DNA of 64,000 bases, taken from Solirubrum puertoriconensis (GTDB taxonomy: Bacteria > Bacteroidota > Bacteroidia > Cytophagales > Hymenobacteraceae). The stretch covers positions 806,001-870,000 of the forward strand of contig NZ_LNAL01000008.1 of the NCBI RefSeq assembly GCF_001483135.1. Direction: 5' to 3'. Shown here one piece after another: positions 1-64,000 of the stretch; positions within the stretch are counted from its first letter, which is position 1, and each line of letters opens with the position of its first letter. Below the pieces are notes generated by a model. The model was not told where the DNA came from. It did no database searches and was given only the letters and a program-made list of their open reading frames with translations. The translations under genes were made by a program, and so were the position numbers.

Positions 1-55
1 GCAGGCCGAAAAGCTCGTGCGTGACTTCATCACAGCCGAGTTGGCAATTGTCTGA
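1..55 (+). CDS. gmk: Guanylate kinase, C-terminal end (partial)
   Basis: The window opens inside an open frame that reads QAEKLVRDFITAELAIV and stops at TGA 53-55. The stop overlaps the ATG of nadD (TGATG), so the two genes are translationally coupled. The helical ending with KLVRDFI resembles the C-terminus of bacterial guanylate kinases (GMP + ATP to GDP + ADP), and gmk next to nadD is a common order in Bacteroidota. Only 17 residues are visible, so the name rests mainly on context. Confidence 0.55.
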   Translation, partial: QAEKLVRDFITAELAIV

Positions 56-642
56 TGAATACCCCGCGGCGTGTGGGGCTGCTTTTCGGCTCCTTCAATC
101 CCATTCATACCGGACACCTGATTGTGGCTAACCACATGGCCACGCACACCGACCTTGATGCGGTGTGGCTGGTGGTGTCGCCGCAGAGCCCGTTTAAGGT
201 GGGAGAGGAGTTGTTGCCCGAGCAGGAGCGCTTGGCTATGGTAAACCTAGCCATTACTGGCAACCACAAACTGCAAGCCTCGGATGTGGAGTTTGATATG
301 CCCCGCCCGAGCTACACCATCGATACCCTCGACGAACTGCGTGCCCGCCATCCGGGTACGCAGTTCGTGCTTTTAATGGGCGGCGACAATTTGCCGGGGC
401 TTCCTAGGTGGAAAGCGGCCGAGCGCCTGCTTAGCGAGATAAGTATTTACGTGTACCCAAGGCCCGGCGAAGTGCTCCCGAGCGAGTTGCCCAACAACGT
501 ACGCATTGCAAGTGCTCCTTTGCTCGATATCTCGGCTACGTTCGTTCGCAACAGTGTGCGGGCAGGCAAATCGGTTCGCTACCTCGTGCCCGATGCTGTA
601 TTACAGCGTATCAACGAAGCTGGTCATTGGCGCACCTCCTAG
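55..642 (+). CDS. nadD: Nicotinate-nucleotide adenylyltransferase NadD
   Basis: 195 aa. Catalyses nicotinate mononucleotide + ATP to deamido-NAD in cytoplasmic NAD synthesis. The N-terminus carries the nucleotidyltransferase signature GSFNPIHTGH (about residues 12-21), and the C-terminal ISATFVR (about 163-169) is the ISSTxIR-type ATP-binding motif. Length is normal for the family. The ATG overlaps the upstream stop in a TGATG junction, which fixes the start. The TAG stop lies inside the long palindromic terminator that separates this gene from the convergent frr. Confidence 0.96.
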   Translation: MNTPRRVGLLFGSFNPIHTGHLIVANHMATHTDLDAVWLVVSPQSPFKVGEELLPEQERLAMVNLAITGNHKLQASDVEFDMPRPSYTIDTLDELRARHPGTQFVLLMGGDNLPGLPRWKAAERLLSEISIYVYPRPGEVLPSELPNNVRIASAPLLDISATFVRNSVRAGKSVRYLVPDAVLQRINEAGHWRTS

Positions 643-707
643 GTGATGAAAACAGAAAGGCCCGGTTACATCTGTAACCGGGCCTTTCTGTTTTCATCAC
701 CTAGGAG
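636..707. terminator. Bidirectional terminator, 35-bp perfect inverted repeat
   Basis: Arms 636-670 and 673-707 are perfect reverse complements over 35 bp, separated by only TC. The hairpin lies between the convergent nadD and frr and contains the nadD stop codon (640-642). Runs of A on the left arm and T on the right give a poly-U-like exit in both directions. Each end carries a CCTAGG (638 and 700). The structure is seen directly; the terminator role is inferred from its place and form. Confidence 0.88.
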
Positions 708-708
708 C

Positions 709-1272
709 TTAGATCGTCATGATCTCGGCTTCCTTCTTGCTCATCAAGTCGTCGATCTTTACGATGTAGCTATCGGTGTATTTCTGCACCTTGGCTTCAG
801 CATCCTTAACGGCATCCTCCGAGGCGCCGTCTTTCAGCAGCTTACGCAACGACTCATTCACGTCTTTGCGGATACCGCGAATGCGGATTTTGCCGTTTTC
901 AGCCTCATTTTTTACTTGCTTCACCAGGTCGCGGCGACGTTCCTCCGTCATGGGCGGCAGGTTCAGGCGTACCGAGTCAGCATCCATTACTGGGTTTAGG
1001 CCTAGGTCACTGTTTTTGATGGCCTTCGAAATTTCACCCAGCATGTTTTTTTCCCAGGGGCGGATAACCAGCGAGCGGGCATCGGGAGCCGAAACATTGG
1101 CTACCTGTGCTACCGGGGTGGGGGAGCCGTAGTAATCTACGCGCAACGAATCGAGCATGGTCGGGGTGGCTTTACCAGCCCGAATGCGCGACAACTCGGT
1201 GTTGGTGTGCTGCAGGGCTTTGCCCATCGACTCCTCGGCGTCGCTCAGGTACAGCTGAATTTCTTCGTCCAC
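709..1272 (-). CDS. frr: Ribosome recycling factor
   Basis: 187 aa, the standard RRF length. It splits post-termination 70S ribosomes together with EF-G. The sequence has the typical RRF features: the LSRIRAGKATP segment near the N-terminus, a middle VRLNLPPMTEERR and a C-terminal helix ending in DDLMSKKEAEIMTI. It lies about 65 bp downstream of pyrH on the same strand, the usual pyrH-frr pairing. Its stop abuts the palindromic terminator shared with nadD. Confidence 0.97.
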   Translation of the reverse strand: MDEEIQLYLSDAEESMGKALQHTNTELSRIRAGKATPTMLDSLRVDYYGSPTPVAQVANVSAPDARSLVIRPWEKNMLGEISKAIKNSDLGLNPVMDADSVRLNLPPMTEERRRDLVKQVKNEAENGKIRIRGIRKDVNESLRKLLKDGASEDAVKDAEAKVQKYTDSYIVKIDDLMSKKEAEIMTI

Positions 1273-1338
1273 TTCTGAAAAATTAAATGTTAAAAGTTGA
1301 GTGCTTAAATGGGGCGGCTACAAACGTAGCTGCCCTGT

Positions 1339-2133
1339 TCAGGCTTGCTCTGCTTGCGTACTAGAAGCTTGCTTTAAATCGGGTGCTAGGCTGGGCTCAA
1401 CGTCGGCATCGGGAGTTGGGGTGCCACTCATGGTCACCAGCGTGCCTACGGTTTCGCCTTGCACTAACTTAAGCAGGTTGCCCTCTTTGTTCATGTCGAA
1501 CACAATAATGGGCAAATTATTCTCCTTGCAGAGCGTGAAGGCCGTCATGTCCATCACGTTAAGGTTCTTCTCCATTACCTCATCGAAGGTAATCTGCGGG
1601 AAGCGGGTGGCCGATGGGTCTTTCTCTGGATCGGCGGTATAAATGCCGTCAACCCGAGTGCCCTTAAGCACCACATCCGCTTCTACCTCAATAGCCCGCA
1701 ACGATGCGGCCGAATCGGTGGTAAAGTAGGGCGAGCCAATGCCCGCGCCAAAAATTACCACGCGGCCTTTCTCGAGGTGGCGCAATGCTCGGCGGCGGAT
1801 ATAAGGTTCGCACACGCGCTGAATGGTAACTCCCGAAAGCAGACGCGTTGGAATGCCCAGCTTCTCTAGAGCGCTTTGCAGCGCCATCGAGTTGATAACG
1901 GTAGCCAGCATACCCATGTAGTCGCCCTGTACGCGGTCGAGGCCAAAAGCTTCGGCCTGTACGCCGCGAAAGATGTTGCCGCCGCCAATTACCACGGCTA
2001 CTTGCACGCCCAACTGCGCCACCGCCCGGACTTCCTCGGCGTATTGCATCAGACGCTCGGCATCGATGCCGTATTGTTGCCGGCCCATGAGGGCTTCGCC
2101 GCTCAGCTTCAACAGAATTCGGTTGTACTTCAA
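1339..2133 (-). CDS. pyrH: UMP kinase PyrH
   Basis: Phosphorylates UMP to UDP in the cytoplasm; amino-acid-kinase fold. Seen: [13 protein letters not shown] at the N-terminus, [11 protein letters not shown], and [21 protein letters not shown] near the C-terminus (in two parts on either side of residue ~200). I chose the TTG at 2131-2133 because it starts at [12 protein letters not shown], where family members begin; an in-frame ATG at 2188-2190 would add 19 residues that look like translated spacer. A C-terminal tail of about 20 residues ([13 protein letters not shown]...) exceeds the usual length. It lies between the biotin carrier and frr, probably in one transcript. Confidence 0.93.
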
Positions 2134-2198
2134 CGTTCTCAGATTAGGTTGTTTAACTTTCGCTAAGCGACAATAGCCTAGGTGCAGCAACTGGCCTT

Positions 2199-2699
2199 TT
2201 AGGCAAATTGCACCAGTACTTGCCCTTTGTTCACGTTATCGCGCAGGTTCACTTTTACGGCGCTAACCACACCATCGCCGGGCGACTTGAGGATGTTCTC
2301 CATTTTCATGGCCTCAAGCACCAGCAGAGCATCGCCTTTCTGTACCGCTTGGCCAGGCGTTACCCGAATGTCTACAATCAAGCCGGGCATCGGGGCCTTT
2401 ACCTCGTTGATCTTGTTGCTCGCTGCCTCGCTCATGCCGAGTTTCTCCAGTAGCAGATCAAACTTGTCCTTGGCTTGCAGTTCAAAGCGCTGGCCGTTTA
2501 GCTTAAGCCATACTTGCTTATTGGCCGCATCTATCTCCAAAAGCTCAGCCGAATAGGAACGCCCCTCCCACAACAAATGGTAGCGGCCTTCGCCTAGGCT
2601 TACAAGGTCCCAGCTAAATGGCTCCCCGTCAATACTAATTTCATTTGGTTTGAAATCGATATTCCAAGACTGTTGAGAGCCGGTACGAACCTGTAGCAT
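2199..2699 (-). CDS. Biotin/lipoyl-attachment carrier protein (acyl-CoA carboxylase BCCP-type)
   Basis: 166 aa. The C-terminal half is a biotinyl domain with the attachment motif EAMKMEN, whose Lys would carry biotin, framed by [12 protein letters not shown] and KGQVLVQFA. The N-terminal half is a beta-rich extension ([20 protein letters not shown]) typical of Bacteroidota biotin carriers of propionyl-CoA or oxaloacetate-type carboxylases. It shuttles CO2 between carboxylase and transferase subunits, which are not in this window. First gene of a minus-strand group with pyrH and frr. Which carboxylase it serves cannot be told from sequence alone. Confidence 0.88.
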
Positions 2700-2805
2700 A
2701 CGGGTGGAAATAAGGGGTAGAAAGCAGCGGAAAAGGGCTTAAAGATAGGCGTAATCTGAAATTATTTCGGAACTTCAACCCCCAGATTACCCCAAATCCA
2801 GCGCA

Positions 2806-5385
2806 ATGAAATACCCGGCAGTCGGTGCTCTTGTTTTGGCTATTGCTTTGCCCTTCAACTCGCTGGGGCAAGCCAATAAGTCCGGAACGCCTAAGAAGAA
2901 CGCCCCGAATAAGCCCGCGTCTACCGAAACACCCGGTCAGGCGCAAATCTCGTCGCAGTCCATTCTGATAGTGCCCAACTGGCTGCCGCCAGTTAATCCT
3001 ATCCAGCCGGCTGCCACCCTGTTGCACGACCTCGTCGACACCAAACTTGATGTCCGATTCGACTGGACAAAGCAATGGCTGCTAGGTGTAGCTACGGTAA
3101 CCGTACGCCCGCACTTCTACCCACAAACGCAGTTAGTGCTCGATGCCAAAGGCTTCGAGGTTAAGTCGGTTAAGTTGGTAACGGGTGGCAAGGAAAAGGC
3201 CTTGAACTACCAGTACGACAAACGACGCTTAGCCATTACGCTGGATAAGGCTTACAACCGTACCGAGCCGTACCAGGTCCGCATTCAGTACATCGCCAAG
3301 CCAAACGAGTTAGCAGTAGGGGGTAGCGCTGCCATTACTGCCGATAAGGGCTTGTACTTTATTAACCCGCTAGGTACCGAGAAGAACAAGCCGAAGCAGA
3401 TCTGGACGCAAGGCGAGACCGAAGCCAACTCCTGCTGGTTTCCTACCATCGACCGTCCTAACCAGCGCATGTCGCAGGAAATAAGCATGACTGTCGATCA
3501 GCAATTTAAAACGCTGTCGAACGGCTTGTTGGTGTCGTCTAAGAAAAACAGCGATGGTACGCGCACCGATACGTGGAAGCAAAGCATCCCGCATGCGCCC
3601 TACCTTGCCATGATGGCCGTTGGTGATTTTGCCGTGGTAAGTGATACGTGGCGCGGCAAAGCCATCGACTACTACGTGGAGCCTCAGTACGCGGCACACG
3701 CTAAGGCTATTTTCGGCCATACTCCCGAAATGCTCGAGTTCTTCTCGAAAAAGCTGGGGGTAGATTTCCCATGGGAGAAATACGCGCAGGTAGTTGTGCG
3801 CGATTACGTGTCGGGAGCGATGGAAAACACCACCGCCACGGTGCACGGCGATTTCGTGCAAAAAACCCGCCGACAACTGATCGACGGCAACGACGAAGAA
3901 GTAATTGCGCACGAAATTTTTCACCAGTGGTTCGGCGACTACGTTACTACTGAGTCATGGTCGAACCTGCCGCTTAATGAATCACTAGCCGATTACTCCG
4001 AATATCTCTGGACGGAATACAAGTATGGCAAACAGGCGGCTGATATGTTGGGTCACCGCCAAACCAATTTATACCTAGAAGAAGCTCAATCGAAGCGCGA
4101 ACCGCTCATTAGGTATCGTTATGCCGATAAGGAGGATATGTTCGACCGACATTCTTACGAAAAGGGTGGGCGGGTGCTACATATGTTGCGCAACTACATT
4201 GGCGATGATGCTTTTTTCACGGCTCTAAATAAATACCTTACAACACACAAGCTGACGTCTGTAGAAGTAGCCGAACTGCGAATGGCCTTCGAAGACGTGA
4301 CAGGAGAGGACCTTATGTGGTTCTTCGACCAATGGTTTATGCAACGCGGCCACCCCACCATCAAGGTGTCGCACTCGTACGCCGACGGTAAGGTCTCTCT
4401 GCAGGTTGTGCAGAAGCAGGATACTACTTACCAGCCGGTTTACCGTTTGCCCGTTACTGTTACCACTTGGGTAAACAACCAGCCTACCGACCACAAAATT
4501 GTGGTTACAAAAGCTAGTCAAACATTCCAGCTGCCAGCAAGCCAACGCCCAAGCTTGGTTCACTTCGATTCGGAGAAGATTTTGCTGGCCGAGCTCACGG
4601 AGGAGAAAAGCCAGGAGGAGTTACTTTACCAGTATTATCACGCCCGTAACTTCCTATCAAAAACCCAAGCCATTGAAGAGCTTCGCTCCAAAGTTGGCGA
4701 CTTGGCTGTAAGCGGCATGATGCGCCACGCCTTGAACGATTCGTTTTGGGGCGTTCGGGCTGCAGCTGCAGAAGCATTGAGACGCTATCGAGGGCCTGAG
4801 GGAGGCGCTATTAGAAAAGAACTTGAGCGCGTTGCCACTACCGACAAGGATAGCCGCGTGCGTGCAACCGGGCTAAGTGCTCTTACTACCTTCCAAAACG
4901 AAGATTTTGGGACTATCTATGCCAAAGCGCTGAACGACAGCTCATACGCTGTGCTAGGAGCGGCCATCAACGCCTTGGCCAAGTCGCCAACAGTTAATGC
5001 GCAACAACGCATCGAAGCGTTGCGCAATGACAAAAACCCGGTAATTGTTGGGGCCCTATCAAACTATTTCGCGCTGAATGGCAGCTTGGATCATTACCAA
5101 TGGTATTTGTCGCAAATGGACGATGCAGATGCTGCCACCTTGTACCAACTGTTGCAGGACCTAGGAAACTTCATGCTTCGGATACCTGCGGTTGAACGCG
5201 ACAAGGCAGTAAGGAAAATGGAAGTCATGGCCCGTACGAACCCTCGATACGAGGTGAGGTTGGGGGCATACAAGGGCCTTAGTACCCTCGCCGGGAACAT
5301 GCCCACACTGAAAACAACACTTGCAGACATCCGCAGCAAAGAAAAAGATGAACGACTGGTAGGTATATATAACCTGCTGCAGTAG
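2806..5385 (+). CDS. Secreted M1-family metallo-aminopeptidase with C-terminal HEAT-like repeats
   Basis: 859 aa. An N-terminal signal peptide (ALVLAIALPFNSLGQA) points to export. The catalytic domain has the M1 substrate motif GAMEN (337-341) and the zinc site HEIFH (369-373) with the third ligand Glu392, exactly HExxH-x18-E. The last roughly 270 residues are helical repeats (WGVRAAAAEALRRYRG, DSRVRATGLSAL) like the HEAT-type end of this family. It likely trims N-terminal residues from peptides in the periplasm. Stands alone between a minus-strand group and the tRNA operon. Confidence 0.95.
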   Translation: MKYPAVGALVLAIALPFNSLGQANKSGTPKKNAPNKPASTETPGQAQISSQSILIVPNWLPPVNPIQPAATLLHDLVDTKLDVRFDWTKQWLLGVATVTVRPHFYPQTQLVLDAKGFEVKSVKLVTGGKEKALNYQYDKRRLAITLDKAYNRTEPYQVRIQYIAKPNELAVGGSAAITADKGLYFINPLGTEKNKPKQIWTQGETEANSCWFPTIDRPNQRMSQEISMTVDQQFKTLSNGLLVSSKKNSDGTRTDTWKQSIPHAPYLAMMAVGDFAVVSDTWRGKAIDYYVEPQYAAHAKAIFGHTPEMLEFFSKKLGVDFPWEKYAQVVVRDYVSGAMENTTATVHGDFVQKTRRQLIDGNDEEVIAHEIFHQWFGDYVTTESWSNLPLNESLADYSEYLWTEYKYGKQAADMLGHRQTNLYLEEAQSKREPLIRYRYADKEDMFDRHSYEKGGRVLHMLRNYIGDDAFFTALNKYLTTHKLTSVEVAELRMAFEDVTGEDLMWFFDQWFMQRGHPTIKVSHSYADGKVSLQVVQKQDTTYQPVYRLPVTVTTWVNNQPTDHKIVVTKASQTFQLPASQRPSLVHFDSEKILLAELTEEKSQEELLYQYYHARNFLSKTQAIEELRSKVGDLAVSGMMRHALNDSFWGVRAAAAEALRRYRGPEGGAIRKELERVATTDKDSRVRATGLSALTTFQNEDFGTIYAKALNDSSYAVLGAAINALAKSPTVNAQQRIEALRNDKNPVIVGALSNYFALNGSLDHYQWYLSQMDDADAATLYQLLQDLGNFMLRIPAVERDKAVRKMEVMARTNPRYEVRLGAYKGLSTLAGNMPTLKTTLADIRSKEKDERLVGIYNLLQ

Positions 5386-5449
5386 CGCAACTTAGATCAA
5401 AACCAGAGTCAATAAGAAAAAAAATCATCTAGTTTTTTTGATCGACTGC

Positions 5450-5479
5450 TTGACTTGCATCCTAAAGCATCTAATTTTG
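5450..5479 (+). promoter_or_regulatory. Bacteroidota-type promoter of the tRNA-Tyr/Gly/Thr-tuf operon
   Basis: TTG at 5450-5452, 19 bases, then TAATTTTG at 5472-5479 fits the -33 TTG / -7 TAnnTTTG consensus of the Bacteroidota primary sigma factor. It lies about 85 bp upstream of tRNA-Tyr, with a leader hairpin between. Confidence 0.8.
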
Positions 5480-5482
5480 CGT

Positions 5483-5526
5483 CTCCATTCAGCAATCGAG
5501 CTGCAACAAGCTAGATCTGAATGGAG
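5483..5526 (+). promoter_or_regulatory. Leader hairpin of the tRNA-Tyr operon
   Basis: Arms CTCCATTCAG (5483-5492) and CTGAATGGAG (5517-5526) are perfect 10-bp reverse complements. The hairpin starts a few bases after the -7 element, so it would form the 5' end of the transcript. A near copy (CATTCAG...CTGAATG) stands at the same place before tRNA-Trp at 7283-7315. It could be a processing signal or stability element. Confidence 0.6.
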
Positions 5527-5563
5527 AAACAGTGCCAGTAATCGACAGGCGCTATAGCAAAAT

Positions 5564-5646
5564 GGGGGGATTCCAGAGCGGCCAAATGGGACGGACTGTA
5601 AATCCGTTGTCTTACGACTTCGAAGGTTCGAATCCTTCTCCCCCCA
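5564..5646 (+). tRNA. tRNA-Tyr (anticodon GTA)
   Basis: Acceptor stem GGGGGGA (5564-5570) pairs with TCCCCCC (5639-5645), with A as discriminator. The anticodon loop CTGTAAA gives GTA at 5598-5600. A long variable arm makes it a class II tRNA of 83 nt, as expected for bacterial tRNA-Tyr. The T loop is TTCGAAT. No CCA is encoded. First tRNA of the cluster leading into tuf. Confidence 0.95.
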
Positions 5647-5670
5647 CACCCTTTCTTGTCATTGCCTTAC

Positions 5671-5743
5671 GCGGGAGTAGCTCAGTTGGTAGAGCGGCAG
5701 CCTTCCAAGCTGCAGGTCGCGGGTTCGAACCTCGTCTCCCGCT
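5671..5743 (+). tRNA. tRNA-Gly (anticodon TCC)
   Basis: Acceptor GCGGGAG (5671-5677) pairs with CTCCCGC (5736-5742), followed by discriminator T. The anticodon loop CTTCCAA gives TCC. T loop TTCGAAC. It lies 24 bp after tRNA-Tyr in the same transcript. CCA is not encoded. Confidence 0.95.
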
Positions 5744-5780
5744 CTTTCTGCCTAAGCTTAAGCGATGACTTGAAATACCA

Positions 5781-5852
<72 letters not shown>

Positions 5853-6015
5853 CAAGAGTGATACCAACGGGGCAGCGCGCCTGCCGCCGTATGGCCTGCA
5901 GCAAGCGACGTGCAGTTTTTCCTAAGGAGAAGTCTGCGTTTCGCTTTCTTGCAGTATACACGCAGCGCGTTTCGCATCCTCTTTTTCCTCAAAATTTCTT
6001 CCCAATCTCCTTACA

Positions 6016-7203
6016 ATGGCTAAAGAAAGTTTTGACCGGTCCAAGCCGCACGTAAACATCGGCACGATCGGTCACGTGGACCACGGCAAAACGACCCTGA
6101 CCGCCGCCATCACCACCGTGTTGGCAAACAAAGGTCTGGCTGCTAAGCGTGACTTCTCCTCGATCGACAACGCTCCTGAGGAAAAAGAGCGCGGTATCAC
6201 CATCAACACCGCTCACGTAGAGTACGCAACTGCCAACCGTCACTACGCTCACGTTGACTGCCCTGGTCACGCTGACTATGTGAAGAACATGGTAACTGGT
6301 GCTGCTCAGATGGACGGCGCTATCCTCGTAGTAGCTGCTACCGACGGCCCGATGCCCCAGACCCGCGAACACATCCTGCTGGCTCGCCAGGTAGGTGTAC
6401 CGCAGCTGGTTGTGTTCATGAACAAAGTGGACATGGTTGACGACCCCGAGCTGCTCGAACTCGTTGAGATGGAAATCCGCGAGCTGCTGTCGTTCTACGA
6501 CTTCGACGGTGACAACATTCCGGTTATCCAAGGTTCGGCCCTAGGTGGTCTGAACGGCGATGCCAAGTGGGTAGGCACCATCGAGGCTCTGATGGATGCT
6601 GTTGATAACTTTATCCCGATTCCTCCGCGTCTGACCGATCAGCCGTTCCTGATGCCGGTAGAAGACGTGTTCTCGATCACCGGCCGCGGTACCGTGGCTA
6701 CGGGTCGTATCGAGCGCGGTGTTATCAACTCGGGTGACCCAGTTGAAATCCTCGGTATGGGTGCTGAGAACCTCAAGTCGACCGTAACTGGTGTTGAGAT
6801 GTTCCGCAAGATCCTCGACCGTGGCGAAGCTGGTGACAACGTAGGTCTGTTGCTCCGTGGTATTGAAAAAGAAGCCATCCGTCGTGGTATGGTTATCTGC
6901 AAACCCGGCTCGGTAACTCCTCACAAAAAGTTCAAGGCTGAAGTTTACGTACTGTCGAAAGAAGAAGGTGGCCGTCACACGCCGTTCTTCAACAACTACC
7001 GTCCGCAGTTCTACTTCCGCACCACCGACGTTACTGGCATCATCTCGCTGGCTGAAGGCGTAGAGATGGTAATGCCTGGTGACAACGTAACTATCACTGT
7101 TGAGCTGATCAACTCGGTAGCTATGGAAAAAGGTCTCCGTTTCGCTATCCGTGAAGGTGGCCGTACGGTAGGTGCCGGTCAGGTAACTGAAATCCTCGAC
7201 TAA
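6016..7203 (+). CDS. tuf: Elongation factor Tu
   Basis: 395 aa GTPase that brings aminoacyl-tRNA to the ribosomal A site. G1 motif GHVDHGKT (residues 19-26), DCPGHADY (G3) and NKVD (G4) are all present, followed by the two beta-barrel domains ([13 protein letters not shown]) and the conserved C-terminus. Codon use is strongly biased, as expected for a very highly expressed gene. It is co-transcribed with the three upstream tRNAs and closed by the terminator at 7222. No second tuf is in this window. Confidence 0.99.
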
Positions 7204-7221
7204 TTACCGAAAGGTTAAGAC

Positions 7222-7258
7222 AATCCGCCCACGAAAATTTCGTGGGCGGATTTGTTTT
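7222..7258 (+). terminator. Rho-independent terminator after tuf
   Basis: Arms 7222-7236 and 7238-7252 form a 15-bp G+C-rich inverted repeat with an AAATTT centre, followed by TTGTTTT. Its 3' end also supplies the TTG of the next promoter. Confidence 0.85.
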
Positions 7259-7281
7259 ATCTAGAAGCTTCACTACATTTG
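7252..7281 (+). promoter_or_regulatory. Promoter of the tRNA-Trp-secE-nusG operon
   Basis: TTG at 7252-7254, 19 bases, then TACATTTG at 7274-7281: a full match to TTG-N19-TAnnTTTG. It overlaps the end of the tuf terminator, so the two operons are packed directly against each other. Confidence 0.82.
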
Positions 7282-7282
7282 C

Positions 7283-7315
7283 ACTCCCATTCAGAGCATT
7301 TACATCTGAATGAGT
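7283..7315 (+). promoter_or_regulatory. Leader hairpin of the tRNA-Trp operon
   Basis: CATTCAGA (7288-7295) pairs with TCTGAATG (7305-7312); with a small C bulge the stem can also extend through ACTC/GAGT (7283-7286, 7312-7315). Position and core sequence match the hairpin before tRNA-Tyr. It begins right after the -7 element and ends 6 bases before the tRNA. Confidence 0.58.
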
Positions 7316-7320
7316 AATAC

Positions 7321-7391
7321 ACGGGCGTAGTTCAAGGGTAGAATAGAGGTCTCCAAAACCTTTGATGGGAGTTCGAATCTCTCCGCCCGTG
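7321..7391 (+). tRNA. tRNA-Trp (anticodon CCA)
   Basis: Acceptor ACGGGCG (7321-7327) pairs with CGCCCGT (7384-7390), followed by discriminator G. The anticodon stem GAGGT/ACCTT encloses CTCCAAA, giving CCA. T loop TTCGAAT. tRNA-Trp just before secE is the common bacterial order. Confidence 0.95.
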
Positions 7392-7461
7392 CTGATTGAA
7401 ACCAGAAGCCGGCCGCTGCTGAAGGGGCCGGCTTTGCCTTACCGCCAACCGGCCACCCTAC

Positions 7462-7656
7462 ATGGATAAGTTGTCGAAATACTTCCGCGATACCGTCGAG
7501 GAGATGCGTTACAAGGTGACGTGGCCTTCTTTTGACGAGCTGCAGAAGAGTGCCGGTTTGGTGCTCATCGGCTCCATTGTGTTTGCCATTGTGGTTGGCC
7601 TGATGGATGTGACGTTTGAGTCGCTGCTGAAGGCGTTCTACAATTCGTTCCGCTAG
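7462..7656 (+). CDS. secE: Preprotein translocase subunit SecE
   Basis: 64 aa, a minimal SecE with one transmembrane helix. The amphipathic KYFRDTVEEMRYKVTWPS segment (the KxTWP motif) precedes the membrane span GLVLIGSIVFAIVVGLMDV. It clamps SecY in the SecYEG channel; secY is also in this window. It follows tRNA-Trp and precedes nusG by 24 bp, the classic secE-nusG pair. Confidence 0.95.
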   Translation: MDKLSKYFRDTVEEMRYKVTWPSFDELQKSAGLVLIGSIVFAIVVGLMDVTFESLLKAFYNSFR

Positions 7657-7680
7657 GTCTCACTATTTGCCAGAAGTAAA

Positions 7681-8241
7681 ATGGGAGAATTGAAGTGGTA
7701 CGTGGTTCGTTCAGTGAGCGGCCAAGAGAAGAAAGCTAAGCAGTACCTCGAAACCGAAATTCATCGTCACGGTCTCGATGAGCTAGTACCCCAGGTGCTA
7801 ATTCCTGCCGAGAAGGTGTACGAAATGCGTAACGGTAAGAAGCGGGTACGTGAGCGTAGCTTCTTTCCTGGATACATACTTATTCATGCTGATTTATCGC
7901 ATGGTGAGGTTGATCACATAATCACCACTACGCCTGGTGTGCTCGGGTTTTTGAGTGATAAGGAAGGAAAGGCGGCCAACGCAAAACCCGTCCCCTTGCG
8001 CATGAGCGAGGTAAACCGCATTCTAGGTATCGTTGATGAAACGGAGGAGCAGCCAGCTTCGCTAGAAGTGCCCTTCGTGGTTAACGAGACAGTTAAGGTA
8101 ATAGATGGACCATTCAATGGTTTCTCTGGTACTGTAAATGAAGTATTCGAGGAACGCAAAAAGTTGAATGTAATCGTCAAAATTTTCGGCCGTGCTCAAC
8201 CAGTTGAGTTGAGTTATACACAGGTCGAAAAGGAACAATAA
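7681..8241 (+). CDS. nusG: Transcription termination/antitermination protein NusG
   Basis: 186 aa. An N-terminal NGN domain (KWYVVRSVSGQEKKAKQYLE; RSFFPGYILIHAD) is followed by a KOW domain (VKVIDGPFNGFSGTVNEVFEE). It binds RNA polymerase and couples it to ribosome or Rho. Normal length. Part of the secE-nusG-rplK-rplA unit. Confidence 0.97.
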   Translation: MGELKWYVVRSVSGQEKKAKQYLETEIHRHGLDELVPQVLIPAEKVYEMRNGKKRVRERSFFPGYILIHADLSHGEVDHIITTTPGVLGFLSDKEGKAANAKPVPLRMSEVNRILGIVDETEEQPASLEVPFVVNETVKVIDGPFNGFSGTVNEVFEERKKLNVIVKIFGRAQPVELSYTQVEKEQ

Positions 8242-8354
8242 ACTGTTACAGTTGAGTTACTTGTCGTCCGCTCCTGACTTGTAGCTGCTTCCAGATAGGA
8301 GCATTTTCCACAACGGCATCAGGCGCCACCTGAAGCCGAAGTTTAACAAACCAA

Positions 8355-8798
8355 ATGGCCAAGGAAATCAAAGGTTACCTGAAGCTTCAGGTAAAGGGAG
8401 GCGCGGCTAACCCCGCCCCGCCGATTGGACCTGCACTTGGTTCGAAGGGCTTGAACATCATGGAGTTTTGCAAGCAGTTCAATGCTCGCACCCAGGATAA
8501 AGCCGGTCAAGTGTTACCTGTTCTCATCACCATGTACACCGACAAGTCGTTTGACTTTGTGGTGAAGACGCCGCCTGCGCCGATCCTGCTCATGGAAGCA
8601 GCGAAGATTCAGAGCGGGTCGAAAGAGCCGAACCGTAATAAGGTTGGCTCGGTGACCTGGGACCAAGTCCGCCAAATTGCCGAAACGAAAATGCCCGACT
8701 TGAACGCTTTCAAGATCGAGTCGGCCATGAAGCTCGTAGCTGGCACCGCTCGCAGCATGGGTCTCACCATCACGGGTGAAAATCCTCTCACCAAGTAA
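8355..8798 (+). CDS. rplK: Ribosomal protein uL11
   Basis: 147 aa. Binds the GTPase-associated region of 23S rRNA. Typical uL11 sequence: [20 protein letters not shown], the PPxxxLL-type [13 protein letters not shown] segment and the C-terminal [10 protein letters not shown]. It follows nusG after 113 bp and precedes rplA by 12 bp. Confidence 0.98.
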
Positions 8799-8810
8799 TC
8801 GGGACAGACC

Positions 8811-9509
8811 ATGGCAAAAGTGAGCAAAAAGCGCAAGGAAGCCCTTGCCAAATTTGATCTGACGGAAGTACGGTCGCTGCAGGACGCTGCCAAAGTAGTG
8901 AAGGAAATCACCTACACTAAATTTGACGCTTCGGTAGACATCGACGTACGTCTGGGTGTTGACCCCCGCAAAGCTGACCAGATGGTTCGTGGCGTGGCAA
9001 CCCTGCCCCACGGCACGGGTAAGACCGTTCGTGTACTGGCCCTCGTGACCCCGGATAAAGAAGCCGAAGCTACGGCTGCTGGCGCCGACTACGTAGGTCT
9101 TGACGATTACATCGCCAAGATCGAAAAAGGCTGGACCGATATCGACGTAATCATTACGATGCCGGCCGTTATGGCCAAGGTAGGCCGTCTGGGCCGTGTG
9201 TTGGGTCCGCGTGGCCTGATGCCGAACCCGAAGTCGGGTACCGTAACCACGGACGTAGCTAAGGCTGTGCAGGAAGTGAAGGCTGGTAAGATCGACTTTA
9301 AAGTTGACAAAACTGGAATCATTCACACCTCAGTTGGTAAAGTGTCGTTCGACGAGCAGAAGCTTGCAGAAAACGCTTTCGAACTGATTCAGACCCTGCA
9401 GCGTCTGAAGCCTTCGTCGGCTAAAGGGACTTACATCAAGAGCATTACGCTCTCGAGCACGATGAGCCCTGGCGTACCGGTTGACACTGCTGTTACTTCC
9501 GCTAAATAA
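8811..9509 (+). CDS. rplA: Ribosomal protein uL1
   Basis: 232 aa. L1-stalk protein. The signature [16 protein letters not shown] is present at about residues 128-143. In many bacteria L1 represses its own operon by binding mRNA; I did not identify such a site here. Between rplK and rplJ with gaps of 12 and 14 bp. Confidence 0.98.
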
Positions 9510-9523
9510 GCATACGCCTGATC

Positions 9524-10078
9524 ATGACGAAGGAAGAAAAATACGCCCTCGTAGATGAGCTGGCCGGTAAGTTCGGCGAGTACAGCTTCTTCTACATCAC
9601 GGATGCTTCGGGCATGACCGTGGCTAAGATCAACGAATTCCGTCGCCTGTGCTTCAACCGCGGCATGGAATTCAAGGTCTATAAGAACACGCTGATCCGC
9701 AAAGCGTTGGATCGTCTGTCGGCCGATACCTCGGCGATGGACGCCGCGCTGAAAGGCCAGTCGGGTATCCTATTCTCGAGAGAATCGGGTTCGGCTCCTG
9801 GTAAGCTGCTGAAAGATTTTTACAAGTCGCAGAACTACGGCCGCGGCGTTGAGCCGAAGCCCGTTCTGAAAGGTGCTTACATCGACAGCGATGTGTTCGT
9901 GGGTGCTAATCAGCTTGAGACGCTGAGCACTATCAAAGGCAAGCAAGAGCTTATCGGTGACATCATCGGCTTGCTGCAGTCGCCCGCCAAAAACGTTATC
10001 GGTGCTCTACAGAGCGGCGGCAACAAACTGGCCGGCATCCTCAAAACCCTTTCGGAAAAAGAAGAGGCCGCAGGCTAA
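9524..10078 (+). CDS. rplJ: Ribosomal protein uL10
   Basis: 184 aa. Base of the L7/L12 stalk. The N-terminal rRNA-binding domain includes FRRLCFNRGMEFKVYKNTLI; the C-terminal helix (SPAKNVIGALQSGGNKLAGI) anchors L7/L12 dimers. Followed after 60 bp by rplL. Confidence 0.98.
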   Translation: MTKEEKYALVDELAGKFGEYSFFYITDASGMTVAKINEFRRLCFNRGMEFKVYKNTLIRKALDRLSADTSAMDAALKGQSGILFSRESGSAPGKLLKDFYKSQNYGRGVEPKPVLKGAYIDSDVFVGANQLETLSTIKGKQELIGDIIGLLQSPAKNVIGALQSGGNKLAGILKTLSEKEEAAG

Positions 10079-10138
10079 CCGCTGCTCTCTTTCTCTCTCA
10101 ATTCATCGTTTTCAACAACTCCCCAAATTTTTTGCAAA

Positions 10139-10519
10139 ATGGCAGATCTGAAAGCATTTGCAGAGCAGCTTGTTAGCCTGACCGTTAAAGAAGTTAACGA
10201 ACTGGCCACTATTCTGAAGGACGAGTACGGCATTGAGCCGGCTGCTGCTGCTCCCGTAATGGTAGCTGGTGGTGGTGCTGGCGCTGCTGCTGACGCTCCC
10301 GAAGAAAAGACTTCGTTCGATGTAATCCTGAAGTCGGGTGGTGCTCAGAAACTGGCTGTAGTTAAGCTGGTGAAAGACCTGACCGGCCTGGGCCTGAAAG
10401 AAGCCAAAGAACTGGTTGACGGTGCTCCGAAGCCCCTGAAAGAAGGTGTTGCTAAGGATGAGGCTGAAGGCCTGAAGAAGCAACTGGAAGAAGCTGGTGC
10501 TGAAGTAGAGATTAAGTAA
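10139..10519 (+). CDS. rplL: Ribosomal protein bL12 (L7/L12)
   Basis: 126 aa acidic stalk protein that recruits translation GTPases. The N-terminal dimerisation region, an Ala/Gly-rich hinge ([16 protein letters not shown]) and the C-terminal domain with [20 protein letters not shown] are all visible. A 345-bp structured gap separates it from rpoB. Confidence 0.98.
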
Positions 10520-10547
10520 TTAATCTCCTCACTCTACCTGCTTCAAC

Positions 10548-10610
10548 CGGACTGATCAGACGGAAACAGGTTTCGGTTTATTCCATTTGCCGCACCTGTT
10601 TCTCAGTCCG
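10548..10610 (+). promoter_or_regulatory. Nested hairpin downstream of rplL
   Basis: Outer arms CGGACTGA (10548-10555) and TCAGTCCG (10603-10610) enclose inner arms GAAACAGGT (10563-10571) and ACCTGTTTC (10594-10602). The right arms are continuous; the left ones are split by a 7-base bulge. This would form one long stem in the mRNA just after rplL. No T run follows, so it is more likely an attenuator, processing site or stability element than a simple terminator. Confidence 0.6.
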
Positions 10611-10623
10611 ACAAGCATGGATT

Positions 10624-10650
10624 AGACCTGGCAACTAAGTCAGGTCTTTT
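10624..10650 (+). terminator. Attenuator/terminator in the rplL-rpoB gap
   Basis: AGACCTG (10624-10630) pairs with CAGGTCT (10641-10647), followed by a short T run. It probably lowers read-through from the ribosomal genes into rpoB, as attenuators between rplL and rpoB do in other bacteria. Confidence 0.6.
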
Positions 10651-10688
10651 CCTGTTTGTAGCCTGCAAACTTTGCTAAAGGCCGTTTG

Positions 10689-10708
10689 AACGCTCTGGGA
10701 GCGTTTTT
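10689..10708 (+). terminator. Second short hairpin with T run before rpoB
   Basis: AACGCTC (10689-10695) pairs with GAGCGTT (10699-10705) over a 3-base loop and runs into TTTTT. It is compact and terminator-like, 157 bp before the rpoB start. No clear TAnnTTTG promoter was found in the rest of this gap (10709-10864). Confidence 0.55.
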
Positions 10709-10864
10709 CGGCGAATCAGTAGCGCGAACTTACCACTGCAGTATGTCATCAAAGAACGTTTTTCTTGCCCTTAGGGTTGTTCTTCGATGCGTGAGTGATA
10801 GGCTCGCGCTACTGGCATGGTTTGAAGATTCCATCCTCCCAGTGTCATTTTAATTCTTAACACA

Positions 10865-13800
10865 TTGGCTACACCCCAAGCAAAGGCTACGGCCGAGGAG
10901 CGGATCAATTTCGCCAAGATTAAGAAGGTAATCGAATACCCGGACTTCCTGGACGTGCAGTTGCAGTCGTTCCGGGATTTCTTCCAGTTGGAAACGGCTG
11001 CGGAGAACCGTTCGAACGAAGGCTTGTTCAAAGTATTTGCCGAGAACTTTCCGATTTCGGATTCGCGGGAAAACTTCGTGCTGGAGTTTATCGACTACCA
11101 CGTAGATCCGCCGAAGTATTCCGTAGACGAATGCATCGACCGCGGCCTGACTTACTCGGTGCCACTGAAGGCCAAGCTGCGTCTGCTTTGCAACGACGAA
11201 GACAACGAAGATTTCGAAACCATCGAGCAGGAAGTGTTCCTCGGGAACATTCCCTACATGACGGAAAAGGGTTCGTTCGTTATCAACGGTGCAGAGCGTG
11301 TAATCGTATCGCAGCTACACCGCTCGCCGGGCGTTTTCTTCGCTCAGAGCAAGCACACGAATGGTACAAAGCTGTATTCAGCCCGTATCATTCCGTTCAA
11401 AGGGTCGTGGATTGAATTCGCCACGGACGTGAACAACGTGATGTACGCGTATATCGACCGGAAGAAGAAATTCCCGGTTACGACGCTGCTTCGCGCCATT
11501 GGCTACGGCACCGACAAAGACATCCTCGACCTGTTCGGGCTGTCAGAAGAGGTAAAAGCCGACAAGAAAACTCTCAAGAAGGTAGTTGGCCGCAAGTTGG
11601 CCGCCCGTGTGCTCCGCACTTGGACGGAAGACTTCGTGGACGAAGATACCGGTGAGGTAGTTTCAATTGACCGTAATGAGGTGTTGTTGGAGCGTGACTC
11701 GACCGTTGAGGATGAGGATATCGACACCATCGTGGATTCGGGCGTGAAGTCCATCATCCTGCACCGCGAAAACGTCAACATTGCCGACTTCGCCATTATC
11801 TACAATACTCTTCAGAAGGATAACTCTAACTCTGAGAAGGAAGCTGTAGAGCAGATTTATCGCCAGCTCCGCAATACGGAAGCACCGGACGAGGAAACCG
11901 CGCGTGACATTATCCAGAAGCTGTTCTTCTCGGATAAGCGTTACGACCTAGGTGACGTAGGCCGCTACCGTATCAACAAGAAGCTGGGCATCGACACGAA
12001 CTGGGAAGCTCGCGTACTCACGAATGAGGATATTGTTCTCATCGTGAAATACCTGATCGGCCTGATCAACTCAAAGGCTATCGTCGACGACATCGACCAC
12101 TTGTCGAACCGTCGCGTGCGCACCGTAGGGGAGCAGCTGTATGCCCAATTCGGCGTAGGTCTGGCTCGTATGGCACGTACGATCAAGGAGCGCATGAACG
12201 TGCGCGACAACGAGGACTTCAAGCCTGTTGACCTGATCAATGCCCGTACGCTGTCGTCGGTTATCAACTCGTTCTTCGGTACGAACCAGTTGTCGCAGTT
12301 CATGGACCAGACGAACCCACTGGCCGAGGTGACGCACAAGCGTCGCGTTTCGGCTCTTGGGCCAGGAGGTCTGTCGCGTGAGCGTGCAGGTTTCGAAGTA
12401 CGTGACGTTCACTACACGCACTACGGCCGTCTGTGCACCATCGAAACACCGGAAGGACCAAACATCGGTCTGATTTCGTCGCTGTGCGTGCACGCTCGCG
12501 TAAACTCGATGGGCTTCATCGAGACGCCTTACCGCACGGTAGAGAACGGCAAGGTGGACGTAAGCGAGACGGTAAAATACCTAACCGCTGAGGAAGAAGA
12601 CACGCATCACATTGCACAGGCTAACGCCCGCATCGATGACGAAGGCAACTTCCTATCGGAGCGTGTTAAGGGCCGCTTTGAAGGTGACTTCCCGGTAGTA
12701 GAGCCGGCCGAGTACACTTACATGGACGTTGCACCGAACCAAATCGTATCGGTGGCCGCCTCGATGATTCCGTTCTTGGAACACGATGACGCTAACCGTG
12801 CGCTGATGGGCTCGAACATGCAACGTCAGGCTGTACCGTTGTTGAAGCCGCAAGCCCCGATCGTGGGTACCGGCCTCGAAGGCCGCGTGGCTATTGACTC
12901 GCGTGCACTGGTGGTAGCAGAAGGCGACGGTGTTATCGATTACGTTGATGCTAACAAGATCATCGTTAAGTATGATCTGACTCAGGAAGACATCCTAGTG
13001 AGCTTCGACGCGGAGCGCGTAACCTACGAACTGATCAAGTTCCGCCGTACAAACCAGGACACTTGCTTGAACCTGACGCCTATCGTTAAGAAGGGCGAGC
13101 GAGTAGTAAAAGGCCAGCCGCTATGCGAAGGCTATGCTACTGAAGCAGGCGAATTGGCCTTAGGTCGTAACATGCAGGTGGCGTTCATGCCATGGCAAGG
13201 TTACAACTTCGAGGACGCCATCGTAATTTCGGAGCGTGTAGTTCGCGACGATATCTTCACTTCGATTCACATCGAAGAATTTGAGCTGGAAGTACGCGAG
13301 ACCAAGCGTGGCGAAGAAGAGCTGACTTCGGAAATCCCGAACGTGAGCGAAGAAGCCGTACGCAACCTCGACGAGAACGGTATCATCCGCATCGGTGCTG
13401 AGGTTCGTGAAGGCGACATCCTAATTGGTAAGATCACGCCGAAAGGCGAGACCGACCCAACTCCGGAAGAGAAGCTGCTCCGCGCCATCTTCGGCGACAA
13501 GGCCGGCGACGTGAAGGATGCCTCGCTTAAGGCACCACCCTCTCTGAATGGTGTTGTTATCGAGACGAAGCTGTTCTCGCGTCCGAAAAAGGACAAGAAC
13601 CTGCGCGCTAAGTCGAAGCGCGAAGTAGAGGAGCTGAAAGACCGTTACGCTGCTGAGCTGCGCGGTGTGAAAGCCATCATGATCGACAAGCTGGTGCAAC
13701 TGCTCGACGGCAAAACGTCACAGGGCATTAAGCACAAGTTTGGCGATGAGCTGCTGGCCAAAGGGGCCAAATTTGGTAAGAAGAACATCACCGATGCCCT

Positions 13801-14749
13801 CTTCCCCGAGAAGAACCCCTACAAGGACGAGAGCAACTACGCCGTGCCAGAAGAGGTAAACCTGTTTAAGGACCTCATCCTAGAGAACTGGACTACCGAC
13901 GAGAAGACCAATGCGATGGTAGCGGAACTGGTGAAGAACTACACCAAGCGCCGTAACATCGTAACGGCCCGCTTCAAGCGCGACCGTTTCACCCTCGAGG
14001 TTGGCGACGAACTCCCGGCTGGTATCGTTCAACTGGCCAAGGTATACATCGCCAAGAAGCGCAAGCTGAAGGTGGGTGACAAGATGGCCGGTCGTCACGG
14101 TAACAAAGGTGTGGTAGCCCGCATCGTTCGCGATGAGGACATGCCCTTCCTGCCCGACGGCACCCCGATGGACATCGTGCTCAACCCCCTAGGTGTACCG
14201 AGCCGTATGAACATTGGTCAGATCTACGAGACGGTACTGGGCTGGGCTGGCTTAAAGCTGGGCCGCAAGTACTCGACGCCGATCTTCGACGGTGCAACCG
14301 AAGAAGAGGTAGCTCGTGAGCTGACGGAAGCAGGCTTGCCCGACTGGGGCCGTGCTTACCTGCACGATGGTCTGACGGGCGACCGTTTCGATCAGCCGGT
14401 AACTGTGGGTGTGATTTACATGCTCAAGCTTGGTCACCTTGTCGATGACAAGATGCACGCCCGTTCGATCGGCCCGTACTCGCTCATCACGCAGCAGCCG
14501 CTGGGTGGTAAGGCGCAGTTCGGTGGCCAGCGCTTCGGCGAAATGGAAGTGTGGGCACTGGAAGCCTTCGGTGCTTCGAACATCCTGCAGGAAATCCTGA
14601 CGGTGAAGTCGGACGACGTGATCGGCCGTGCCAAAGCTTACGAGGCCATTGTGAAGGGCGACGTGTTGCCCAAGCCGAATATTCCTGAGTCATTCAACGT
14701 ACTTATTCACGAGCTGCGCGGTCTGGCCCTGGAAATCACGCTGGACTAG
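10865..14749 (+). CDS. rpoB: RNA polymerase beta subunit
   Basis: 1294 aa. Forms the catalytic cleft with beta prime. The rifampicin-pocket region (from about residue 470: [19 protein letters not shown]) and the following [19 protein letters not shown] are intact, as are the C-terminal [14 protein letters not shown] and the [20 protein letters not shown] region. The start is a TTG at 10865, chosen because it begins at [20 protein letters not shown] and no nearby in-frame ATG fits better. It is preceded by a 345-bp structured gap and followed by an unusually long 379-bp gap before rpoC. Confidence 0.98.
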
Positions 14750-14767
14750 TTTAAAAGCTGCTAACAG

Positions 14768-14804
14768 AATGGTTGTCGGTGCCTCGGTGCCGGCAACCAT
14801 TTTG
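14768..14804 (+). terminator. Hairpin after rpoB, terminator-like
   Basis: A stem with 16 pairable positions (three G-U wobbles) spans 14768-14801, ends in CAACCATT and is followed by a short T run. It could partly terminate transcription between rpoB and rpoC. The rest of the gap (14805-15128) shows one CCTAGG at 14815, no consensus promoter and no convincing gene; a 70-codon frame at 14887-15099 has no recognisable product. Confidence 0.6.
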
Positions 14805-15128
14805 CGCATCCTGCCCTAGGCTGACTCGTCAGCAAGTAGGGGGGAGGCCAAGCAGAGCGGACAAATAGTACGAGCGGCTTTGCGACATGCTTTTCGGCCG
14901 TTGTTCCGAGATATGGTCAGGACAACATCAACAGGCCCAGAAGTCATCAATGAGCTGGTCGAATGGAGCCGACGAGGCTTCGCCCAGACCCGAAAAATCT
15001 ACTGCGCGGCGTACCTATCCGACCCGCAGAGCACTTTTCCCGGAGTCGAGCTGTTCTGAGTGTTTGGGCACTGCCCGAAGAAACCGAACGGTGAAATAGC
15101 AACAAGCTAAAGCTTAAACACAAGCAAC

Positions 15129-18100
15129 ATGGCGTTTGCAAAAACGAAAAAGCTGGTTCAAGACTTCTCGAAAGTCACCATCTCGCTCGCCTCTCCGGAA
15201 GCCATTCTGGAGCGCTCGAACGGGGAAGTGGTGAAGCCCGAGACGATCAACTACCGCACGTACAAGCCCGAAATGGGCGGCTTGTTCTGCGAGCGGATCT
15301 TCGGACCGGTAAAAGACTGGGAGTGCCACTGCGGCAAATACAAGCGCATTCGCTACAAGGGCATCATCTGCGACCGTTGCGGCGTGGAGGTAACCGAGAA
15401 GAAGGTGCGCCGCGAGCGGATGGGCCACATCGAATTGGTTGTACCCGTTGCGCACATCTGGTACTTCAAGTCGCTGCCCAATAAAATTGGTTACCTGCTG
15501 GGCCTGCCCACCAAGAAGCTCGACCAGATCATCTACTACGAGCGTTACGTGGTAGTGCAGCCGGGCTTGCTGGAGGCTGATGGCGTACAGCAGTACGACT
15601 TCCTGACGGAAGACGAATACCTGGACATCATCGACAAGCTCCCCCGCGAGAACCAGATGCTGCCCAACGAGGACCCGCAGAAGTTCATTGCCAAGATGGG
15701 TGCTGAAGCGCTGCAAATGCTGCTCGAACGCCTCAACTTGGACGAACTGAGTTACTCCCTGCGTGACTCGGCCGCACACGAAACCTCGCAGCAGCGTAAG
15801 GCTGAGGCGTTGAAGCGTCTGCGCGTAGTAGAAGCCTTCCGCGAAGCCAACGGCCGTATCGAGAACCGTCCTGAGTGGATGGTGATCCGCATGGTGCCGG
15901 TAATTCCGCCGGAACTGCGTCCGCTTGTACCGTTGGATGGTGGCCGTTTCGCTACTTCCGACTTGAACGACCTGTACCGTCGCGTTATCATCCGCAACAA
16001 CCGCCTCAAGCGCCTGATCGAAATCAAGGCACCGGAAGTGATTCTGCGCAACGAGAAGCGCATGCTGCAGGAAGCCGTGGACTCGCTGTTCGATAACTCG
16101 CGTAAGGTAAATGCCGTGCGCGCCGAAGGCAACCGCGCCCTGAAGTCGCTGTCTGATATGCTGAAAGGCAAGCAGGGCCGCTTCCGTCAGAACTTGCTCG
16201 GTAAGCGTGTCGACTACTCGGGCCGTTCGGTTATCGTGGTAGGTCCGGAGCTGAAGCTGCACGAGTGCGGTCTGCCCAAGAACATGGCGGCCGAGCTGTT
16301 CAAGCCGTTCATTATCCGCAAGCTCATCGAGCGCGGCATTGTGAAAACGGTAAAGTCGGCCAAGAAGATCGTAGACCGCAAGGACGCTGTGGTATGGGAT
16401 ATCCTCGAGAATGTGCTCAAGGGTCACCCGGTACTGTTGAACCGTGCTCCTACACTTCACCGCCTAGGTATTCAGGCGTTCCAGCCGCGCCTCATCGAGG
16501 GTAAAGCTATTCAGCTGCACCCGCTGGTGTGTACCGCCTTCAACGCTGACTTTGACGGTGACCAGATGGCAGTGCACGTACCCCTAGGTCCGGCAGCTGT
16601 ACTGGAAGCTTCGATGCTCATGCTGGCGTCGCACAACATCCTGAACCCGGCCAACGGCGCTCCGATTGCGGTACCGTCGCAGGACATGGTTCTAGGTCTG
16701 TACTACGTGACCAAAGGCAAGCGCACTACCGAAGAGGAAGTAGTTGTAGGCGAAGGCCGCACCTTCTACTCGGCTGAGGAGGTAGTAATTGCTATCAACG
16801 AGGGACAGCTCTCAAAGCACGCCTATATCAAGGTGCGTACGAAAGTGCGCGACGAGCAAGATAACCTCGTAACCAAGGTTATCGAGACGGTTGCTGGCCG
16901 TGTGCTGTTCAACCTGCACGTACCGGAGGAAGTAGGCTTCGTGGATGAGCTGCTAACCAAAAAGAAGCTGCAGCAGATCATCTCGATGGTGTTCAAGCGT
17001 ACGGGCATGGCCCGCACGGCGCAGTTCCTCGACGACATTAAGACGCTGGGCTTCCAGTCGGCTTACAAAGGTGGTCTGTCGATGGGCCTGGGTGACATCC
17101 AAATTCCGGTAGAGAAGGACCAGCTGATTGCCCAGGCGCAGAACGACGTGAAGGCGGTAACTCAGAACTACCAGATGGGTCTGATTACCGACAACGAGCG
17201 TTACAACCAGGTTATCGACATCTGGACGCGCATCAACAACCAGATCACCGAGACGCTGATGTCGCGCCTCGAGAAGGAGAAGCAAGGCTTCAACTCGATC
17301 TACATGATGATGCACTCGGGTGCCCGTGGTTCGCGCGAGCAGATCCGTCAGCTCGGGGGTATGCGTGGTCTGATGGCCAAGCCGCAGAAGTCGCTACAGG
17401 GTTCGGTAGGCGAGATTATCGAAAATCCGATTCTGTCTAACTTCAAAGAAGGTCTGGACGTTATCGAGTACTTTATCTCGACGCACGGTGCCCGTAAGGG
17501 TCTGGCCGATACCGCTCTGAAGACGGCTGACGCCGGCTACTTGACCCGTCGTCTGGTAGACGTGTCGCAAGACGTTATTGTGAATGACGTTGACTGCGGC
17601 ACGCTGCGTGGCATCGAAACCTTCGCCCTGAAGGACAACGAGGACATCGTGGAGCCGCTGGCCGAGCGTATCCTAGGTCGTGTGGCTGTTCATGATATCG
17701 TGGACCCGCTAACCGACGAAGTTATTCTGCCCGCTGGCGACGAAATTACCGAAGAGGTGACTCGTCGTATAGACCAGACCAGCATCGAATCGGTGGAAAT
17801 CCGCTCGGTACTGACCTGCGAAGCGAAGCGTGGTATCTGCGCCCGCTGCTACGGCCGCAACCTCTCTACTGGCCGCATGGTACAGAAAGGGGAGGCTGTA
17901 GGTGTAATCGCTGCTCAGTCGATTGGTGAGCCCGGCACGCAGCTGACGCTGCGTACCTTCCACGTGGGTGGTACTGCATCGAACATCGCTGTAGAAGCCA
18001 GCATCCGCGCCAAATTTGCCGGTGTAATCGAGTTCGAAGACGTGCGCACCGTTGATTCGGTGAATGCTGAAGGCGAGCCGGTGAAAGTGGTAATGGGTCG

Positions 18101-19475
18101 TTCGGGTGAAGTACGCATCGTGGAGAAAGGCACCGGCAAGGTGTTCATCTCGAACCACGTTCCGTACGGCTCGTTCCTGCTCGTTGAGGAAGGTCAGGAA
18201 GTTGAGAAAGGCCAAGAGCTGAACAACTGGGACCCCTACAACGCAGTAATTCTGGCCGAATTCGATGGTACCGTCAACTACGAGGGTATCAAAGAAGGCG
18301 TAACCTACCGCGAGGAGTCGGACGAACAGACCGGCTACCGTGAGAAAGTGGTTATCGAGTCGAAAGACAAGACCCTGGCTCCGGCGCTGGTAATCAAAGC
18401 CGGCAAGAAAGGCGGCGACGAAACGCAGAAGGCTTACAACATTCCCGTAGGTTCGCACATCAACGTGGAGAACGGCGAGAAGATCAAGGCCGGTCACATT
18501 CTAGCTAAGATCCCGCGCGCTGTTGGCAAGACCCGCGACATTACCGGTGGTCTGCCCCGCGTTACCGAGCTGTTCGAAGCCCGTAACCCGTCGAACCCGG
18601 CGGTGGTATCGGAAATCGACGGTGTGGTAACCTACGGTACGGTGAAGCGTGGTAACCGCGAAATCTTCGTCGAGTCGAAAGACGGCGTACGCAAGAAGTA
18701 CATGGTGCCGCTGTCGAAGCACATTCTGGTGCAAGACAACGACTTCATCCGCGCCGGTGCGCCGTTGTCGGATGGTGCCATTACGCCGACCGACATCCTG
18801 AACATTCAAGGCCCCGGTGCCGTGCAGGAGTACCTCGTGAACGAGATTCAGGAAGTGTACCGCTTGCAGGGTGTGAAAATCAACGACAAGCACATCGAGG
18901 TGGTTGTACGCCAGATGATGCAGAAGGTGGTTATCATGGATCCGGGCGATACGTCGTTCCTCGAGCACCAGACCGTGGACAAGATTACGTTCATGGAAGA
19001 GAACGATGCCATCATCGACATGAAGGTGGTAACGGACGAAGGTGACTCGACGATCCTGAAGCGTGGTCAGATTGTAACGGCTCGCAAGCTGCGCGATGAG
19101 AACTCCTCGCTGCGCCGCCGCGACCTGAAGCTGGTAGAAGTGCGCGACGCTTCGCCGGCCGTATCGCGTCCGACGCTGCAGGGTATCACGCAGGCCTCAC
19201 TGGGCACGCAGTCGTTTATTTCGGCTGCTTCGTTCCAGGAGACGACCAAGGTGCTTTCGGAAGCCGCCATCCGTGGCAAGGCCGACGAACTCCTAGGTCT
19301 GAAGGAGAACGTTATCGTTGGTCACCTCATTCCAGCCGGTACCGGTCTGCGCGAGTACACGCGCATTCAGGTTGGCTCGACCGAGGATCCGGAACCGGCA
19401 CCCGCCGCTCCGGCAGCTACGGAAACGCGTCCTGCACGTGCTAGCCGCAGCAAGCGCGAAGTATCGGCTGAATAA
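15129..19475 (+). CDS. rpoC: RNA polymerase beta prime subunit
   Basis: 1448 aa. Carries the catalytic Mg site NADFDGD (residues 472-478). The N-terminal zinc finger uses Cys66, Cys68, Cys81 and Cys84 ([19 protein letters not shown]); a second cysteine set lies in [13 protein letters not shown]. The bridge-helix/trigger-loop region includes [16 protein letters not shown]. The C-terminus ends in an Ala/Glu-rich tail with basic residues ([12 protein letters not shown]). A strong terminator follows. Confidence 0.99.
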
Positions 19476-19507
19476 GCTGACGCAGCTTAGGCTGATCAAA
19501 TAAGGGA

Positions 19508-19545
19508 GCCCGCCGGAAGCAATTCCGGTGGGCTTTTCTTTTTCT
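19508..19545 (+). terminator. Rho-independent terminator after rpoC
   Basis: Arms GCCCGCCGGAA (19508-19518) and TTCCGGTGGGC (19523-19533) pair with one wobble over the loop GCAA, followed by a T-rich stretch. It closes the secE-rpoC gene string. Confidence 0.9.
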
Positions 19546-19619
19546 AAGTACTTTTAGGCAGGCGGCAGCATTCGCTTGACTTAAGAAGCTGCACCAACAT
19601 CCAACTTCGCATAACATCA

Positions 19620-19638
19620 CGCGAACAACATGTTCGCG
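19620..19638 (+). promoter_or_regulatory. Hairpin just upstream of the DUF3467 gene
   Basis: CGCGAAC (19620-19626) and GTTCGCG (19632-19638) form a 7-bp stem with a 5-base loop ending 8 bases before the start codon. It could mask translation initiation or act as a binding site. No partner is known. Confidence 0.4.
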
Positions 19639-19646
19639 CAATTATT

Positions 19647-19976
19647 ATGGCTCAGCAACAACCCACATCTGCACCCGAGGAACAACAAATCAATATCGAG
19701 CTATCGGAAGACATAGCAGAAGGCGAGTACGCCAATCTTGCGATGATTGCCCATTCGAGCGGCGAGTTCGTTATCGACTTTATTCGATTGATGCCTGGTT
19801 TACCCAAAGCGAAGGTGAAAGCCCGAATAGTTATCACACCCGAACACGCAAAGCGTTTGTTATCGGCGCTGTCGGACAACGTGGAGCGGTACGAGCGGAG
19901 CTTTGGCACCATCAAAACGCAAGACGAAATGCCTAGCTATCCGATGAACTTCGGAGGAACGATGGGAGAGGCATAG
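19647..19976 (+). CDS. DUF3467-family protein
   Basis: 109 aa, acidic N-terminus (EEQQINIELSEDIAEGEYAN) followed by a compact domain (GEFVIDFIRLMPGLPKAKVKARIVITPEHAKRLL). This matches the DUF3467 family, which is often found next to rpoC in Bacteroidota. Function is not established; no catalytic motif or signal peptide is visible. Bounded by the rpoC terminator and its own terminator at about 20006. Confidence 0.85.
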   Translation: MAQQQPTSAPEEQQINIELSEDIAEGEYANLAMIAHSSGEFVIDFIRLMPGLPKAKVKARIVITPEHAKRLLSALSDNVERYERSFGTIKTQDEMPSYPMNFGGTMGEA

Positions 19977-20005
19977 CTCTCGAACCCCATAGGCTTAAGC
20001 TACCC

Positions 20006-20040
20006 AGGAGCCGCGACAAGTACGCGGCTCTTCCTATTTT
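20006..20040 (+). terminator. Terminator after the DUF3467 gene
   Basis: GAGCCGCG (20008-20015) pairs with CGCGGCTC (20023-20030) over a 7-base loop, followed by TTCCTATTTT. It ends seven bases before the methyltransferase start. Confidence 0.8.
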
Positions 20041-20046
20041 CGGACT

Positions 20047-20790
20047 ATGGCACCACTCGATCGTTTCTCCAACCAAGCCGAGCAGTACGCGCAATTCAGG
20101 ATAACTTATCCTGCCGAGCTTTATGAGTTTTTACTTGAAATGGCCCTAGGTCGGAAGGCTGCATGGGATTGCGGAACCGGCAACGGACAGGTAGCAGTCG
20201 ATCTAGCGGCACACTTCAGTAGGGTTGAGGCCACCGACATCAGTGAAAAACAATTGATGTACGCCGCTCAGCGTGCAAACGTGCACTACCACGTATGTGC
20301 TGCCGAGCAACCGCCTTTCCCCGACAACACCTTCGACCTGATTACCACGGCGCAAGCTCTGCACTGGTTTGATGCAGCTGCTTTTCACCGCGAAGCCCAA
20401 CGGGTAGCCAAGCCGGGCGCCACCATTGCCGAGTGGGCATATGGCCTGGTAAAAATTGGCGAGCCGCTAGATGCGTTGATAAGCCGTTTCTACAGGGATA
20501 TTGTAGGACCTTATTGGGATGAACATCGCCGCCATATCGACGATAGTTTTGCACGCATCCCGTTCCCGTTTGCTGCGGTAGCGCACCAAAACTTCGAAAC
20601 GCGCCAGCTGTGGTCTGCCGAACGCTTTCTGCAGTACCTACAAACTTGGAGCAGTGTGTACCTGTACCAAAAGAAGACAGGGGAGAACCCCGTTGACCTA
20701 ATTGCACAGGCCTTGCGTCAATTGTGGGGCGAAGACAAGAGAAAAGTGTGCTTTCCGATCTTCTTGCGGGCAGGCCTAATCGCCAAGTAG
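20047..20790 (+). CDS. Class I SAM-dependent methyltransferase
   Basis: 247 aa. The Rossmann methyltransferase motifs are visible: motif I AAWDCGTGNGQVAVDLA (about residues 37-53), VEATDISEKQL, and FDLITTAQALHWFD (motif IV region). This profile fits the UbiE/Methyltransf_11 type with the HWFD segment. The substrate cannot be read from sequence. No promoter consensus was found in the short space after the previous terminator. Confidence 0.85.
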   Translation: MAPLDRFSNQAEQYAQFRITYPAELYEFLLEMALGRKAAWDCGTGNGQVAVDLAAHFSRVEATDISEKQLMYAAQRANVHYHVCAAEQPPFPDNTFDLITTAQALHWFDAAAFHREAQRVAKPGATIAEWAYGLVKIGEPLDALISRFYRDIVGPYWDEHRRHIDDSFARIPFPFAAVAHQNFETRQLWSAERFLQYLQTWSSVYLYQKKTGENPVDLIAQALRQLWGEDKRKVCFPIFLRAGLIAK

Positions 20791-20843
20791 TAAACATGGT
20801 TACAAACTTCCCAATGAAATAAACCAGTTTACTGATTAAACGA

Positions 20844-21137
20844 ATGTGCCTAGTAGAAACGGGCTTTGAGTATCGAATCCTTTGCAAGTTGACCACCGAG
20901 CAGGCCAACAGCATCCTCGCTAAAGCCCCCAACCTCGACCATTGCGACGAGTCGGGGCTATACGAATACCGAGACTCCGGCAGCCTGACTAGTATGCCCG
21001 ACGCCGTGCTGCAGCGTGCCGAATACGGCCTTTACTTCTGTGACTACAGCCGCAGCCGCACTAGCCTAGAGGTGCTGGGTTACGCGCTGAGCCGCTGCGC
21101 TGACATAGGGCCGGTGACACTGCAGGCTGCCGACTAG
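20844..21137 (+). CDS. Hypothetical protein, 97 aa
   Basis: Not recognised. No signal peptide, membrane span or known motif; composition is soluble and slightly acidic (LTTEQANSILAKAPNLDHCD at the N-terminus). It lies 53 bp after the methyltransferase and just before a clear terminator, so it may be the second gene of a two-gene unit. Codon use looks like that of the neighbours. The clean start, stop and terminator support a real gene. Confidence 0.55.
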   Translation: MCLVETGFEYRILCKLTTEQANSILAKAPNLDHCDESGLYEYRDSGSLTSMPDAVLQRAEYGLYFCDYSRSRTSLEVLGYALSRCADIGPVTLQAAD

Positions 21138-21165
21138 TTACGCATTAGACCCGAACAATTACAGA

Positions 21166-21196
21166 AAAGCCCGCATGACCTCGTGCGGGCTTTCAT
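21166..21196 (+). terminator. Terminator before the rpsL operon
   Basis: AAAGCCCGCA (21166-21175) pairs with TGCGGGCTTT (21184-21193) over an 8-base loop, ending in T residues. It isolates the str operon from upstream genes. Confidence 0.87.
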
Positions 21197-21282
21197 CATT
21201 CTTAAGCAGGGGCAATTTCGGCTGCAGCAAAGTCGCTGATTATGAGTCTTTGACCCTTTCCGTGTTAAGTTATAATCCTTGT

Positions 21283-21313
21283 TTGCTATTGTAAATCAGA
21301 CTCTCTACCTTTG
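21283..21313 (+). promoter_or_regulatory. Promoter of the str operon
   Basis: TTG at 21283-21285, 20 bases, then TACCTTTG at 21306-21313: a full Bacteroidota consensus about 50 bp before rpsL. A small GGGAG/CTCCC hairpin (21329-21344) lies in the leader. Confidence 0.8.
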
Positions 21314-21362
21314 CAAGCCTAATTTTTTGGGAGAAGACCCTCCCGAACATAACGTTCAATAG

Positions 21363-21779
21363 ATGCCAACCATCAACCAACTAGTGCGCAAAGGGCGCGA
21401 GAAGTTGACGACGAAATCTAAGTCGCCGGCTCTCGATTCCTGCCCACAGCGCCGTGGTGTGTGCACCCGCGTGTACACCACTACGCCCAAGAAGCCGAAC
21501 TCGGCTATGCGTAAAGTAGCTCGCGTACGCCTGACCAACGGCAAAGAGGTTAACGCCTACATCCCGGGTGAAGGCCACAACTTGCAGGAGCACAGCATCG
21601 TGCTGATCCGCGGCGGTCGTGTGAAAGACCTTCCCGGTGTGCGTTACCACATCATCCGCGGTGCCTTGGATACTGCCGGTGTAAACGGTCGTCTGCAGCG
21701 CCGTTCGAAGTATGGTGCCAAGCGTCCGAAGCCGGGTCAACCGGCCGCAGCAGCTGGCAAAGGCGGTAAGAAAAAGTAA
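21363..21779 (+). CDS. rpsL: Ribosomal protein uS12
   Basis: 138 aa. Decoding-centre protein. The classic segments [33 protein letters not shown] and [17 protein letters not shown] are intact; streptomycin-relevant lysines in TPKKPN and near RVKDLPG are present as in sensitive strains. First gene of the str operon; the tail is Ala/Gly/Lys-rich. Confidence 0.98.
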
Positions 21780-21791
21780 TTAGGTAGTAGG

Positions 21792-21866
21792 GGGCTGAAT
21801 GACGGCCACGGGTCTGAGTAATACGCTATGAAGCGTGTGAAGCTAGGCCGTAAGATAGTTCAGCCC
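21792..21866 (+). promoter_or_regulatory. Structured rpsL-rpsG intercistronic RNA, candidate S7 control site
   Basis: Three nested stems: GGGCTGAA (21792-21799) with TTCAGCCC (21859-21866); ACGGCC (21802-21807) with GGCCGT (21846-21851); ACGCT (21823-21827) with AGCGT (21832-21836). In enterobacteria S7 binds the rpsL-rpsG spacer to control the str operon. The same place and a multi-stem fold suggest, but do not prove, a similar role here. Confidence 0.5.
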
Positions 21867-21885
21867 ACGAGACTCCTCATATACC

Positions 21886-22353
21886 ATGAGAAAAGCAAAA
21901 CCGAAAAAGCGTATCCTCCTGCCGGACCCCAAGTTCGGTGAGACGCTGGTAACCCGTTTCGTAAACTACCTGATGTACGACGGCAAGAAGAGCTTGGCGT
22001 ACAACATCTTTTATGATGCTCTGGAGCAGGTAGAAGCACGCACCAAGGAGAACGGCCTGGAGCAGTGGCGCAAAGCCCTGAACAACGTGATGCCGACCGT
22101 AGAAGTAAAGAGCCGCCGCGTAGGTGGCGCTACCTTCCAGGTTCCTACGGAAGTTCGCCCCGACCGTCGCATTGCCGTTGGCTCGAAGTGGCTGATTCAA
22201 TTCTCGCGTCGCCGAGGCGAGAAAACGATGAAAGATAAGCTGGCTGGCGAAATCATCGCTGCCGCCAAAGGTGAAGGTGCGGCCGTTAAGAAAAAAGACG
22301 ACACCCACCGGATGGCTGAAGCCAACAAGGCCTTCTCGCACTTCCGCTTCTAA
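21886..22353 (+). CDS. rpsG: Ribosomal protein uS7
   Basis: 155 aa, the usual length. Binds the 3' major domain of 16S rRNA and lines the E site. Typical: [36 protein letters not shown], and the C-terminal [15 protein letters not shown]. Lies 106 bp after rpsL and before the fusA leader hairpin. Confidence 0.98.
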
Positions 22354-22370
22354 TTTAAGGAATTTGGGTG

Positions 22371-22431
22371 CTTGGGGACTTTCGGACTGGAGTTGTTGTT
22401 GAGTAGCAATTCCAATCCAAGAGTCCCCAAG
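22371..22431 (+). promoter_or_regulatory. Large imperfect hairpin between rpsG and fusA
   Basis: Arms 22371-22395 and 22407-22431 pair at 23 of 25 positions when two G-U pairs are allowed, over an 11-base loop (TTGTTGAGTAG). It ends 21 bases before the fusA ATG. Because the arms are near copies, both strands encode nearly the same peptide. It may be a control element or a remnant of a small repeat. Confidence 0.6.
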
Positions 22432-22452
22432 TTCCTAAGACCCCATACTGAC

Positions 22453-24588
22453 ATGGCCGTCAACGAAAACCTGAAGTATCTCCGTAACATCGGGATTATG
22501 GCGCACATCGACGCCGGTAAGACCACGACGTCGGAGCGCATTCTTTACTACACGGGTAAAACCCACAAAATCGGGGAAGTGCACGAAGGTGCCGCCACGA
22601 TGGACTGGATGGAGCAAGAGCAGGAGCGTGGTATTACCATCACCTCGGCTGCTACTACTACCTTCTGGAACTACCCCACGGTGCAGGGCGAATCGACGCC
22701 TGAGACCAAGCAGTACAAAATAAACCTGATTGACACCCCGGGCCACGTTGACTTCACCGTAGAAGTTGAACGTTCGTTGCGCGTGCTCGACGGTGCCGTT
22801 GCTCTGTTTTGCGCTGTATCGGGCGTAGAGCCGCAGTCGGAAACCGTATGGCGTCAGGCCGACAAATACAAAGTACCGCGCATCTGTTTTGTAAACAAAA
22901 TGGACCGCGCTGGTGCTGACTTCTTCAAAGCCGTAACGGAAATCAAAGACAAGCTGGGCGCTAACCCCGTGCCGTTGCAGATTCCGATCGGTGCTGAGGA
23001 CACCTTTAAGGGCGTAGTTGACCTGCTGACTGGCAAAGCCATCGTGTGGGACGATGCTACTCAAGGTAAGACCTACAAAGAAGTTCCGGTTCCCGAGGAC
23101 CTCGTTGATACTGTACAGGAATGGCGTGAGAAGCTCGTTGAAAGCGTTGCTGAATACGACGACACCCTAATGGAGAAATTCTTTGAAGATCCGGACAGCA
23201 TTACCCGCGAGGAGATGATGGACGTGATCCGCAAAGCGGTTATCGACATGAAGTTCTCGCCGGTGATGTGCGGTTCGGCCTTCAAAAACAAAGGTGTTCA
23301 GGCTATGCTTGACGCCGTTATGGCCTACCTGCCTTCGCCGCTCGACATGCCCGCCATCATCGGTACCAACCCCGACACTGGTGAGGAAGTAGAGCGTCAT
23401 CCCGACAATGACGAGCCCTTTACGGCTTTGGCGTTTAAGATTGCCACCGACCCCTTCGTAGGTCGTCTGTGCTTCTTCCGCTGCTATTCTGGTCAGCTGG
23501 AGTCGGGTTCGTACGTGTTTAACAACCGTACGGGCAAGAAAGAGCGCATCTCACGTCTGATGCAGATGCACTCCAATAAGCAGAACCCGATCGACAAGAT
23601 CCAGGCTGGCGACATTGCTGCCGGCGTTGGTTTCAAAGACATCAAGACTGGTGACACGTTAACGGAAGAGAAAGACCGCCTCGTTCTCGAGTCGATGTCG
23701 TTCCCCGAGCCTGTAATCGGCTACGCTATCGAGCCTAAGACCCAGGCCGACGTAGACAAGATGGGTATGGCTATTGCCAAGCTCGTGGAAGAAGACCCCA
23801 CGCTGACGGTATTCACGGACCCTGAGACGGGCCAAACGGTACTGCGCGGTATGGGTGAACTTCACTTGGAAATCATCATCGACCGTATGCGTCGCGAGTT
23901 CAAGGTTGAAATCAACCAGGGTGCTCCGCAGGTAGCTTACAAGGAGATGATTACCAAGAAAATCGAGCACCGCGAAGTTTATAAGAAGCAGACGGGTGGT
24001 CGTGGTAAATTTGCTCACATCGAGTTTGAACTCGGCCCGAAAGAAACCGAGCCGGAGAAACCCGGCCTGGAGTTCGTCAACGGTATTACGGGTGGTGTTA
24101 TTCCGAAAGAATTCATCGCTCCGATCCAGAAGGGCTTCGAAGAAGCTATGAAGAGCGGCGTACTTGCCGGCTTCCCACTGGATTCGATGCGTGTGAAGAT
24201 CTACCACGGTTCGTATCACGATGTGGACTCGGACGCTCTGTCGTTCGAAATGGCAGCTCGCCTTGGCTACAAGGAAGCAGCTCCTCGTTGCGCTCCTAAG
24301 CTGCTCGAGCCCATTATGGCCGTTGAAGTAGTGTCGCCTGACGAGTACACGGGTCCGGTAACGGGTGACCTAAACCGTCGCCGCGGCATCATGAAGGGTA
24401 TGGACACCAAAGCTGGTGCTCAGGTTATCAAGGCTGACGTTCCGCTGTCGGAGCTGTTCGGCTATGTAACTGACCTACGTACCATCTCTTCGGGCCGTGC
24501 TTCGGCTTCGCTGACCTTCTCGCACTACGAACAGGTACCGCAGAACCTCGCCGAAGGCATCATCGCCAAAGTAAAAGGCGGTAAGTAA
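22453..24588 (+). CDS. fusA: Elongation factor G
   Basis: 711 aa GTPase for translocation and, with RRF, ribosome recycling. G1 motif AHIDAGKT at residues 17-24; DTPGHVDF (G3) and NKMD (G4) are present, as are domain IV ([14 protein letters not shown]) and the C-terminal [20 protein letters not shown] chose the ATG at 22453 ([12 protein letters not shown]) because the upstream in-frame start at 22372 would translate the leader hairpin. Confidence 0.98.
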
Positions 24589-24612
24589 TACTTGCTTTCA
24601 CAAGCTGACATC

Positions 24613-24918
24613 ATGAACCAGAAAATTCGCATCAAACTGAAGTCTTACGATCATAACCTCGTCGACAAGTCGTCGGAGAAGATCGTAAAGGCGGTGAAAG
24701 CAACGGGTGCCATCGTAAGCGGCCCGATTCCTTTGCCGACGGAAAAAGAGAAGTTCACCGTTCTCCGTTCGCCCCACGTGAACAAGAAGTCGCGTGAGCA
24801 ATTCCAGCTCTGCACCTACAAGCGCCTCGTGGATATCTACTCGACTTCGTCGAAGACGGTAGATGCCCTGATGAAACTCGAACTGCCGAGCGGCGTTGAC
24901 GTAGAAATCAAAGTCTGA
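24613..24918 (+). CDS. rpsJ: Ribosomal protein uS10
   Basis: 101 aa. Start at ATG 24613 ([15 protein letters not shown]), the normal S10 N-terminus; an upstream in-frame ATG (24592) is unlikely. Usually rpsJ leads directly into rplC; here it is followed by a strong terminator and an unrelated gene, so it belongs to the str transcript. Confidence 0.97.
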
Positions 24919-24934
24919 GTGCTAATTCTCAGCG

Positions 24935-24974
24935 AAAAAGCCCCACTGGTGAAAACCAGTGGGGCTTTTTATTT
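24935..24974 (+). terminator. Strong terminator after rpsJ
   Basis: 16-bp perfect arms (24935-24950 and 24955-24970) around a GAAA tetraloop, with A-run before and T-run after. It ends the str transcript and separates rpsJ from the rest of the S10 cluster. Confidence 0.93.
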
Positions 24975-25007
24975 GTACTCGACAGCTGGTTTGCATCTTT
25001 TGCAAAA

Positions 25008-25033
25008 TTTCTGTCAGGTAATCATGACAGAAA
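25008..25033. promoter_or_regulatory. Inverted repeat upstream of the O-antigen-ligase-like gene
   Basis: TTTCTGTCA (25008-25016) and TGACAGAAA (25025-25033) are perfect 9-bp arms with an 8-base spacer, about 70 bp before the gene. It has the look of a dimeric repressor site or a small hairpin. No regulator is encoded nearby and no clear TAnnTTTG promoter is visible. Confidence 0.45.
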
Positions 25034-25100
25034 GCCAAATCCGAAATAAGTAACTTGCAATTCGCCCAAGCATGCAGCTACGGGTTTGTGCTTAACGTCT

Positions 25101-26405
25101 GTGAGTATTTCTCCTGCTTCGAAAAATATCAGTTGGTTAACCGAGAGCCGGATTCAGGCAGCGGCAGCTATTAGCTGTGCGTTGGTAGTTGTAGGCCTTT
25201 ACACCATCCCTTTTTTCCGTGCACTGGCCAGCATTGGGCAAGGGTGTTTAGTGGTGGCCGCTCTGGCCTATTTCGTGCTGTTTAAAAAAATAGAGCAAAG
25301 AACTAAATGGCCAGTCTATTTAGGCTTTGTTGCAATATTCGGTATGCATTTCGCTGCTGGAGCGATAACGAGTCGGAGCAATATGCATGAGTACTGGCGC
25401 GACATGGTGTTACAGCTGCCGTTTCTTATTCTTCCTATTGCCTTTTGTGTGTTACCACCTCTACCTGTAGCATACCTAGCTCGGCTTTACAAGCTTTTGC
25501 TTGGCCTTACTACTGTATCTGCGGTGGGAAGCACCATATATTATCTGTACAACAGAGAATATATCAACGAGCTTTACCTTAGGTCGAAGGTGATGCCTAC
25601 TGTGCCAGATCATATTAGGTTCAGCTTACTAGTAGCGCTTTCAATTGCCGTGGGTGCAGTGCTCTTGAATAGAGAAGCTCTTCAGGGATGGCGTAGAAAA
25701 GTGGTTTTAATAGCTACAATATTCCTGGCTGGCTTTCTACACCTTCTTGCTGTACGTAGTGGCCTGCTAGCCTTCTATGTGCTAGGTATCTTTGGCCTAG
25801 GTTATCAACTAAAGCACAAAGCTTGGCGCAAAGTGGCAACAGTGGTGGCTGTTCTGACTCTGACTCCATTGCTTAGCTATTGGGCGTTGCCTACGTTTTA
25901 TAACAAATACCGTAATACGCGTGAAGATGCTAGTCGAGTTGAGCAGACGCGTTCAGCAAACGATTACTCCTTGGTAGGGCGGGTGTACTCTTATCAAGCA
26001 GCTTTGCGAGTATGGGAGGATCACCCCTTGGTAGGGGTTGGAAAAGCCGATCTGCGTGATGAAATGTCTGCTAGATATCGTGAATTCTTTCCGCAAATTG
26101 ATGCGGAGCATCACTTGCAGCCGCATAATCAGTTTTTATTCTATTTAGTCTCTTTTGGTGCTATAGGCTTGCTTTTATTTACACTCGCTTTCTATTATCC
26201 CCTTTGGTGGTCTCGGCGTAAGCACGCACCCATGTTGATTTCGCAATACATAATTGTAACGCTATCATTTATGGTTGAGCCAACTTTGGAAACCCAGACT
26301 GGATTGACTTTCGCCTTGTTTTTTTTACTGCTTCCGCTAAGTAGTGCTGCTGCTTACAGCAAAGAGACTGTTGTGAGAAAAGGTTTGGAATGGCGTCCTG
26401 CTTAG
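25101..26405 (+). CDS. O-antigen ligase/polymerase-like membrane protein
   Basis: 434 aa from a GTG at 25101 (a TTG at 25086 is possible). About ten hydrophobic segments; a large loop contains AALRVWEDHPLVGVGKADLR and AEHHLQPHNQFLFYLVSFG, the pattern of the Wzy_C/O-antigen-ligase family (conserved Arg, PLxGVG, His-Asn-x-x-L). It would polymerise or ligate a polysaccharide at the cytoplasmic membrane. It sits alone between rpsJ and rplC, is visibly richer in A+T than its neighbours and uses codons rare in them, suggesting transfer. No terminator is seen after it; an independent promoter precedes rplC. Confidence 0.8.
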   Translation: MSISPASKNISWLTESRIQAAAAISCALVVVGLYTIPFFRALASIGQGCLVVAALAYFVLFKKIEQRTKWPVYLGFVAIFGMHFAAGAITSRSNMHEYWRDMVLQLPFLILPIAFCVLPPLPVAYLARLYKLLLGLTTVSAVGSTIYYLYNREYINELYLRSKVMPTVPDHIRFSLLVALSIAVGAVLLNREALQGWRRKVVLIATIFLAGFLHLLAVRSGLLAFYVLGIFGLGYQLKHKAWRKVATVVAVLTLTPLLSYWALPTFYNKYRNTREDASRVEQTRSANDYSLVGRVYSYQAALRVWEDHPLVGVGKADLRDEMSARYREFFPQIDAEHHLQPHNQFLFYLVSFGAIGLLLFTLAFYYPLWWSRRKHAPMLISQYIIVTLSFMVEPTLETQTGLTFALFFLLLPLSSAAAYSKETVVRKGLEWRPA

Positions 26406-26559
26406 ACACTGTTTGCTCATTTATCATCAAGTAGATAATTGACCATTTCCGTGCTGGTGGCTTGGCCTTGACGGCATGTAGGAATGAAGAAATGGTGCGA
26501 AGTAACTGTTAGAGAGGCCAAAGTGAACACGGCTGCTTCTTAAATTATTTGGAAGGGGG

Positions 26560-26592
26560 TTGCAATTTTGTCTTAACAATATTGTAGCTTTG
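26560..26592 (+). promoter_or_regulatory. Promoter of the rplC-rpsN operon
   Basis: TTG at 26560-26562, 22 bases, then TAGCTTTG at 26585-26592. It restarts ribosomal-gene transcription after the inserted gene. The rest of the 252-bp gap (26406-26559) shows nothing I recognise. Confidence 0.75.
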
Positions 26593-26604
26593 CACTCCCT
26601 TTCC

Positions 26605-26627
26605 GAAAACGCTATTCGGGCGTTTTC
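26605..26627 (+). promoter_or_regulatory. Leader hairpin before rplC
   Basis: GAAAACGC (26605-26612) pairs with GCGTTTTC (26620-26627) over 7 bases, a few bases after the likely transcription start. It could be a stability element or part of a ribosomal-protein-responsive leader. Confidence 0.5.
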
Positions 26628-26657
26628 ACTGTGTCTTTTCTTTAAACCCCAATTCGA

Positions 26658-27278
26658 ATGCCTGGCATTATCGGTAAGAAAATCGGTATGACAAGCCTCT
26701 TCACTGCGGACGGTCGGAACGTGCCTTGCACGCTCATTCAAGCTGGTCCGTGCGTAGTGACGCAGGTGAAAACGCTCGAGACCGACGGCTACACTGCTGT
26801 GCAGCTCGGCTACGGCGAGAAGAAGGCCAAGAACACCAACAAGCCGTTGGCTGGCCACTTCGCTAAGGCGGGTGTTACCCCCCGCAAGAAACTTGTGGAA
26901 TTCCGTACCGATGACGTGGCTTCGTACACGCTCGGCGCTGAGGTAAATGCAGACTACTTTGCCGAAGGCGACTTCGTAGATGTAGTTGGAACCTCAAAAG
27001 GCAAAGGATTCCAAGGCGTTGTTAAACGTCACAACTTCGCCGGTGTTGGCGGCCAGACTCACGGCCAGCACAACCGCGGCCGTCACCCTGGTTCGATCGG
27101 TGCCTGCTCGTGGCCCTCGCGCGTGTTCAAAGGCATGCGTATGGCTGGCCGCATGGGCGGTGACCGTGTAAAAGTGCAGAACCTGAAAGTGATGCGCGTG
27201 GTAGGCGACCAGAACTTGATCCTCGTAAGCGGTTCAGTTCCCGGTGCTAAAAACGGTTACGTGATTCTGGAGAAATAG
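26658..27278 (+). CDS. rplC: Ribosomal protein uL3
   Basis: 206 aa. Starts [15 protein letters not shown]; the long loop region [18 protein letters not shown] reaches toward the peptidyl-transferase centre. First gene of the restarted S10 cluster, 5 bp before rplD. Confidence 0.98.
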
Positions 27279-27283
27279 GCGCG

Positions 27284-27922
27284 ATGGAACTCTCTGTATT
27301 GACGATCAAAGGCGAAGACACCGGTCGTAAGGTGACGCTGTCGGACGCTATTTTCGGCGTGGAGCCCAACGAGCACGCCATGTACCTTGATGTAAAGCTG
27401 TACCTCGCTAATCAGCGCCAGGGCACGCACAAATCGAAGGAGCGCGCTGAAATTGCCCGCACCACCAAAAAACTAAAGAAGCAGAAAGGCACCGGCGGTG
27501 CTCGTGCTGGTTCGATGAAGTCGCCGGTGTTCATCGGTGGTGGCCGTGTATTCGGTCCTAAACCCCGTGACTACGGTTTTAAAGTGAACAAGAAGACCAA
27601 GCAGTTGGCTCGTTTGTCGGCCCTGTCGGTACTTGCTCGCGAAAACCGCCTAGCGTTGGTTGAGAACTTCTCGCTCGAAGGTCCTAAGACGAAAGACTTC
27701 GTTAACATTCTCAGCGGCCTCAACCTGAACACTGGTAAGAAAACCTTGCTAGTAACTGGATCGATTGACAAGAATGTGGTGCTGTCAGCTCGTAACCTAC
27801 AGAAGGTGAAAGTGGCTACTGCTAACGCTCTGAACACGCACGATCTGCTGAACACGGATACGCTGCTGCTGTCGGAAGACGGCCTGCAGTCGCTCACCCA
27901 ACTTTATACGGCTGCTGAGTAA
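27284..27922 (+). CDS. rplD: Ribosomal protein uL4
   Basis: 212 aa. The loop GTGGARAGSMKSPVFIGGGR that extends into the exit tunnel is typical. In some bacteria L4 also represses the S10 operon. Its stop overlaps the rplW start by one base (TAATG). Confidence 0.98.
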   Translation: MELSVLTIKGEDTGRKVTLSDAIFGVEPNEHAMYLDVKLYLANQRQGTHKSKERAEIARTTKKLKKQKGTGGARAGSMKSPVFIGGGRVFGPKPRDYGFKVNKKTKQLARLSALSVLARENRLALVENFSLEGPKTKDFVNILSGLNLNTGKKTLLVTGSIDKNVVLSARNLQKVKVATANALNTHDLLNTDTLLLSEDGLQSLTQLYTAAE

Positions 27923-28209
27923 TGAGCATTATCAAGAAGCCCATCGTAACTGAGAAGGCTACGTCGCTGAACGAAAAAGGCCAGTACGCCTTTGAGGTTG
28001 AACGCACCGCCAATAAGGTTGAAATCAAAAAGGAAATCGAGAAGCTCTATGGCGTGACTGTGGTGGGCATTAGCACCATCCGCAGCCAGGGCAAACTCAA
28101 GTCCCGCTTCACCAAGACCGGTGCCGTTACCGGCCGTCGTGCTTCGAGCAAGAAGGCTATCGTAACCGTAAAGGATGGTGATGTTATCGACTTCTACAGC
28201 GGTATTTAG
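27922..28209 (+). CDS. rplW: Ribosomal protein uL23
   Basis: 95 aa. Exit-tunnel rim protein and docking site for trigger factor and SRP. MSIIKKPIVTEKATSLNE is the standard N-terminus. Coupled to rplD by a TAATG junction; 51 bp before rplB. Confidence 0.97.
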   Translation: MSIIKKPIVTEKATSLNEKGQYAFEVERTANKVEIKKEIEKLYGVTVVGISTIRSQGKLKSRFTKTGAVTGRRASSKKAIVTVKDGDVIDFYSGI

Positions 28210-28260
28210 TCCAGCTGAATTCCTGAACGAGGCCCCTCGCTAGAGCATTTTCGCTATAAA

Positions 28261-29088
28261 ATGGCACTCAAAAAACTAAGACCAACATCACCGGGTCAGC
28301 GCTTCCGCATCGCCCCGGGCTTCGACGAGATTACCACGTCGACCCCGGAGAAGTCGCTGTTGGCACCCAAGAAAAAATCCGGTGGCCGGAATGACTCCGG
28401 AAAAATGACCAACCGATACATCGGTGGTGGTCACAAGCAACAGTATCGTATTATTGATTTCAAACGTAGCAAGCACGGTGTGCCCGCTACGGTAAAAGAG
28501 ATTGAATACGATCCGAACCGTACGGCTCGCATCGCACTGATCAGCTACGCTGACGGCGAAAAGGCGTACATCATCGCACCTGCTGGTCTGCAGGTAGGCG
28601 CTACCGTAGTAGCAGGCCCAGGCGCCGCTCCAGAGGTAGGTAACGCTCTTCTGTTGCGCGATATGCCCCTAGGTACCATCGTTCACAACATTGAACTGAT
28701 GCCTGGTGGCGGTGCCGTTCTGGCACGTTCGGCTGGTACCTACGCTCAGCTTGTTGCTCGCGAAGACAAGTACGCAACCCTAAAGTTGCCGTCTGGTGAG
28801 ATGCGCATGGTACTAGTTACCTGCATGGCTACCGTAGGCACGGTGTCGAACGCTGACCACATGAACGTTCGTCTTGGCAAAGCCGGTCGTCACCGTTGGT
28901 TGGGTTACCGTCCGCGCGTACGTGGTGTTGCAATGAACCCCGTTGACCACCCAATGGGTGGTGGCGAAGGCCGCTCAAGCGGTGGTCACCCGCGCAGCCG
29001 TAAAGGTCTGCTTGCGAAAGGTGCCAAGACTCGCAACAAGAACAAGTACTCTGAGAACCTCATCGTTTCGCGTAAAGGCAAGAAGTAA
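28261..29088 (+). CDS. rplB: Ribosomal protein uL2
   Basis: 275 aa. Supports peptidyl transfer. The C-terminal signature [20 protein letters not shown] contains the conserved His required for activity. Overlaps rpsS by one base. Confidence 0.98.
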
Positions 29089-29366
29089 TGGCACGTTCGC
29101 TTAAAAAAGGCCCGTACATCGACTTCCGTCTTGAGCGGAAGGTGCAGGTGATGGAGGAAAGCGGAAAAAAATCGGTGGTGAAGACATGGTCGCGCCGCTC
29201 GATGATTTCGCCGGACTTTGTAGGGCACACCTTCGCTGTGCACAACGGCAATAAGTTCATCCCGGTGTATGTAACCGAAAACATGGTAGGGCACAAACTG
29301 GGCGAATTCGCCCCGACGCGCAACTTCCGTGGTCACATCGCCAAGAAAGACAAAGGCAAGCGCTAA
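29088..29366 (+). CDS. rpsS: Ribosomal protein uS19
   Basis: 92 aa. Typical [14 protein letters not shown] start and [20 protein letters not shown]. Contacts S13 in the head of the 30S subunit. Start overlaps the rplB stop (TAATG). Confidence 0.98.
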
Positions 29367-29369
29367 GAC

Positions 29370-29864
29370 ATGGAAGCAGTAGCCAAACTCCGTAACGTAC
29401 CGACCTCGCCGCGCAAGATGCGCCTCGTGGCCGGCCTAGTACGCGGTAAGAGCGTTACCCGTGCCTTGGGCTTGTTGAAGTTCGAGGCTAACTCGGGCGC
29501 CGAAAAAATCGAGAAACTGCTCCTATCGGCTCTGGCCAACTGGCAGCAGAAGAACGAGGACGAGCGCATCGAAGACGCCAACCTCTATATCAAAGAGATT
29601 TTCGTCGACGAAGGTCGCCAGCTGAAGCGTCTGCGCCCCGCCCCCCAGGGTCGTGGTCACCGTATTCGCAAGCGCAGCAACCACGTGACGATTATCATCG
29701 ACTCGAAGGTGGAAGCCATTGGCAGCCGCCAGGGTCTGAAAGATGCCGCTGCTAAGCTGGAGACTGCTCCAGCCGCTGCTTCGGCTGCTGATGAAGCACC
29801 GAAGAAAGCGCGTCGTTCGACCAAGAAAGCTGACACCCAAAACGAGGCTGACGCCACCGAATAA
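29370..29864 (+). CDS. rplV: Ribosomal protein uL22 with C-terminal extension
   Basis: 164 aa; the core of about 110-115 residues ([38 protein letters not shown]) is normal, with the beta-hairpin that lines the exit tunnel. The last 35 or so residues form an Ala- then Lys/Arg- then acidic-rich tail ([20 protein letters not shown]) that is not part of the usual domain. Between rpsS and rpsC with 3- and 5-bp gaps. Confidence 0.96.
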
Positions 29865-29869
29865 TTACC

Positions 29870-30760
29870 ATGGGACAGAAAGTTAATCCGGTTGGCCTCC
29901 GCCTGGGTATCGTTAAAGGCTGGGACTCGAACTGGTACGGCGGCAAAGATTTTGCCGACAAGCTGGTAGAGGACGAAAAGATCCGCAAGTACATCCTGGC
30001 GCGTATCCCGAAGGGTGGCATCTCGAAAATTATCATCGAGCGCACCCTAAAGCGCATCACCATCACCATCAACACCGCTCGTCCGGGCGTTGTAATTGGT
30101 AAGGGTGGCCAAGAAGTAGATAAGATTAAGGATGAACTGAAGCGTCTGACTAGTAAAGACGTTCAGATCAACATCTTCGAAATTAAGCGTCCGGAACTCG
30201 ACGCCAAGCTGGTAGGTGAGAGCATTGCTCAGCAACTGCAGGCTCGTATCTCGTTCCGACGCGCGATGAAGCAAGCTATTCAGGGCGCACTCCGCGTGGG
30301 TGCTGAAGGTATTAAGGTGCAGTGCGGCGGCCGCCTCGGCGGTGCTGAAATTGCACGTTCAGAACAGTACAAGGAAGGTCGCACTCCGCTGCACACTCTA
30401 CGTGCTGATATTGACTACGCTTTGTCTGAAGCTCAGACGGTGTACGGCAAGATTGGCATCAAAGTGTGGATCATGCGCGGTGAAGTATTTGGCAAGCCTG
30501 ACCTGTCGCCTAACCAGTTGTTGAGCCAGCAGCAGGGTGCTGCCAGCAACGACCGCAACGACCGAGGTCCGCGTGGTGAGCGTGGTGACCGCGGCGACCG
30601 TGGTGGCCGTGGCGGCGACCGTGGTGGTCGTGGCGGCGACCGTGGTGGCCGTGGCGGCGAGGGACGTGGTGGTTTTGGCGGCGGTAACAACCGTGGCGGC
30701 CAAGGCGGCGGCAATCGTGGCGGTCAAGGCGGCGGTGCAAACCGTGGCCCACGTCGCTAG
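29870..30760 (+). CDS. rpsC: Ribosomal protein uS3 with RGG-rich C-terminal tail
   Basis: 296 aa, versus about 210-240 in most bacteria. The N-terminal KH domain ([20 protein letters not shown], with the GxxG loop) and the C-terminal S3 domain are complete up to about residue 215. From about residue 220 the protein runs into a tail of some 70 residues made almost only of Arg, Gly, Asp and Asn, with repeated RGG units, coded partly by three tandem copies of a 21-bp unit (30596-30658). The core acts at the mRNA entry channel; the tail is probably an RNA-binding extension. Confidence 0.96.
30596..30658 (+). repeat. Three tandem 21-bp repeats in the rpsC tail
   Basis: Units at 30596-30616, 30617-30637 and 30638-30658 each encode DRGGRGG; the second differs by one base. 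In-frame tandem units of this type can change number by slippage, so tail length may vary between strains. Confidence 0.85.
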
Positions 30761-30796
30761 TCCTTCTTCCTTCCATTCTTTTTCGAGAACTAGAAC

Positions 30797-31219
30797 ATGT
30801 TACAACCGAAAAGAACCAAGTATCGGAAGATGCAGAAGGGCCGCGTAAACGGCCTAGCCTACCGCGGCAGCTCGCTGGACTTCGGTTCGTTTGGCATTAA
30901 GTCGCTGGAAGCCGCTTGGATTACCGCGCGTCAAATCGAAGCTGCTCGTATCGCCATGACTCGCGCTATGAAGCGTGAAGGTCAGGTATGGATCCGCATC
31001 TTCCCAGACAAGCCCATTACGAAGAAGCCTGCTGAGGTACGTATGGGTAAGGGTAAAGGCTCGCCCGAGTATTGGGTGGCCATTGTGAAGCCTGGCACGA
31101 TTCTGTTTGAGTCGGACGGTGTTTCGCTGGAACTTGCACAAGAGTCGCTACGTTTGGCGGCTCAGAAGTTGCCGGTTCGAACCAAGTTTGTTGTTCGTCG
31201 CGACTACGTTGAGGCATAA
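30797..31219 (+). CDS. rplP: Ribosomal protein uL16
   Basis: 140 aa. [16 protein letters not shown] is the standard N-terminus; [14 protein letters not shown] marks the conserved core near the A-site tRNA. 36 bp after rpsC. Confidence 0.98.
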
Positions 31220-31224
31220 GCACA

Positions 31225-31425
31225 ATGAAAAACGCTGAAATCCGTGCCCTTTCGATCGAGGATCTGAAAGAGCAAATCAACAAGGAGCAGTCGAACGCAC
31301 AAACTTTGCGCTTCGCTCACGCTATTTCCCCGCTCGAAAATCCGACCCGTATTAAGCACGGTCGTCGCAACATCGCCCGCTTGCTCACCGAGCTGAAGCG
31401 TCGCGAGCAGGAGCAAAACTCGTAG
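31225..31425 (+). CDS. rpmC: Ribosomal protein uL29
   Basis: 66 aa helical hairpin at the exit-tunnel rim. IRALSIEDLKEQINKEQ and NIARLLTELKRRE match the family. Between rplP and rpsQ with gaps of 5 and 16 bp. Confidence 0.96.
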   Translation: MKNAEIRALSIEDLKEQINKEQSNAQTLRFAHAISPLENPTRIKHGRRNIARLLTELKRREQEQNS

Positions 31426-31441
31426 TCCCCGCTGATAAACA

Positions 31442-31732
31442 ATGGCAAACAACGCAGAACAGCAGGGCGCCGCTACGGTAGAGCGTAACCTGCGCAAAGA
31501 GCGTATCGGCCGCGTGGTAAGCAACAAGATGGACAAAACCATCACCGTTGTGGTCGAAAGCAAAATGAAGCACCCGATTTACGGCAAATTCGTGTCGAAA
31601 TCGACCAAGTTCGTCGCTCACGACGAGAATAACGAGTGTGGCGAAGGTGACACGGTGCGCATTATGGAAACCCGTCCGCTAAGCAAGCGCAAGCGGTGGC
31701 GTTTGGTAGAAATCGTAGAGCGAGCCAAGTAA
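31442..31732 (+). CDS. rpsQ: Ribosomal protein uS17
   Basis: 96 aa OB-fold protein with the usual [15 protein letters not shown] and [15 protein letters not shown]. An N-terminal extension of about ten residues ([13 protein letters not shown]) is longer than in E. coli. One base before rplN. Confidence 0.97.
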
Positions 31733-31733
31733 G

Positions 31734-32102
31734 ATGATCCAGCAAGAATCCCGTCTGACGGTTGCCGACAACAGCGGCGCCAAAGAAGTACTTTGCATTC
31801 GTGTCCTAGGTGGCACGGGTAAAAAGTATGCTACGGTAGGTGATAAGATCGTCGTGGCTATCAAATCGGCTATTCCTTCGGGTAACGCTAAGAAGGGCGC
31901 CGTTTCGAAAGCTGTGGTGGTTCGCACGAAGAAGGAAGTACGTCGCAAAGACGGTTCATACATCCGCTTCGACGACAATGCCGCCGTGTTGCTCAATAAC
32001 AACGACGAGCCTCGCGGCACGCGTATCTTCGGCCCAGTGGCCCGCGAATTGCGTGAAAAGCAATTCATGAAGATCGTTTCGCTGGCTCCTGAAGTTCTCT
32101 AA
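31734..32102 (+). CDS. rplN: Ribosomal protein uL14
   Basis: 122 aa, standard length. [19 protein letters not shown] and [20 protein letters not shown] are diagnostic. Binds near the intersubunit bridges and the site of the RsfS silencing factor. Confidence 0.98.
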
Positions 32103-32106
32103 GCTA

Positions 32107-32373
32107 ATGGCACTGAAAACCAAAGAAGCAAAGCCCGCGAAGCTGCACGTGAAAACCGGTGATACCGTACAGGTAATCGCCGGTGACGAGCGCGGCAAGA
32201 CTGGTGTTATCAAATCGGTAAACCGCCAGACCCAGCGTGTGATTATCGAAGGCCTAAACCTGGTAACTAAGCACTCGAAGCCGAGCGCTAAGAACCCCCA
32301 AGGCGGCATCTCGAAGATCGAGGCTCCGATTCACGTCAGCAATGTCAAGCTTGTTAGCCCGGCTAACGCCTAA
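32107..32373 (+). CDS. rplX: Ribosomal protein uL24
   Basis: 88 aa with a KOW motif ([19 protein letters not shown]). Assembly initiator of the 50S subunit. Slightly short for the family but complete. Confidence 0.97.
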
Positions 32374-32387
32374 TCAAGTATCCGACA

Positions 32388-32936
32388 ATGGCTCGACTGA
32401 AAGAAATTTACGATAAGGAGATTCGCCAGCAACTGCAGGAGAAATTCCAATTCAAGAGCACCATGCAGGTGCCGCGCATTACCAAGATCTGCATCAACCG
32501 CGGTATCGGTAAAGCTGTAGCCGACAAAAAGCTCGTAGACAATGGCGTGGATGAGCTGACGACCATTACTGGTCAGAAGGCCGTTCCAACCATCGCAAAG
32601 CGTTCGGTTTCGAACTTCAAACTGCGCGAGGGTATGCCAATCGGTGCTCGCGTAACCTTACGCGGCAATCAGATGTACGAGTTCCTAGATCGTCTGTTGA
32701 CTGTTGCTCTACCTCGCGTACGCGATTTTAAAGGTATCAGCGATAAAGGCTTCGACGGCCGTGGTAACTACACCCTCGGCATCAAAGAGCAAATCATCTT
32801 CCCGGAAATCTCAATCGACAAGATCAAAGAGATTGCCGGTATGGATATCACCTTCGTGACGACGGCCGAGAATGACGAGCAGAGCTACGAACTGCTACGC
32901 GCCTTCGGTATGCCGTTTGCTAACGCTAAGAAATAA
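32388..32936 (+). CDS. rplE: Ribosomal protein uL5
   Basis: 182 aa. Binds 5S r[21 protein letters not shown] and [18 protein letters not shown] are characteristic. 8 bp before rpsN. Confidence 0.98.
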
Positions 32937-32944
32937 GCTGACAA

Positions 32945-33214
32945 ATGGCTAAAGAATCCATCAAAGCAAGAGAGCGGAAGCGGGAAGCCCTTGTGGCTCG
33001 TTACGCTGAGAAGCGCAAAGCTCTTAAGGCTGCTGGCGACTACGAAGGTCTGGACAAGCTGCCCCGCAACGCTTCGCCCGTACGTCTGCACAACCGCTGC
33101 AAACTGACCGGCCGTCCGCGTGGCTACATGCGCAAGTTTGGCATCAGCCGCGTAACGTTCCGGGAAATGGCTTCGGCCGGCAAAATTCCCGGCGTAACGA
33201 AAGCTAGCTGGTAG
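32945..33214 (+). CDS. rpsN: Ribosomal protein uS14, zinc-free type
   Basis: 89 aa, the long type. It has a single Cys ([19 protein letters not shown]) instead of the CxxC...CxxC zinc ribbon of the short type. The transcript is closed by a strong terminator right after this gene, whereas rpsH normally follows directly. Confidence 0.97.
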
Positions 33215-33238
33215 TTCGCTACCACCGCAACGCTAAGC

Positions 33239-33290
33239 AAAACTGCTCAGCTGAAACTCTCTCGGGAGTTTTGGCTGAGCAGTTTTCTTT
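33239..33290 (+). terminator. Strong terminator after rpsN
   Basis: Outer arms of 13 bp (33239-33251 and 33274-33286) enclose inner arms AAACTC/GAGTTT (33254-33259, 33266-33271), ending in TTTT. It interrupts what is normally a continuous spc operon. Confidence 0.93.
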
Positions 33291-33338
33291 TAATATCGAT
33301 CTGCTCCTAGCCTTACCACAACACTTGCATATTGCAGC

Positions 33339-33740
33339 ATGCTGGAATTTATTATCACACCTCACACTTCGGCAGGACCTGTGTTGTTTGGTCTGACTCG
33401 CTCGGACATACGAGCATTGTTCGAATACGAACCTGAGCAGTTTCTACGAGGTGGAGAAGAAGATACTGACTTCTATAACCCACTAGGGTTATTTGTGATT
33501 TATGATACTGATCAGAAGTGCGTTGCAGTAGAGTTTACTGGTCCAGCTCATGTTTCCTTGAATGGGGTACAGCTACTGGAGCTATCCAAGAAAGAAGCAA
33601 CTGCCTTCTTCAATACGGATCAAGAATTGGATAGAGACGCAAGCGGCTACACTTCTTATCAGTATGGTGTAGGAGCATATTATGAGAAGCATAAGAAGCC
33701 AGAAACAGTCATTGTATTTGCTAGGGGATATTACGATTGA
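33339..33740 (+). CDS. Hypothetical protein, 133 aa, inserted in the spc operon
   Basis: Not assigned to a named family. The N-terminus GPVLFGLTRSDIRALFEYEP and later LGLFVIYDTDQKCVAVEF with SYQYGVGAYYEK resemble small soluble proteins with a GPIxFGMxRxxVR start found in many bacteria, some near toxin-immunity loci; that likeness is from memory and not proof. No signal or membrane segment. Base composition is more A+T-rich than the ribosomal genes around it, and codons such as TTA and ATA are frequent, pointing to acquisition. No promoter is evident in the 52 bp after the rpsN terminator. Confidence 0.7.
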   Translation: MLEFIITPHTSAGPVLFGLTRSDIRALFEYEPEQFLRGGEEDTDFYNPLGLFVIYDTDQKCVAVEFTGPAHVSLNGVQLLELSKKEATAFFNTDQELDRDASGYTSYQYGVGAYYEKHKKPETVIVFARGYYD

Positions 33741-33779
33741 CTCTGTTTGAACCTTTAGCCAATTAACTGTTTGTGCCTA

Positions 33780-33811
33780 TTGCTTTTGTGTTAAGCATTT
33801 ACGTATCTTTG
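33780..33811 (+). promoter_or_regulatory. Promoter P1 of the rpsH operon
   Basis: TTG at 33780-33782, 21 bases, then TATCTTTG at 33804-33811. It lies about 205 bp before rpsH and restarts the spc operon after the inserted gene. Confidence 0.75.
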
Positions 33812-33968
33812 CACCCCATAAATGCTCTAGGGCAGTGGGGGACGCCCCACACACCATTTGGCAGGTTGCCACAAGAAACCATTGGCTGCGGCGGAAACGC
33901 TGTGGATGTCAAGTAGTCTTAATCGAGGATTTCGCCGTCATAGGAAAACTATGGCTGCGAAATTTTCC

Positions 33969-33976
33969 TACCTTTG
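33969..33976 (+). promoter_or_regulatory. Possible promoter P2 (-7 element) of rpsH
   Basis: TACCTTTG matches TAnnTTTG 40 bp before the rpsH ATG. No TTG is at the right distance, so it is weaker than P1. Between the two elements the leader contains no gene I can support. Confidence 0.5.
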
Positions 33977-34015
33977 CGGTTCCCTTAACCACGGGGTGCC
34001 CTTCAAATCATCCAA

Positions 34016-34414
34016 ATGAACACAGATCCGATTGCCGACTACCTGACCCGGGTGCGCAACGCCATCAAGGCCAACCACCGGGTAGTAGAAATTCCGGCTA
34101 ACAAAATCAAAAAGGAAATCACGAAAGTGCTCTACGAGAAAGGGTACATTCAGAGCTACCGTTTTGATGACTCGGCAGTACAAGGCACGATCAAAATCGC
34201 GCTGAAGTACCACCCCGTGACCAAGAAGCCCGCCATCCAGAAGCTGCAGCGGATCAGCACCCCGGGCCTGCGTACGTACGCCCACGTTGAAAACCTGCCG
34301 CGCGTGCTGAGCGGTCTGGGCATTGCCATCCTGTCTACCTCGAAAGGGGTAATGACGGAGAAGGAAGCTCGCACCCAGAACGTAGGCGGCGAGGTGCTGT
34401 GCTACGTGTACTAA
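34016..34414 (+). CDS. rpsH: Ribosomal protein uS8
   Basis: 132 aa. Central-domain 30S assembly protein; represses the spc operon in E. coli. MNTDPIADYLTRVRNAIKAN and STSKGVMTEKEARTQNVGGE are typical. First gene of the restarted operon. Confidence 0.98.
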   Translation: MNTDPIADYLTRVRNAIKANHRVVEIPANKIKKEITKVLYEKGYIQSYRFDDSAVQGTIKIALKYHPVTKKPAIQKLQRISTPGLRTYAHVENLPRVLSGLGIAILSTSKGVMTEKEARTQNVGGEVLCYVY

Positions 34415-34443
34415 GCTCAACGCAGCAGTAAACTCCCGACAAT

Positions 34444-34998
34444 ATGTCCCGCATTGGTAAACTCCCGATCAGCCTGCCCTCGGGCGTGCAGGTATCGGTT
34501 GATAACGACAACACCATCACGGTTAAGGGCCCCAAAGGGGAACTGAAGACCGCTGTCGACCGCGACATCACGGTACGCTCCGAAGACAACACCGTAGTCG
34601 TAGAACGTCCTACCGAGCAAAAGCGTCACAAGGCCATGCACGGCCTCTACCGCGCCCTGCTCAACAACATGGTAACCGGCGTAAGCACCGGCTACACGCA
34701 CCAGCTGGAACTGGTGGGCGTAGGTTTCAAGGCTACCGCTACCGGCTCGACGCTGGAGCTGGCCTTGGGCTACTCGCACAACATCTTCCTGGCGCTGCCT
34801 AAAGAAGTAACCGCTACTGCTGTTACCGAAAAAGGTAAGAACCCAATCATCACCCTGACCAGCATCGACAAAGAACTCATCGGCCAGGTGGCTGCTAAGA
34901 TCCGTTCGCTGCGCAAGGTTGAGCCTTACAAAGGCAAAGGTGTGCGCTTCGTTGGTGAGCAGATTCGTCGTAAGGCTGGTAAGACTGCCTCGAAATAA
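34444..34998 (+). CDS. rplF: Ribosomal protein uL6
   Basis: 184 aa with two homologous halves; MSRIGKLPISLPSGVQV and KVEPYKGKGVRFVGEQIRRK are diagnostic. Lies near the sarcin-ricin loop. Confidence 0.98.
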   Translation: MSRIGKLPISLPSGVQVSVDNDNTITVKGPKGELKTAVDRDITVRSEDNTVVVERPTEQKRHKAMHGLYRALLNNMVTGVSTGYTHQLELVGVGFKATATGSTLELALGYSHNIFLALPKEVTATAVTEKGKNPIITLTSIDKELIGQVAAKIRSLRKVEPYKGKGVRFVGEQIRRKAGKTASK

Positions 34999-35007
34999 CC
35001 GAGCATC

Positions 35008-35355
35008 ATGGCTTTTAATAAAACTGAGAGAAGACTCCGGATCAAGCGCCACATCCGCACGAAAGTGTCGGGTACCGCTGAGCGCCCCCGCCTGTCGGTG
35101 TTCCGCAGCAACAAGGGCATTTATGCCCAGATCATCGACGACACTGCTGGCCGCACGCTGGTAGCCGCTTCGTCGAAGAACGTAACGGCTGGCGACTCGC
35201 CGGTAGCCACGGCTGCAGCCGTTGGCAAGGAGTTGGCCTCGCGGGCCACGGCTGCCGGCATCACGTCGGTAGTGTTCGACCGCTCGGGTTACCTCTACCA
35301 CGGTCGTGTTAAATCATTGGCAGAAGGTGCCCGCGAAGGCGGCCTGAATTTCTAA
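35008..35355 (+). CDS. rplR: Ribosomal protein uL18
   Basis: 115 aa 5S rRNA-binding protein. [20 protein letters not shown] and the C-terminal [20 protein letters not shown] are typical. Confidence 0.98.
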
Positions 35356-35358
35356 GCT

Positions 35359-35877
35359 ATGCGCGAGCAAAATAAACCCACGGCTAAGACCGCAGAGTCT
35401 GACCTGAAGGAAAAAGTAGTTGCCATCAACCGCGTAGCGAAGGTGGTAAAAGGTGGTCGTCGCTTCAGCTTCTCGGCCATCGTAGTAGTAGGTGACGGTG
35501 CTGGTACTGTAGGCTACGGCCTCGGTAAAGCCAATGAAGTAACCGACGCCATTGCCAAGGCCATCGACGATGCCAAGAAGAACTTGGTGAAGGTGCCGCT
35601 GTATAAGCACACCGTTCCCCACGTGATGGAAGGCAAGTACTCAGGTGGTTATGTGCTGGTACAGCCGGCTGCTGCCGGTACCGGCGTAATTGCTGGTGGT
35701 GCCATGCGCGCGGTATTCGAAAGCGCTGGCATTAAGGACGTATTGGCTAAGTCGAAAGGCTCGTCGAACCCCCATAACGTGGTTAAGGCTACCTTCGACG
35801 CTCTGAACAAGATGCGCGACCCGATGCAAATTGCACAACAACGCGGCATCTCTCTCGCTAAAGTATTTAACGGCTAA
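35359..35877 (+). CDS. rpsE: Ribosomal protein uS5
   Basis: 172 aa. [20 protein letters not shown] and [16 protein letters not shown] are conserved. Involved in decoding accuracy and mRNA unwinding at the entry channel with S3 and S4. Confidence 0.98.
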
Positions 35878-35883
35878 GCGACG

Positions 35884-36063
35884 ATGGCACGGATCCAAAT
35901 CAAGCAAGTGCGCAGCGTAATTGACCGCCCCGAGCGTCAGAAGCGCACCATGCAGGCCCTAGGCCTGACCAAAATCGGCGCAGTGCGTGAGGTTGAAAAT
36001 ACCCCCGCCATTGCCGGCATGGTAGCCAAAGTTGGCCACCTGGTAGAAGTAACCGAACTGTAG
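35884..36063 (+). CDS. rpmD: Ribosomal protein uL30
   Basis: 59 aa, ATG at 35884 and TAG at 36061-36063. Reads [20 protein letters not shown] and continues with [17 protein letters not shown], the uL30 pattern. Sits between rpsE and rplO as in other spc operons. Confidence 0.96.
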
Positions 36064-36077
36064 AACTTACCTCCATC

Positions 36078-36524
36078 ATGAATCTCAGCAATCTTAAGCC
36101 CGCTGAAGGCTCGGTACGCAACAACAAGCGTCTCGGCCGTGGTGAAGGCTCTACTCGTGGCGGCACGTCGACCCGTGGCCACAAGGGTGCCAAGTCGCGT
36201 TCGGGCTTCTCGAAGAAAATCGGCTTTGAAGGTGGCCAAATGCCCCTGCAGCGTCGTGTGCCGAAGTTTGGCTTCAAAAACATCAATCGTGTAGAGTACA
36301 AGGCAATTAACCTTGATGTGCTCCAAGGCTTGAACGAAAAGTCTCAAGCAACCACGATGGATGTAGCTTACTTCGTATCGAATGGTCTGGTGTCCAAAAA
36401 CGCCAAGATTAAAGTTCTGGGCCGTGGCGAACTGAACGCTGCGCTGGAAGTACATGCCCATGCTTTCTCTCAATCGGCTATCGAAGCTATTGAGAAAGCA
36501 GGTGGCAAAGCTGTGACCCTCTAA
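36078..36524 (+). CDS. rplO: Ribosomal protein uL15
   Basis: 148 aa. Starts MNLSNLKPAEGSVRNNKRLG, followed by the Gly/Arg-rich RNA-binding stretch and GFEGGQMPLQRRVPKFGF. 16 bp before secY. Confidence 0.98.
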   Translation: MNLSNLKPAEGSVRNNKRLGRGEGSTRGGTSTRGHKGAKSRSGFSKKIGFEGGQMPLQRRVPKFGFKNINRVEYKAINLDVLQGLNEKSQATTMDVAYFVSNGLVSKNAKIKVLGRGELNAALEVHAHAFSQSAIEAIEKAGGKAVTL

Positions 36525-36540
36525 GCTAAGCTCGCCGGCG

Positions 36541-37857
36541 ATGAACAAGTTTATCACGACGATTAAGAACATTTTTGCGATTGAGGATCTGCGTACGCGG
36601 ATTCTCAATACGCTTTTTTTCATCGCCATTTACCGGCTAGGTTCTTACGTTGTGCTGCCGGGCGTTGATCCGTCCCGTCTCGATAATAAATCGGGCGGGA
36701 TTTTCGGCATACTCGATACCTTGCTAGGAGGGGCGTTCAGCCACGCTTCAATTTTTGCGTTAGGCATCATGCCTTACATCTCTGCTTCGATTGTACTGCA
36801 ATTGCTAACCATCGCAGTGCCTTACTTTCAAAAGCTGCAGAAGGAAGGAGAGTCTGGTCGCAAAAAGATAAACCAGTACACTCGACTACTCACGATTCCT
36901 ATCGTGATGGCTCAGTCTATTGGCTTCATTGCTACCATCAATCAGGATGCGCTTGTCAACCCGGGAATGTTTTTCACGGTATCGACAATGATTATTCTGA
37001 CCGCTGGTACTCTCTTCTGCATGTGGCTTGGCGAAAAGATTACGGACAAGGGAATTGGGAACGGTATATCTATGATCATTATGATCGGTATCGTTTCCCG
37101 TTTTCCAGGAGCAATCTTGGGTGAAGCTGCAGCGAAAGGCATGCGGGGCTCATTGATCTTCTTGATAGAGCTTGCCGTACTTTTCTTTGTAGTAATGGGT
37201 GTTATCATCCTCACTCAAGCCGTACGCCGCATTCCAGTACAATACGCAAAGCAAGTGGGAGGTGTAAGCCAGTTGAACGCTCAGCGACAATTCATTCCAT
37301 TAAAAGTGAATGCCGCGGGTGTAATGCCTATCATCTTCGCTCAGTCGTTGATGTTTATCCCGGCGATTGTTGCTTCCGCTTGGCAGCAGGATAGTGACAC
37401 TGCAAACTACATTGGTCAGAAGTTCTCGGACTATACTTCATGGCAGTACAATTTGGTGTTTGGGATTCTAATTATCCTTTTTACTTACTTCTACACGGCC
37501 ATAAGTGTCAATCCTAAGCAGATTGCTGACGATCTGAAGCGTAGTGGTGGTTTCGTTCCGGGTGTAAAGCCTGGTGATGCCACCTCCGAATATATTGATG
37601 AGGTTTTAACCCACATCACGCTTCCAGGTGCTTTGGCTTTGGCCCTGATTGCAATCTTTCCGGCCATTGCCTTGTTGTTCGGAGTCACTCGCCCTTTCTC
37701 TGCTTTTTACGGCGGTACTTCTCTTATCATTATGGTAGGCGTTGTACTTGATACCATGAACCAGATAGAAAGCTATCTGCTCATGCGCCACTATGACGGC
37801 ATGATGAAGACTGGCAAGCTGAAAGGCCGCACGCAAAACATTGCGTTGGCCTCCTAA
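36541..37857 (+). CDS. secY: Preprotein translocase channel SecY
   Basis: 438 aa, ten membrane spans. MNKFITTIKNIFAIEDLRTR at the start; LGIMPYISASIVLQLL (span 2) and the cytoplasmic loop RRIPVQYAKQ are diagnostic. Forms SecYEG with SecE (7462) and works with SecA (62778), both also in this window. 2 bp before map. Confidence 0.98.
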   Translation: MNKFITTIKNIFAIEDLRTRILNTLFFIAIYRLGSYVVLPGVDPSRLDNKSGGIFGILDTLLGGAFSHASIFALGIMPYISASIVLQLLTIAVPYFQKLQKEGESGRKKINQYTRLLTIPIVMAQSIGFIATINQDALVNPGMFFTVSTMIILTAGTLFCMWLGEKITDKGIGNGISMIIMIGIVSRFPGAILGEAAAKGMRGSLIFLIELAVLFFVVMGVIILTQAVRRIPVQYAKQVGGVSQLNAQRQFIPLKVNAAGVMPIIFAQSLMFIPAIVASAWQQDSDTANYIGQKFSDYTSWQYNLVFGILIILFTYFYTAISVNPKQIADDLKRSGGFVPGVKPGDATSEYIDEVLTHITLPGALALALIAIFPAIALLFGVTRPFSAFYGGTSLIIMVGVVLDTMNQIESYLLMRHYDGMMKTGKLKGRTQNIALAS

Positions 37858-37859
37858 GC

Positions 37860-38666
37860 ATGATACTTTACAAGACCGAAGAAGAAATCGATATGATTCG
37901 AGCCAGCGCGAATGTGCTGGCTCGAGCTCATGGGGAAGTTGCGGGCATGATCCGCGAAGGAATTACAACGCGAGAACTGGATCGTCGCGCGGAGGAATTC
38001 ATTCGGGACCACGGCGCGCAACCTTCTTTTAAGGGGTATAATGGTTTCCCGTTTAGCTTATGTATTTCGCCGAATTCGGTTGTTGTGCATGGCTTCCCAG
38101 GTGACCACGTGCTCAAGAGTGGCGATGTCATTTCGGTAGACTGTGGCGTAAAGCTTAACGGCTACCATAGTGACAGCGCTTATACCTACCCAGTGGGGGA
38201 GGTGAAACCGGAAGTAACGGCCCTGCTCGAAGCTACTAGACAATCATTGTACGAGGGCATTGAGCAGGCAGTAGCTGGCAACCGAATGGGTGATGTCGGC
38301 TACGCTATCCAGAACTACGTGGAAAAGCGTGGCTTTTCAGTAGTGAGGGAACTTGTTGGACACGGCATTGGTAAGAGCCTGCACGAGCGTCCGGAAGTAC
38401 CTAACTACGGTAAGCGTGGTGCTGGCCTTAAACTGCAAAGCGGGTTGGTTATCGCCATTGAGCCAATGGTGAATCTTGGAACCAAGTTCGTGGTGCAGGA
38501 AAAGGATGGCTGGACAATCCGAACCAAAGACCGGCAGCCCTCGGCGCACTTCGAGCATACCGTGGTGGTTCGCCAAAATAAAGCGGAGATTTTAACCTCT
38601 TTCGCATACATAGAAAAAGCGTTACAGCAGACCTCGCAGCCTTATGGCCAAACAATCATCGATTGA
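37860..38666 (+). CDS. map: Type I methionine aminopeptidase
   Basis: 268 aa. Removes initiator Met. Metal ligands are recognisable in [19 protein letters not shown] (two Asp), [18 protein letters not shown] (His), IEPMVNLG (Glu) and the final FEHTVVVRQ region. The secY-map-infA order is typical. Its 3' end overlaps infA by 23 bp. Confidence 0.97.
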
Positions 38667-38862
38667 GCAGGACGGTACCATCCTGGAAGCTTTGTCTAAC
38701 GCCATGTTCCGTGTGGAGCTGGAAAACGGGCACCAGGTAATTGCGCACATTTCCGGTAAAATGCGCATGCACTACATCAAGATTCTGCCTGGCGATAAGG
38801 TGAAGCTCGAAATGTCGCCCTACGATCTGTCGAAGGGCCGAATAGTTTACCGTTACAAATAA
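38644..38862 (+). CDS. infA: Translation initiation factor IF-1
   Basis: 72 aa OB-fold protein: [20 protein letters not shown] and [20 protein letters not shown]. The ATG lies inside the end of map in another frame (23-bp overlap), implying translational coupling. Nine bases before rpmJ. Confidence 0.97.
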
Positions 38863-38871
38863 CCCCCGGAC

Positions 38872-38988
38872 ATGAAAGTCAAAGCATCGGTTAAAAAGCG
38901 CAGTGCCGACTGCAAAGTGATCCGCCGTAAAGGGAAGCTTTACGTGATCAACAAGAAGAACCCCCGCTACAAGCAGCGTCAGGGTTAA
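38872..38988 (+). CDS. rpmJ: Ribosomal protein bL36, zinc-free type
   Basis: 38 aa: [20 protein letters not shown] followed by [18 protein letters not shown]. Only one Cys remains where the zinc-binding form has CxxC plus a further Cys and His, so this is a zinc-independent form. Standard position between infA and rpsM. Confidence 0.95.
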
Positions 38989-39010
38989 GCAACACAAGCA
39001 ATAGAAGAAC

Positions 39011-39388
39011 ATGGCACGTATTGCAGGGGTAGACATCCCGGACAAAAAGCGCGGCGAAATCGCCCTCACTTACATCTTTGGTATCGGTCGTTCTTCGGCT
39101 GCCGCTATCCTGACGAAAGCAGGTGTTGACCTGAACAAGAAGGTAAGCGAGTGGACGGAAGCCGAATCGGGTGAAATCCGTAGCATCATTGCTTCGGAAT
39201 ACAAAACCGAAGGTGTGCTGCGCTCGGAAGTACAGCTCAACATCAAGCGTTTGATGGACATCGGTTGCTACCGTGGTCTTCGTCACCGCAAAGGGCTTCC
39301 GGTTCGGGGTCAGCGTACGAAGAACAATTCGCGCACCCGCAAAGGCAAACGGAAGACCGTTGCCGGCAAGAAGAAGGCTACTAAATAA
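39011..39388 (+). CDS. rpsM: Ribosomal protein uS13
   Basis: 125 aa. [20 protein letters not shown] and the C-terminal [20 protein letters not shown] are characteristic. Head protein contacting the 50S subunit and P-site tRNA. Confidence 0.98.
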
Positions 39389-39393
39389 ATCTT

Positions 39394-39456
39394 AGCGGGA
39401 ATCGGCAGCGGGCCTTCTCATTAATCCACTGCTGCCAACACCTTCCGCTCTTTTTT
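39394..39456 (+). terminator. Possible attenuator between rpsM and rpsK
   Basis: AGCGGGAA (39394-39401) can pair with TTCCGCT near 39449 (one bulge), enclosing GGCAGC/GCTGCC, then TTTTTT. It looks like a weak terminator or attenuator within the alpha operon. Confidence 0.5.
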
Positions 39457-39467
39457 GCGATAACCAA

Positions 39468-39860
39468 ATGGCACAAAAAAGAAAAGACAAAGCCAAGAAG
39501 CGCATCGTCCAGGTTGAAGCAACCGGTCAGGTGCACATCAAGGCTTCGTTCAACAACATCATCATCTCGGTTACGAACAACAACGGCCAGGTGATTTCGT
39601 GGGCTTCGGCCGGCAAAATGGGTTTCCGTGGTTCGAAGAAGAACACGCCCTACGCTGCCCAAACCGCTGCTCAGGATTGCGGTAAAGTTGCCTATGACCT
39701 AGGCATGCGCAAGTGCGAAGTGTTCGTGAAGGGTCCGGGTGCTGGCCGCGAATCGGCCATCCGTGCATTCCAGAACATGGGCATTGAGGTGACGACCATC
39801 CGCGACGTGACTCCGCTGCCGCACAACGGCTGCCGTCCGCCCAAACGTCGCCGCGTCTGA
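39468..39860 (+). CDS. rpsK: Ribosomal protein uS11
   Basis: 130 aa. [20 protein letters not shown] and the C-terminal [16 protein letters not shown] are diagnostic. Platform protein near the mRNA exit. Confidence 0.98.
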
Positions 39861-39875
39861 GTAACGGCAGACGCG

Positions 39876-39912
39876 TGGCTTCTGTCGCCCCGTGAGGGAG
39901 CTAGTGAAGCCA
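39876..39912 (+). promoter_or_regulatory. Hairpin between rpsK and rpsD
   Basis: TGGCTTC (39876-39882) pairs with GAAGCCA (39906-39912) around a G+C-rich 23-base loop. Position upstream of rpsD would suit S4 autoregulation, but no similarity to a known S4 site was established. Confidence 0.35.
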
Positions 39913-39952
39913 GGCAGTTTTCTTTTCTCTTCAGAAAAATCACCTCTTTAGA

Positions 39953-40558
39953 ATGGCACGTTATACCGGCCCTAAAACCAAGGTTGCCCGTCGCTTCGGG
40001 GAAGCCATTTTCGGCCCGAGCAAGGCACTCACCAAGAAAGCATATCCTCCGGGCCAGCACGGCCGCGGCCGCCGCAAGAAGCAGTCGGAATACGCCGTGC
40101 AGCTGATGGAAAAGCAAAAAGTTAAGTACCTCTACGGGGTACTGGAAAAGCAGTTCGCCAACCTGTTCGACAAAGCTGCTGGTAAGCCGGGTATCACCGG
40201 TGAAAACCTGCTGGCCTACCTCGAGCAGCGTCTGGACAACGTGGTGTACCGTCTGGGCATTGCTCCAACCCGCCGCGCTGCTCGTCAGCTCGTTTCGCAC
40301 AAGCACATCACCGTTGACGGTGAGGTTGTAAACATCGCTTCGTACCACGTTAAGCCGGGTTCGATTGTGGCTGTTCGCGAAAAATCGAAGTCGCTGGAGG
40401 CTATCGTGAATAGCCTAGCTGTTCGCAACGCCCGTCAGTTCGGCTGGCTGGAGTGGGATGCAAAAGAGTTTGCCGGTAAGGTAATCTCGACTCCCCAGCG
40501 CGACCAGATTCCCGAGAAAATCGAGGAGCAGCTGATCGTCGAGCTGTATTCGAAGTAA
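39953..40558 (+). CDS. rpsD: Ribosomal protein uS4
   Basis: 201 aa. [20 protein letters not shown] and the S4 RNA-binding domain [20 protein letters not shown] with [11 protein letters not shown] are typical. The N-terminus lacks the zinc cysteines. Regulator of the alpha operon in some bacteria. Confidence 0.98.
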
Positions 40559-40568
40559 TCCTAACGGA

Positions 40569-40625
40569 GAGCCGGCTGCTGCCTGAGATTTATCTTGGGC
40601 AGCAGCCGGCTCCTGTATGGTTTCT
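40569..40625 (+). terminator. Hairpin between rpsD and rpoA
   Basis: Perfect 15-bp arms (40569-40583 and 40598-40612) over a 14-base loop, followed by a T-rich but not continuous tract. Likely an attenuator that sets the ratio of S4 to RNA polymerase alpha. Confidence 0.7.
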
Positions 40626-40657
40626 TCTTTCCTTCCAAATCCCTTACATCCGCATCT

Positions 40658-41647
40658 ATGTCAATTCTCGCTTTTCAAATGCCGGAGAAGGTCGTAATGG
40701 AGAAATCCGACGACTTCTACGGAACGTTTGAGTTCAAACCGCTGGAGAAGGGTTACGGCGTGACGATCGGCAACGCGCTACGTCGCATTCTGCTGTCGTC
40801 GCTCGAGGGGTACGCGATTACCTCGGTCCGCACGAGCAACGTGCTGCACGAGTTTCAGACCATTGAGGGTGTCATCGAAGACATGTCGGAAATCATCTTG
40901 AACCTGAAGCAGGTTCGGTTCAAGAAGATCAACGATGTCATCGAAGACAAAATCACGGTTCGCATCAGCGGCCAAGAATCCTTCTCTGCCGGTGATATCA
41001 ACAAATTCACCAACGGTTTCCAGGTGCTGAACCCGGAGCTGGTGATTTGCAACATTGACCCGAGCACCTCGCTGGAGTTCGAGTTTACGGTTCAGAAGGG
41101 CCGTGGCTACGTACCCGCCGAGGAGAACAAGCCGGCTGACCAAGTATTTGGTCAGATTGCTATCGATGCCATCTTCACACCGATTAAGAATGTGAAGTAC
41201 AGCATCGAGAACACCCGTGTGGAGCAGAAGACCGACTACGAGAAGTTGCTGCTCGAGATTCACACGGATGGCTCAATTCACCCGGAGGATGCACTGAAAG
41301 GTGCTGCCAATATCCTGATCCAACACTTCATGTTGTTCTCGGACAACACGATGACCTTCGAAACGGCAAAAGCCGAAGAGGAGACCAGCGTGGACGAAGA
41401 GACGCTGCACATGCGTAAGGTCCTGAAGACCCCGCTGCAGGACATGGACCTGTCGGTACGTGCGTACAACTGCTTGAAGGCTGCCGACATCAAAACCCTC
41501 GGTGACCTGGTACAGCTGGACCTCGCCGACATGATGAAATTCCGCAACTTCGGTAAGAAGTCGCTGACCGAATTGGAGAACCTCGTTGAGGAAAAAGGCC
41601 TCCACTTTGGTATGGACGTGGCGCGTTTCCGCCTCGACGAAGAATAG
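40658..41647 (+). CDS. rpoA: RNA polymerase alpha subunit
   Basis: 329 aa. The N-terminal assembly domain includes [20 protein letters not shown]; the C-terminal DNA-binding domain has the helix-hairpin-helix [21 protein letters not shown] chose ATG 40658 ([15 protein letters not shown]), the usual alpha N-terminus; the earlier in-frame ATG would translate the attenuator hairpin. Confidence 0.98.
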
Positions 41648-41671
41648 TCTTCCATTTTTAGTGTGCCCTAG

Positions 41672-41716
41672 GGGCGGCGGTTCAAATGAGGTTCAGGCCC
41701 GCCGTGGTCGCCGCCC
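41672..41716 (+). promoter_or_regulatory. Hairpin between rpoA and rplQ
   Basis: GGGCGGCG (41672-41679) pairs with CGCCGCCC (41709-41716). There is no T run after it, so it may affect mRNA stability or coupling more than termination. Confidence 0.4.
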
Positions 41717-41749
41717 GCAAGCACATCACTTTTATTTCTTAATTGTCCG

Positions 41750-42283
41750 ATGAGACACGGTAAAAAAGACAACCACCTCGGCCGTACCACCGCTCACCGC
41801 GGTGCAATGCTGTCGAACATGGCTTCGTCGCTGATCCTGCACAAGCGCATCACGACGACCACTGCTAAGGCTAAGGAACTGCGTAAGTACGTTGAGCCGC
41901 TGCTGACCCGCTCGAAAGAAGATACGACGCACTCGCGCCGTATGGTATTCGCCGAGTTGCAGAACAAAGAGTCGATCAAGGAGCTGTTTGGTGAAGTGGC
42001 TGGCAAAATTGCCAACCGTCCCGGTGGCTACACCCGCATCATCAAGCTGAGTGCTGGCCGTGCTGGTGACAACGCTGATATGTGCATCATCGAGCTGGTA
42101 GACTACAACGAAACCCTGCTGGAAGCCAAGAATGCTGGCGCTGCTAAAACGACTACTCGTCGTTCGCGCCGCGGTGGCAAGAAAGCCGAAGGTGCTGCAG
42201 CTCCTGCTGCTACCACCGAAGCTACTCCTGCTCCGGAGGCTCCGGCTGCCGACGCTGCTTCGACCGAAGAAGCTGCTTCGTAA
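41750..42283 (+). CDS. rplQ: Ribosomal protein bL17 with Ala-rich tail
   Basis: 177 aa; the core ([20 protein letters not shown] to about residue 125) is standard. The last 50 or so residues are a basic stretch ([14 protein letters not shown]) followed by Ala/Pro/Glu-rich sequence ([18 protein letters not shown]). Last gene of the alpha operon, closed by a near-ideal terminator. Confidence 0.97.
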
Positions 42284-42294
42284 GCAAAGCCACT

Positions 42295-42336
42295 CAAAAG
42301 AAAAGGGCACCCTAAGCAGGGTGCCCTTTTCTTTTG
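42295..42336. terminator. Terminator after rplQ, 19-bp perfect arms
   Basis: 42295-42313 and 42318-42336 are perfect reverse complements with a 4-base loop (AAGC). A-rich left and T-rich right flanks inside the arms suit termination in either direction. Confidence 0.92.
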
Positions 42337-42349
42337 CCCTAAGTGGTAA

Positions 42350-43753
<1,404 letters not shown>

Positions 43754-43780
43754 TTGCACCTACGGCCCGCTTGGGCTGGC

Positions 43781-43824
43781 ACGAAGCCGCAGCTCCATCG
43801 GGAACTGCGGCTTCGTTGTTTTGG
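43781..43824 (+). terminator. Terminator after eno
   Basis: ACGAAGCCGCAG (43781-43792) pairs with CTGCGGCTTCGT (43805-43816), followed by TGTTTT. Confidence 0.88.
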
Positions 43825-43903
43825 CACTTAGGTGGTTTGCGCCCGAGCGAGGAGCAAGAGCTAAATAATCAAGCATAGCCACGGAAGCAGCTAGCACAGC
43901 ATT

Positions 43904-43911
43904 TATCTTTG
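43904..43911 (+). promoter_or_regulatory. -7 element of the DivIC/FtsB-type gene
   Basis: TATCTTTG ends only four bases before the ATG at 43916, so transcription would start at or near the start codon. No TTG stands at the expected distance upstream. Confidence 0.45.
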
Positions 43912-43915
43912 AAGT

Positions 43916-44230
43916 ATGGCTCTACCCGAAGTGTTCGACCGTGTACCGCGCTTCTTGCGCAGCTTCTACTTCCTTACCGGGATGACCTTCTTGGTATGGA
44001 TGACGCTTTTTGATGCGAACGACTTGCTGAAGCAGTACGAGATGTACGACAAGTGGCGCGAACTGCAAGTGCAAAAGGAGTACTACACCGGCAAAATTGC
44101 AGAGGTTAAGAAAGACCGCGCCGAACTGCTCAGCAGCCCCGAAATGCTTGAGAAATTTGCCCGCGAAAAATACGTAATGAAGCGCCCCGGCGAGGATGTG
44201 TTTGTGCTGGTTCCGCAGGAGGAAGAATAA
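43916..44230 (+). CDS. Septum formation initiator (FtsB/DivIC family)
   Basis: 104 aa. One N-terminal membrane helix (FLTGMTFLVWMTLFDAND) followed by a coiled coil (QVQKEYYTGKIAEVKKDRAE) and the C-terminal FAREKYVMKRPGEDVFVL, the FtsB/DivIC pattern. Acts in the divisome at the cytoplasmic membrane. The gene just after eno is a conserved arrangement in many bacteria. Confidence 0.9.
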   Translation: MALPEVFDRVPRFLRSFYFLTGMTFLVWMTLFDANDLLKQYEMYDKWRELQVQKEYYTGKIAEVKKDRAELLSSPEMLEKFAREKYVMKRPGEDVFVLVPQEEE

Positions 44231-44352
44231 ACCTAGGGCCAGCGTACAGTATGTGAAGCACGGTGTGGAGCCGTGCTTTTTTGTTTTTAAACTGGTACTG
44301 CAAGCAAGGCCACCGGCAGCTCTTAGGCACAGCTATTGCGTTAGAGTAGAAT

Positions 44353-44808
44353 ATGAAGCAGCCTACCTACACGAAGCCACACTTACGGCGCTGGATAACA
44401 GTTGTGCTGCTACTGATAAGTACGGCAGCGTGGGCTGGGCCGTCGCAATTGCAGATAGCCCGCCGCTTTTTGTTCGCGGTGTTGAGTGGCGAGTACGACA
44501 AAGCGTACCAAATGCTGGCACCCGAAGTGAAAGCCGGAGTAAGCCCGGCGCGTTTTCGAGTGGCAGCTGAACCCATTTACCTGCAGGGACAGCAGCGAGG
44601 TGCTCGTATCGATTTGTACCGCCTAGGGCTGCGCATTGGCGAGAACGACCAGGTGCGTTGGTTTTATGCGTTTACCTTCAAGAGCGACTCGTTGGTGAAA
44701 GCGCCCCAACAGCTCGACGTATCGTTTCGGGACTCGGCCGCGACGGGCGTGTTAGAGTTCAGGATGGTGCCAGCCGTGGCCGAAAGCTCGTCGGCCAGCC
44801 CTAGGTAG
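44353..44808 (+). CDS. Small exported protein of unknown function
   Basis: 151 aa. A clear signal peptide (RWITVVLLLISTAAWAGPS) precedes LQIARRFLFAVLSGEYDKAY and PARFRVAAEPIYLQGQQRG, which loosely resembles DUF3887-type domains (a helix plus a curved sheet, often with AxxFxxALxxGDYDxAY). The function is unknown. It follows the ftsB-like gene by 122 bp; the 3' end faces anmK across 25 bp. Confidence 0.65.
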   Translation: MKQPTYTKPHLRRWITVVLLLISTAAWAGPSQLQIARRFLFAVLSGEYDKAYQMLAPEVKAGVSPARFRVAAEPIYLQGQQRGARIDLYRLGLRIGENDQVRWFYAFTFKSDSLVKAPQQLDVSFRDSAATGVLEFRMVPAVAESSSASPR

Positions 44809-44833
44809 TTGCTGCCAGCCGCTAGCGGTGCAG

Positions 44834-46039
44834 CTAGCTCGGCAGCGAAATTTTACCCATGTGCACAGCCGGCACACGCTGTCGGCCCGAACCCATAGCT
44901 ACGCCTGAGCCGGCAAGTGTTTCATTGGCCAGTACGGCAAACAACACAGCTTCCTTGGCATCGGGAGCTACGCCTAGGTGTTGCGTATCAGAAAAACGGC
45001 AGCGGGGCAGGCGACGCTTGATAGCAGCCATGAGCGTGGGGTTGTGCATGCCCCCGCCGCTGGCGTATACCGCCGCCCTTGGCTCGGGGCCGAAAGCTTG
45101 CTGGGCCGCACGGGTAATGCCTTCGGCGCTGAATTCGGTGAGCGTGGCCAATAAATCAGTAGGGGAGAGGGCGGTTGTACTGCTGCGTTGCTGGGCCGCC
45201 CGCACATACGTAGGGTTGAAGAGCTCAGGGCCCGTGGTTTTGGGGAGCTCAGCCGCGAAAAAAGAATGATCGAGCAAAGCCTGCAGCAGTTCGGCGTTGC
45301 TGGTACCAGCGGCGGCAAAACGCCCATCGGGGTCGTAGCTGTGCTCGGGGTACAGCTCGCGCACGAAGGCATCGAGCAGTGTGTTGCCGGGGCCCACATC
45401 GGTACTGAACACGGCGGCGGCATCGAGCGAGGCGGGGAGGTAGGTGAAGTTGGCAATGCCGCCTAGGTTCAGCAACAGCCGATCTTCGGAAGAACTCGAG
45501 AAGAGCAGATAGTCGCCGTACACGGCCAACGGCGCACCTTCGCCACCGGCGGCTACGTGTTTCTGGCGAAAGTCGCTGAGCGTGATAATGCCGGTACGCA
45601 CGGCCACGTGGTCACCGTCGGCAAGCTGCAGGGTGGCGTTGTGGGGGTACTCGTGCCGTTGGTGTTGGTGCTCGGGCGCATGGTACACGGTTTGGCCATG
45701 GCTGGCTACGGCGTCCACTTCGGCGGGACTGATGCCCCAGCTGTGCAGGCATTCAAGCACCAGCTGACCGTGCAAGGTGCCCAGCCAGGCGTTCAGCAGC
45801 GTTAGCTCTTCCAGCGACACCTCGGCCCGCGCAAATACCCGCCGAATACGCGTGCGAACATCATCGGTGTATGGTACAGTGGCAAACTGCACCAGCGTTA
45901 GGCGCGTGGCCGGTCCGCTGCCCTCGAGGCGGCAAAGCGCCACATCGAGGCCATCGAGCGAAGTGCCCGACATTAGGCCGATGATGCGGCGGCTAGGTTG
46001 CTGAGCAAGTTGGCAGAGGCGGGCGAGGTGCGGGTTCAT
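44834..46039 (-). CDS. anmK: Anhydro-N-acetylmuramic acid kinase
   Basis: 401 aa. Converts 1,6-anhydro-MurNAc to MurNAc-6-phosphate in cell-wall recycling. GLMSGTSLDGLDVALCRLEG at the N-terminus is the signature; LLNLGGIANFTYLP and TDVGPGNTLLDAFV are further conserved blocks. Start at ATG 46037-46039 (MNPHLARL) is preferred to the ATG eight codons upstream. Convergent with the exported protein, divergent from the YdeI-type gene. Confidence 0.95.
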   Translation of the reverse strand: MNPHLARLCQLAQQPSRRIIGLMSGTSLDGLDVALCRLEGSGPATRLTLVQFATVPYTDDVRTRIRRVFARAEVSLEELTLLNAWLGTLHGQLVLECLHSWGISPAEVDAVASHGQTVYHAPEHQHQRHEYPHNATLQLADGDHVAVRTGIITLSDFRQKHVAAGGEGAPLAVYGDYLLFSSSSEDRLLLNLGGIANFTYLPASLDAAAVFSTDVGPGNTLLDAFVRELYPEHSYDPDGRFAAAGTSNAELLQALLDHSFFAAELPKTTGPELFNPTYVRAAQQRSSTTALSPTDLLATLTEFSAEGITRAAQQAFGPEPRAAVYASGGGMHNPTLMAAIKRRLPRCRFSDTQHLGVAPDAKEAVLFAVLANETLAGSGVAMGSGRQRVPAVHMGKISLPS

Positions 46040-46117
46040 GGAGCGAATGTAGCGTCCGTACAAACACCATGCGTACGGCTAAGTTGTAGCTTAGCAACCA
46101 CACCCTGCCGCACCGCC

Positions 46118-46732
46118 ATGGCAAAAACCAATTTAGCCGCACTACCGGAGCTATGCGTGGCCAGCCGCCAGGAGTGGCGGCAATGGCTGGAAGCTAACCA
46201 CGCCACTGCACCCGGCGTGTGGTTGGTATACTACAAGAAAAGCAGCGGGCAACCCAGCCTCAGCTGGGCTGAGGCCGTGCAAGAGGCGTTGTGCTTTGGC
46301 TGGATAGACTCCAAAGCCAATACCATCGACGAGTACCGCTACAAGCAAGTGTTTACGCCCCGCAAGCCGCGCAGCGTGTGGTCAAAAATCAACAAGCAGT
46401 ACATCGAGCGGCTAAGCGCCGAGGGGTTGATGCGCCCGGCGGGGCTGGAGGCCATCGAAGTCGCGAAGCAAAACGGCAGCTGGACGTCCATCGACTCCTC
46501 GGAAAACCTGGAAGTGCCTGCTGATTTGGCCGATGCGCTGGCCGCTCACGACGCGGCTCGTCGCAACTTCGAAGCCTTTAGCCCCAGCAACCGAAAAATG
46601 CTGTTGCAGTGGTTGCTCAGCGCTAAGCGCCCCGAAACGCGGACGCGGCGCGTGGCGGAAATCGTGCAAATGGTAGCAGCCAACCAAACACTGGTACAAG
46701 CGCAGGCCCAGCGGCGGCAGAAGCTTTCCTAA
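46118..46732 (+). CDS. YdeI/OmpD-associated family protein
   Basis: 204 aa. WRQWLEANHATAPGVWLVYY, FGWIDSKANTIDEYRYKQVF and TPRKPRSVWSKINKQYIERL match the YdeI/OmpD-associated (bacteriocin-protection-like) family; role unclear. Start at ATG 46118 (MAKTNLAALPE); an upstream in-frame start would overlap the anmK promoter region and lacks family likeness. Convergent with hscA across a perfect terminator. Confidence 0.85.
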   Translation: MAKTNLAALPELCVASRQEWRQWLEANHATAPGVWLVYYKKSSGQPSLSWAEAVQEALCFGWIDSKANTIDEYRYKQVFTPRKPRSVWSKINKQYIERLSAEGLMRPAGLEAIEVAKQNGSWTSIDSSENLEVPADLADALAAHDAARRNFEAFSPSNRKMLLQWLLSAKRPETRTRRVAEIVQMVAANQTLVQAQAQRRQKLS

Positions 46733-46736
46733 AGCG

Positions 46737-46772
46737 CCGCGGGGCCGCAGCAATCGTGCTGCGGCCCCGCGG
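46737..46772. terminator. Convergent-gene terminator, 16-bp perfect arms
   Basis: Arms 46737-46752 and 46757-46772 are exact reverse complements over the loop ATCG. It is very G+C-rich, between the YdeI-type gene and hscA. No strong T run follows, so termination may rely on the stem. Confidence 0.75.
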
Positions 46773-46793
46773 GCAGAGAGTACAAGCCGGAGG

Positions 46794-48656
46794 TTAGATG
46801 ATCTTCTTACCGGACATAGCCTGCTTGATGCTGATCTGCATCACGCGTTCGGCGAAGGGGCTGGTAAGCTCCTCGAGTTCATCAACGGCGCGGTAGATGG
46901 CGTCTTTATCGCCCGAGCCAAGCACCGAGCGCAGGACGTCGGCTTTCTGGCGCGTTTGAGTGATTTCAACCTCGGTAAGGTGCTGGCCGTTGTTGTGCAC
47001 AAACCGATCAACCTGATACAGCATTTGCTCGGCGGCGGTACGGGCCTCGATAACCATGCGTGCCGCTACGTCGTCTTTGGCGTGCGTAAGCGAATCGATC
47101 AGCATTTGCTCCACTTGCTCGTCGGTGAGGCCGTACTGGGGCTTCACCTCGATGCTTTGTTGGATGCCCGAACGCAGCTCAATAGCCTCTACCTTCAAAA
47201 TGCCATCGGCGTTGAGGATAAAGTTCACGTCGATTTTAGGCAGGCCGGCGGGCATGGCCGGAATACCGCGCAAATCGAACTCGGCCAGCTTGCGGTTTTC
47301 GCGCACCAAGTCACGTTCGCCCTGGAACACCGAAATCTTCATGTTTACCTGCCCGTCGACAGAAGTGGTATACTGGCGGCCGGCTTTGGTCGGAATCTTG
47401 GAGTTGCGCGGAATGATGGGGTCCATCAGCCCGCCCATGGTTTCGATACCTAGGGTCAGCGGTGTTACGTCGAGCAACAGAATGTCGCGGCGGTTGCCAG
47501 CCAAGATGTCGGCCTGAATGCCGGCACCTAGGGCCACTACCTCGTCGGGGTTGAGCGAGTTGTTGGCTTGCTGCCCGAAGAACTCCGACACGCTATCGAA
47601 CACCAGCGGCACGCGCGTAGAGCCGCCTACCAGCAGCACCGCATCGAGCTTATCGACTGTGAGCTTGGCATCGGCCAGGGCCTGGCGGCACGAATCGATG
47701 GTGCGCGCCACCAGCGGCTGAATCAGTTGGTTGAACTCGGCGCGGGTCAGCGTGAGGTTTACTTCGCTATTGAGCGCGGCGCCAAATACTTCTTCCTGGC
47801 TGAGGTGGCGCTTGGCTTGCTCGGCCATCAGGCGCAGGCGCTGCTTCAGGAGCGGATCTTCGAGCACAGCGCTTTGCAGCTCGTGGCGGTGCACCCAATG
47901 GTTTACCACCACGCGGTCGAAATCGTCGCCGCCTAGGTAGGTGTCGCCGTTGGTGCTCAGTACCTCAAAAATGCCTTGGTGTAGGCTCAGAATGCTGATG
48001 TCGAAGGTGCCGCCGCCTAGGTCGTACACGGCCACGGTTTTCTCCTCCTCGGGCGAAAGGCCAATGCCATAAGCCAAGGCCGCCGCCGTAGGCTCGTTTA
48101 CAATGCGCAGCACCTCCAGCCCGGCCAGGCGGCCGGCATCGCGCGTGGCTTGGCGCTGCGAGTCGTTGAAGTAAGCCGGAACGGTAATTACGGCCTTGTT
48201 GACGGGCGTTTTGAGCGCGTGCTCGGCGCGGGCGCGCAGCTCTTTCAGGATTTCGGCCGACAGCTCGATGGGGGAGTAGAAGCGGTCTTGCACCCGAATC
48301 TTCACCAAACCTTCGGTATCGTCGTCGATAACCTTGTAGCCCAGCTCACCGGCGTGGTTGCCTAGGTCGCGGTACGATTTGCCGAGCAGGCGCTTCACCG
48401 AATAAATAGTGCGCTCGGGGTCGGTTTCGAAGTAGCCTTTGGCATCGTTGCCCACCACGGGCGCCGAGCCATCGGCCGGAAAGTGCACCACCGACGGCAC
48501 GATGGTGCCGCGGCCCTGGTCGTTGATGGCAATGGGTTGCCGCGACTCGGGGTGGATGTACGCAACAAGGCTATTGGTAGTACCTAAGTCGATGCCGACG
48601 ATAATCTCTTCCTGCTGAAGAGAGCCGGTCATTAGGTTGATGGAAACTTTGGCCAT
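46794..48656 (-). CDS. hscA: Hsp70-family chaperone, HscA type
   Basis: 620 aa, close to the 616 of E. coli HscA and shorter than Dna[48 protein letters not shown] and [11 protein letters not shown] form the ATPase; the substrate domain starts near [17 protein letters not shown]. It lacks the EEVD-like or acidic DnaK tail, ending in [10 protein letters not shown]. It likely helps transfer Fe-S clusters; no isc/suf genes lie in this window, so a general DnaK-like role is not excluded. A TACTTTTG -7 element is 51 bp upstream. Confidence 0.82.
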
Positions 48657-48706
48657 AGGAGTGCTCAGAACGCAGCTCAGCTAAAGGAGCTGAAGCGCCG
48701 GGGGCG

Positions 48707-48714
48707 CAAAAGTA
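48707..48714 (-). promoter_or_regulatory. -7 element for hscA
   Basis: Minus-strand TACTTTTG fits TAnnTTTG, about 50 bp before the hscA start. The -33 region has CTG rather than TTG. The remaining gap 48715-48897 holds two CCTAGG sites and no gene. Confidence 0.5.
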
Positions 48715-48897
48715 CAACGGAAAAGCCCGCGGGACAGGGCTGCACTACCGCGCGGCTGCAAGGATATTCGGGGTACAACAAGCCGAACTCCGCGGTGGTT
48801 GCAACCCGCCTAGGTGCTTTGCCTGTTACGGCACCTGCGCACCTAGGGCTATGGCCGGGCTGCAGCATTGGGCTTGCTGATGATAGAAGCACGCAAA

Positions 48898-48928
48898 AAA
48901 AGCCCCAACCAGCGTGGTTGGGGCTTTT
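48898..48928. terminator. Terminator after the alpha-amylase gene
   Basis: AAAAGCCCCAACCA (48898-48911) and TGGTTGGGGCTTTT (48915-48928) are perfect 14-bp arms over GCG. On the minus strand it lies 20 bp past the amylase stop; it also shields hscA from opposing transcription. Confidence 0.88.
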
Positions 48929-48947
48929 GCTTAGCGGTGGGCAGCAG

Positions 48948-51314
48948 TTACTTCACTACCAACTTGCGCGTAATCTTCAGCTCGGGTACCGTAATGGTGT
49001 ACAGCCCGCCGGACAGCTGTTTGGTGGGTAGCACGCGGGTGGTGTTTGAGCCGGGGTACAGCTTCATGCCCTGCTGGTGCACCAGGCGGCCGGTTACGTC
49101 GAGCACGCGCAGGCTCACGTCTTGCTCGGTGCCGGTGGTCATCGTTACCTCGATGTGGTCGGCGGCAGCGGGGTTGGGGTAAATCTCCAGGTTGTTAGCC
49201 AACGCTGGGGCTGCCTCAATGCTGCCGGCGGTACCACGCGCCGCGGTAGCCGTGTTGATGGTAGCCGGCGCCGTGTACGTCACCTTAATGAACGCCTTCT
49301 GAGCGGGGTTGGTAGTAGCGTTCTGGCGGGCCCGGATGGTTAGCCAACCATCGGCCGTGGGCGTGTAGGTGCCGGTGAGCGTACCGGTGCCTGAGCGGCT
49401 GCTTACCAGCGTGCCGGCCGAGTTGTAAATGCCCGCTACCAGCGAGTAGGCTCCGTTGGCAGGGTACAGCGTGTACGTAACGGTTTTGTTGGCGCCTACG
49501 TAGATGCGGCCGGCTGTGCGCCATGCCGTAGAGCCAGCGGGCAGTTGACCGCCTTGGCCCAACGAGCGGCTGTCACGGTCTCCTAGGTCATCGGCCAGTT
49601 CCCACTCTTGCGTGGTGGCCAGCGCCGGACGCGAGTAGTTGGTGCTGGCGTTTACGGGCGCCCATACTGAGTAGCCGCGGCGGCCACCGGCCGCCGTACC
49701 GTTGCAGGGCGGCGTATTAATGGCTACCGTCTGCGAAGCGCTTACCGTAACCGTTGCCGTGCCATTGGCACCCGAGTAGTCTTTCAATACCGTACCCGGG
49801 GCAAAGTCGCACGACACGGTGTTGTTCTGCCAAGCCGAGAAGTTATCGTTGATGCCGATGATGGCTTTGGTGCTGCGCTCAATCACCAAGTGGTCGGCGG
49901 CTTGCCAACGCACTTTGTAAGCACCATCCTTGAAGCGCAGGTTCTGGTGGCACCAGATCAGGTTCTCGAGGTCGGAGCGGGTGGGCAGGTCGGCGGTGCT
50001 GGTGGGGCGGTGCGAGTAGCGCTTGCCCGTACTGCCTACGTTAAACAAGTCTTCGAAGAAGATTTGCGGCGAGCCGTCGAGCGCTAAAGCCGCGGCATAC
50101 GTGGCCGAGAGGCGCGGGTCGAACGGATCGATGTGCGGGGCCAGCTCCGAGCCGGTGTTCCAGCCGGTGTAGTTGCCCGTCGAGCCTACTTGCGGACGGA
50201 AGGTGTCGTGGTTGTTCACGAACGGTACCGTACGGTGCACGTACTGGCCGCCCTGGTACACCACGCGGCGGCCTTGCTGGTAACCCGGCAACGAACCGAT
50301 GTCGAAGTTGCCCCCGCCGCTTACGATGTTGTAGAGGCCGTTGCGTAGCGAGAAATCGAAGGTGCCGGCGCGGTCTTGCACATCGGTGCACCATTGATCG
50401 AGCTGCGCCGAGCCGCCTACCCATTCGCCCACGGCAAACATGGCAGCACCGCCGTTGGCCCAACCGGCGTTGGCTTGCAGGTTATAAAGGAAATCTTCGG
50501 TAGCAAAAGCCGGGAAGTGCTTCACCGCATCGAGGCGCACGCCATCAAAGCCCACCTGCTTCTTATACCAAATCATCCAATTACGCGCTTGGGTACGCAT
50601 GTAATCGGCGCTTTGGGCGGGGTTGAAGGTGGCGTTGGAGCTTTGCCCGTACGAGCCGTTGTAGAAGCTCACGTCGGGCCCGAAGTACACGGCGTTCAGG
50701 TCGCCCGAGGTAGAATTGTTGCCCGGGTTGGGGTTGAAGTTCTGCCAGTTTTTGGGCCAGCGGCCCGAGCGGGCTAGGTAGTTGGCGGCATCCTCGGCCG
50801 TAGCTGGCGAGTTGTACGAAACGTAACGGAAGTTTTTGTACTTGCTGGTGGTGTAGTCTTCCCAGGCGGCAGGGTCCTGGCCACCCGCGCCGGTGCTCGA
50901 TCCGGCCCCATCAACGTGGTTGAGTACCACATCTTGCACTACCTCAATGCCGTTGGCGTGTAGCACGGCTACCATGCGCAGTAGCTCGTCTTTAGTGCCC
51001 ATGCGCGTGGCAACAAAGCCCTTTTGGTATTTGTCGCCTAGGTCGTAATGGTCGAAGGGCGAGTAGCCATTGCCCTGGTTGCCGTTCTTAATAGTAGGCG
51101 GAATCCAGACTGCATCCACGCCCATGGCCTTTAGGCGGGGTGCTAGCTCAGCCAAGTAGTTGGCCCAGCCGTTGGGGTAGTTGGAGTTCCAGTAGTCCCA
51201 CCAGAAGCCTTGCAGGACGACCTTTTGAGCTTGTGCTGGATGGCTTGCCAGCAAGGCAAAACCAACCGTAAGCAGCGCCCCCAAGCGGGAGGCTGCACGC
51301 CACATTTTTAACAT
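48948..51314 (-). CDS. Secreted alpha-amylase (GH13) with type IX secretion sorting domain
   Basis: 788 aa from ATG 51312-51314. Signal peptide (GALLTVGFALLASHPAQAQ). The GH13 barrel shows VVLNHVD (His133), nucleophile Asp262 in DGVRLDAVKHF, acid/base Glu297 in AVGEWVGG and Asp370 in VNNHDT, like bacterial maltohexaose-type amylases. After a beta-sandwich part, the last 80 or so residues (LEIYPNPAAADHIEVTM ... GGLYTITV ... KLVVK) are a Por/T9SS C-terminal sorting domain, so it should be carried across the outer membrane and processed or anchored there. Two LacI-type palindromes lie upstream. Confidence 0.94.
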   Translation of the reverse strand: MLKMWRAASRLGALLTVGFALLASHPAQAQKVVLQGFWWDYWNSNYPNGWANYLAELAPRLKAMGVDAVWIPPTIKNGNQGNGYSPFDHYDLGDKYQKGFVATRMGTKDELLRMVAVLHANGIEVVQDVVLNHVDGAGSSTGAGGQDPAAWEDYTTSKYKNFRYVSYNSPATAEDAANYLARSGRWPKNWQNFNPNPGNNSTSGDLNAVYFGPDVSFYNGSYGQSSNATFNPAQSADYMRTQARNWMIWYKKQVGFDGVRLDAVKHFPAFATEDFLYNLQANAGWANGGAAMFAVGEWVGGSAQLDQWCTDVQDRAGTFDFSLRNGLYNIVSGGGNFDIGSLPGYQQGRRVVYQGGQYVHRTVPFVNNHDTFRPQVGSTGNYTGWNTGSELAPHIDPFDPRLSATYAAALALDGSPQIFFEDLFNVGSTGKRYSHRPTSTADLPTRSDLENLIWCHQNLRFKDGAYKVRWQAADHLVIERSTKAIIGINDNFSAWQNNTVSCDFAPGTVLKDYSGANGTATVTVSASQTVAINTPPCNGTAAGGRRGYSVWAPVNASTNYSRPALATTQEWELADDLGDRDSRSLGQGGQLPAGSTAWRTAGRIYVGANKTVTYTLYPANGAYSLVAGIYNSAGTLVSSRSGTGTLTGTYTPTADGWLTIRARQNATTNPAQKAFIKVTYTAPATINTATAARGTAGSIEAAPALANNLEIYPNPAAADHIEVTMTTGTEQDVSLRVLDVTGRLVHQQGMKLYPGSNTTRVLPTKQLSGGLYTITVPELKITRKLVVK

Positions 51315-51409
51315 GTGAGTAGAGGTGTTTTGGGGTGGAGAATGGTTAAGTAGAACAGGACAAAACAGAGGCTTGTCGGGCCGAAAGTTGCGGCATATTT
51401 TTAGTATAA

Positions 51410-51443
51410 GCAAACGATTGCAGCAGCCAGCAACAAACGTTTG
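51410..51443. promoter_or_regulatory. Two LacI-type operator-like palindromes upstream of the amylase
   Basis: GCAAACGATTGC (51410-51421) and CAAACGTTTG (51434-51443) both fit the GCAAACGTTTGC core bound by LacI-family regulators; centres are 23 bp apart, about two helical turns. They lie 95-130 bp before the amylase start. The same gap also precedes the divergent L,D-transpeptidase. No LacI-type gene is in this window. Confidence 0.55.
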
Positions 51444-51582
51444 CAGAAACCCTGTGCTTATCAGCCCGGAATTATTACGCACACCTACTTGTTGAAATAT
51501 TCGTCGCAGCCTATGTGGCATTGGATGCGTATATTCAATAGAAGGCCAGCAAAGGCCAGCTCCGCCGCAGCTAAAACCTCCT

Positions 51583-52422
51583 ATGGAAAAGCAAAGTGTT
51601 GTTCATCGTTTGCGTCTGAAAGCGAAAGCACGCCGCGCCATGCGCCGTGCCTTGCCCTTTGTGGCTTCGCTGTTTCTGGCAACTCCGCTGGCTGCGCCCG
51701 TTAGCTCTACGGCAGCGCGCACGCAGAGTATGTCGGCTACTGCGCCCGTGAAGCGCGTACTCGCAACGGTAATGTTTGCGCAGGGTACGCACCAGCTCTA
51801 CAACGAGCTTAAGCTCAGTGAGCAAGGATTGAACTTTGATGTTTTTGAAAAAGCCTACACAGGCTACCTGAATTTGCGCGCCCAAGGCAAACTCAACGAC
51901 GATCGGCAGTTGCTGACGGTGGTGGATTTCAACTTACCCTCCACCGAAAAGCGCTTGTGGGTGCTCGATTTGGAACAGAAATCAGTGCTGTTTAACACGC
52001 TGGTAGCCCACGGGCACAACTCCGGCGAAAACATGGCTACCAACTTCTCGAACCAGAACGAGTCGAACATGAGCAGCCTCGGTTTCTACGTTACCGACAC
52101 CGAATACTACGGCAAGCACGGCCGTTCGCTGAAGCTCGATGGTGTTGACCTAGGCTACAACGACAACGCCCGCGACCGGGCCGTGGTAATGCACGGAGCC
52201 GAGTACGTGAGCGAAGATTTCATTCGGCAGTTTGGGCGCCTGGGTCGCAGCTTGGGCTGCCCGGCCTTGCCCATGGATCAGTACGCCCAGATTATTGATG
52301 CGGTAGGCGGGGGCACCTGCTTGTTCCTGAACGGCAACTCGCCCGAATACCAATCGCAGTATTTAAATACCGACCTCGCTGCCAACGAATTTGCATCCGT
52401 CGACCTAGGAGAGTCCGTGTAA
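51583..52422 (+). CDS. Murein L,D-transpeptidase catalytic-domain protein (YkuD_2 type)
   Basis: 279 aa. Exported: basic start then FVASLFLATPLAAPVSS. The catalytic core has His204 in VVMHGAEYVSE and Cys226 in GRSLGCPALP, the HG...SxGCP pattern of L,D-transpeptidases; VVDFNLPSTEKRLWVLDL precedes it. Probably cross-links peptidoglycan or acts on related peptides in the periplasm. Divergent from the amylase, convergent with the Ldh-type gene. Confidence 0.9.
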   Translation: MEKQSVVHRLRLKAKARRAMRRALPFVASLFLATPLAAPVSSTAARTQSMSATAPVKRVLATVMFAQGTHQLYNELKLSEQGLNFDVFEKAYTGYLNLRAQGKLNDDRQLLTVVDFNLPSTEKRLWVLDLEQKSVLFNTLVAHGHNSGENMATNFSNQNESNMSSLGFYVTDTEYYGKHGRSLKLDGVDLGYNDNARDRAVVMHGAEYVSEDFIRQFGRLGRSLGCPALPMDQYAQIIDAVGGGTCLFLNGNSPEYQSQYLNTDLAANEFASVDLGESV

Positions 52423-52477
52423 AGGCCTGTTAGGTTACTAGTTACCGATACAAACGAGTTGTGAGTTAGAGGGGAAA

Positions 52478-52523
52478 GAAAAGGCGCATGCGGCAATAGC
52501 CGCATGCGCCTTTTCGATTTTTA
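52478..52523. terminator. Convergent-gene terminator, 17-bp perfect arms
   Basis: Arms 52478-52494 and 52499-52515 with loop AATA, A-rich left and T-rich right flanks. Shared by the L,D-transpeptidase and the Ldh-family gene. Confidence 0.9.
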
Positions 52524-52536
52524 ACCTAGGCAATGT

Positions 52537-53598
52537 TTAGAGCTTCACCCCAAACTTCTCGCCTAAACCGGTGAGGTCGTCGACTACTTTTTGCAGCAGC
52601 TGAATGCCTTCGGTCAGGCGCTGTTCCGTCATGCGGCGCTCCGGGTCGCCGGGGATGAGCACCTGCTGATTGGGCACTGCCTTGGCCTGTCGGAACGTTT
52701 CGATCCAGTTATCCATGTGCGCCTTGAACTCGGCGGCGGGCCGAAAGGCATCCACGCGCATCACCCCGAAGAAATGCCCAATGCCTTGCCCCACCGGGTC
52801 GGCGGGCGGTTGCAGAAACGCCACGAACGGCGGCACCCACGGCCCGTAGTTGGCTCCCGATAGCACCGCCGACAGAATATCAACCGTAGCACCTAAGCCG
52901 TAGCCTTTGTGCGAACCGGTTTCGCCGCCCAGCGGAATCAGCGCGCCACCGTTGCGGGTTTCAGTAGGGTTGGTGCTGCCGTTGCCGTCGCGGTCTTGTA
53001 TCCAGCCGGCGGGAGCGGGTAGGCCTTTGCGCTCCAGTATCTCCATTTTGCCCTGCGCAGCCGTGGTAGTGGCCATATCGAGCACAAACGGCGGCTGCTC
53101 GCCGGCCGGGATGGCTACCGAAATGGGGTTGGTGCCCAGCAGGCGCTCGAGCGAGTAAGTGGGGGCTACCAGCGGAGAGGCGTTGGTGAGGGCAATGCCA
53201 ATCATGTCGTGCGGCAGGGCCAACATAGCGTGGTAACCAGCAATGCCGAAGTGGTTGGAGTTGCGCACGGCTACCCAGCCTGTGCCGGCCACTTGGGCCT
53301 TTTCGATGGCTAAGCGCATGGCCCTAGGTGCTACTACCAGGCCCAAGCCAGCATCACCATCAATCACGGCGGTGCTCGGCGTTTCGTGCACTACGCCAAT
53401 GCGCGGCGTGGCATTAATGCGCTTCGCTTCCCAGAGGCGCACGTAACCGCTCAGGCGCGCCACGCCGTGCGAATCGACGCCGCGCAAATCAGCAGAAAGG
53501 AGGGTTTCGGTAGCTTGGCGGGCATCGTCGGCCGAGCAGCCCATGGCGCGGAACACGCCCTCGGCAAAGTGAAACAGGCGGGTGTACTCGAAAGTCAC
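52537..53598 (-). CDS. Ldh-family (malate/L-lactate dehydrogenase type) NAD(P)-dependent oxidoreductase
   Basis: 353 aa. LLSADLRGVDSHGVARLSGY (catalytic His), GWVAVRNSNHFGIAGYHA, and LDMATTTAAQGKMEIL are the hallmarks of the Ldh_2 fold, unrelated to classical lactate dehydrogenases. GAxIPLGGETGSHKGYGL supplies the further cofactor loop. Substrate (malate, lactate, ureidoglycolate or similar) cannot be told. Follows the Ppx-type gene on the same strand by 70 bp. Confidence 0.9.
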   Translation of the reverse strand: MTFEYTRLFHFAEGVFRAMGCSADDARQATETLLSADLRGVDSHGVARLSGYVRLWEAKRINATPRIGVVHETPSTAVIDGDAGLGLVVAPRAMRLAIEKAQVAGTGWVAVRNSNHFGIAGYHAMLALPHDMIGIALTNASPLVAPTYSLERLLGTNPISVAIPAGEQPPFVLDMATTTAAQGKMEILERKGLPAPAGWIQDRDGNGSTNPTETRNGGALIPLGGETGSHKGYGLGATVDILSAVLSGANYGPWVPPFVAFLQPPADPVGQGIGHFFGVMRVDAFRPAAEFKAHMDNWIETFRQAKAVPNQQVLIPGDPERRMTEQRLTEGIQLLQKVVDDLTGLGEKFGVKL

Positions 53599-53668
53599 GC
53601 GAGAAGCGGAAGAGTGGGGTGAGGGATGTGGCCGCTTTGTGCAGCAGCCCTAGGTGGTGCGAGTTGCG

Positions 53669-54634
53669 TTAGGCACGCGGCGCGTGCAGCATTTCGTACA
53701 GCAGACCTTCTTTGAGTGCATACGCCGAGGCCGTGATGTGCGGCAGGCGGCAGTTCTTCAGCACAAAGTCGATGAGCACGCAGGCCACCACAATCATGTC
53801 GGCGCGTAGGGGCGTCATGCCGGGCAGCTGCAGGCGTTCGGCGTGCGTGAGCGAAAGCAGCTGATCGTAGCTGTGGTAAAAGCTATCGAGCGAAATAGCG
53901 CGGGCGGGCGGCTGGTGCGAAAAGTCCTCGCCGCTGCGTGCGGCCTGCATATCGCCCAGGGTATCAAAAGTGCCCGATGCGCCAATGAGGCTAACCGGCC
54001 TAAAGTGCTCGGCTGCAGCCAGCATAGGTGCTAGCGCGCCGCCAAGAAATTGCTGCTCGGCCTGCACATCGGCGGGCTGCATAGGGTCGTGCCGAAAAAA
54101 CTGATCCAGCAGCCGCTGCGCCCCAATCTCGAAGCTGTGCTTCCAGAAAATGGTGTCGGCGTTGGCAATGATGAACTCCACCGAACCGCCGCCAATGTCC
54201 ATCATCAAATGCGGCTCGGCACCTAGGCGCACGGCCTGCCGAATACCCTGGCAAATCAGCTCGGCTTCGCGGGCGCCAGGTATCACCTCCACCCGAATGC
54301 CGGTTTGCTCGAAAATGTCTTTTACCAGCTCCGTGCCGTTCCGCGCTACCCGCACGGCGCTGGTGGCCGTGGCGCGTACGTCGGTCACTTGGTGCAACTC
54401 TATTTCCTCCTGAAACGCCTGCAGTGTGTGTAGCGCCCGTTGGTATGCCGCGGGCGCAATTTCGCCCTGACTTATGCCACCTTCGCCCAGTTTCACGCCC
54501 ACTTTGGTGCGTAGCAGCACAGTTGGCTCGCCCGCGGCAGGGTGCTGCGGCAGCTCTACGATAAGCAAGTGAAACGTGTTCGTGCCCATGTCAATCAGGG
54601 CCAGGCGCTGGTGGTGTGGGTGATGTTGTGACAC
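53669..54634 (-). CDS. Ppx/GppA-family phosphatase (exopolyphosphatase type)
   Basis: 321 aa. LALIDMGTNTFHLLIVEL (phosphate-1 loop) and MMDIGGGSVEFIIAN (phosphate-2 loop) define the family; VRATATSAVRVARNG lies between. It is the short form lacking the C-terminal HD-type domain. Likely hydrolyses polyphosphate or pppGpp in the cytoplasm. Upstream of the Ldh-type gene on the same strand. Confidence 0.92.
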   Translation of the reverse strand: MSQHHPHHQRLALIDMGTNTFHLLIVELPQHPAAGEPTVLLRTKVGVKLGEGGISQGEIAPAAYQRALHTLQAFQEEIELHQVTDVRATATSAVRVARNGTELVKDIFEQTGIRVEVIPGAREAELICQGIRQAVRLGAEPHLMMDIGGGSVEFIIANADTIFWKHSFEIGAQRLLDQFFRHDPMQPADVQAEQQFLGGALAPMLAAAEHFRPVSLIGASGTFDTLGDMQAARSGEDFSHQPPARAISLDSFYHSYDQLLSLTHAERLQLPGMTPLRADMIVVACVLIDFVLKNCRLPHITASAYALKEGLLYEMLHAPRA

Positions 54635-54751
54635 GCGGTTAGGTAGTAAGTAGCACGAAGCGGGTTACAAGCGGCAGTACGAACGAACGAAGGCAAGCAA
54701 CTATAGGCAGCAAGCAGCAGGTTGTAGGTTCAACTTGCTACGCGGGGCCTT

Positions 54752-55645
54752 CTAGTTGGCAAAGCGGCAGAAAGTACCTAGGGGCAGCTTACGCAGGCCT
54801 TGGTCTTGCAGGTATATCTCGCCGATTTCGCGCTGCTTGCCGAAAGGCGCGTAAATCGTGTCCATGAGGTTATCCAGGATCAACGCCGAAAAACCGATGG
54901 AGTAAAGGTTGATGACGTAGAAGTGGTCCTCGGGGTCGAGCAGCTCGCGGCACAGCTTCAGCATCTCGTTCAATTGGTCTTCGAGCTGCCACTTTTCGCC
55001 GTTCGGTCCGCGGCCGTAAGCGGGCGGATCGAGGATCAGACCTTGGTATTTGTTGCCACGCTTCACCTCGCGCTGCACATACTTAAAGGCATCTTCTACC
55101 AGCCACCGCACACCATCGAGGTTAGAGGCTTCCATGTTGTCGCGGGCCCAAAAGTTTACCTGCTTCACCGAGTCGAGGTGCGTTACGTCGGCGCCGGCGG
55201 CGCGGGCGGCCAAGGTAGCCGCGCCGGTGTAAGCAAACATATTCAGCACTCGCGGCTTGGCGGCGCGGCGCTTCTGGGTTTGCTCGTAAATGAACTGCCA
55301 GTTTGGGTCTTGCTCCGGAAACAGGCCCACGTGCTTAAACGACGACAGCCCTAGGCGGAAACGCAGCTTCAGGCCATCGGGGCGCTCGTAGCTGATTACC
55401 CATTGCTCGGCCATGCCGGGCTTCAGCTTCCAAGAGCCGCGTTCGGTAGCGGCGTTGGCGCCTTTCTCGCGGGTAAAAGTAGCGTGGGCGCGCTGCCATT
55501 CGCTGGCGGGCAGGTGCGGGTCCCACACGGCCTGGGGCTCGGGGCGGCTCAGCACGTAGCGCCCAAAGCGCTCCAGCTTTTGAAAGTTGCCGCTGTCAAT
55601 CAGCTCGTAATCGGGCCAGGGACTGGTGGTCAGGAATGAGTACAT
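54752..55645 (-). CDS. Class I SAM-dependent methyltransferase (RlmI-like)
   Basis: 297 aa. LNMFAYTGAATLAARAAGAD (motif I), VTHLDSVKQVNFWARDNM and LILDPPAYGRGPNGEKW (DPPxxGRGP, motif IV) fit the RlmI/PF10672 class of 23S rRNA-type methyltransferases, in a short form without an N-terminal PUA domain. Target not determined. A minus-strand TACCTTTG lies 35 bp before the start. Confidence 0.85.
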   Translation of the reverse strand: MYSFLTTSPWPDYELIDSGNFQKLERFGRYVLSRPEPQAVWDPHLPASEWQRAHATFTREKGANAATERGSWKLKPGMAEQWVISYERPDGLKLRFRLGLSSFKHVGLFPEQDPNWQFIYEQTQKRRAAKPRVLNMFAYTGAATLAARAAGADVTHLDSVKQVNFWARDNMEASNLDGVRWLVEDAFKYVQREVKRGNKYQGLILDPPAYGRGPNGEKWQLEDQLNEMLKLCRELLDPEDHFYVINLYSIGFSALILDNLMDTIYAPFGKQREIGEIYLQDQGLRKLPLGTFCRFAN

Positions 55646-55649
55646 GCGC

Positions 55650-55657
55650 TACCTTTG
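55650..55657 (+). promoter_or_regulatory. -7 element toward the DinB gene
   Basis: TACCTTTG fits TAnnTTTG on the plus strand, about 85 bp before the DinB ATG. No TTG at the right distance. Confidence 0.42.
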
Positions 55658-55679
55658 ATATACCCCGCAAGCGGGCCGG

Positions 55680-55687
55680 CAAAGGTA
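55680..55687 (-). promoter_or_regulatory. -7 element toward the RlmI-like gene
   Basis: The minus strand reads TACCTTTG, 35 bp before the methyltransferase start. It faces the plus-strand element at 55650, so the two transcripts would overlap at their 5' ends. Confidence 0.45.
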
Positions 55688-55742
55688 CGCTTCCTGATAA
55701 CAAGCCGGTGCGCAGCGGAACAGCAACCTGTACGTGCACTCC

Positions 55743-56225
55743 ATGAGCGAAGTCCACCGCATCATCGATCAACTCCAACTCGCCTTCGGCGGCGACGCGT
55801 GGTCGGGCCCGTCGCTGCAGGCTACTTTGCTAGGTGTTTCGGCTACCCAAGCGGCCATGCATCCGTTGCCGCACGCGCACAGCATTTGGGAGTTGGTGCT
55901 GCACCTCACCACGTGGGCCGATACGGTGCATCAGCGCATTGAGCAGCGCCAGAATGTGCCGCCCGTAGCAGCCGATTGGCCCGCTGCGCCAGCTATACCC
56001 ACCGAGGCCGCATGGCAACAAGCAAACCGCGAACTTTGCCTAGCGCACGAGCGGTTAGTGGCCCAGGCCCAAACCCTGCACGATGCTGACCTAGGGCAAG
56101 TGCTTGGTACGGCGCGCGACCGGGCCGATGGTTCGGGCGTTTCGATTTACGTATTGTTGCACGGCACCGCGCAGCACTACTTGTACCACGCGGGCCAAAT
56201 TGCCTTGCTCCGCAAGCTTCTCTGA
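55743..56225 (+). CDS. DinB-family protein
   Basis: 160 aa four-helix-bundle protein. HAHSIWELVLHLTTWADTVH and HGTAQHYLYHAGQIALLRKL supply the His residues that in DinB/YfiT proteins bind a divalent metal. The family includes thiol transferases and stress proteins; the role here is unknown. ATG 55743 is preferred to a GTG three codons upstream. 18 bp before dapF. Confidence 0.88.
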   Translation: MSEVHRIIDQLQLAFGGDAWSGPSLQATLLGVSATQAAMHPLPHAHSIWELVLHLTTWADTVHQRIEQRQNVPPVAADWPAAPAIPTEAAWQQANRELCLAHERLVAQAQTLHDADLGQVLGTARDRADGSGVSIYVLLHGTAQHYLYHAGQIALLRKLL

Positions 56226-56243
56226 TTTACTTCTGCTTTCAAC

Positions 56244-57032
56244 ATGCGTTTTCACAAATACCAAGGCACCGGCAACGATTTCGTGATGATCGACGACCGG
56301 CAGCGCATTTTTCCGGCCGCCGACAACGCCTTGGTACGTCGCCTCTGCGACCGGCGCCGCGGCATCGGGGCCGATGGCCTCATTCTGCTGCGCACCCTAT
56401 CCGACTACGATTTCGAGATGGTGTACTACAACTCCGATGGGTACGTGGGCTCGATGTGCGGCAACGGCGGCCGTTGCACCGTTGCCTTTGCGCACCGCTT
56501 AGGGGTCATTCAGGACAAAGCCCACTTCCTGGCGGCCGATGGCCCGCATGAAGCCAGCATCGATGCCAACGGCATTGTGCGCCTGCGCATGATTGATGTG
56601 GCCGGTCAGCAGGACACCCCCGACGGCGTGTTTCTGAATACCGGTTCGCCGCACATCGTACGCTTTCTGCCCACCAGCACACTGGCCGAATACAACGTGT
56701 ACGCCGAGGGCCGCGCCGTGCGCTTCGGCGATGCATTTCGGGAGCGAGGCGGTACCAACGTCAACTTCGTAGAAGCCCCCGTAATTGACGGACAACCGTG
56801 GCAAGTGCGCACCTACGAGCGCGGCGTTGAGGACGAAACGTATTCGTGCGGCACCGGCGTAACGGCCGTGGCCTTGGCTGCTGCCCGCCGTGGCGCCGTG
56901 AGCCCGGTGCCGCTGCGCACCATCGGCGGCGATTTATCGGTGTCGTTTGAGTTGCACGCCGATGGCACCTTTACCAACGTGTACCTCAACGGCCCAGCCG
57001 AGTTTGTATTCGAGGGCGATATTGCACTATAA
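56244..57032 (+). CDS. dapF: Diaminopimelate epimerase
   Basis: 262 aa. Interconverts LL- and meso-diaminopimelate for lysine and peptidoglycan. The two catalytic cysteines are in MCGNGGRC (Cys72) and YSCGTGVTA (Cys202). MRFHKYQGTGNDFVMIDD is the standard start. Followed by the GNAT gene after 3 bp. Confidence 0.97.
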   Translation: MRFHKYQGTGNDFVMIDDRQRIFPAADNALVRRLCDRRRGIGADGLILLRTLSDYDFEMVYYNSDGYVGSMCGNGGRCTVAFAHRLGVIQDKAHFLAADGPHEASIDANGIVRLRMIDVAGQQDTPDGVFLNTGSPHIVRFLPTSTLAEYNVYAEGRAVRFGDAFRERGGTNVNFVEAPVIDGQPWQVRTYERGVEDETYSCGTGVTAVALAAARRGAVSPVPLRTIGGDLSVSFELHADGTFTNVYLNGPAEFVFEGDIAL

Positions 57033-57035
57033 CCG

Positions 57036-57563
57036 ATGCTGCGCTCCGAAACGGTCTACTTACGGGCCCTCGAAGCCAACGACATAGGATTTCTCTACGA
57101 AATAGAAAACGACGCGAGCGTGTGGGGCCTTGCCAGCGACACGCTCACGCCCATTTCGCGCCACAACCTGCGGCAGTATTTGGATAATGCCGCTGCCGAC
57201 TTTTACGAAGTGCGGCAAATGCGCTTGGTCATTTGTACTAACGCAAACAAAGAAGCTGTTGGCACCGTCGATTTATTCAACTTCGATCCGCACCATCGGC
57301 GCGCAGCGGTGGGCATAATGGTGGCAAATACGCACCGCCGCCAAGGCTATGCCGCAGAAGCCTTGCAACTACTACTGAAATACGCCCGCCACACCTTGCA
57401 CTTGCACCAAGTGTACTGCACTGTGGCGGCTACCAACAAAGCCAGCTTGCGGTTGTTTAAGGCGGCTGAATTTCGGCGGGTTGGCGTTCGTTATCAATGG
57501 CTTGCCGATGCCGAAGGGTGGCAAGATGCCGTGGAAATGCAGCGATTATTAGCGGGCCAATAG
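57036..57563 (+). CDS. GNAT-family N-acetyltransferase
   Basis: 175 aa. RimJ/RimL-like: YLRALEANDIGFLYEIENDA at the start, VGIMVANTHRRQGYAAEALQ (acetyl-CoA loop RRQGYA) and a late VYCTVAATNKASLRLFKAA. Substrate unknown. Tightly coupled to dapF (3-bp gap). Its stop lies inside the loop of its own terminator. Confidence 0.92.
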   Translation: MLRSETVYLRALEANDIGFLYEIENDASVWGLASDTLTPISRHNLRQYLDNAAADFYEVRQMRLVICTNANKEAVGTVDLFNFDPHHRRAAVGIMVANTHRRQGYAAEALQLLLKYARHTLHLHQVYCTVAATNKASLRLFKAAEFRRVGVRYQWLADAEGWQDAVEMQRLLAGQ

Positions 57564-57576
57564 GCCCGCTTTTTTG
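57551..57576 (+). terminator. Terminator overlapping the GNAT stop codon
   Basis: AGCGGGCC (57551-57558) pairs with GGCCCGCT (57563-57570) over AATA, followed by TTTTTT. The gene's TAG (57561-57563) is in and next to the loop. Confidence 0.9.
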
Positions 57577-57742
57577 TTGCCCCTAGGTGTAGTAGCAGAG
57601 TGCAAGTTGCTCCAGGTAGCATCCTTTTTGAGTCGGCTTGCGTATGCTCTTATGCCGTGCTTGGTGAGCGGGTCGTGTTCTCACCGAGCCACTTGACTTC
57701 CCACCACGCCGTATCGCCAAAACACTTTTGACGCTCTTTCGC

Positions 57743-58993
57743 ATGTCCTTACTCGATGCCACGGCCCTCGGGTCGTCTTCTGCTACCGAATCCGTTGTTA
57801 ACACTAACGTTGCCCAATCGACTGACATAGCCACTACTACCAACCAGAGCGCCGATACCAACCAACTACCCGATTTGGTGTGTTTTGCCCACTTGCACTG
57901 GGATTTTGTTTGGCAACGGCCTCAGCACCTGCTTTCGCGTTTTGCTAAGCACACGCGGGTGTTTTACGTGGAAGAGCCCTGCACCCACTGGGAAGACCAC
58001 CAGATGGAGCCTTGGCTCGAAATCAAAGACCGCGAAGAAGGCCGCCTGAAAGTGGTTGTGGTGCACCTGCCCGGCAACTGCGTTGATGCCGCTGCCGACG
58101 AAGTGCAGGCCCGCATTCTGACGGAGTACTTCGAAAAGGAAAACATCAAAGATTTTATTGCCTGGTACTACTCGCCCATGTTCCTGGCTAAGTCGCGCCA
58201 GCTGAAGCCCGCCCTCACCATATACGACTGCATGGATGAGCTGGCGAACTTCAAAGGCGCGCACCCCGAGCTGCGTAGCCGCGAGCAGGAACTGTTTAAG
58301 AAAGCGCAGCTGGTATTTACCGGCGGCCAGAGCTTGTACGAGGCCAAAACCAAGCAGCACCACAGCGCGCACGCTTTCCCGAGCAGCATCGACAAAGCTC
58401 ATTTTGGCCAGGCCCGCAATCCCGACCTCGCCGAACCCGCCGACCAAGCCGGTATTGCCCACCCGCGGGTAGGTTTCTTCGGGGTGGTAGATGAGCGCCT
58501 TGATATTGAGTTGCTGCGCGAGCTAGCCGCTGCGCACCCCGAGTGGCAGTTTATCGTCATCGGTCCGGTAGTGAAGATCGATGCAAGCGTGCTGCCGCAA
58601 GGCGCTAACATTCACTACCTAGGCAGCAAGGATTACAAAGAGCTGCCCACCTACCTCAAAGGTTGGGACGTAGCCACCTTGCTCTTCGCCGACAACGAGA
58701 GCACCAAATTCATTTCGCCTACTAAAACTCCTGAATACCTCGCTGCGGGCAAACCCGTGGTGAGCACTCCGATCCGCGACGTAGTGCGCCCCTACGGCGA
58801 ACTTGGTCTGGTGCACATCGCCGCCGATGCCCCCAAATTCGGCAAGGCCATCGAAATGGCTCTGGACGAAGTAGACGACGCTGCTTGGCTGCAGCGCGTA
58901 GATGATTACCTGGCCACGATTTCGTGGGACCAAACCTGGCAGCAGATGGTGAACCTGATGCAGGCCGAACTACGGCGCGTAGCCGCCCGCTAA
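57743..58993 (+). CDS. Glycosyltransferase (GT1/GT4-like)
   Basis: 416 aa from ATG 57743 (a TTG 5 codons upstream is possible). The start is Ser/Thr-rich and low in complexity (about 35 residues), then LVCFAHLHWDFVWQRPQHLL, typical of a group of Bacteroidota glycosyltransferases. A GT-B C-terminal half follows: VGFFGVVDERLDIELLRELA, FISPTKTPEYLAAGKPVVST (the PTKxxEYLAAGKPV nucleotide-sugar site). No signal peptide. First gene of the glf/GH1/rmlD cassette. Confidence 0.9.
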   Translation: MSLLDATALGSSSATESVVNTNVAQSTDIATTTNQSADTNQLPDLVCFAHLHWDFVWQRPQHLLSRFAKHTRVFYVEEPCTHWEDHQMEPWLEIKDREEGRLKVVVVHLPGNCVDAAADEVQARILTEYFEKENIKDFIAWYYSPMFLAKSRQLKPALTIYDCMDELANFKGAHPELRSREQELFKKAQLVFTGGQSLYEAKTKQHHSAHAFPSSIDKAHFGQARNPDLAEPADQAGIAHPRVGFFGVVDERLDIELLRELAAAHPEWQFIVIGPVVKIDASVLPQGANIHYLGSKDYKELPTYLKGWDVATLLFADNESTKFISPTKTPEYLAAGKPVVSTPIRDVVRPYGELGLVHIAADAPKFGKAIEMALDEVDDAAWLQRVDDYLATISWDQTWQQMVNLMQAELRRVAAR

Positions 58994-59071
58994 CATTTCC
59001 CGTACACGGTTCACGCGAACGGTTCATTCATCCTTCTTCTCAACCAATTCACCACCTGCACCTTCTGAGCT

Positions 59072-60268
59072 ATGTTTGATTATCTGATCGTAGGAGCCGG
59101 TTTCGCCGGCAGCGTGCTGGCCGAGCGCCTCGCTACCCGGTCCAATAAAAAAGTCCTGATCATCGATAAGCGTAACCACATTGGTGGCAACGCCTACGAC
59201 CACTACAACGAAGAGGGCGTGCTGGTACACAAGTACGGTCCGCACATCTTCCACACCAACTCCAAGGAGGTATTCGAGTACCTCTCCAACTTCACCGATT
59301 GGCGCCCCTACGAGCACTGGGTGCTGGCCTCGGTGGACGGCCAACACGTGCCGATTCCGATCAACCTCGATACCATCAACAAGCTGTATGGTACCAACAT
59401 GACCAGCTTCGAGGTGGATGCGTTTTTCGAGTCGCAGGCCGAAGAAGTGCCGGTAATCCGCACCTCCGAAGATGTGGTGGTAAGCAAAGTTGGCCGCGAA
59501 CTGTACGAAAAGTTTTTCCGCAACTACACCCGCAAGCAGTGGGGCCTCGACCCCTCGGAGTTGGACAAGTCGGTGACCTCGCGTGTGCCCACCCGCACCA
59601 ACCGCGACCGTCGCTACTTTACCGATACCTACCAAGCCATGCCGCTGCACGGCTACACCAAGATGTTCGAGAAGATGCTCGATCACCCGAACATCAAGAT
59701 CATGCTCAACACCGACTACCACGACATCATCAACGTCATTCCCTTCAAGGAAATGATCTTCACGGGTCCGGTAGATGAGTACTTCGATTTCAAATTCGGC
59801 AAGTTGCCGTACCGCTCGCTCGAGTTCAAGCACGAAACCCTGAACAAGGAATGGCACCTGGAGGCTCCGGTAGTAAACTATCCTAACGAGCACCTCTACA
59901 CGCGCATCACCGAGTTTAAGGCGCTTACGGGCCAGCAGCACCCCAAAACCAGCATCGTGTACGAATTTCCACGCGCTGAAGGCGACCCGTACTACCCGAT
60001 TCCGAAGCCCGAAAACGCCGAGCTGTACAACAAGTACAAGAAGCTCGCCGACGAAACGCCCAACGTGCATTTCGTAGGCCGCCTGGCTACCTACAAGTAC
60101 TACAACATGGACCAAGTAGTAGCCCAGGCCCTAACGGTATACAAGAAGCTCACCGAAAAAGAAAAAGAAGAAAAAGGCACGGCAAAACCAGCCAAACCCG
60201 CCATTACCGGTTCGGTTTCACTGATGGAAAAGCTCTTGCCCCGCGACCCGGACAAGAAAAAGGCCTAA
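59072..60268 (+). CDS. glf: UDP-galactopyranose mutase
   Basis: 398 aa flavoenzyme that converts UDP-galactopyranose to UDP-galactofuranose. FDYLIVGAGFAGSVLAERLA (FAD-binding GxGxxG) and DKRNHIGGNAYDHYNEEG are diagnostic; GPHIFHTN and the late HFVGRLATYKYYNMDQVVAQ are also present. The C-terminus has a Lys/Glu-rich extension (EKEKEEKGTAKPAKPA) beyond the usual end. Makes the galactofuranose donor for a surface glycan. Confidence 0.96.
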   Translation: MFDYLIVGAGFAGSVLAERLATRSNKKVLIIDKRNHIGGNAYDHYNEEGVLVHKYGPHIFHTNSKEVFEYLSNFTDWRPYEHWVLASVDGQHVPIPINLDTINKLYGTNMTSFEVDAFFESQAEEVPVIRTSEDVVVSKVGRELYEKFFRNYTRKQWGLDPSELDKSVTSRVPTRTNRDRRYFTDTYQAMPLHGYTKMFEKMLDHPNIKIMLNTDYHDIINVIPFKEMIFTGPVDEYFDFKFGKLPYRSLEFKHETLNKEWHLEAPVVNYPNEHLYTRITEFKALTGQQHPKTSIVYEFPRAEGDPYYPIPKPENAELYNKYKKLADETPNVHFVGRLATYKYYNMDQVVAQALTVYKKLTEKEKEEKGTAKPAKPAITGSVSLMEKLLPRDPDKKKA

Positions 60269-60283
60269 CCTACTCACCCATTT

Positions 60284-60331
60284 GCGCCGACGTGTAGCTT
60301 CAGTTGCCGTGCTGCTACACGTCGCGCTTTT
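60284..60331 (+). terminator. Terminator after glf
   Basis: CGACGTGTAGC (60288-60298) pairs with GCTACACGTCG (60314-60324), extended by GCG/CGC, then TTTTT. It lies between glf and the GH1-like gene, so the last two cassette genes may be expressed separately or at a lower level. Confidence 0.8.
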
Positions 60332-60343
60332 TACACCTACTGC

Positions 60344-61636
60344 ATGGCAACTGTTGAACTGTGGGGCGGTGTGGAATGCACCGTCAACCGCGTCGGCGAC
60401 GAGTACTACGACCAGTTGGAGATGAGCGGGCACCGCGCCCGCCTCTCCGATTTGGATCTTTTCGCCGAACTGGGGATACGCAAGTTGCGCTACCCCGTGC
60501 TCTGGGAGTCGGTGGCTCCCGACAGCCTCGACGCGCCCGATTGGCAGTGGGCTGATGAGCGCCTACCCCGCCTGCGCGACCTAGGCATCGACCCCATTGT
60601 GGGGTTGGTACACCACGGCAGCGGCCCCCGGTACACGGCGCTGCACGCCGATAATTTTGTGGCCGGCCTGGCCCGCTACGCCCGCATGGTAGCCGAGCGC
60701 TATCCTTGGGTAAACCACTACACTCCTGTAAACGAACCGCTTACCACGGCCCGCTTCAGCGGCTTGTATGGGCTGTGGTACCCCCACAGCACCGACGACC
60801 GCGTGTTTGTGCGTATGTTGCTGAACGAGGTGTTGGGTACGCGCGCCGCTATGCTGGCCATCCGGGAGGTGAACCCAAAGGCCAAGTTGGTGCAAACCGA
60901 AGACCTAGGGAAGGTACACAGCACCGGCCAAATGGCTTACCAAGCGGAGTTTGAAAACAACCGCCGCTGGCTCACCTTCGATCTGTTGTGCGGACGCATT
61001 GATGCCAACCATTACATGTGGCGCTTCTTGCGCGACAACGGTGCCCCCGAAGCCGAACTGCTCGATCTGGTAGCCAACCCGCTGCCGCCCGATATTTTGG
61101 GCATTAATTACTACGTTACGAGCGAGCGGTTTCTCGACAACGAGCGGCATCATTATCCCGAGCGCTGCTACAGCCGCAACCACCACGACGAATACGCCGA
61201 CATAGAAGCCGTACGGGTACTGCCTTTGCAAATGGCCGGCATCAAGCAACTGCTTCGCGAAGCGTGGGAGCGGTACCAGTTACCCATTGCCGTTACCGAA
61301 TCGCACTTGGGCTGCACGCGCGAAGAGCAGCTGCGCTGGCTGCTGCAAGCCTGGGACGAGGCCAATGCTTTACGGCAGGAGGGGGCCAACATTCGGGCCG
61401 TTACGGTTTGGTCGCTCCTAGGTGCTTTCGATTGGGACAGCCTGCTTACCCGCCGCGGCGGTAGCTACGAAAGCGGCGTGTTCGACGTGCGCAGCGGCCA
61501 ACCTCGGCCTACTGCTTTGTTTAAAATGGTGCAAAGCCTCGCCCGCTCGGGCCGCTACACACACCCGTTGCTGGCCAACCCCGGTTGGTGGCAACGCGCA
61601 GATCGTTTCGTTTACCGCACTTCACTGATTGTTTGA
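60344..61636 (+). CDS. Glycoside hydrolase family 1-like protein
   Basis: 430 aa. A TIM-barrel protein with the GH1-type acid/base in YTPVNEPLTT (Glu131) and a likely nucleophile Glu319 in IAVTESHLG, where classical GH1 enzymes have TENG. The aglycone region (GINYYVTSERFLDNERHHYP) is unlike beta-glucosidases. No signal peptide, so it acts inside the cell. In some genomes this domain is fused to an RmlD-like reductase; here the reductase gene starts 3 bp downstream. It may process or transfer a sugar linked to the pathway. Confidence 0.85.
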   Translation: MATVELWGGVECTVNRVGDEYYDQLEMSGHRARLSDLDLFAELGIRKLRYPVLWESVAPDSLDAPDWQWADERLPRLRDLGIDPIVGLVHHGSGPRYTALHADNFVAGLARYARMVAERYPWVNHYTPVNEPLTTARFSGLYGLWYPHSTDDRVFVRMLLNEVLGTRAAMLAIREVNPKAKLVQTEDLGKVHSTGQMAYQAEFENNRRWLTFDLLCGRIDANHYMWRFLRDNGAPEAELLDLVANPLPPDILGINYYVTSERFLDNERHHYPERCYSRNHHDEYADIEAVRVLPLQMAGIKQLLREAWERYQLPIAVTESHLGCTREEQLRWLLQAWDEANALRQEGANIRAVTVWSLLGAFDWDSLLTRRGGSYESGVFDVRSGQPRPTALFKMVQSLARSGRYTHPLLANPGWWQRADRFVYRTSLIV

Positions 61637-61639
61637 GCT

Positions 61640-62581
61640 ATGAGTCGTCAGCTATTCACTCCGGCATCGCAGCCACGCCAGCCCCTGCTTATCACCGGAG
61701 CTAACGGTACCCTAGGCAAGGCATTCGCTCGTGTGTGCCAGATTCGAGGCATCGACGCCGTAGCGCTTACCCGGCAAGAGCTCGACATTGCCGACCTAGG
61801 AAGCATTGAGCAGGCACTAGAGCAATACAACCCTTGGGCGGTAATCAACACGGCCGGCTACGTGCGCGTCGACGACGCCGAAACAGATGCCGAGCGCTGC
61901 TTCCGCGAAAACAGTACTGGTCCGGCCATGCTGGCCACGGTTTGCTCGGCCCACGGCGTGCAACTGCTCACGTTTTCCTCCGATCTGGTGTTCGACGGCT
62001 ACAAGAGCGACCCGTACGTGGAAAGCGACAAGGCCCGACCGCTTAATGTGTATGGGCAAAGCAAGCAGCGCGCCGAGCGCGAAGTGCTTAAGCGCATGAA
62101 AGATGCTTTGGTAGTGCGTACCAGCGCCTTTTTTGGCCCTTGGGATGAGTACAACTTCGTACACTTTGTGCTACGCTCAGCCCGTGAGGGTACGGCCTTC
62201 GAGGCTGCCAACGATGTACAAATTGCGCCCACTTATGTGCCGTGCCTCGTCAATAACGCACTCGATTTGCTTATTGATGAGGAGCGTGGCATTTGGCACC
62301 TGGCCAACCAGGGGTCGTGCACTTGGGCCGAACTTGCTTGCATGGCCGCCGAGCAGGCGGGCTACAGTTCCGATTTCGTGGTAGGCCGGCCGATGGGTTC
62401 TTTCAATTTGCGCGCAGCTCGGCCGTTGCAAAGCGTGCTGAGCAGCGAACAAGGAATACTCTTGCCCCCACTAGAAGCCTCATTGCACCAATACCTGCTC
62501 GACATTGGGCACCAGCCCAGCCACGACTTTGGCCTGCTCTCGGCCGGGTGTTCCGACAAGGGCACCAAAGTGCCTAGCTAG
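61640..62581 (+). CDS. RmlD-like sugar-nucleotide reductase (dTDP-4-dehydrorhamnose reductase family)
   Basis: 313 aa SDR protein: LLITGANGTLGKAFARVCQI (NAD(P)-binding), NTAGYVRVDDAETDAE, and FSSDLVFDGY followed by VYGQSKQRAE, where Tyr and Lys form the YxxxK site. It would reduce a 4-keto nucleotide sugar. No rmlA, rmlB or rmlC is nearby, so the substrate is uncertain. It lies 3 bp after the GH1-like gene and is almost certainly co-translated with it. Confidence 0.88.
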   Translation: MSRQLFTPASQPRQPLLITGANGTLGKAFARVCQIRGIDAVALTRQELDIADLGSIEQALEQYNPWAVINTAGYVRVDDAETDAERCFRENSTGPAMLATVCSAHGVQLLTFSSDLVFDGYKSDPYVESDKARPLNVYGQSKQRAEREVLKRMKDALVVRTSAFFGPWDEYNFVHFVLRSAREGTAFEAANDVQIAPTYVPCLVNNALDLLIDEERGIWHLANQGSCTWAELACMAAEQAGYSSDFVVGRPMGSFNLRAARPLQSVLSSEQGILLPPLEASLHQYLLDIGHQPSHDFGLLSAGCSDKGTKVPS

Positions 62582-62641
62582 TCCTTGGTCTGACGTAGCC
62601 GCCGACCGTTGGCGCCGCTACCTGACATCTTAACGTTCTGA

Positions 62642-62678
62642 ACAAACCCCGCACTCTTTTTGAGGCTGCGGGGTTTGT
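62642..62678 (+). terminator. Terminator after the glycan cassette
   Basis: ACAAACCCCGCA (62642-62653) pairs with TGCGGGGTTTGT (62667-62678). The loop, not the tail, holds a T run. It separates the cassette from secA. Confidence 0.78.
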
Positions 62679-62728
62679 CATTTCTAGGGCGCTTCTAGAT
62701 GCGGTTAAGGCTTTTCCATCAAACCGCT

Positions 62729-62736
62729 TATTTTTG
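62729..62736 (+). promoter_or_regulatory. -7 element for secA
   Basis: TATTTTTG fits TAnnTTTG about 40 bp before the secA ATG; a TTA, one base off TTG, is 21 bases upstream. Confidence 0.5.
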
Positions 62737-62777
62737 AGGTGCGCCCTTGGCGTTTTCAGCAAATTCTTCTACCCAGC

Positions 62778-64000
62778 ATGTTCGATTTTATCGGGAAGGC
62801 CGTCACGAAAGTCTTCGGCACCAAGTCGGAGCGAGACTTAAAAGGCATTATCCCTTACGTGGCGACCATCAACGCCGAGTACGCCAAACTGGCAGGCATC
62901 TCCGATGACGAGCTGCGCGGCCAGACAGACCAGGTACGGGCCCGCATCAGCGAATATTTGAAGAATATCGACGATCAGATTGCCGCCCTGCACCAGCGTA
63001 TCGCCGACGAGCCTAACCTCGATATTCAGCAAAAAGAAAACGTATTCGAGCAAATCGATGCGTTGGAAAAGCAGCGCAACACGCAGCTGGAAGAAGTACT
63101 GCTGGAAGTGCTACCACAGGCTTTTGCTATTGTTAAGGAAACCGCGCGCCGTTATAAGGAAAACGGCCAGCTGGTGGTAACCGCCAACGACAAGGACCGT
63201 GAATATGCCCGTCGGGCGCCGAACGTAACCATTACCCCCGATGGCAAAGCCGTATGGGCCAACCGCTGGATGGCTGCCGGCGCCGAGGTGGTGTGGGACA
63301 TGGTGCACTACGACGTACAGCTGATTGGTGGCGTAGTGCTGCACCAAGGCAAGATTGCGGAAATGGCCACCGGTGAAGGCAAAACGCTTGTTTCGACCTT
63401 ACCGGCGTTCCTCAACGCGCTGTCGAAGCGCGGCGTGCACCTAGTAACCGTAAACGACTACCTGGCCAAGCGCGATTCGGAGTGGAATGCGCCGCTGTTC
63501 GAGTTTCACGGCATTACCGTGGACTGCATCGACAAGCACCAGCCCAACACCGATGCCCGCCGCCGCGCCTACGCTGCCGATATTACCTACGGCACCAACA
63601 ACGAATTCGGCTTCGACTACCTGCGCGACAACATGGCGCGCGACCCGGAGGAGCTGGTGCAGCGCAAGCACCACTTCGCCATCGTCGACGAAGTTGACTC
63701 CGTACTGATCGACGACGCCCGTACGCCGCTCATCATTTCGGGCCCGGTGCCCAAGGGCGACGTGCACGAGTTTCTGGTGCTGAAGCCGCGCATCCAGCGC
63801 CTTGTAGATGAGCAGCGCAAGCTGGTGCAGCAGTACTTGCTCGATGCCAAGCGCCTGATCAAAGAAGGCAATGACGGCGCCAAAGAAGGGGAGGGCGGCC
63901 TAGCGCTGTTCCGCGCTTTCCGGGGCCTGCCCAAGAGCAAGCCGCTCATCAAGTTCTTGTCGGAAACCGGCAACCGCGCCATTCTGCAAAAGGTGGAGAA
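62778..64000 (+). CDS. secA: Preprotein translocase ATPase SecA (5' part, runs off the window)
   Basis: About 407 codons of a protein usually near 1,100 aa in this phylum. Walker A is in [60 protein letters not shown] and the DEAD-box-like [20 protein letters not shown] are intact. The insert after that ([20 protein letters not shown]) belongs to the preprotein cross-linking region. Start at ATG 62778 ([20 protein letters not shown]). Powers export through SecYEG. Confidence 0.97.

Follow-up and report, generated by a model that had tools for sequence, protein, structure and literature searches.

An intercistronic hairpin between rpsG and fusA of Hymenobacter in which structure is kept while sequence is replaced

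In the group I intron of the Nostoc tRNA-Leu(UAA) gene, the P6b stem is built from either of two classes of repeats, TDNGATT or NNTGAGT, that swap whole while the stem stays in place (PMC4476775). Short intergenic repeats of a different kind, the TAACTGA heptamers, occur in Beggiatoaceae, cyanobacteria and five Bacteroidetes, and a regulatory role has been proposed for them (PMC4679880). The stem-loop analyzed here, which lies between the genes for ribosomal protein S7 (rpsG) and elongation factor G (fusA) in Hymenobacter, is the same thing as neither of these systems, nor is it a Correia (NEMIS) or a REP element.

The P6b stem resembles the rpsG-fusA stem in that pairing is kept, unrelated short-repeat motifs make up the stem and whole stems are replaced among relatives; however, P6b belongs to a self-splicing intron and consists of 7-nt repeats of two classes, whereas the rpsG-fusA stem is part of an intercistronic mRNA region and comes in several types made of words of ~8 nt as well as in types that lack obvious repeats (PMC4476775). 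The TAACTGA repeats share with our locus an intergenic position, including positions within ribosomal-protein operons and, in a Beggiatoaceae genome, upstream of fusA, but they are direct repeats of one word rather than an inverted stem kept across a genus, and Hymenobacter is not named in the available sections of that study (PMC4679880). The Correia elements of Neisseria are likewise inverted repeats located beside genes, and RNase III binds them and either cuts or protects them, but they are mobile, with a conserved core and many copies (PMC2649163). REP elements are extragenic palindromes with a hypothesized role in mRNA stabilization, but are high-copy, 20-40 bp long and carry GTAG or CGTC tags, whereas the rpsG-fusA stem is longer and single-copy (PMC3733652). 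Many near-identical copies, as in REP elements, or dispersed copies with conserved termini, as in MITE and Correia elements, were not found in the eight genomes of the genus: the stem occupies one place in the source genome (G000) and at most one in each of the others, and the swapped types share no common termini. Among the titles and opening abstract lines from a literature search with little coverage of subscription journals and preprints, we found no account of the Hymenobacter rpsG-fusA hairpin.

The stem-loop in the source genome

The DNA analyzed, hereinafter the window, is a stretch of 64,000 nucleotides within contig C8 of a 4.8 Mb genome that we call Hymenobacter-like, since its S7 protein and that of Hymenobacter gummosus share 99% identity. 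The names of L2 and rpoB are backed by family searches; for the other genes, including rpsL, we take the names from protein sequence and gene order. The features relevant to the stem-loop, all on the plus strand, are the following.

21363-21779, plus: rpsL (presumably ribosomal protein S12), an open reading frame that served as the tblastn query
21782-21877, plus: second, weaker stem-loop, from the fold of the rpsL-rpsG gap (21780-21885)
21886-22353, plus: rpsG (ribosomal protein S7), an open reading frame with homologs in 150 of 150 family genomes
22359-22443, plus: whole intercistronic stem-loop, 35 pairs in the minimum free energy (MFE) fold of the gap
22364-22395, plus: 5' arm, from the strand-neutral alignment of the arms (the source genome is locus L015)
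22396-22406, plus: apical stretch of 11 nt, the flanks of which pair in the MFE fold, leaving a 5-nt loop
22407-22438, plus: 3' arm, from the same alignment
22444-22452, plus: unpaired leader that links the stem to the fusA start codon and is 9 nt long in the MFE fold (14 nt if counted from the 3' arm of the strand-neutral alignment)
22453-24588, plus: fusA (elongation factor G), an open reading frame
24613-24918, plus: rpsJ, 24 nt after fusA

The rpsG-fusA gap of this genome is 99 nt long and folds as a single hairpin, with a predicted energy of -49.0 kcal/mol when folded alone. The region 22340-22460 has an MFE of -51.6 kcal/mol compared to a mean of -30.35 for dinucleotide shuffles (z-score of -5.6, with 0 of 200 shuffles as low), and mononucleotide shuffles of the gap yield z-scores of -7.6 and -8.3. 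An earlier note on this DNA had reported a large hairpin before fusA, and a hand count of 22371-22395 against 22407-22431 reproduces its 23 paired positions out of 25 (21 Watson-Crick and 2 G-U) around the 11 bases 22396-22406; the structure is in fact larger than the note had it, the main stem extending over 22364-22438. Across the 32 positions of the complete arms, there are 25 Watson-Crick pairs, 4 G-U, 2 A-C and 1 other combination.

The same note had suggested either a regulatory stem for EF-G or one copy of a dispersed repeat. For the source genome, the second suggestion turned out to be wrong: a search with 81 bases of the hairpin retrieved one true place. The best of three weaker matches (35 bases, 86% identity, E-value of 0.001) had no second arm nearby and was taken as chance. 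A pattern derived from the inner arms is found at one place per genome, at rpsG-fusA only, in seven of the eight genomes of the genus; the remaining genome (G003, locus L019) lacks the arm pattern, and a different hairpin fills the same gap. The dispersed-repeat proposal fares better elsewhere, in that the same position in other Hymenobacter is taken by hairpins composed of octamer words, which some of the genomes carry in dispersed form. As for the first suggestion, the comparison across species described below supports a selected RNA stem, one that may or may not act on EF-G.

Distribution and replacement across Hymenobacter

The S7 protein was found in all 150 sampled genomes of the family, and we read the rpsG-fusA gap in 70 of these (loci L013-L082) and in 80 named records (L083-L162). 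The Hymenobacter set consists of 50 genomes of the genera g1 and g5 and 18 named records (L083-L100), that is, 68 loci with 60 distinct gap sequences, some species being represented twice. In all 68 loci, the gap is 93-120 nt long and is predicted to form a hairpin, with a fold energy of -22 to -69 kcal/mol and 27-46 pairs in the main hairpin. In all 27 loci from sister genera (L063-L082 and L101-L107, comprising 20 genomes of g2, g3, g4 and g6 and 7 named Pontibacter and Rufibacter records), the gap is 1-7 nt. Among the 55 more distant records, the gap was measurable in 44, of which 39 have up to 42 nt and five (L127, L137, L138, L147, L154) more than 90 nt. The simplest history is that the hairpin was gained only once, before Hymenobacter (sensu lato) diversified, in a gap that had until then been short. 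Gaps of 228-493 nt in three Dyadobacter loci (L137, L138, L154) apparently represent a separate expansion outside Hymenobacter.

The stem fills the gap nearly completely. Across the 60 distinct sequences, it starts a median of 3 nt past the rpsG stop codon (range 0-10) and ends a median of 12 nt upstream of the fusA start (range 3-21), leaving a short leader that is mostly A/C-rich by eye.

The sequence of the stem is far less constant. Average-linkage clustering separates the gaps into seven rough types, including hairpins with GGGTCTTA-like word arms, hairpins with GAATGAGT-like word arms and others without evident words. On a FastTree phylogeny of 62 non-identical loci and 9 outgroups, which is based on little sequence (about 1 kb from rpsL, rpsG and fusA) and in which some placements, such as that of L031, look doubtful, these types require 19 parsimony steps, one of which is the outgroup split, that is, approximately 18 changes. 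Every type change among the loci read leads to another hairpin, never to loss.

Several pairs of close relatives capture such replacements. The loci L018 and L019 are 99.8% identical in rpsG and 98.4% in the start of fusA, with gaps that are 34% identical; for L021 and L022, the corresponding values are 98.1%, 96.3% and 36%, and the rpsL-rpsG gap is 100% identical. A less clean case is that of L042 and L050 (rpsL 99.7%, rpsG 93.2%, fusA start 81.2%, gap 40%). The identities between swapped gaps are not above those of shuffled gaps, which average 49% with a different aligner, and the exchanged stretch reaches almost from the rpsG stop codon to the fusA start. In L019, fusA begins with ATGGCTGTTAA, a sequence found in 34 of the 59 g5 loci and in none of the 8 other loci of the group to which L019 belongs; given these donor-like bases, the swap may have come from another Hymenobacter lineage through recombination in the flanking genes. 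At rpsG-fusA, close relatives exchange the entire stem motif and retain pairing, and we regard the confirmed hairpin, with its kept structure and replaced sequence, as a real feature of a single bacterial genus, and an unusual one. The reading offered in the earlier note is supported in this respect, a hairpin being predicted across the genus, and fails with regard to a second copy in the source genome.

Selection on the fold or recurrent mutation

To compare the two arms without favoring RNA pairs, every mismatch was scored alike in the alignment, and mismatches were sorted afterwards. On the transcribed strand, the 60 distinct rpsG-fusA gaps contain 1543 Watson-Crick pairs, 144 G-U, 48 A-C and 149 other combinations, although the gap sequences are related, so that the ratio of 144 to 48 overstates independence. 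When the sequences are clustered at 70% identity, G-U exceeds A-C in eight of the nine clusters, with a tie in the ninth; clustering at 60% merged nearly all sequences into 2 clusters and had no power. The claim that the mismatches of this hairpin are of the kind that keeps RNA pairing applies to two of the four imperfect positions originally noted in the source genome, which are G-U, but not to the other two, which are C-A, and it is across species that it holds. In the rpsL-rpsG gaps (57 distinct), there are 91 G-U and 61 A-C, with G-U more frequent in 8 of 12 clusters, less frequent in 1 and tied in 3.

The surplus of G-U relative to A-C is in keeping with selection for pairing in the RNA, although fourfold-degenerate sites (T 2606 vs A 731, C 3336 vs G 2415) leave strand-biased mutation as a possible source of it. 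Covariation is modest: RNAalifold finds double changes in 3 of 32, 3 of 28 and 2 of 35 pairs in three clades, within which one-sided changes that keep the pair outnumber double changes and several pairs are broken in some species.

The words that make up many of the hairpins are abundant in some genomes. With at most one mismatch, GAATGAGTGAATGAGTGA matches 112 times in G097, 87 times in G016 and once in the source genome (21 of the 28 genomes searched have matches), and CTTAGGGTCTTAGGG matches 121 times in G097 and not at all in the source genome (14 of 28 genomes); a reversed control pattern yields 0-2 matches per genome. The words also occur outside Hymenobacter, as in the g3 genome G068, and a hairpin may use a word that is rare in its own genome: the only match to the second word in G134 is located in the rpsG-fusA gap. 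At 20 places in G016 and G097, chosen for a plus match with a minus match close behind it, most spacers have the word array on one side and its complement on the other; the choice itself fixed the order of the words. Some of the bracketed spacers (L183-L202, from the two Hymenobacter genomes) contain nested palindromes, for example GTCATTGCGAGC...GCTCACAATGAC.

Structured gaps are not confined to rpsG-fusA, and rpsG is flanked by stem-loops on both sides. In the source genome, the rpsL-rpsG gap has a fold energy of -37.6 kcal/mol (z-score of -2.5, with 4 of 200 shuffles as low), and this gap is 79-111 nt long, with an MFE of -24.6 kcal/mol or lower, in all 68 Hymenobacter loci. It contains a sequence-conserved core in many g5 species (the GGATAGCACATGGTTCTTATCCCACT type), a different core in the genus of the source genome and hairpins of the heptamer word AGTTGTC in other species. 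Most gaps of the S10 and spc operons in the source genome are shorter than 30 nt; longer gaps of 60-379 nt separate nusG-rplK, rplJ-rplL, rplL-rpoB, rpoB-rpoC, rpsL-rpsG, rpsG-fusA and the genes of the series rpsM-rpsK-rpsD-rpoA-rplQ. The same long gaps recur in four other Hymenobacter genomes, with widely varying structure (z-scores of about 1 to -8). Among the five genomes compared, rpsG-fusA has z-scores of -6.0 to -10.7 in all, and rpsL-rpsG ranges from -1.4 to -7.9, being weak in some. Two additional structured gaps occur in G097, at infA-rpmJ and rpmJ-rpsM. Between fusA and rpsJ, 17 of the 18 named Hymenobacter records have 20-46 nt, and L099 has 100 nt. In the Pontibacter-type g3 genome G068, the gaps at nusG-rplK, rpsL-rpsG, rpsG-fusA, rpsM-rpsK and rpsK-rpsD are short, and the rpoB-rpoC gap is structured.

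Several gaps of the alpha operon are long in Hymenobacter. In the window, the 120-nt rpsD-rpoA gap (z-score of -7.5) contains a hairpin with 21-nt arms that are 90% complementary (40569-40612).

These observations bear on the strongest rival explanation, namely that the hairpins have a mutational origin without function, the gap being an old insertion site for dispersed palindromes of 7-8-nt words, with near-perfect hairpins arising there again and again through slippage, through template switching from arm to arm (quasi-palindrome correction) and through recombination between lineages. Several of the hairpin types at rpsG-fusA are indeed built from words of the GAATGAGT and GGGTCTTA kind, which in some genomes far exceed the reversed-pattern control, often as inverted pairs, and which bracket spacers in most of the 20 chosen places; the donor-like fusA start in L019 is what plain recombination predicts, and the long spacers elsewhere (rpoB-rpoC, the alpha operon, the additional gaps of G097) suggest that some of what is seen may be due to insertion pressure alone. 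However, correction of one DNA arm on the template of the other should leave equal numbers of G-T and A-C mismatches, contrary to the 144 and 48 counted above, whereas the 20 dispersed octamer hairpins of G016 and G097 contain 66 and 83, a control in which the direction of transcription is unset and a bias could cancel. Moreover, none of the 68 Hymenobacter loci lacks a hairpin, and the source genome retains its stem with 1 and 0 matches to the two words. Conversely, G068 has 41 matches to the GAATGAGT word and yet a 3-nt rpsG-fusA gap with no hairpin, so that dispersed words alone do not create one. On balance, we regard a purely mutational origin as unlikely, albeit well ahead of the other alternatives.

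Possible roles of the stem

The reading that we favor, with a probability of roughly 0.55, is that the rpsG-fusA gap encodes a long intercistronic mRNA stem-loop that is kept for its fold, not its sequence, and acts on the rpsG-fusA message in a sequence-independent manner, a function that we infer from predicted folds. A swappable sequence combined with a constant helix fits agents that read double-stranded RNA or meet it as an obstacle, such as RNase III, exonucleases and ribosomes. Most likely, the stem would be cut by RNase III or would block 3'-to-5' decay, and the rpsG and fusA messages would thereby gain separate ends and stabilities; it could also keep ribosomes that leave rpsG from continuing into fusA, and the second, weaker hairpin before rpsG might free rpsG at the other end. 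Stems processed by RNase III are long double helices of about 20 or more pairs. The source genome encodes RNase III, and all 60 distinct gaps are predicted to reach this length, many with bulges or mismatches. If any long stem suffices, it could be exchanged whole, rebuilt by slippage or assembled from dispersed octamer words.

Somewhat short of even odds, in our estimate, is the claim that the str operon throughout Hymenobacter needs an rpsG-fusA stem of ~35 pairs, which lineages repeatedly replace whole, by import or by palindromes of short repeats, with selection seeing only the double helix. If this account is correct, the locus would be a natural case of an RNA fold inherited in place while its sequence is replaced, and would provide a direct test of how far bacterial mRNA processing needs structure alone. 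It would also show how an essential operon can acquire parts from short repeats and by recombination, and searches by sequence homology or with covariance models would miss such elements.

An autoregulatory site, with translation repressed by S7 (or EF-G) bound to the hairpin, appears improbable. S7 acts in this manner on the str message of E. coli, the hairpin adjoins rpsG in the str operon, and in many species the neighboring rpsL-rpsG gap contains a core of conserved sequence. The swapped hairpins, however, do not share any conserved sequence such as would be expected of a ribosomal-protein leader, and a sequence mimic of the rRNA site is not apparent either, the resemblance to 16S rRNA being unconvincing (80 of 200 shuffles of the rpsL-rpsG gap and 13 of 200 of the rpsG-fusA gap score as well). 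No Rfam family reaches its gathering threshold at the site; at E-values of up to 5, the only matches there are to miRNA-precursor models below gathering (the best being mir-337, with 29.6 bits against a threshold of 80 and an E-value of 0.002), which we read as matches to any long stem. Across the window, only tRNAs reach gathering, and the stem is not located in a group I intron.

Still less probable is transcriptional termination or attenuation, which would reduce fusA levels in comparison with rpsG. Such a role would suit a strong stem between two cistrons, and a terminator-like site does follow rpsJ (24935-24970), but there is no T-run after the stem in the source genome, no intrinsic terminator is listed at 22359-22452, and upstream of the fusA start, other species mostly have the A/C-rich leader noted above. 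No sigma-70-like promoter is listed at the site either, although promoters of Bacteroidota deviate from this consensus, and one may exist there.

The nearly identical peptide that the earlier note read on both strands does correspond to open reading frames (22372-24588 on the plus strand and 22350-22541 on the minus strand) but is a by-product of the palindromic arms. As a kept feature, a coding sequence, be it for a small peptide or for additional N-terminal residues of EF-G, is refuted by the gap comparison despite the frame that is open from the TTG at 22372 into fusA in the window: only 2 of the 60 distinct sequences keep the fusA frame open across the gap, and the gap lengths are distributed almost evenly modulo 3 (20/18/22), so that we assign virtually no credence to this explanation.

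Two further observations concern other regions of the genome. The lowest-energy 100-nt hairpin in a scan of the window (-69.7 kcal/mol) is a perfect 35-bp palindrome with a 2-nt center at 636-707, located between the converging open reading frames 55-642 (plus strand) and 709-1272 (minus strand). In addition, a partial second match to 16S rRNA is found near the end (766905) of contig C3, at G000:C3:766202-766890, perhaps reflecting an assembly break at an rRNA operon.
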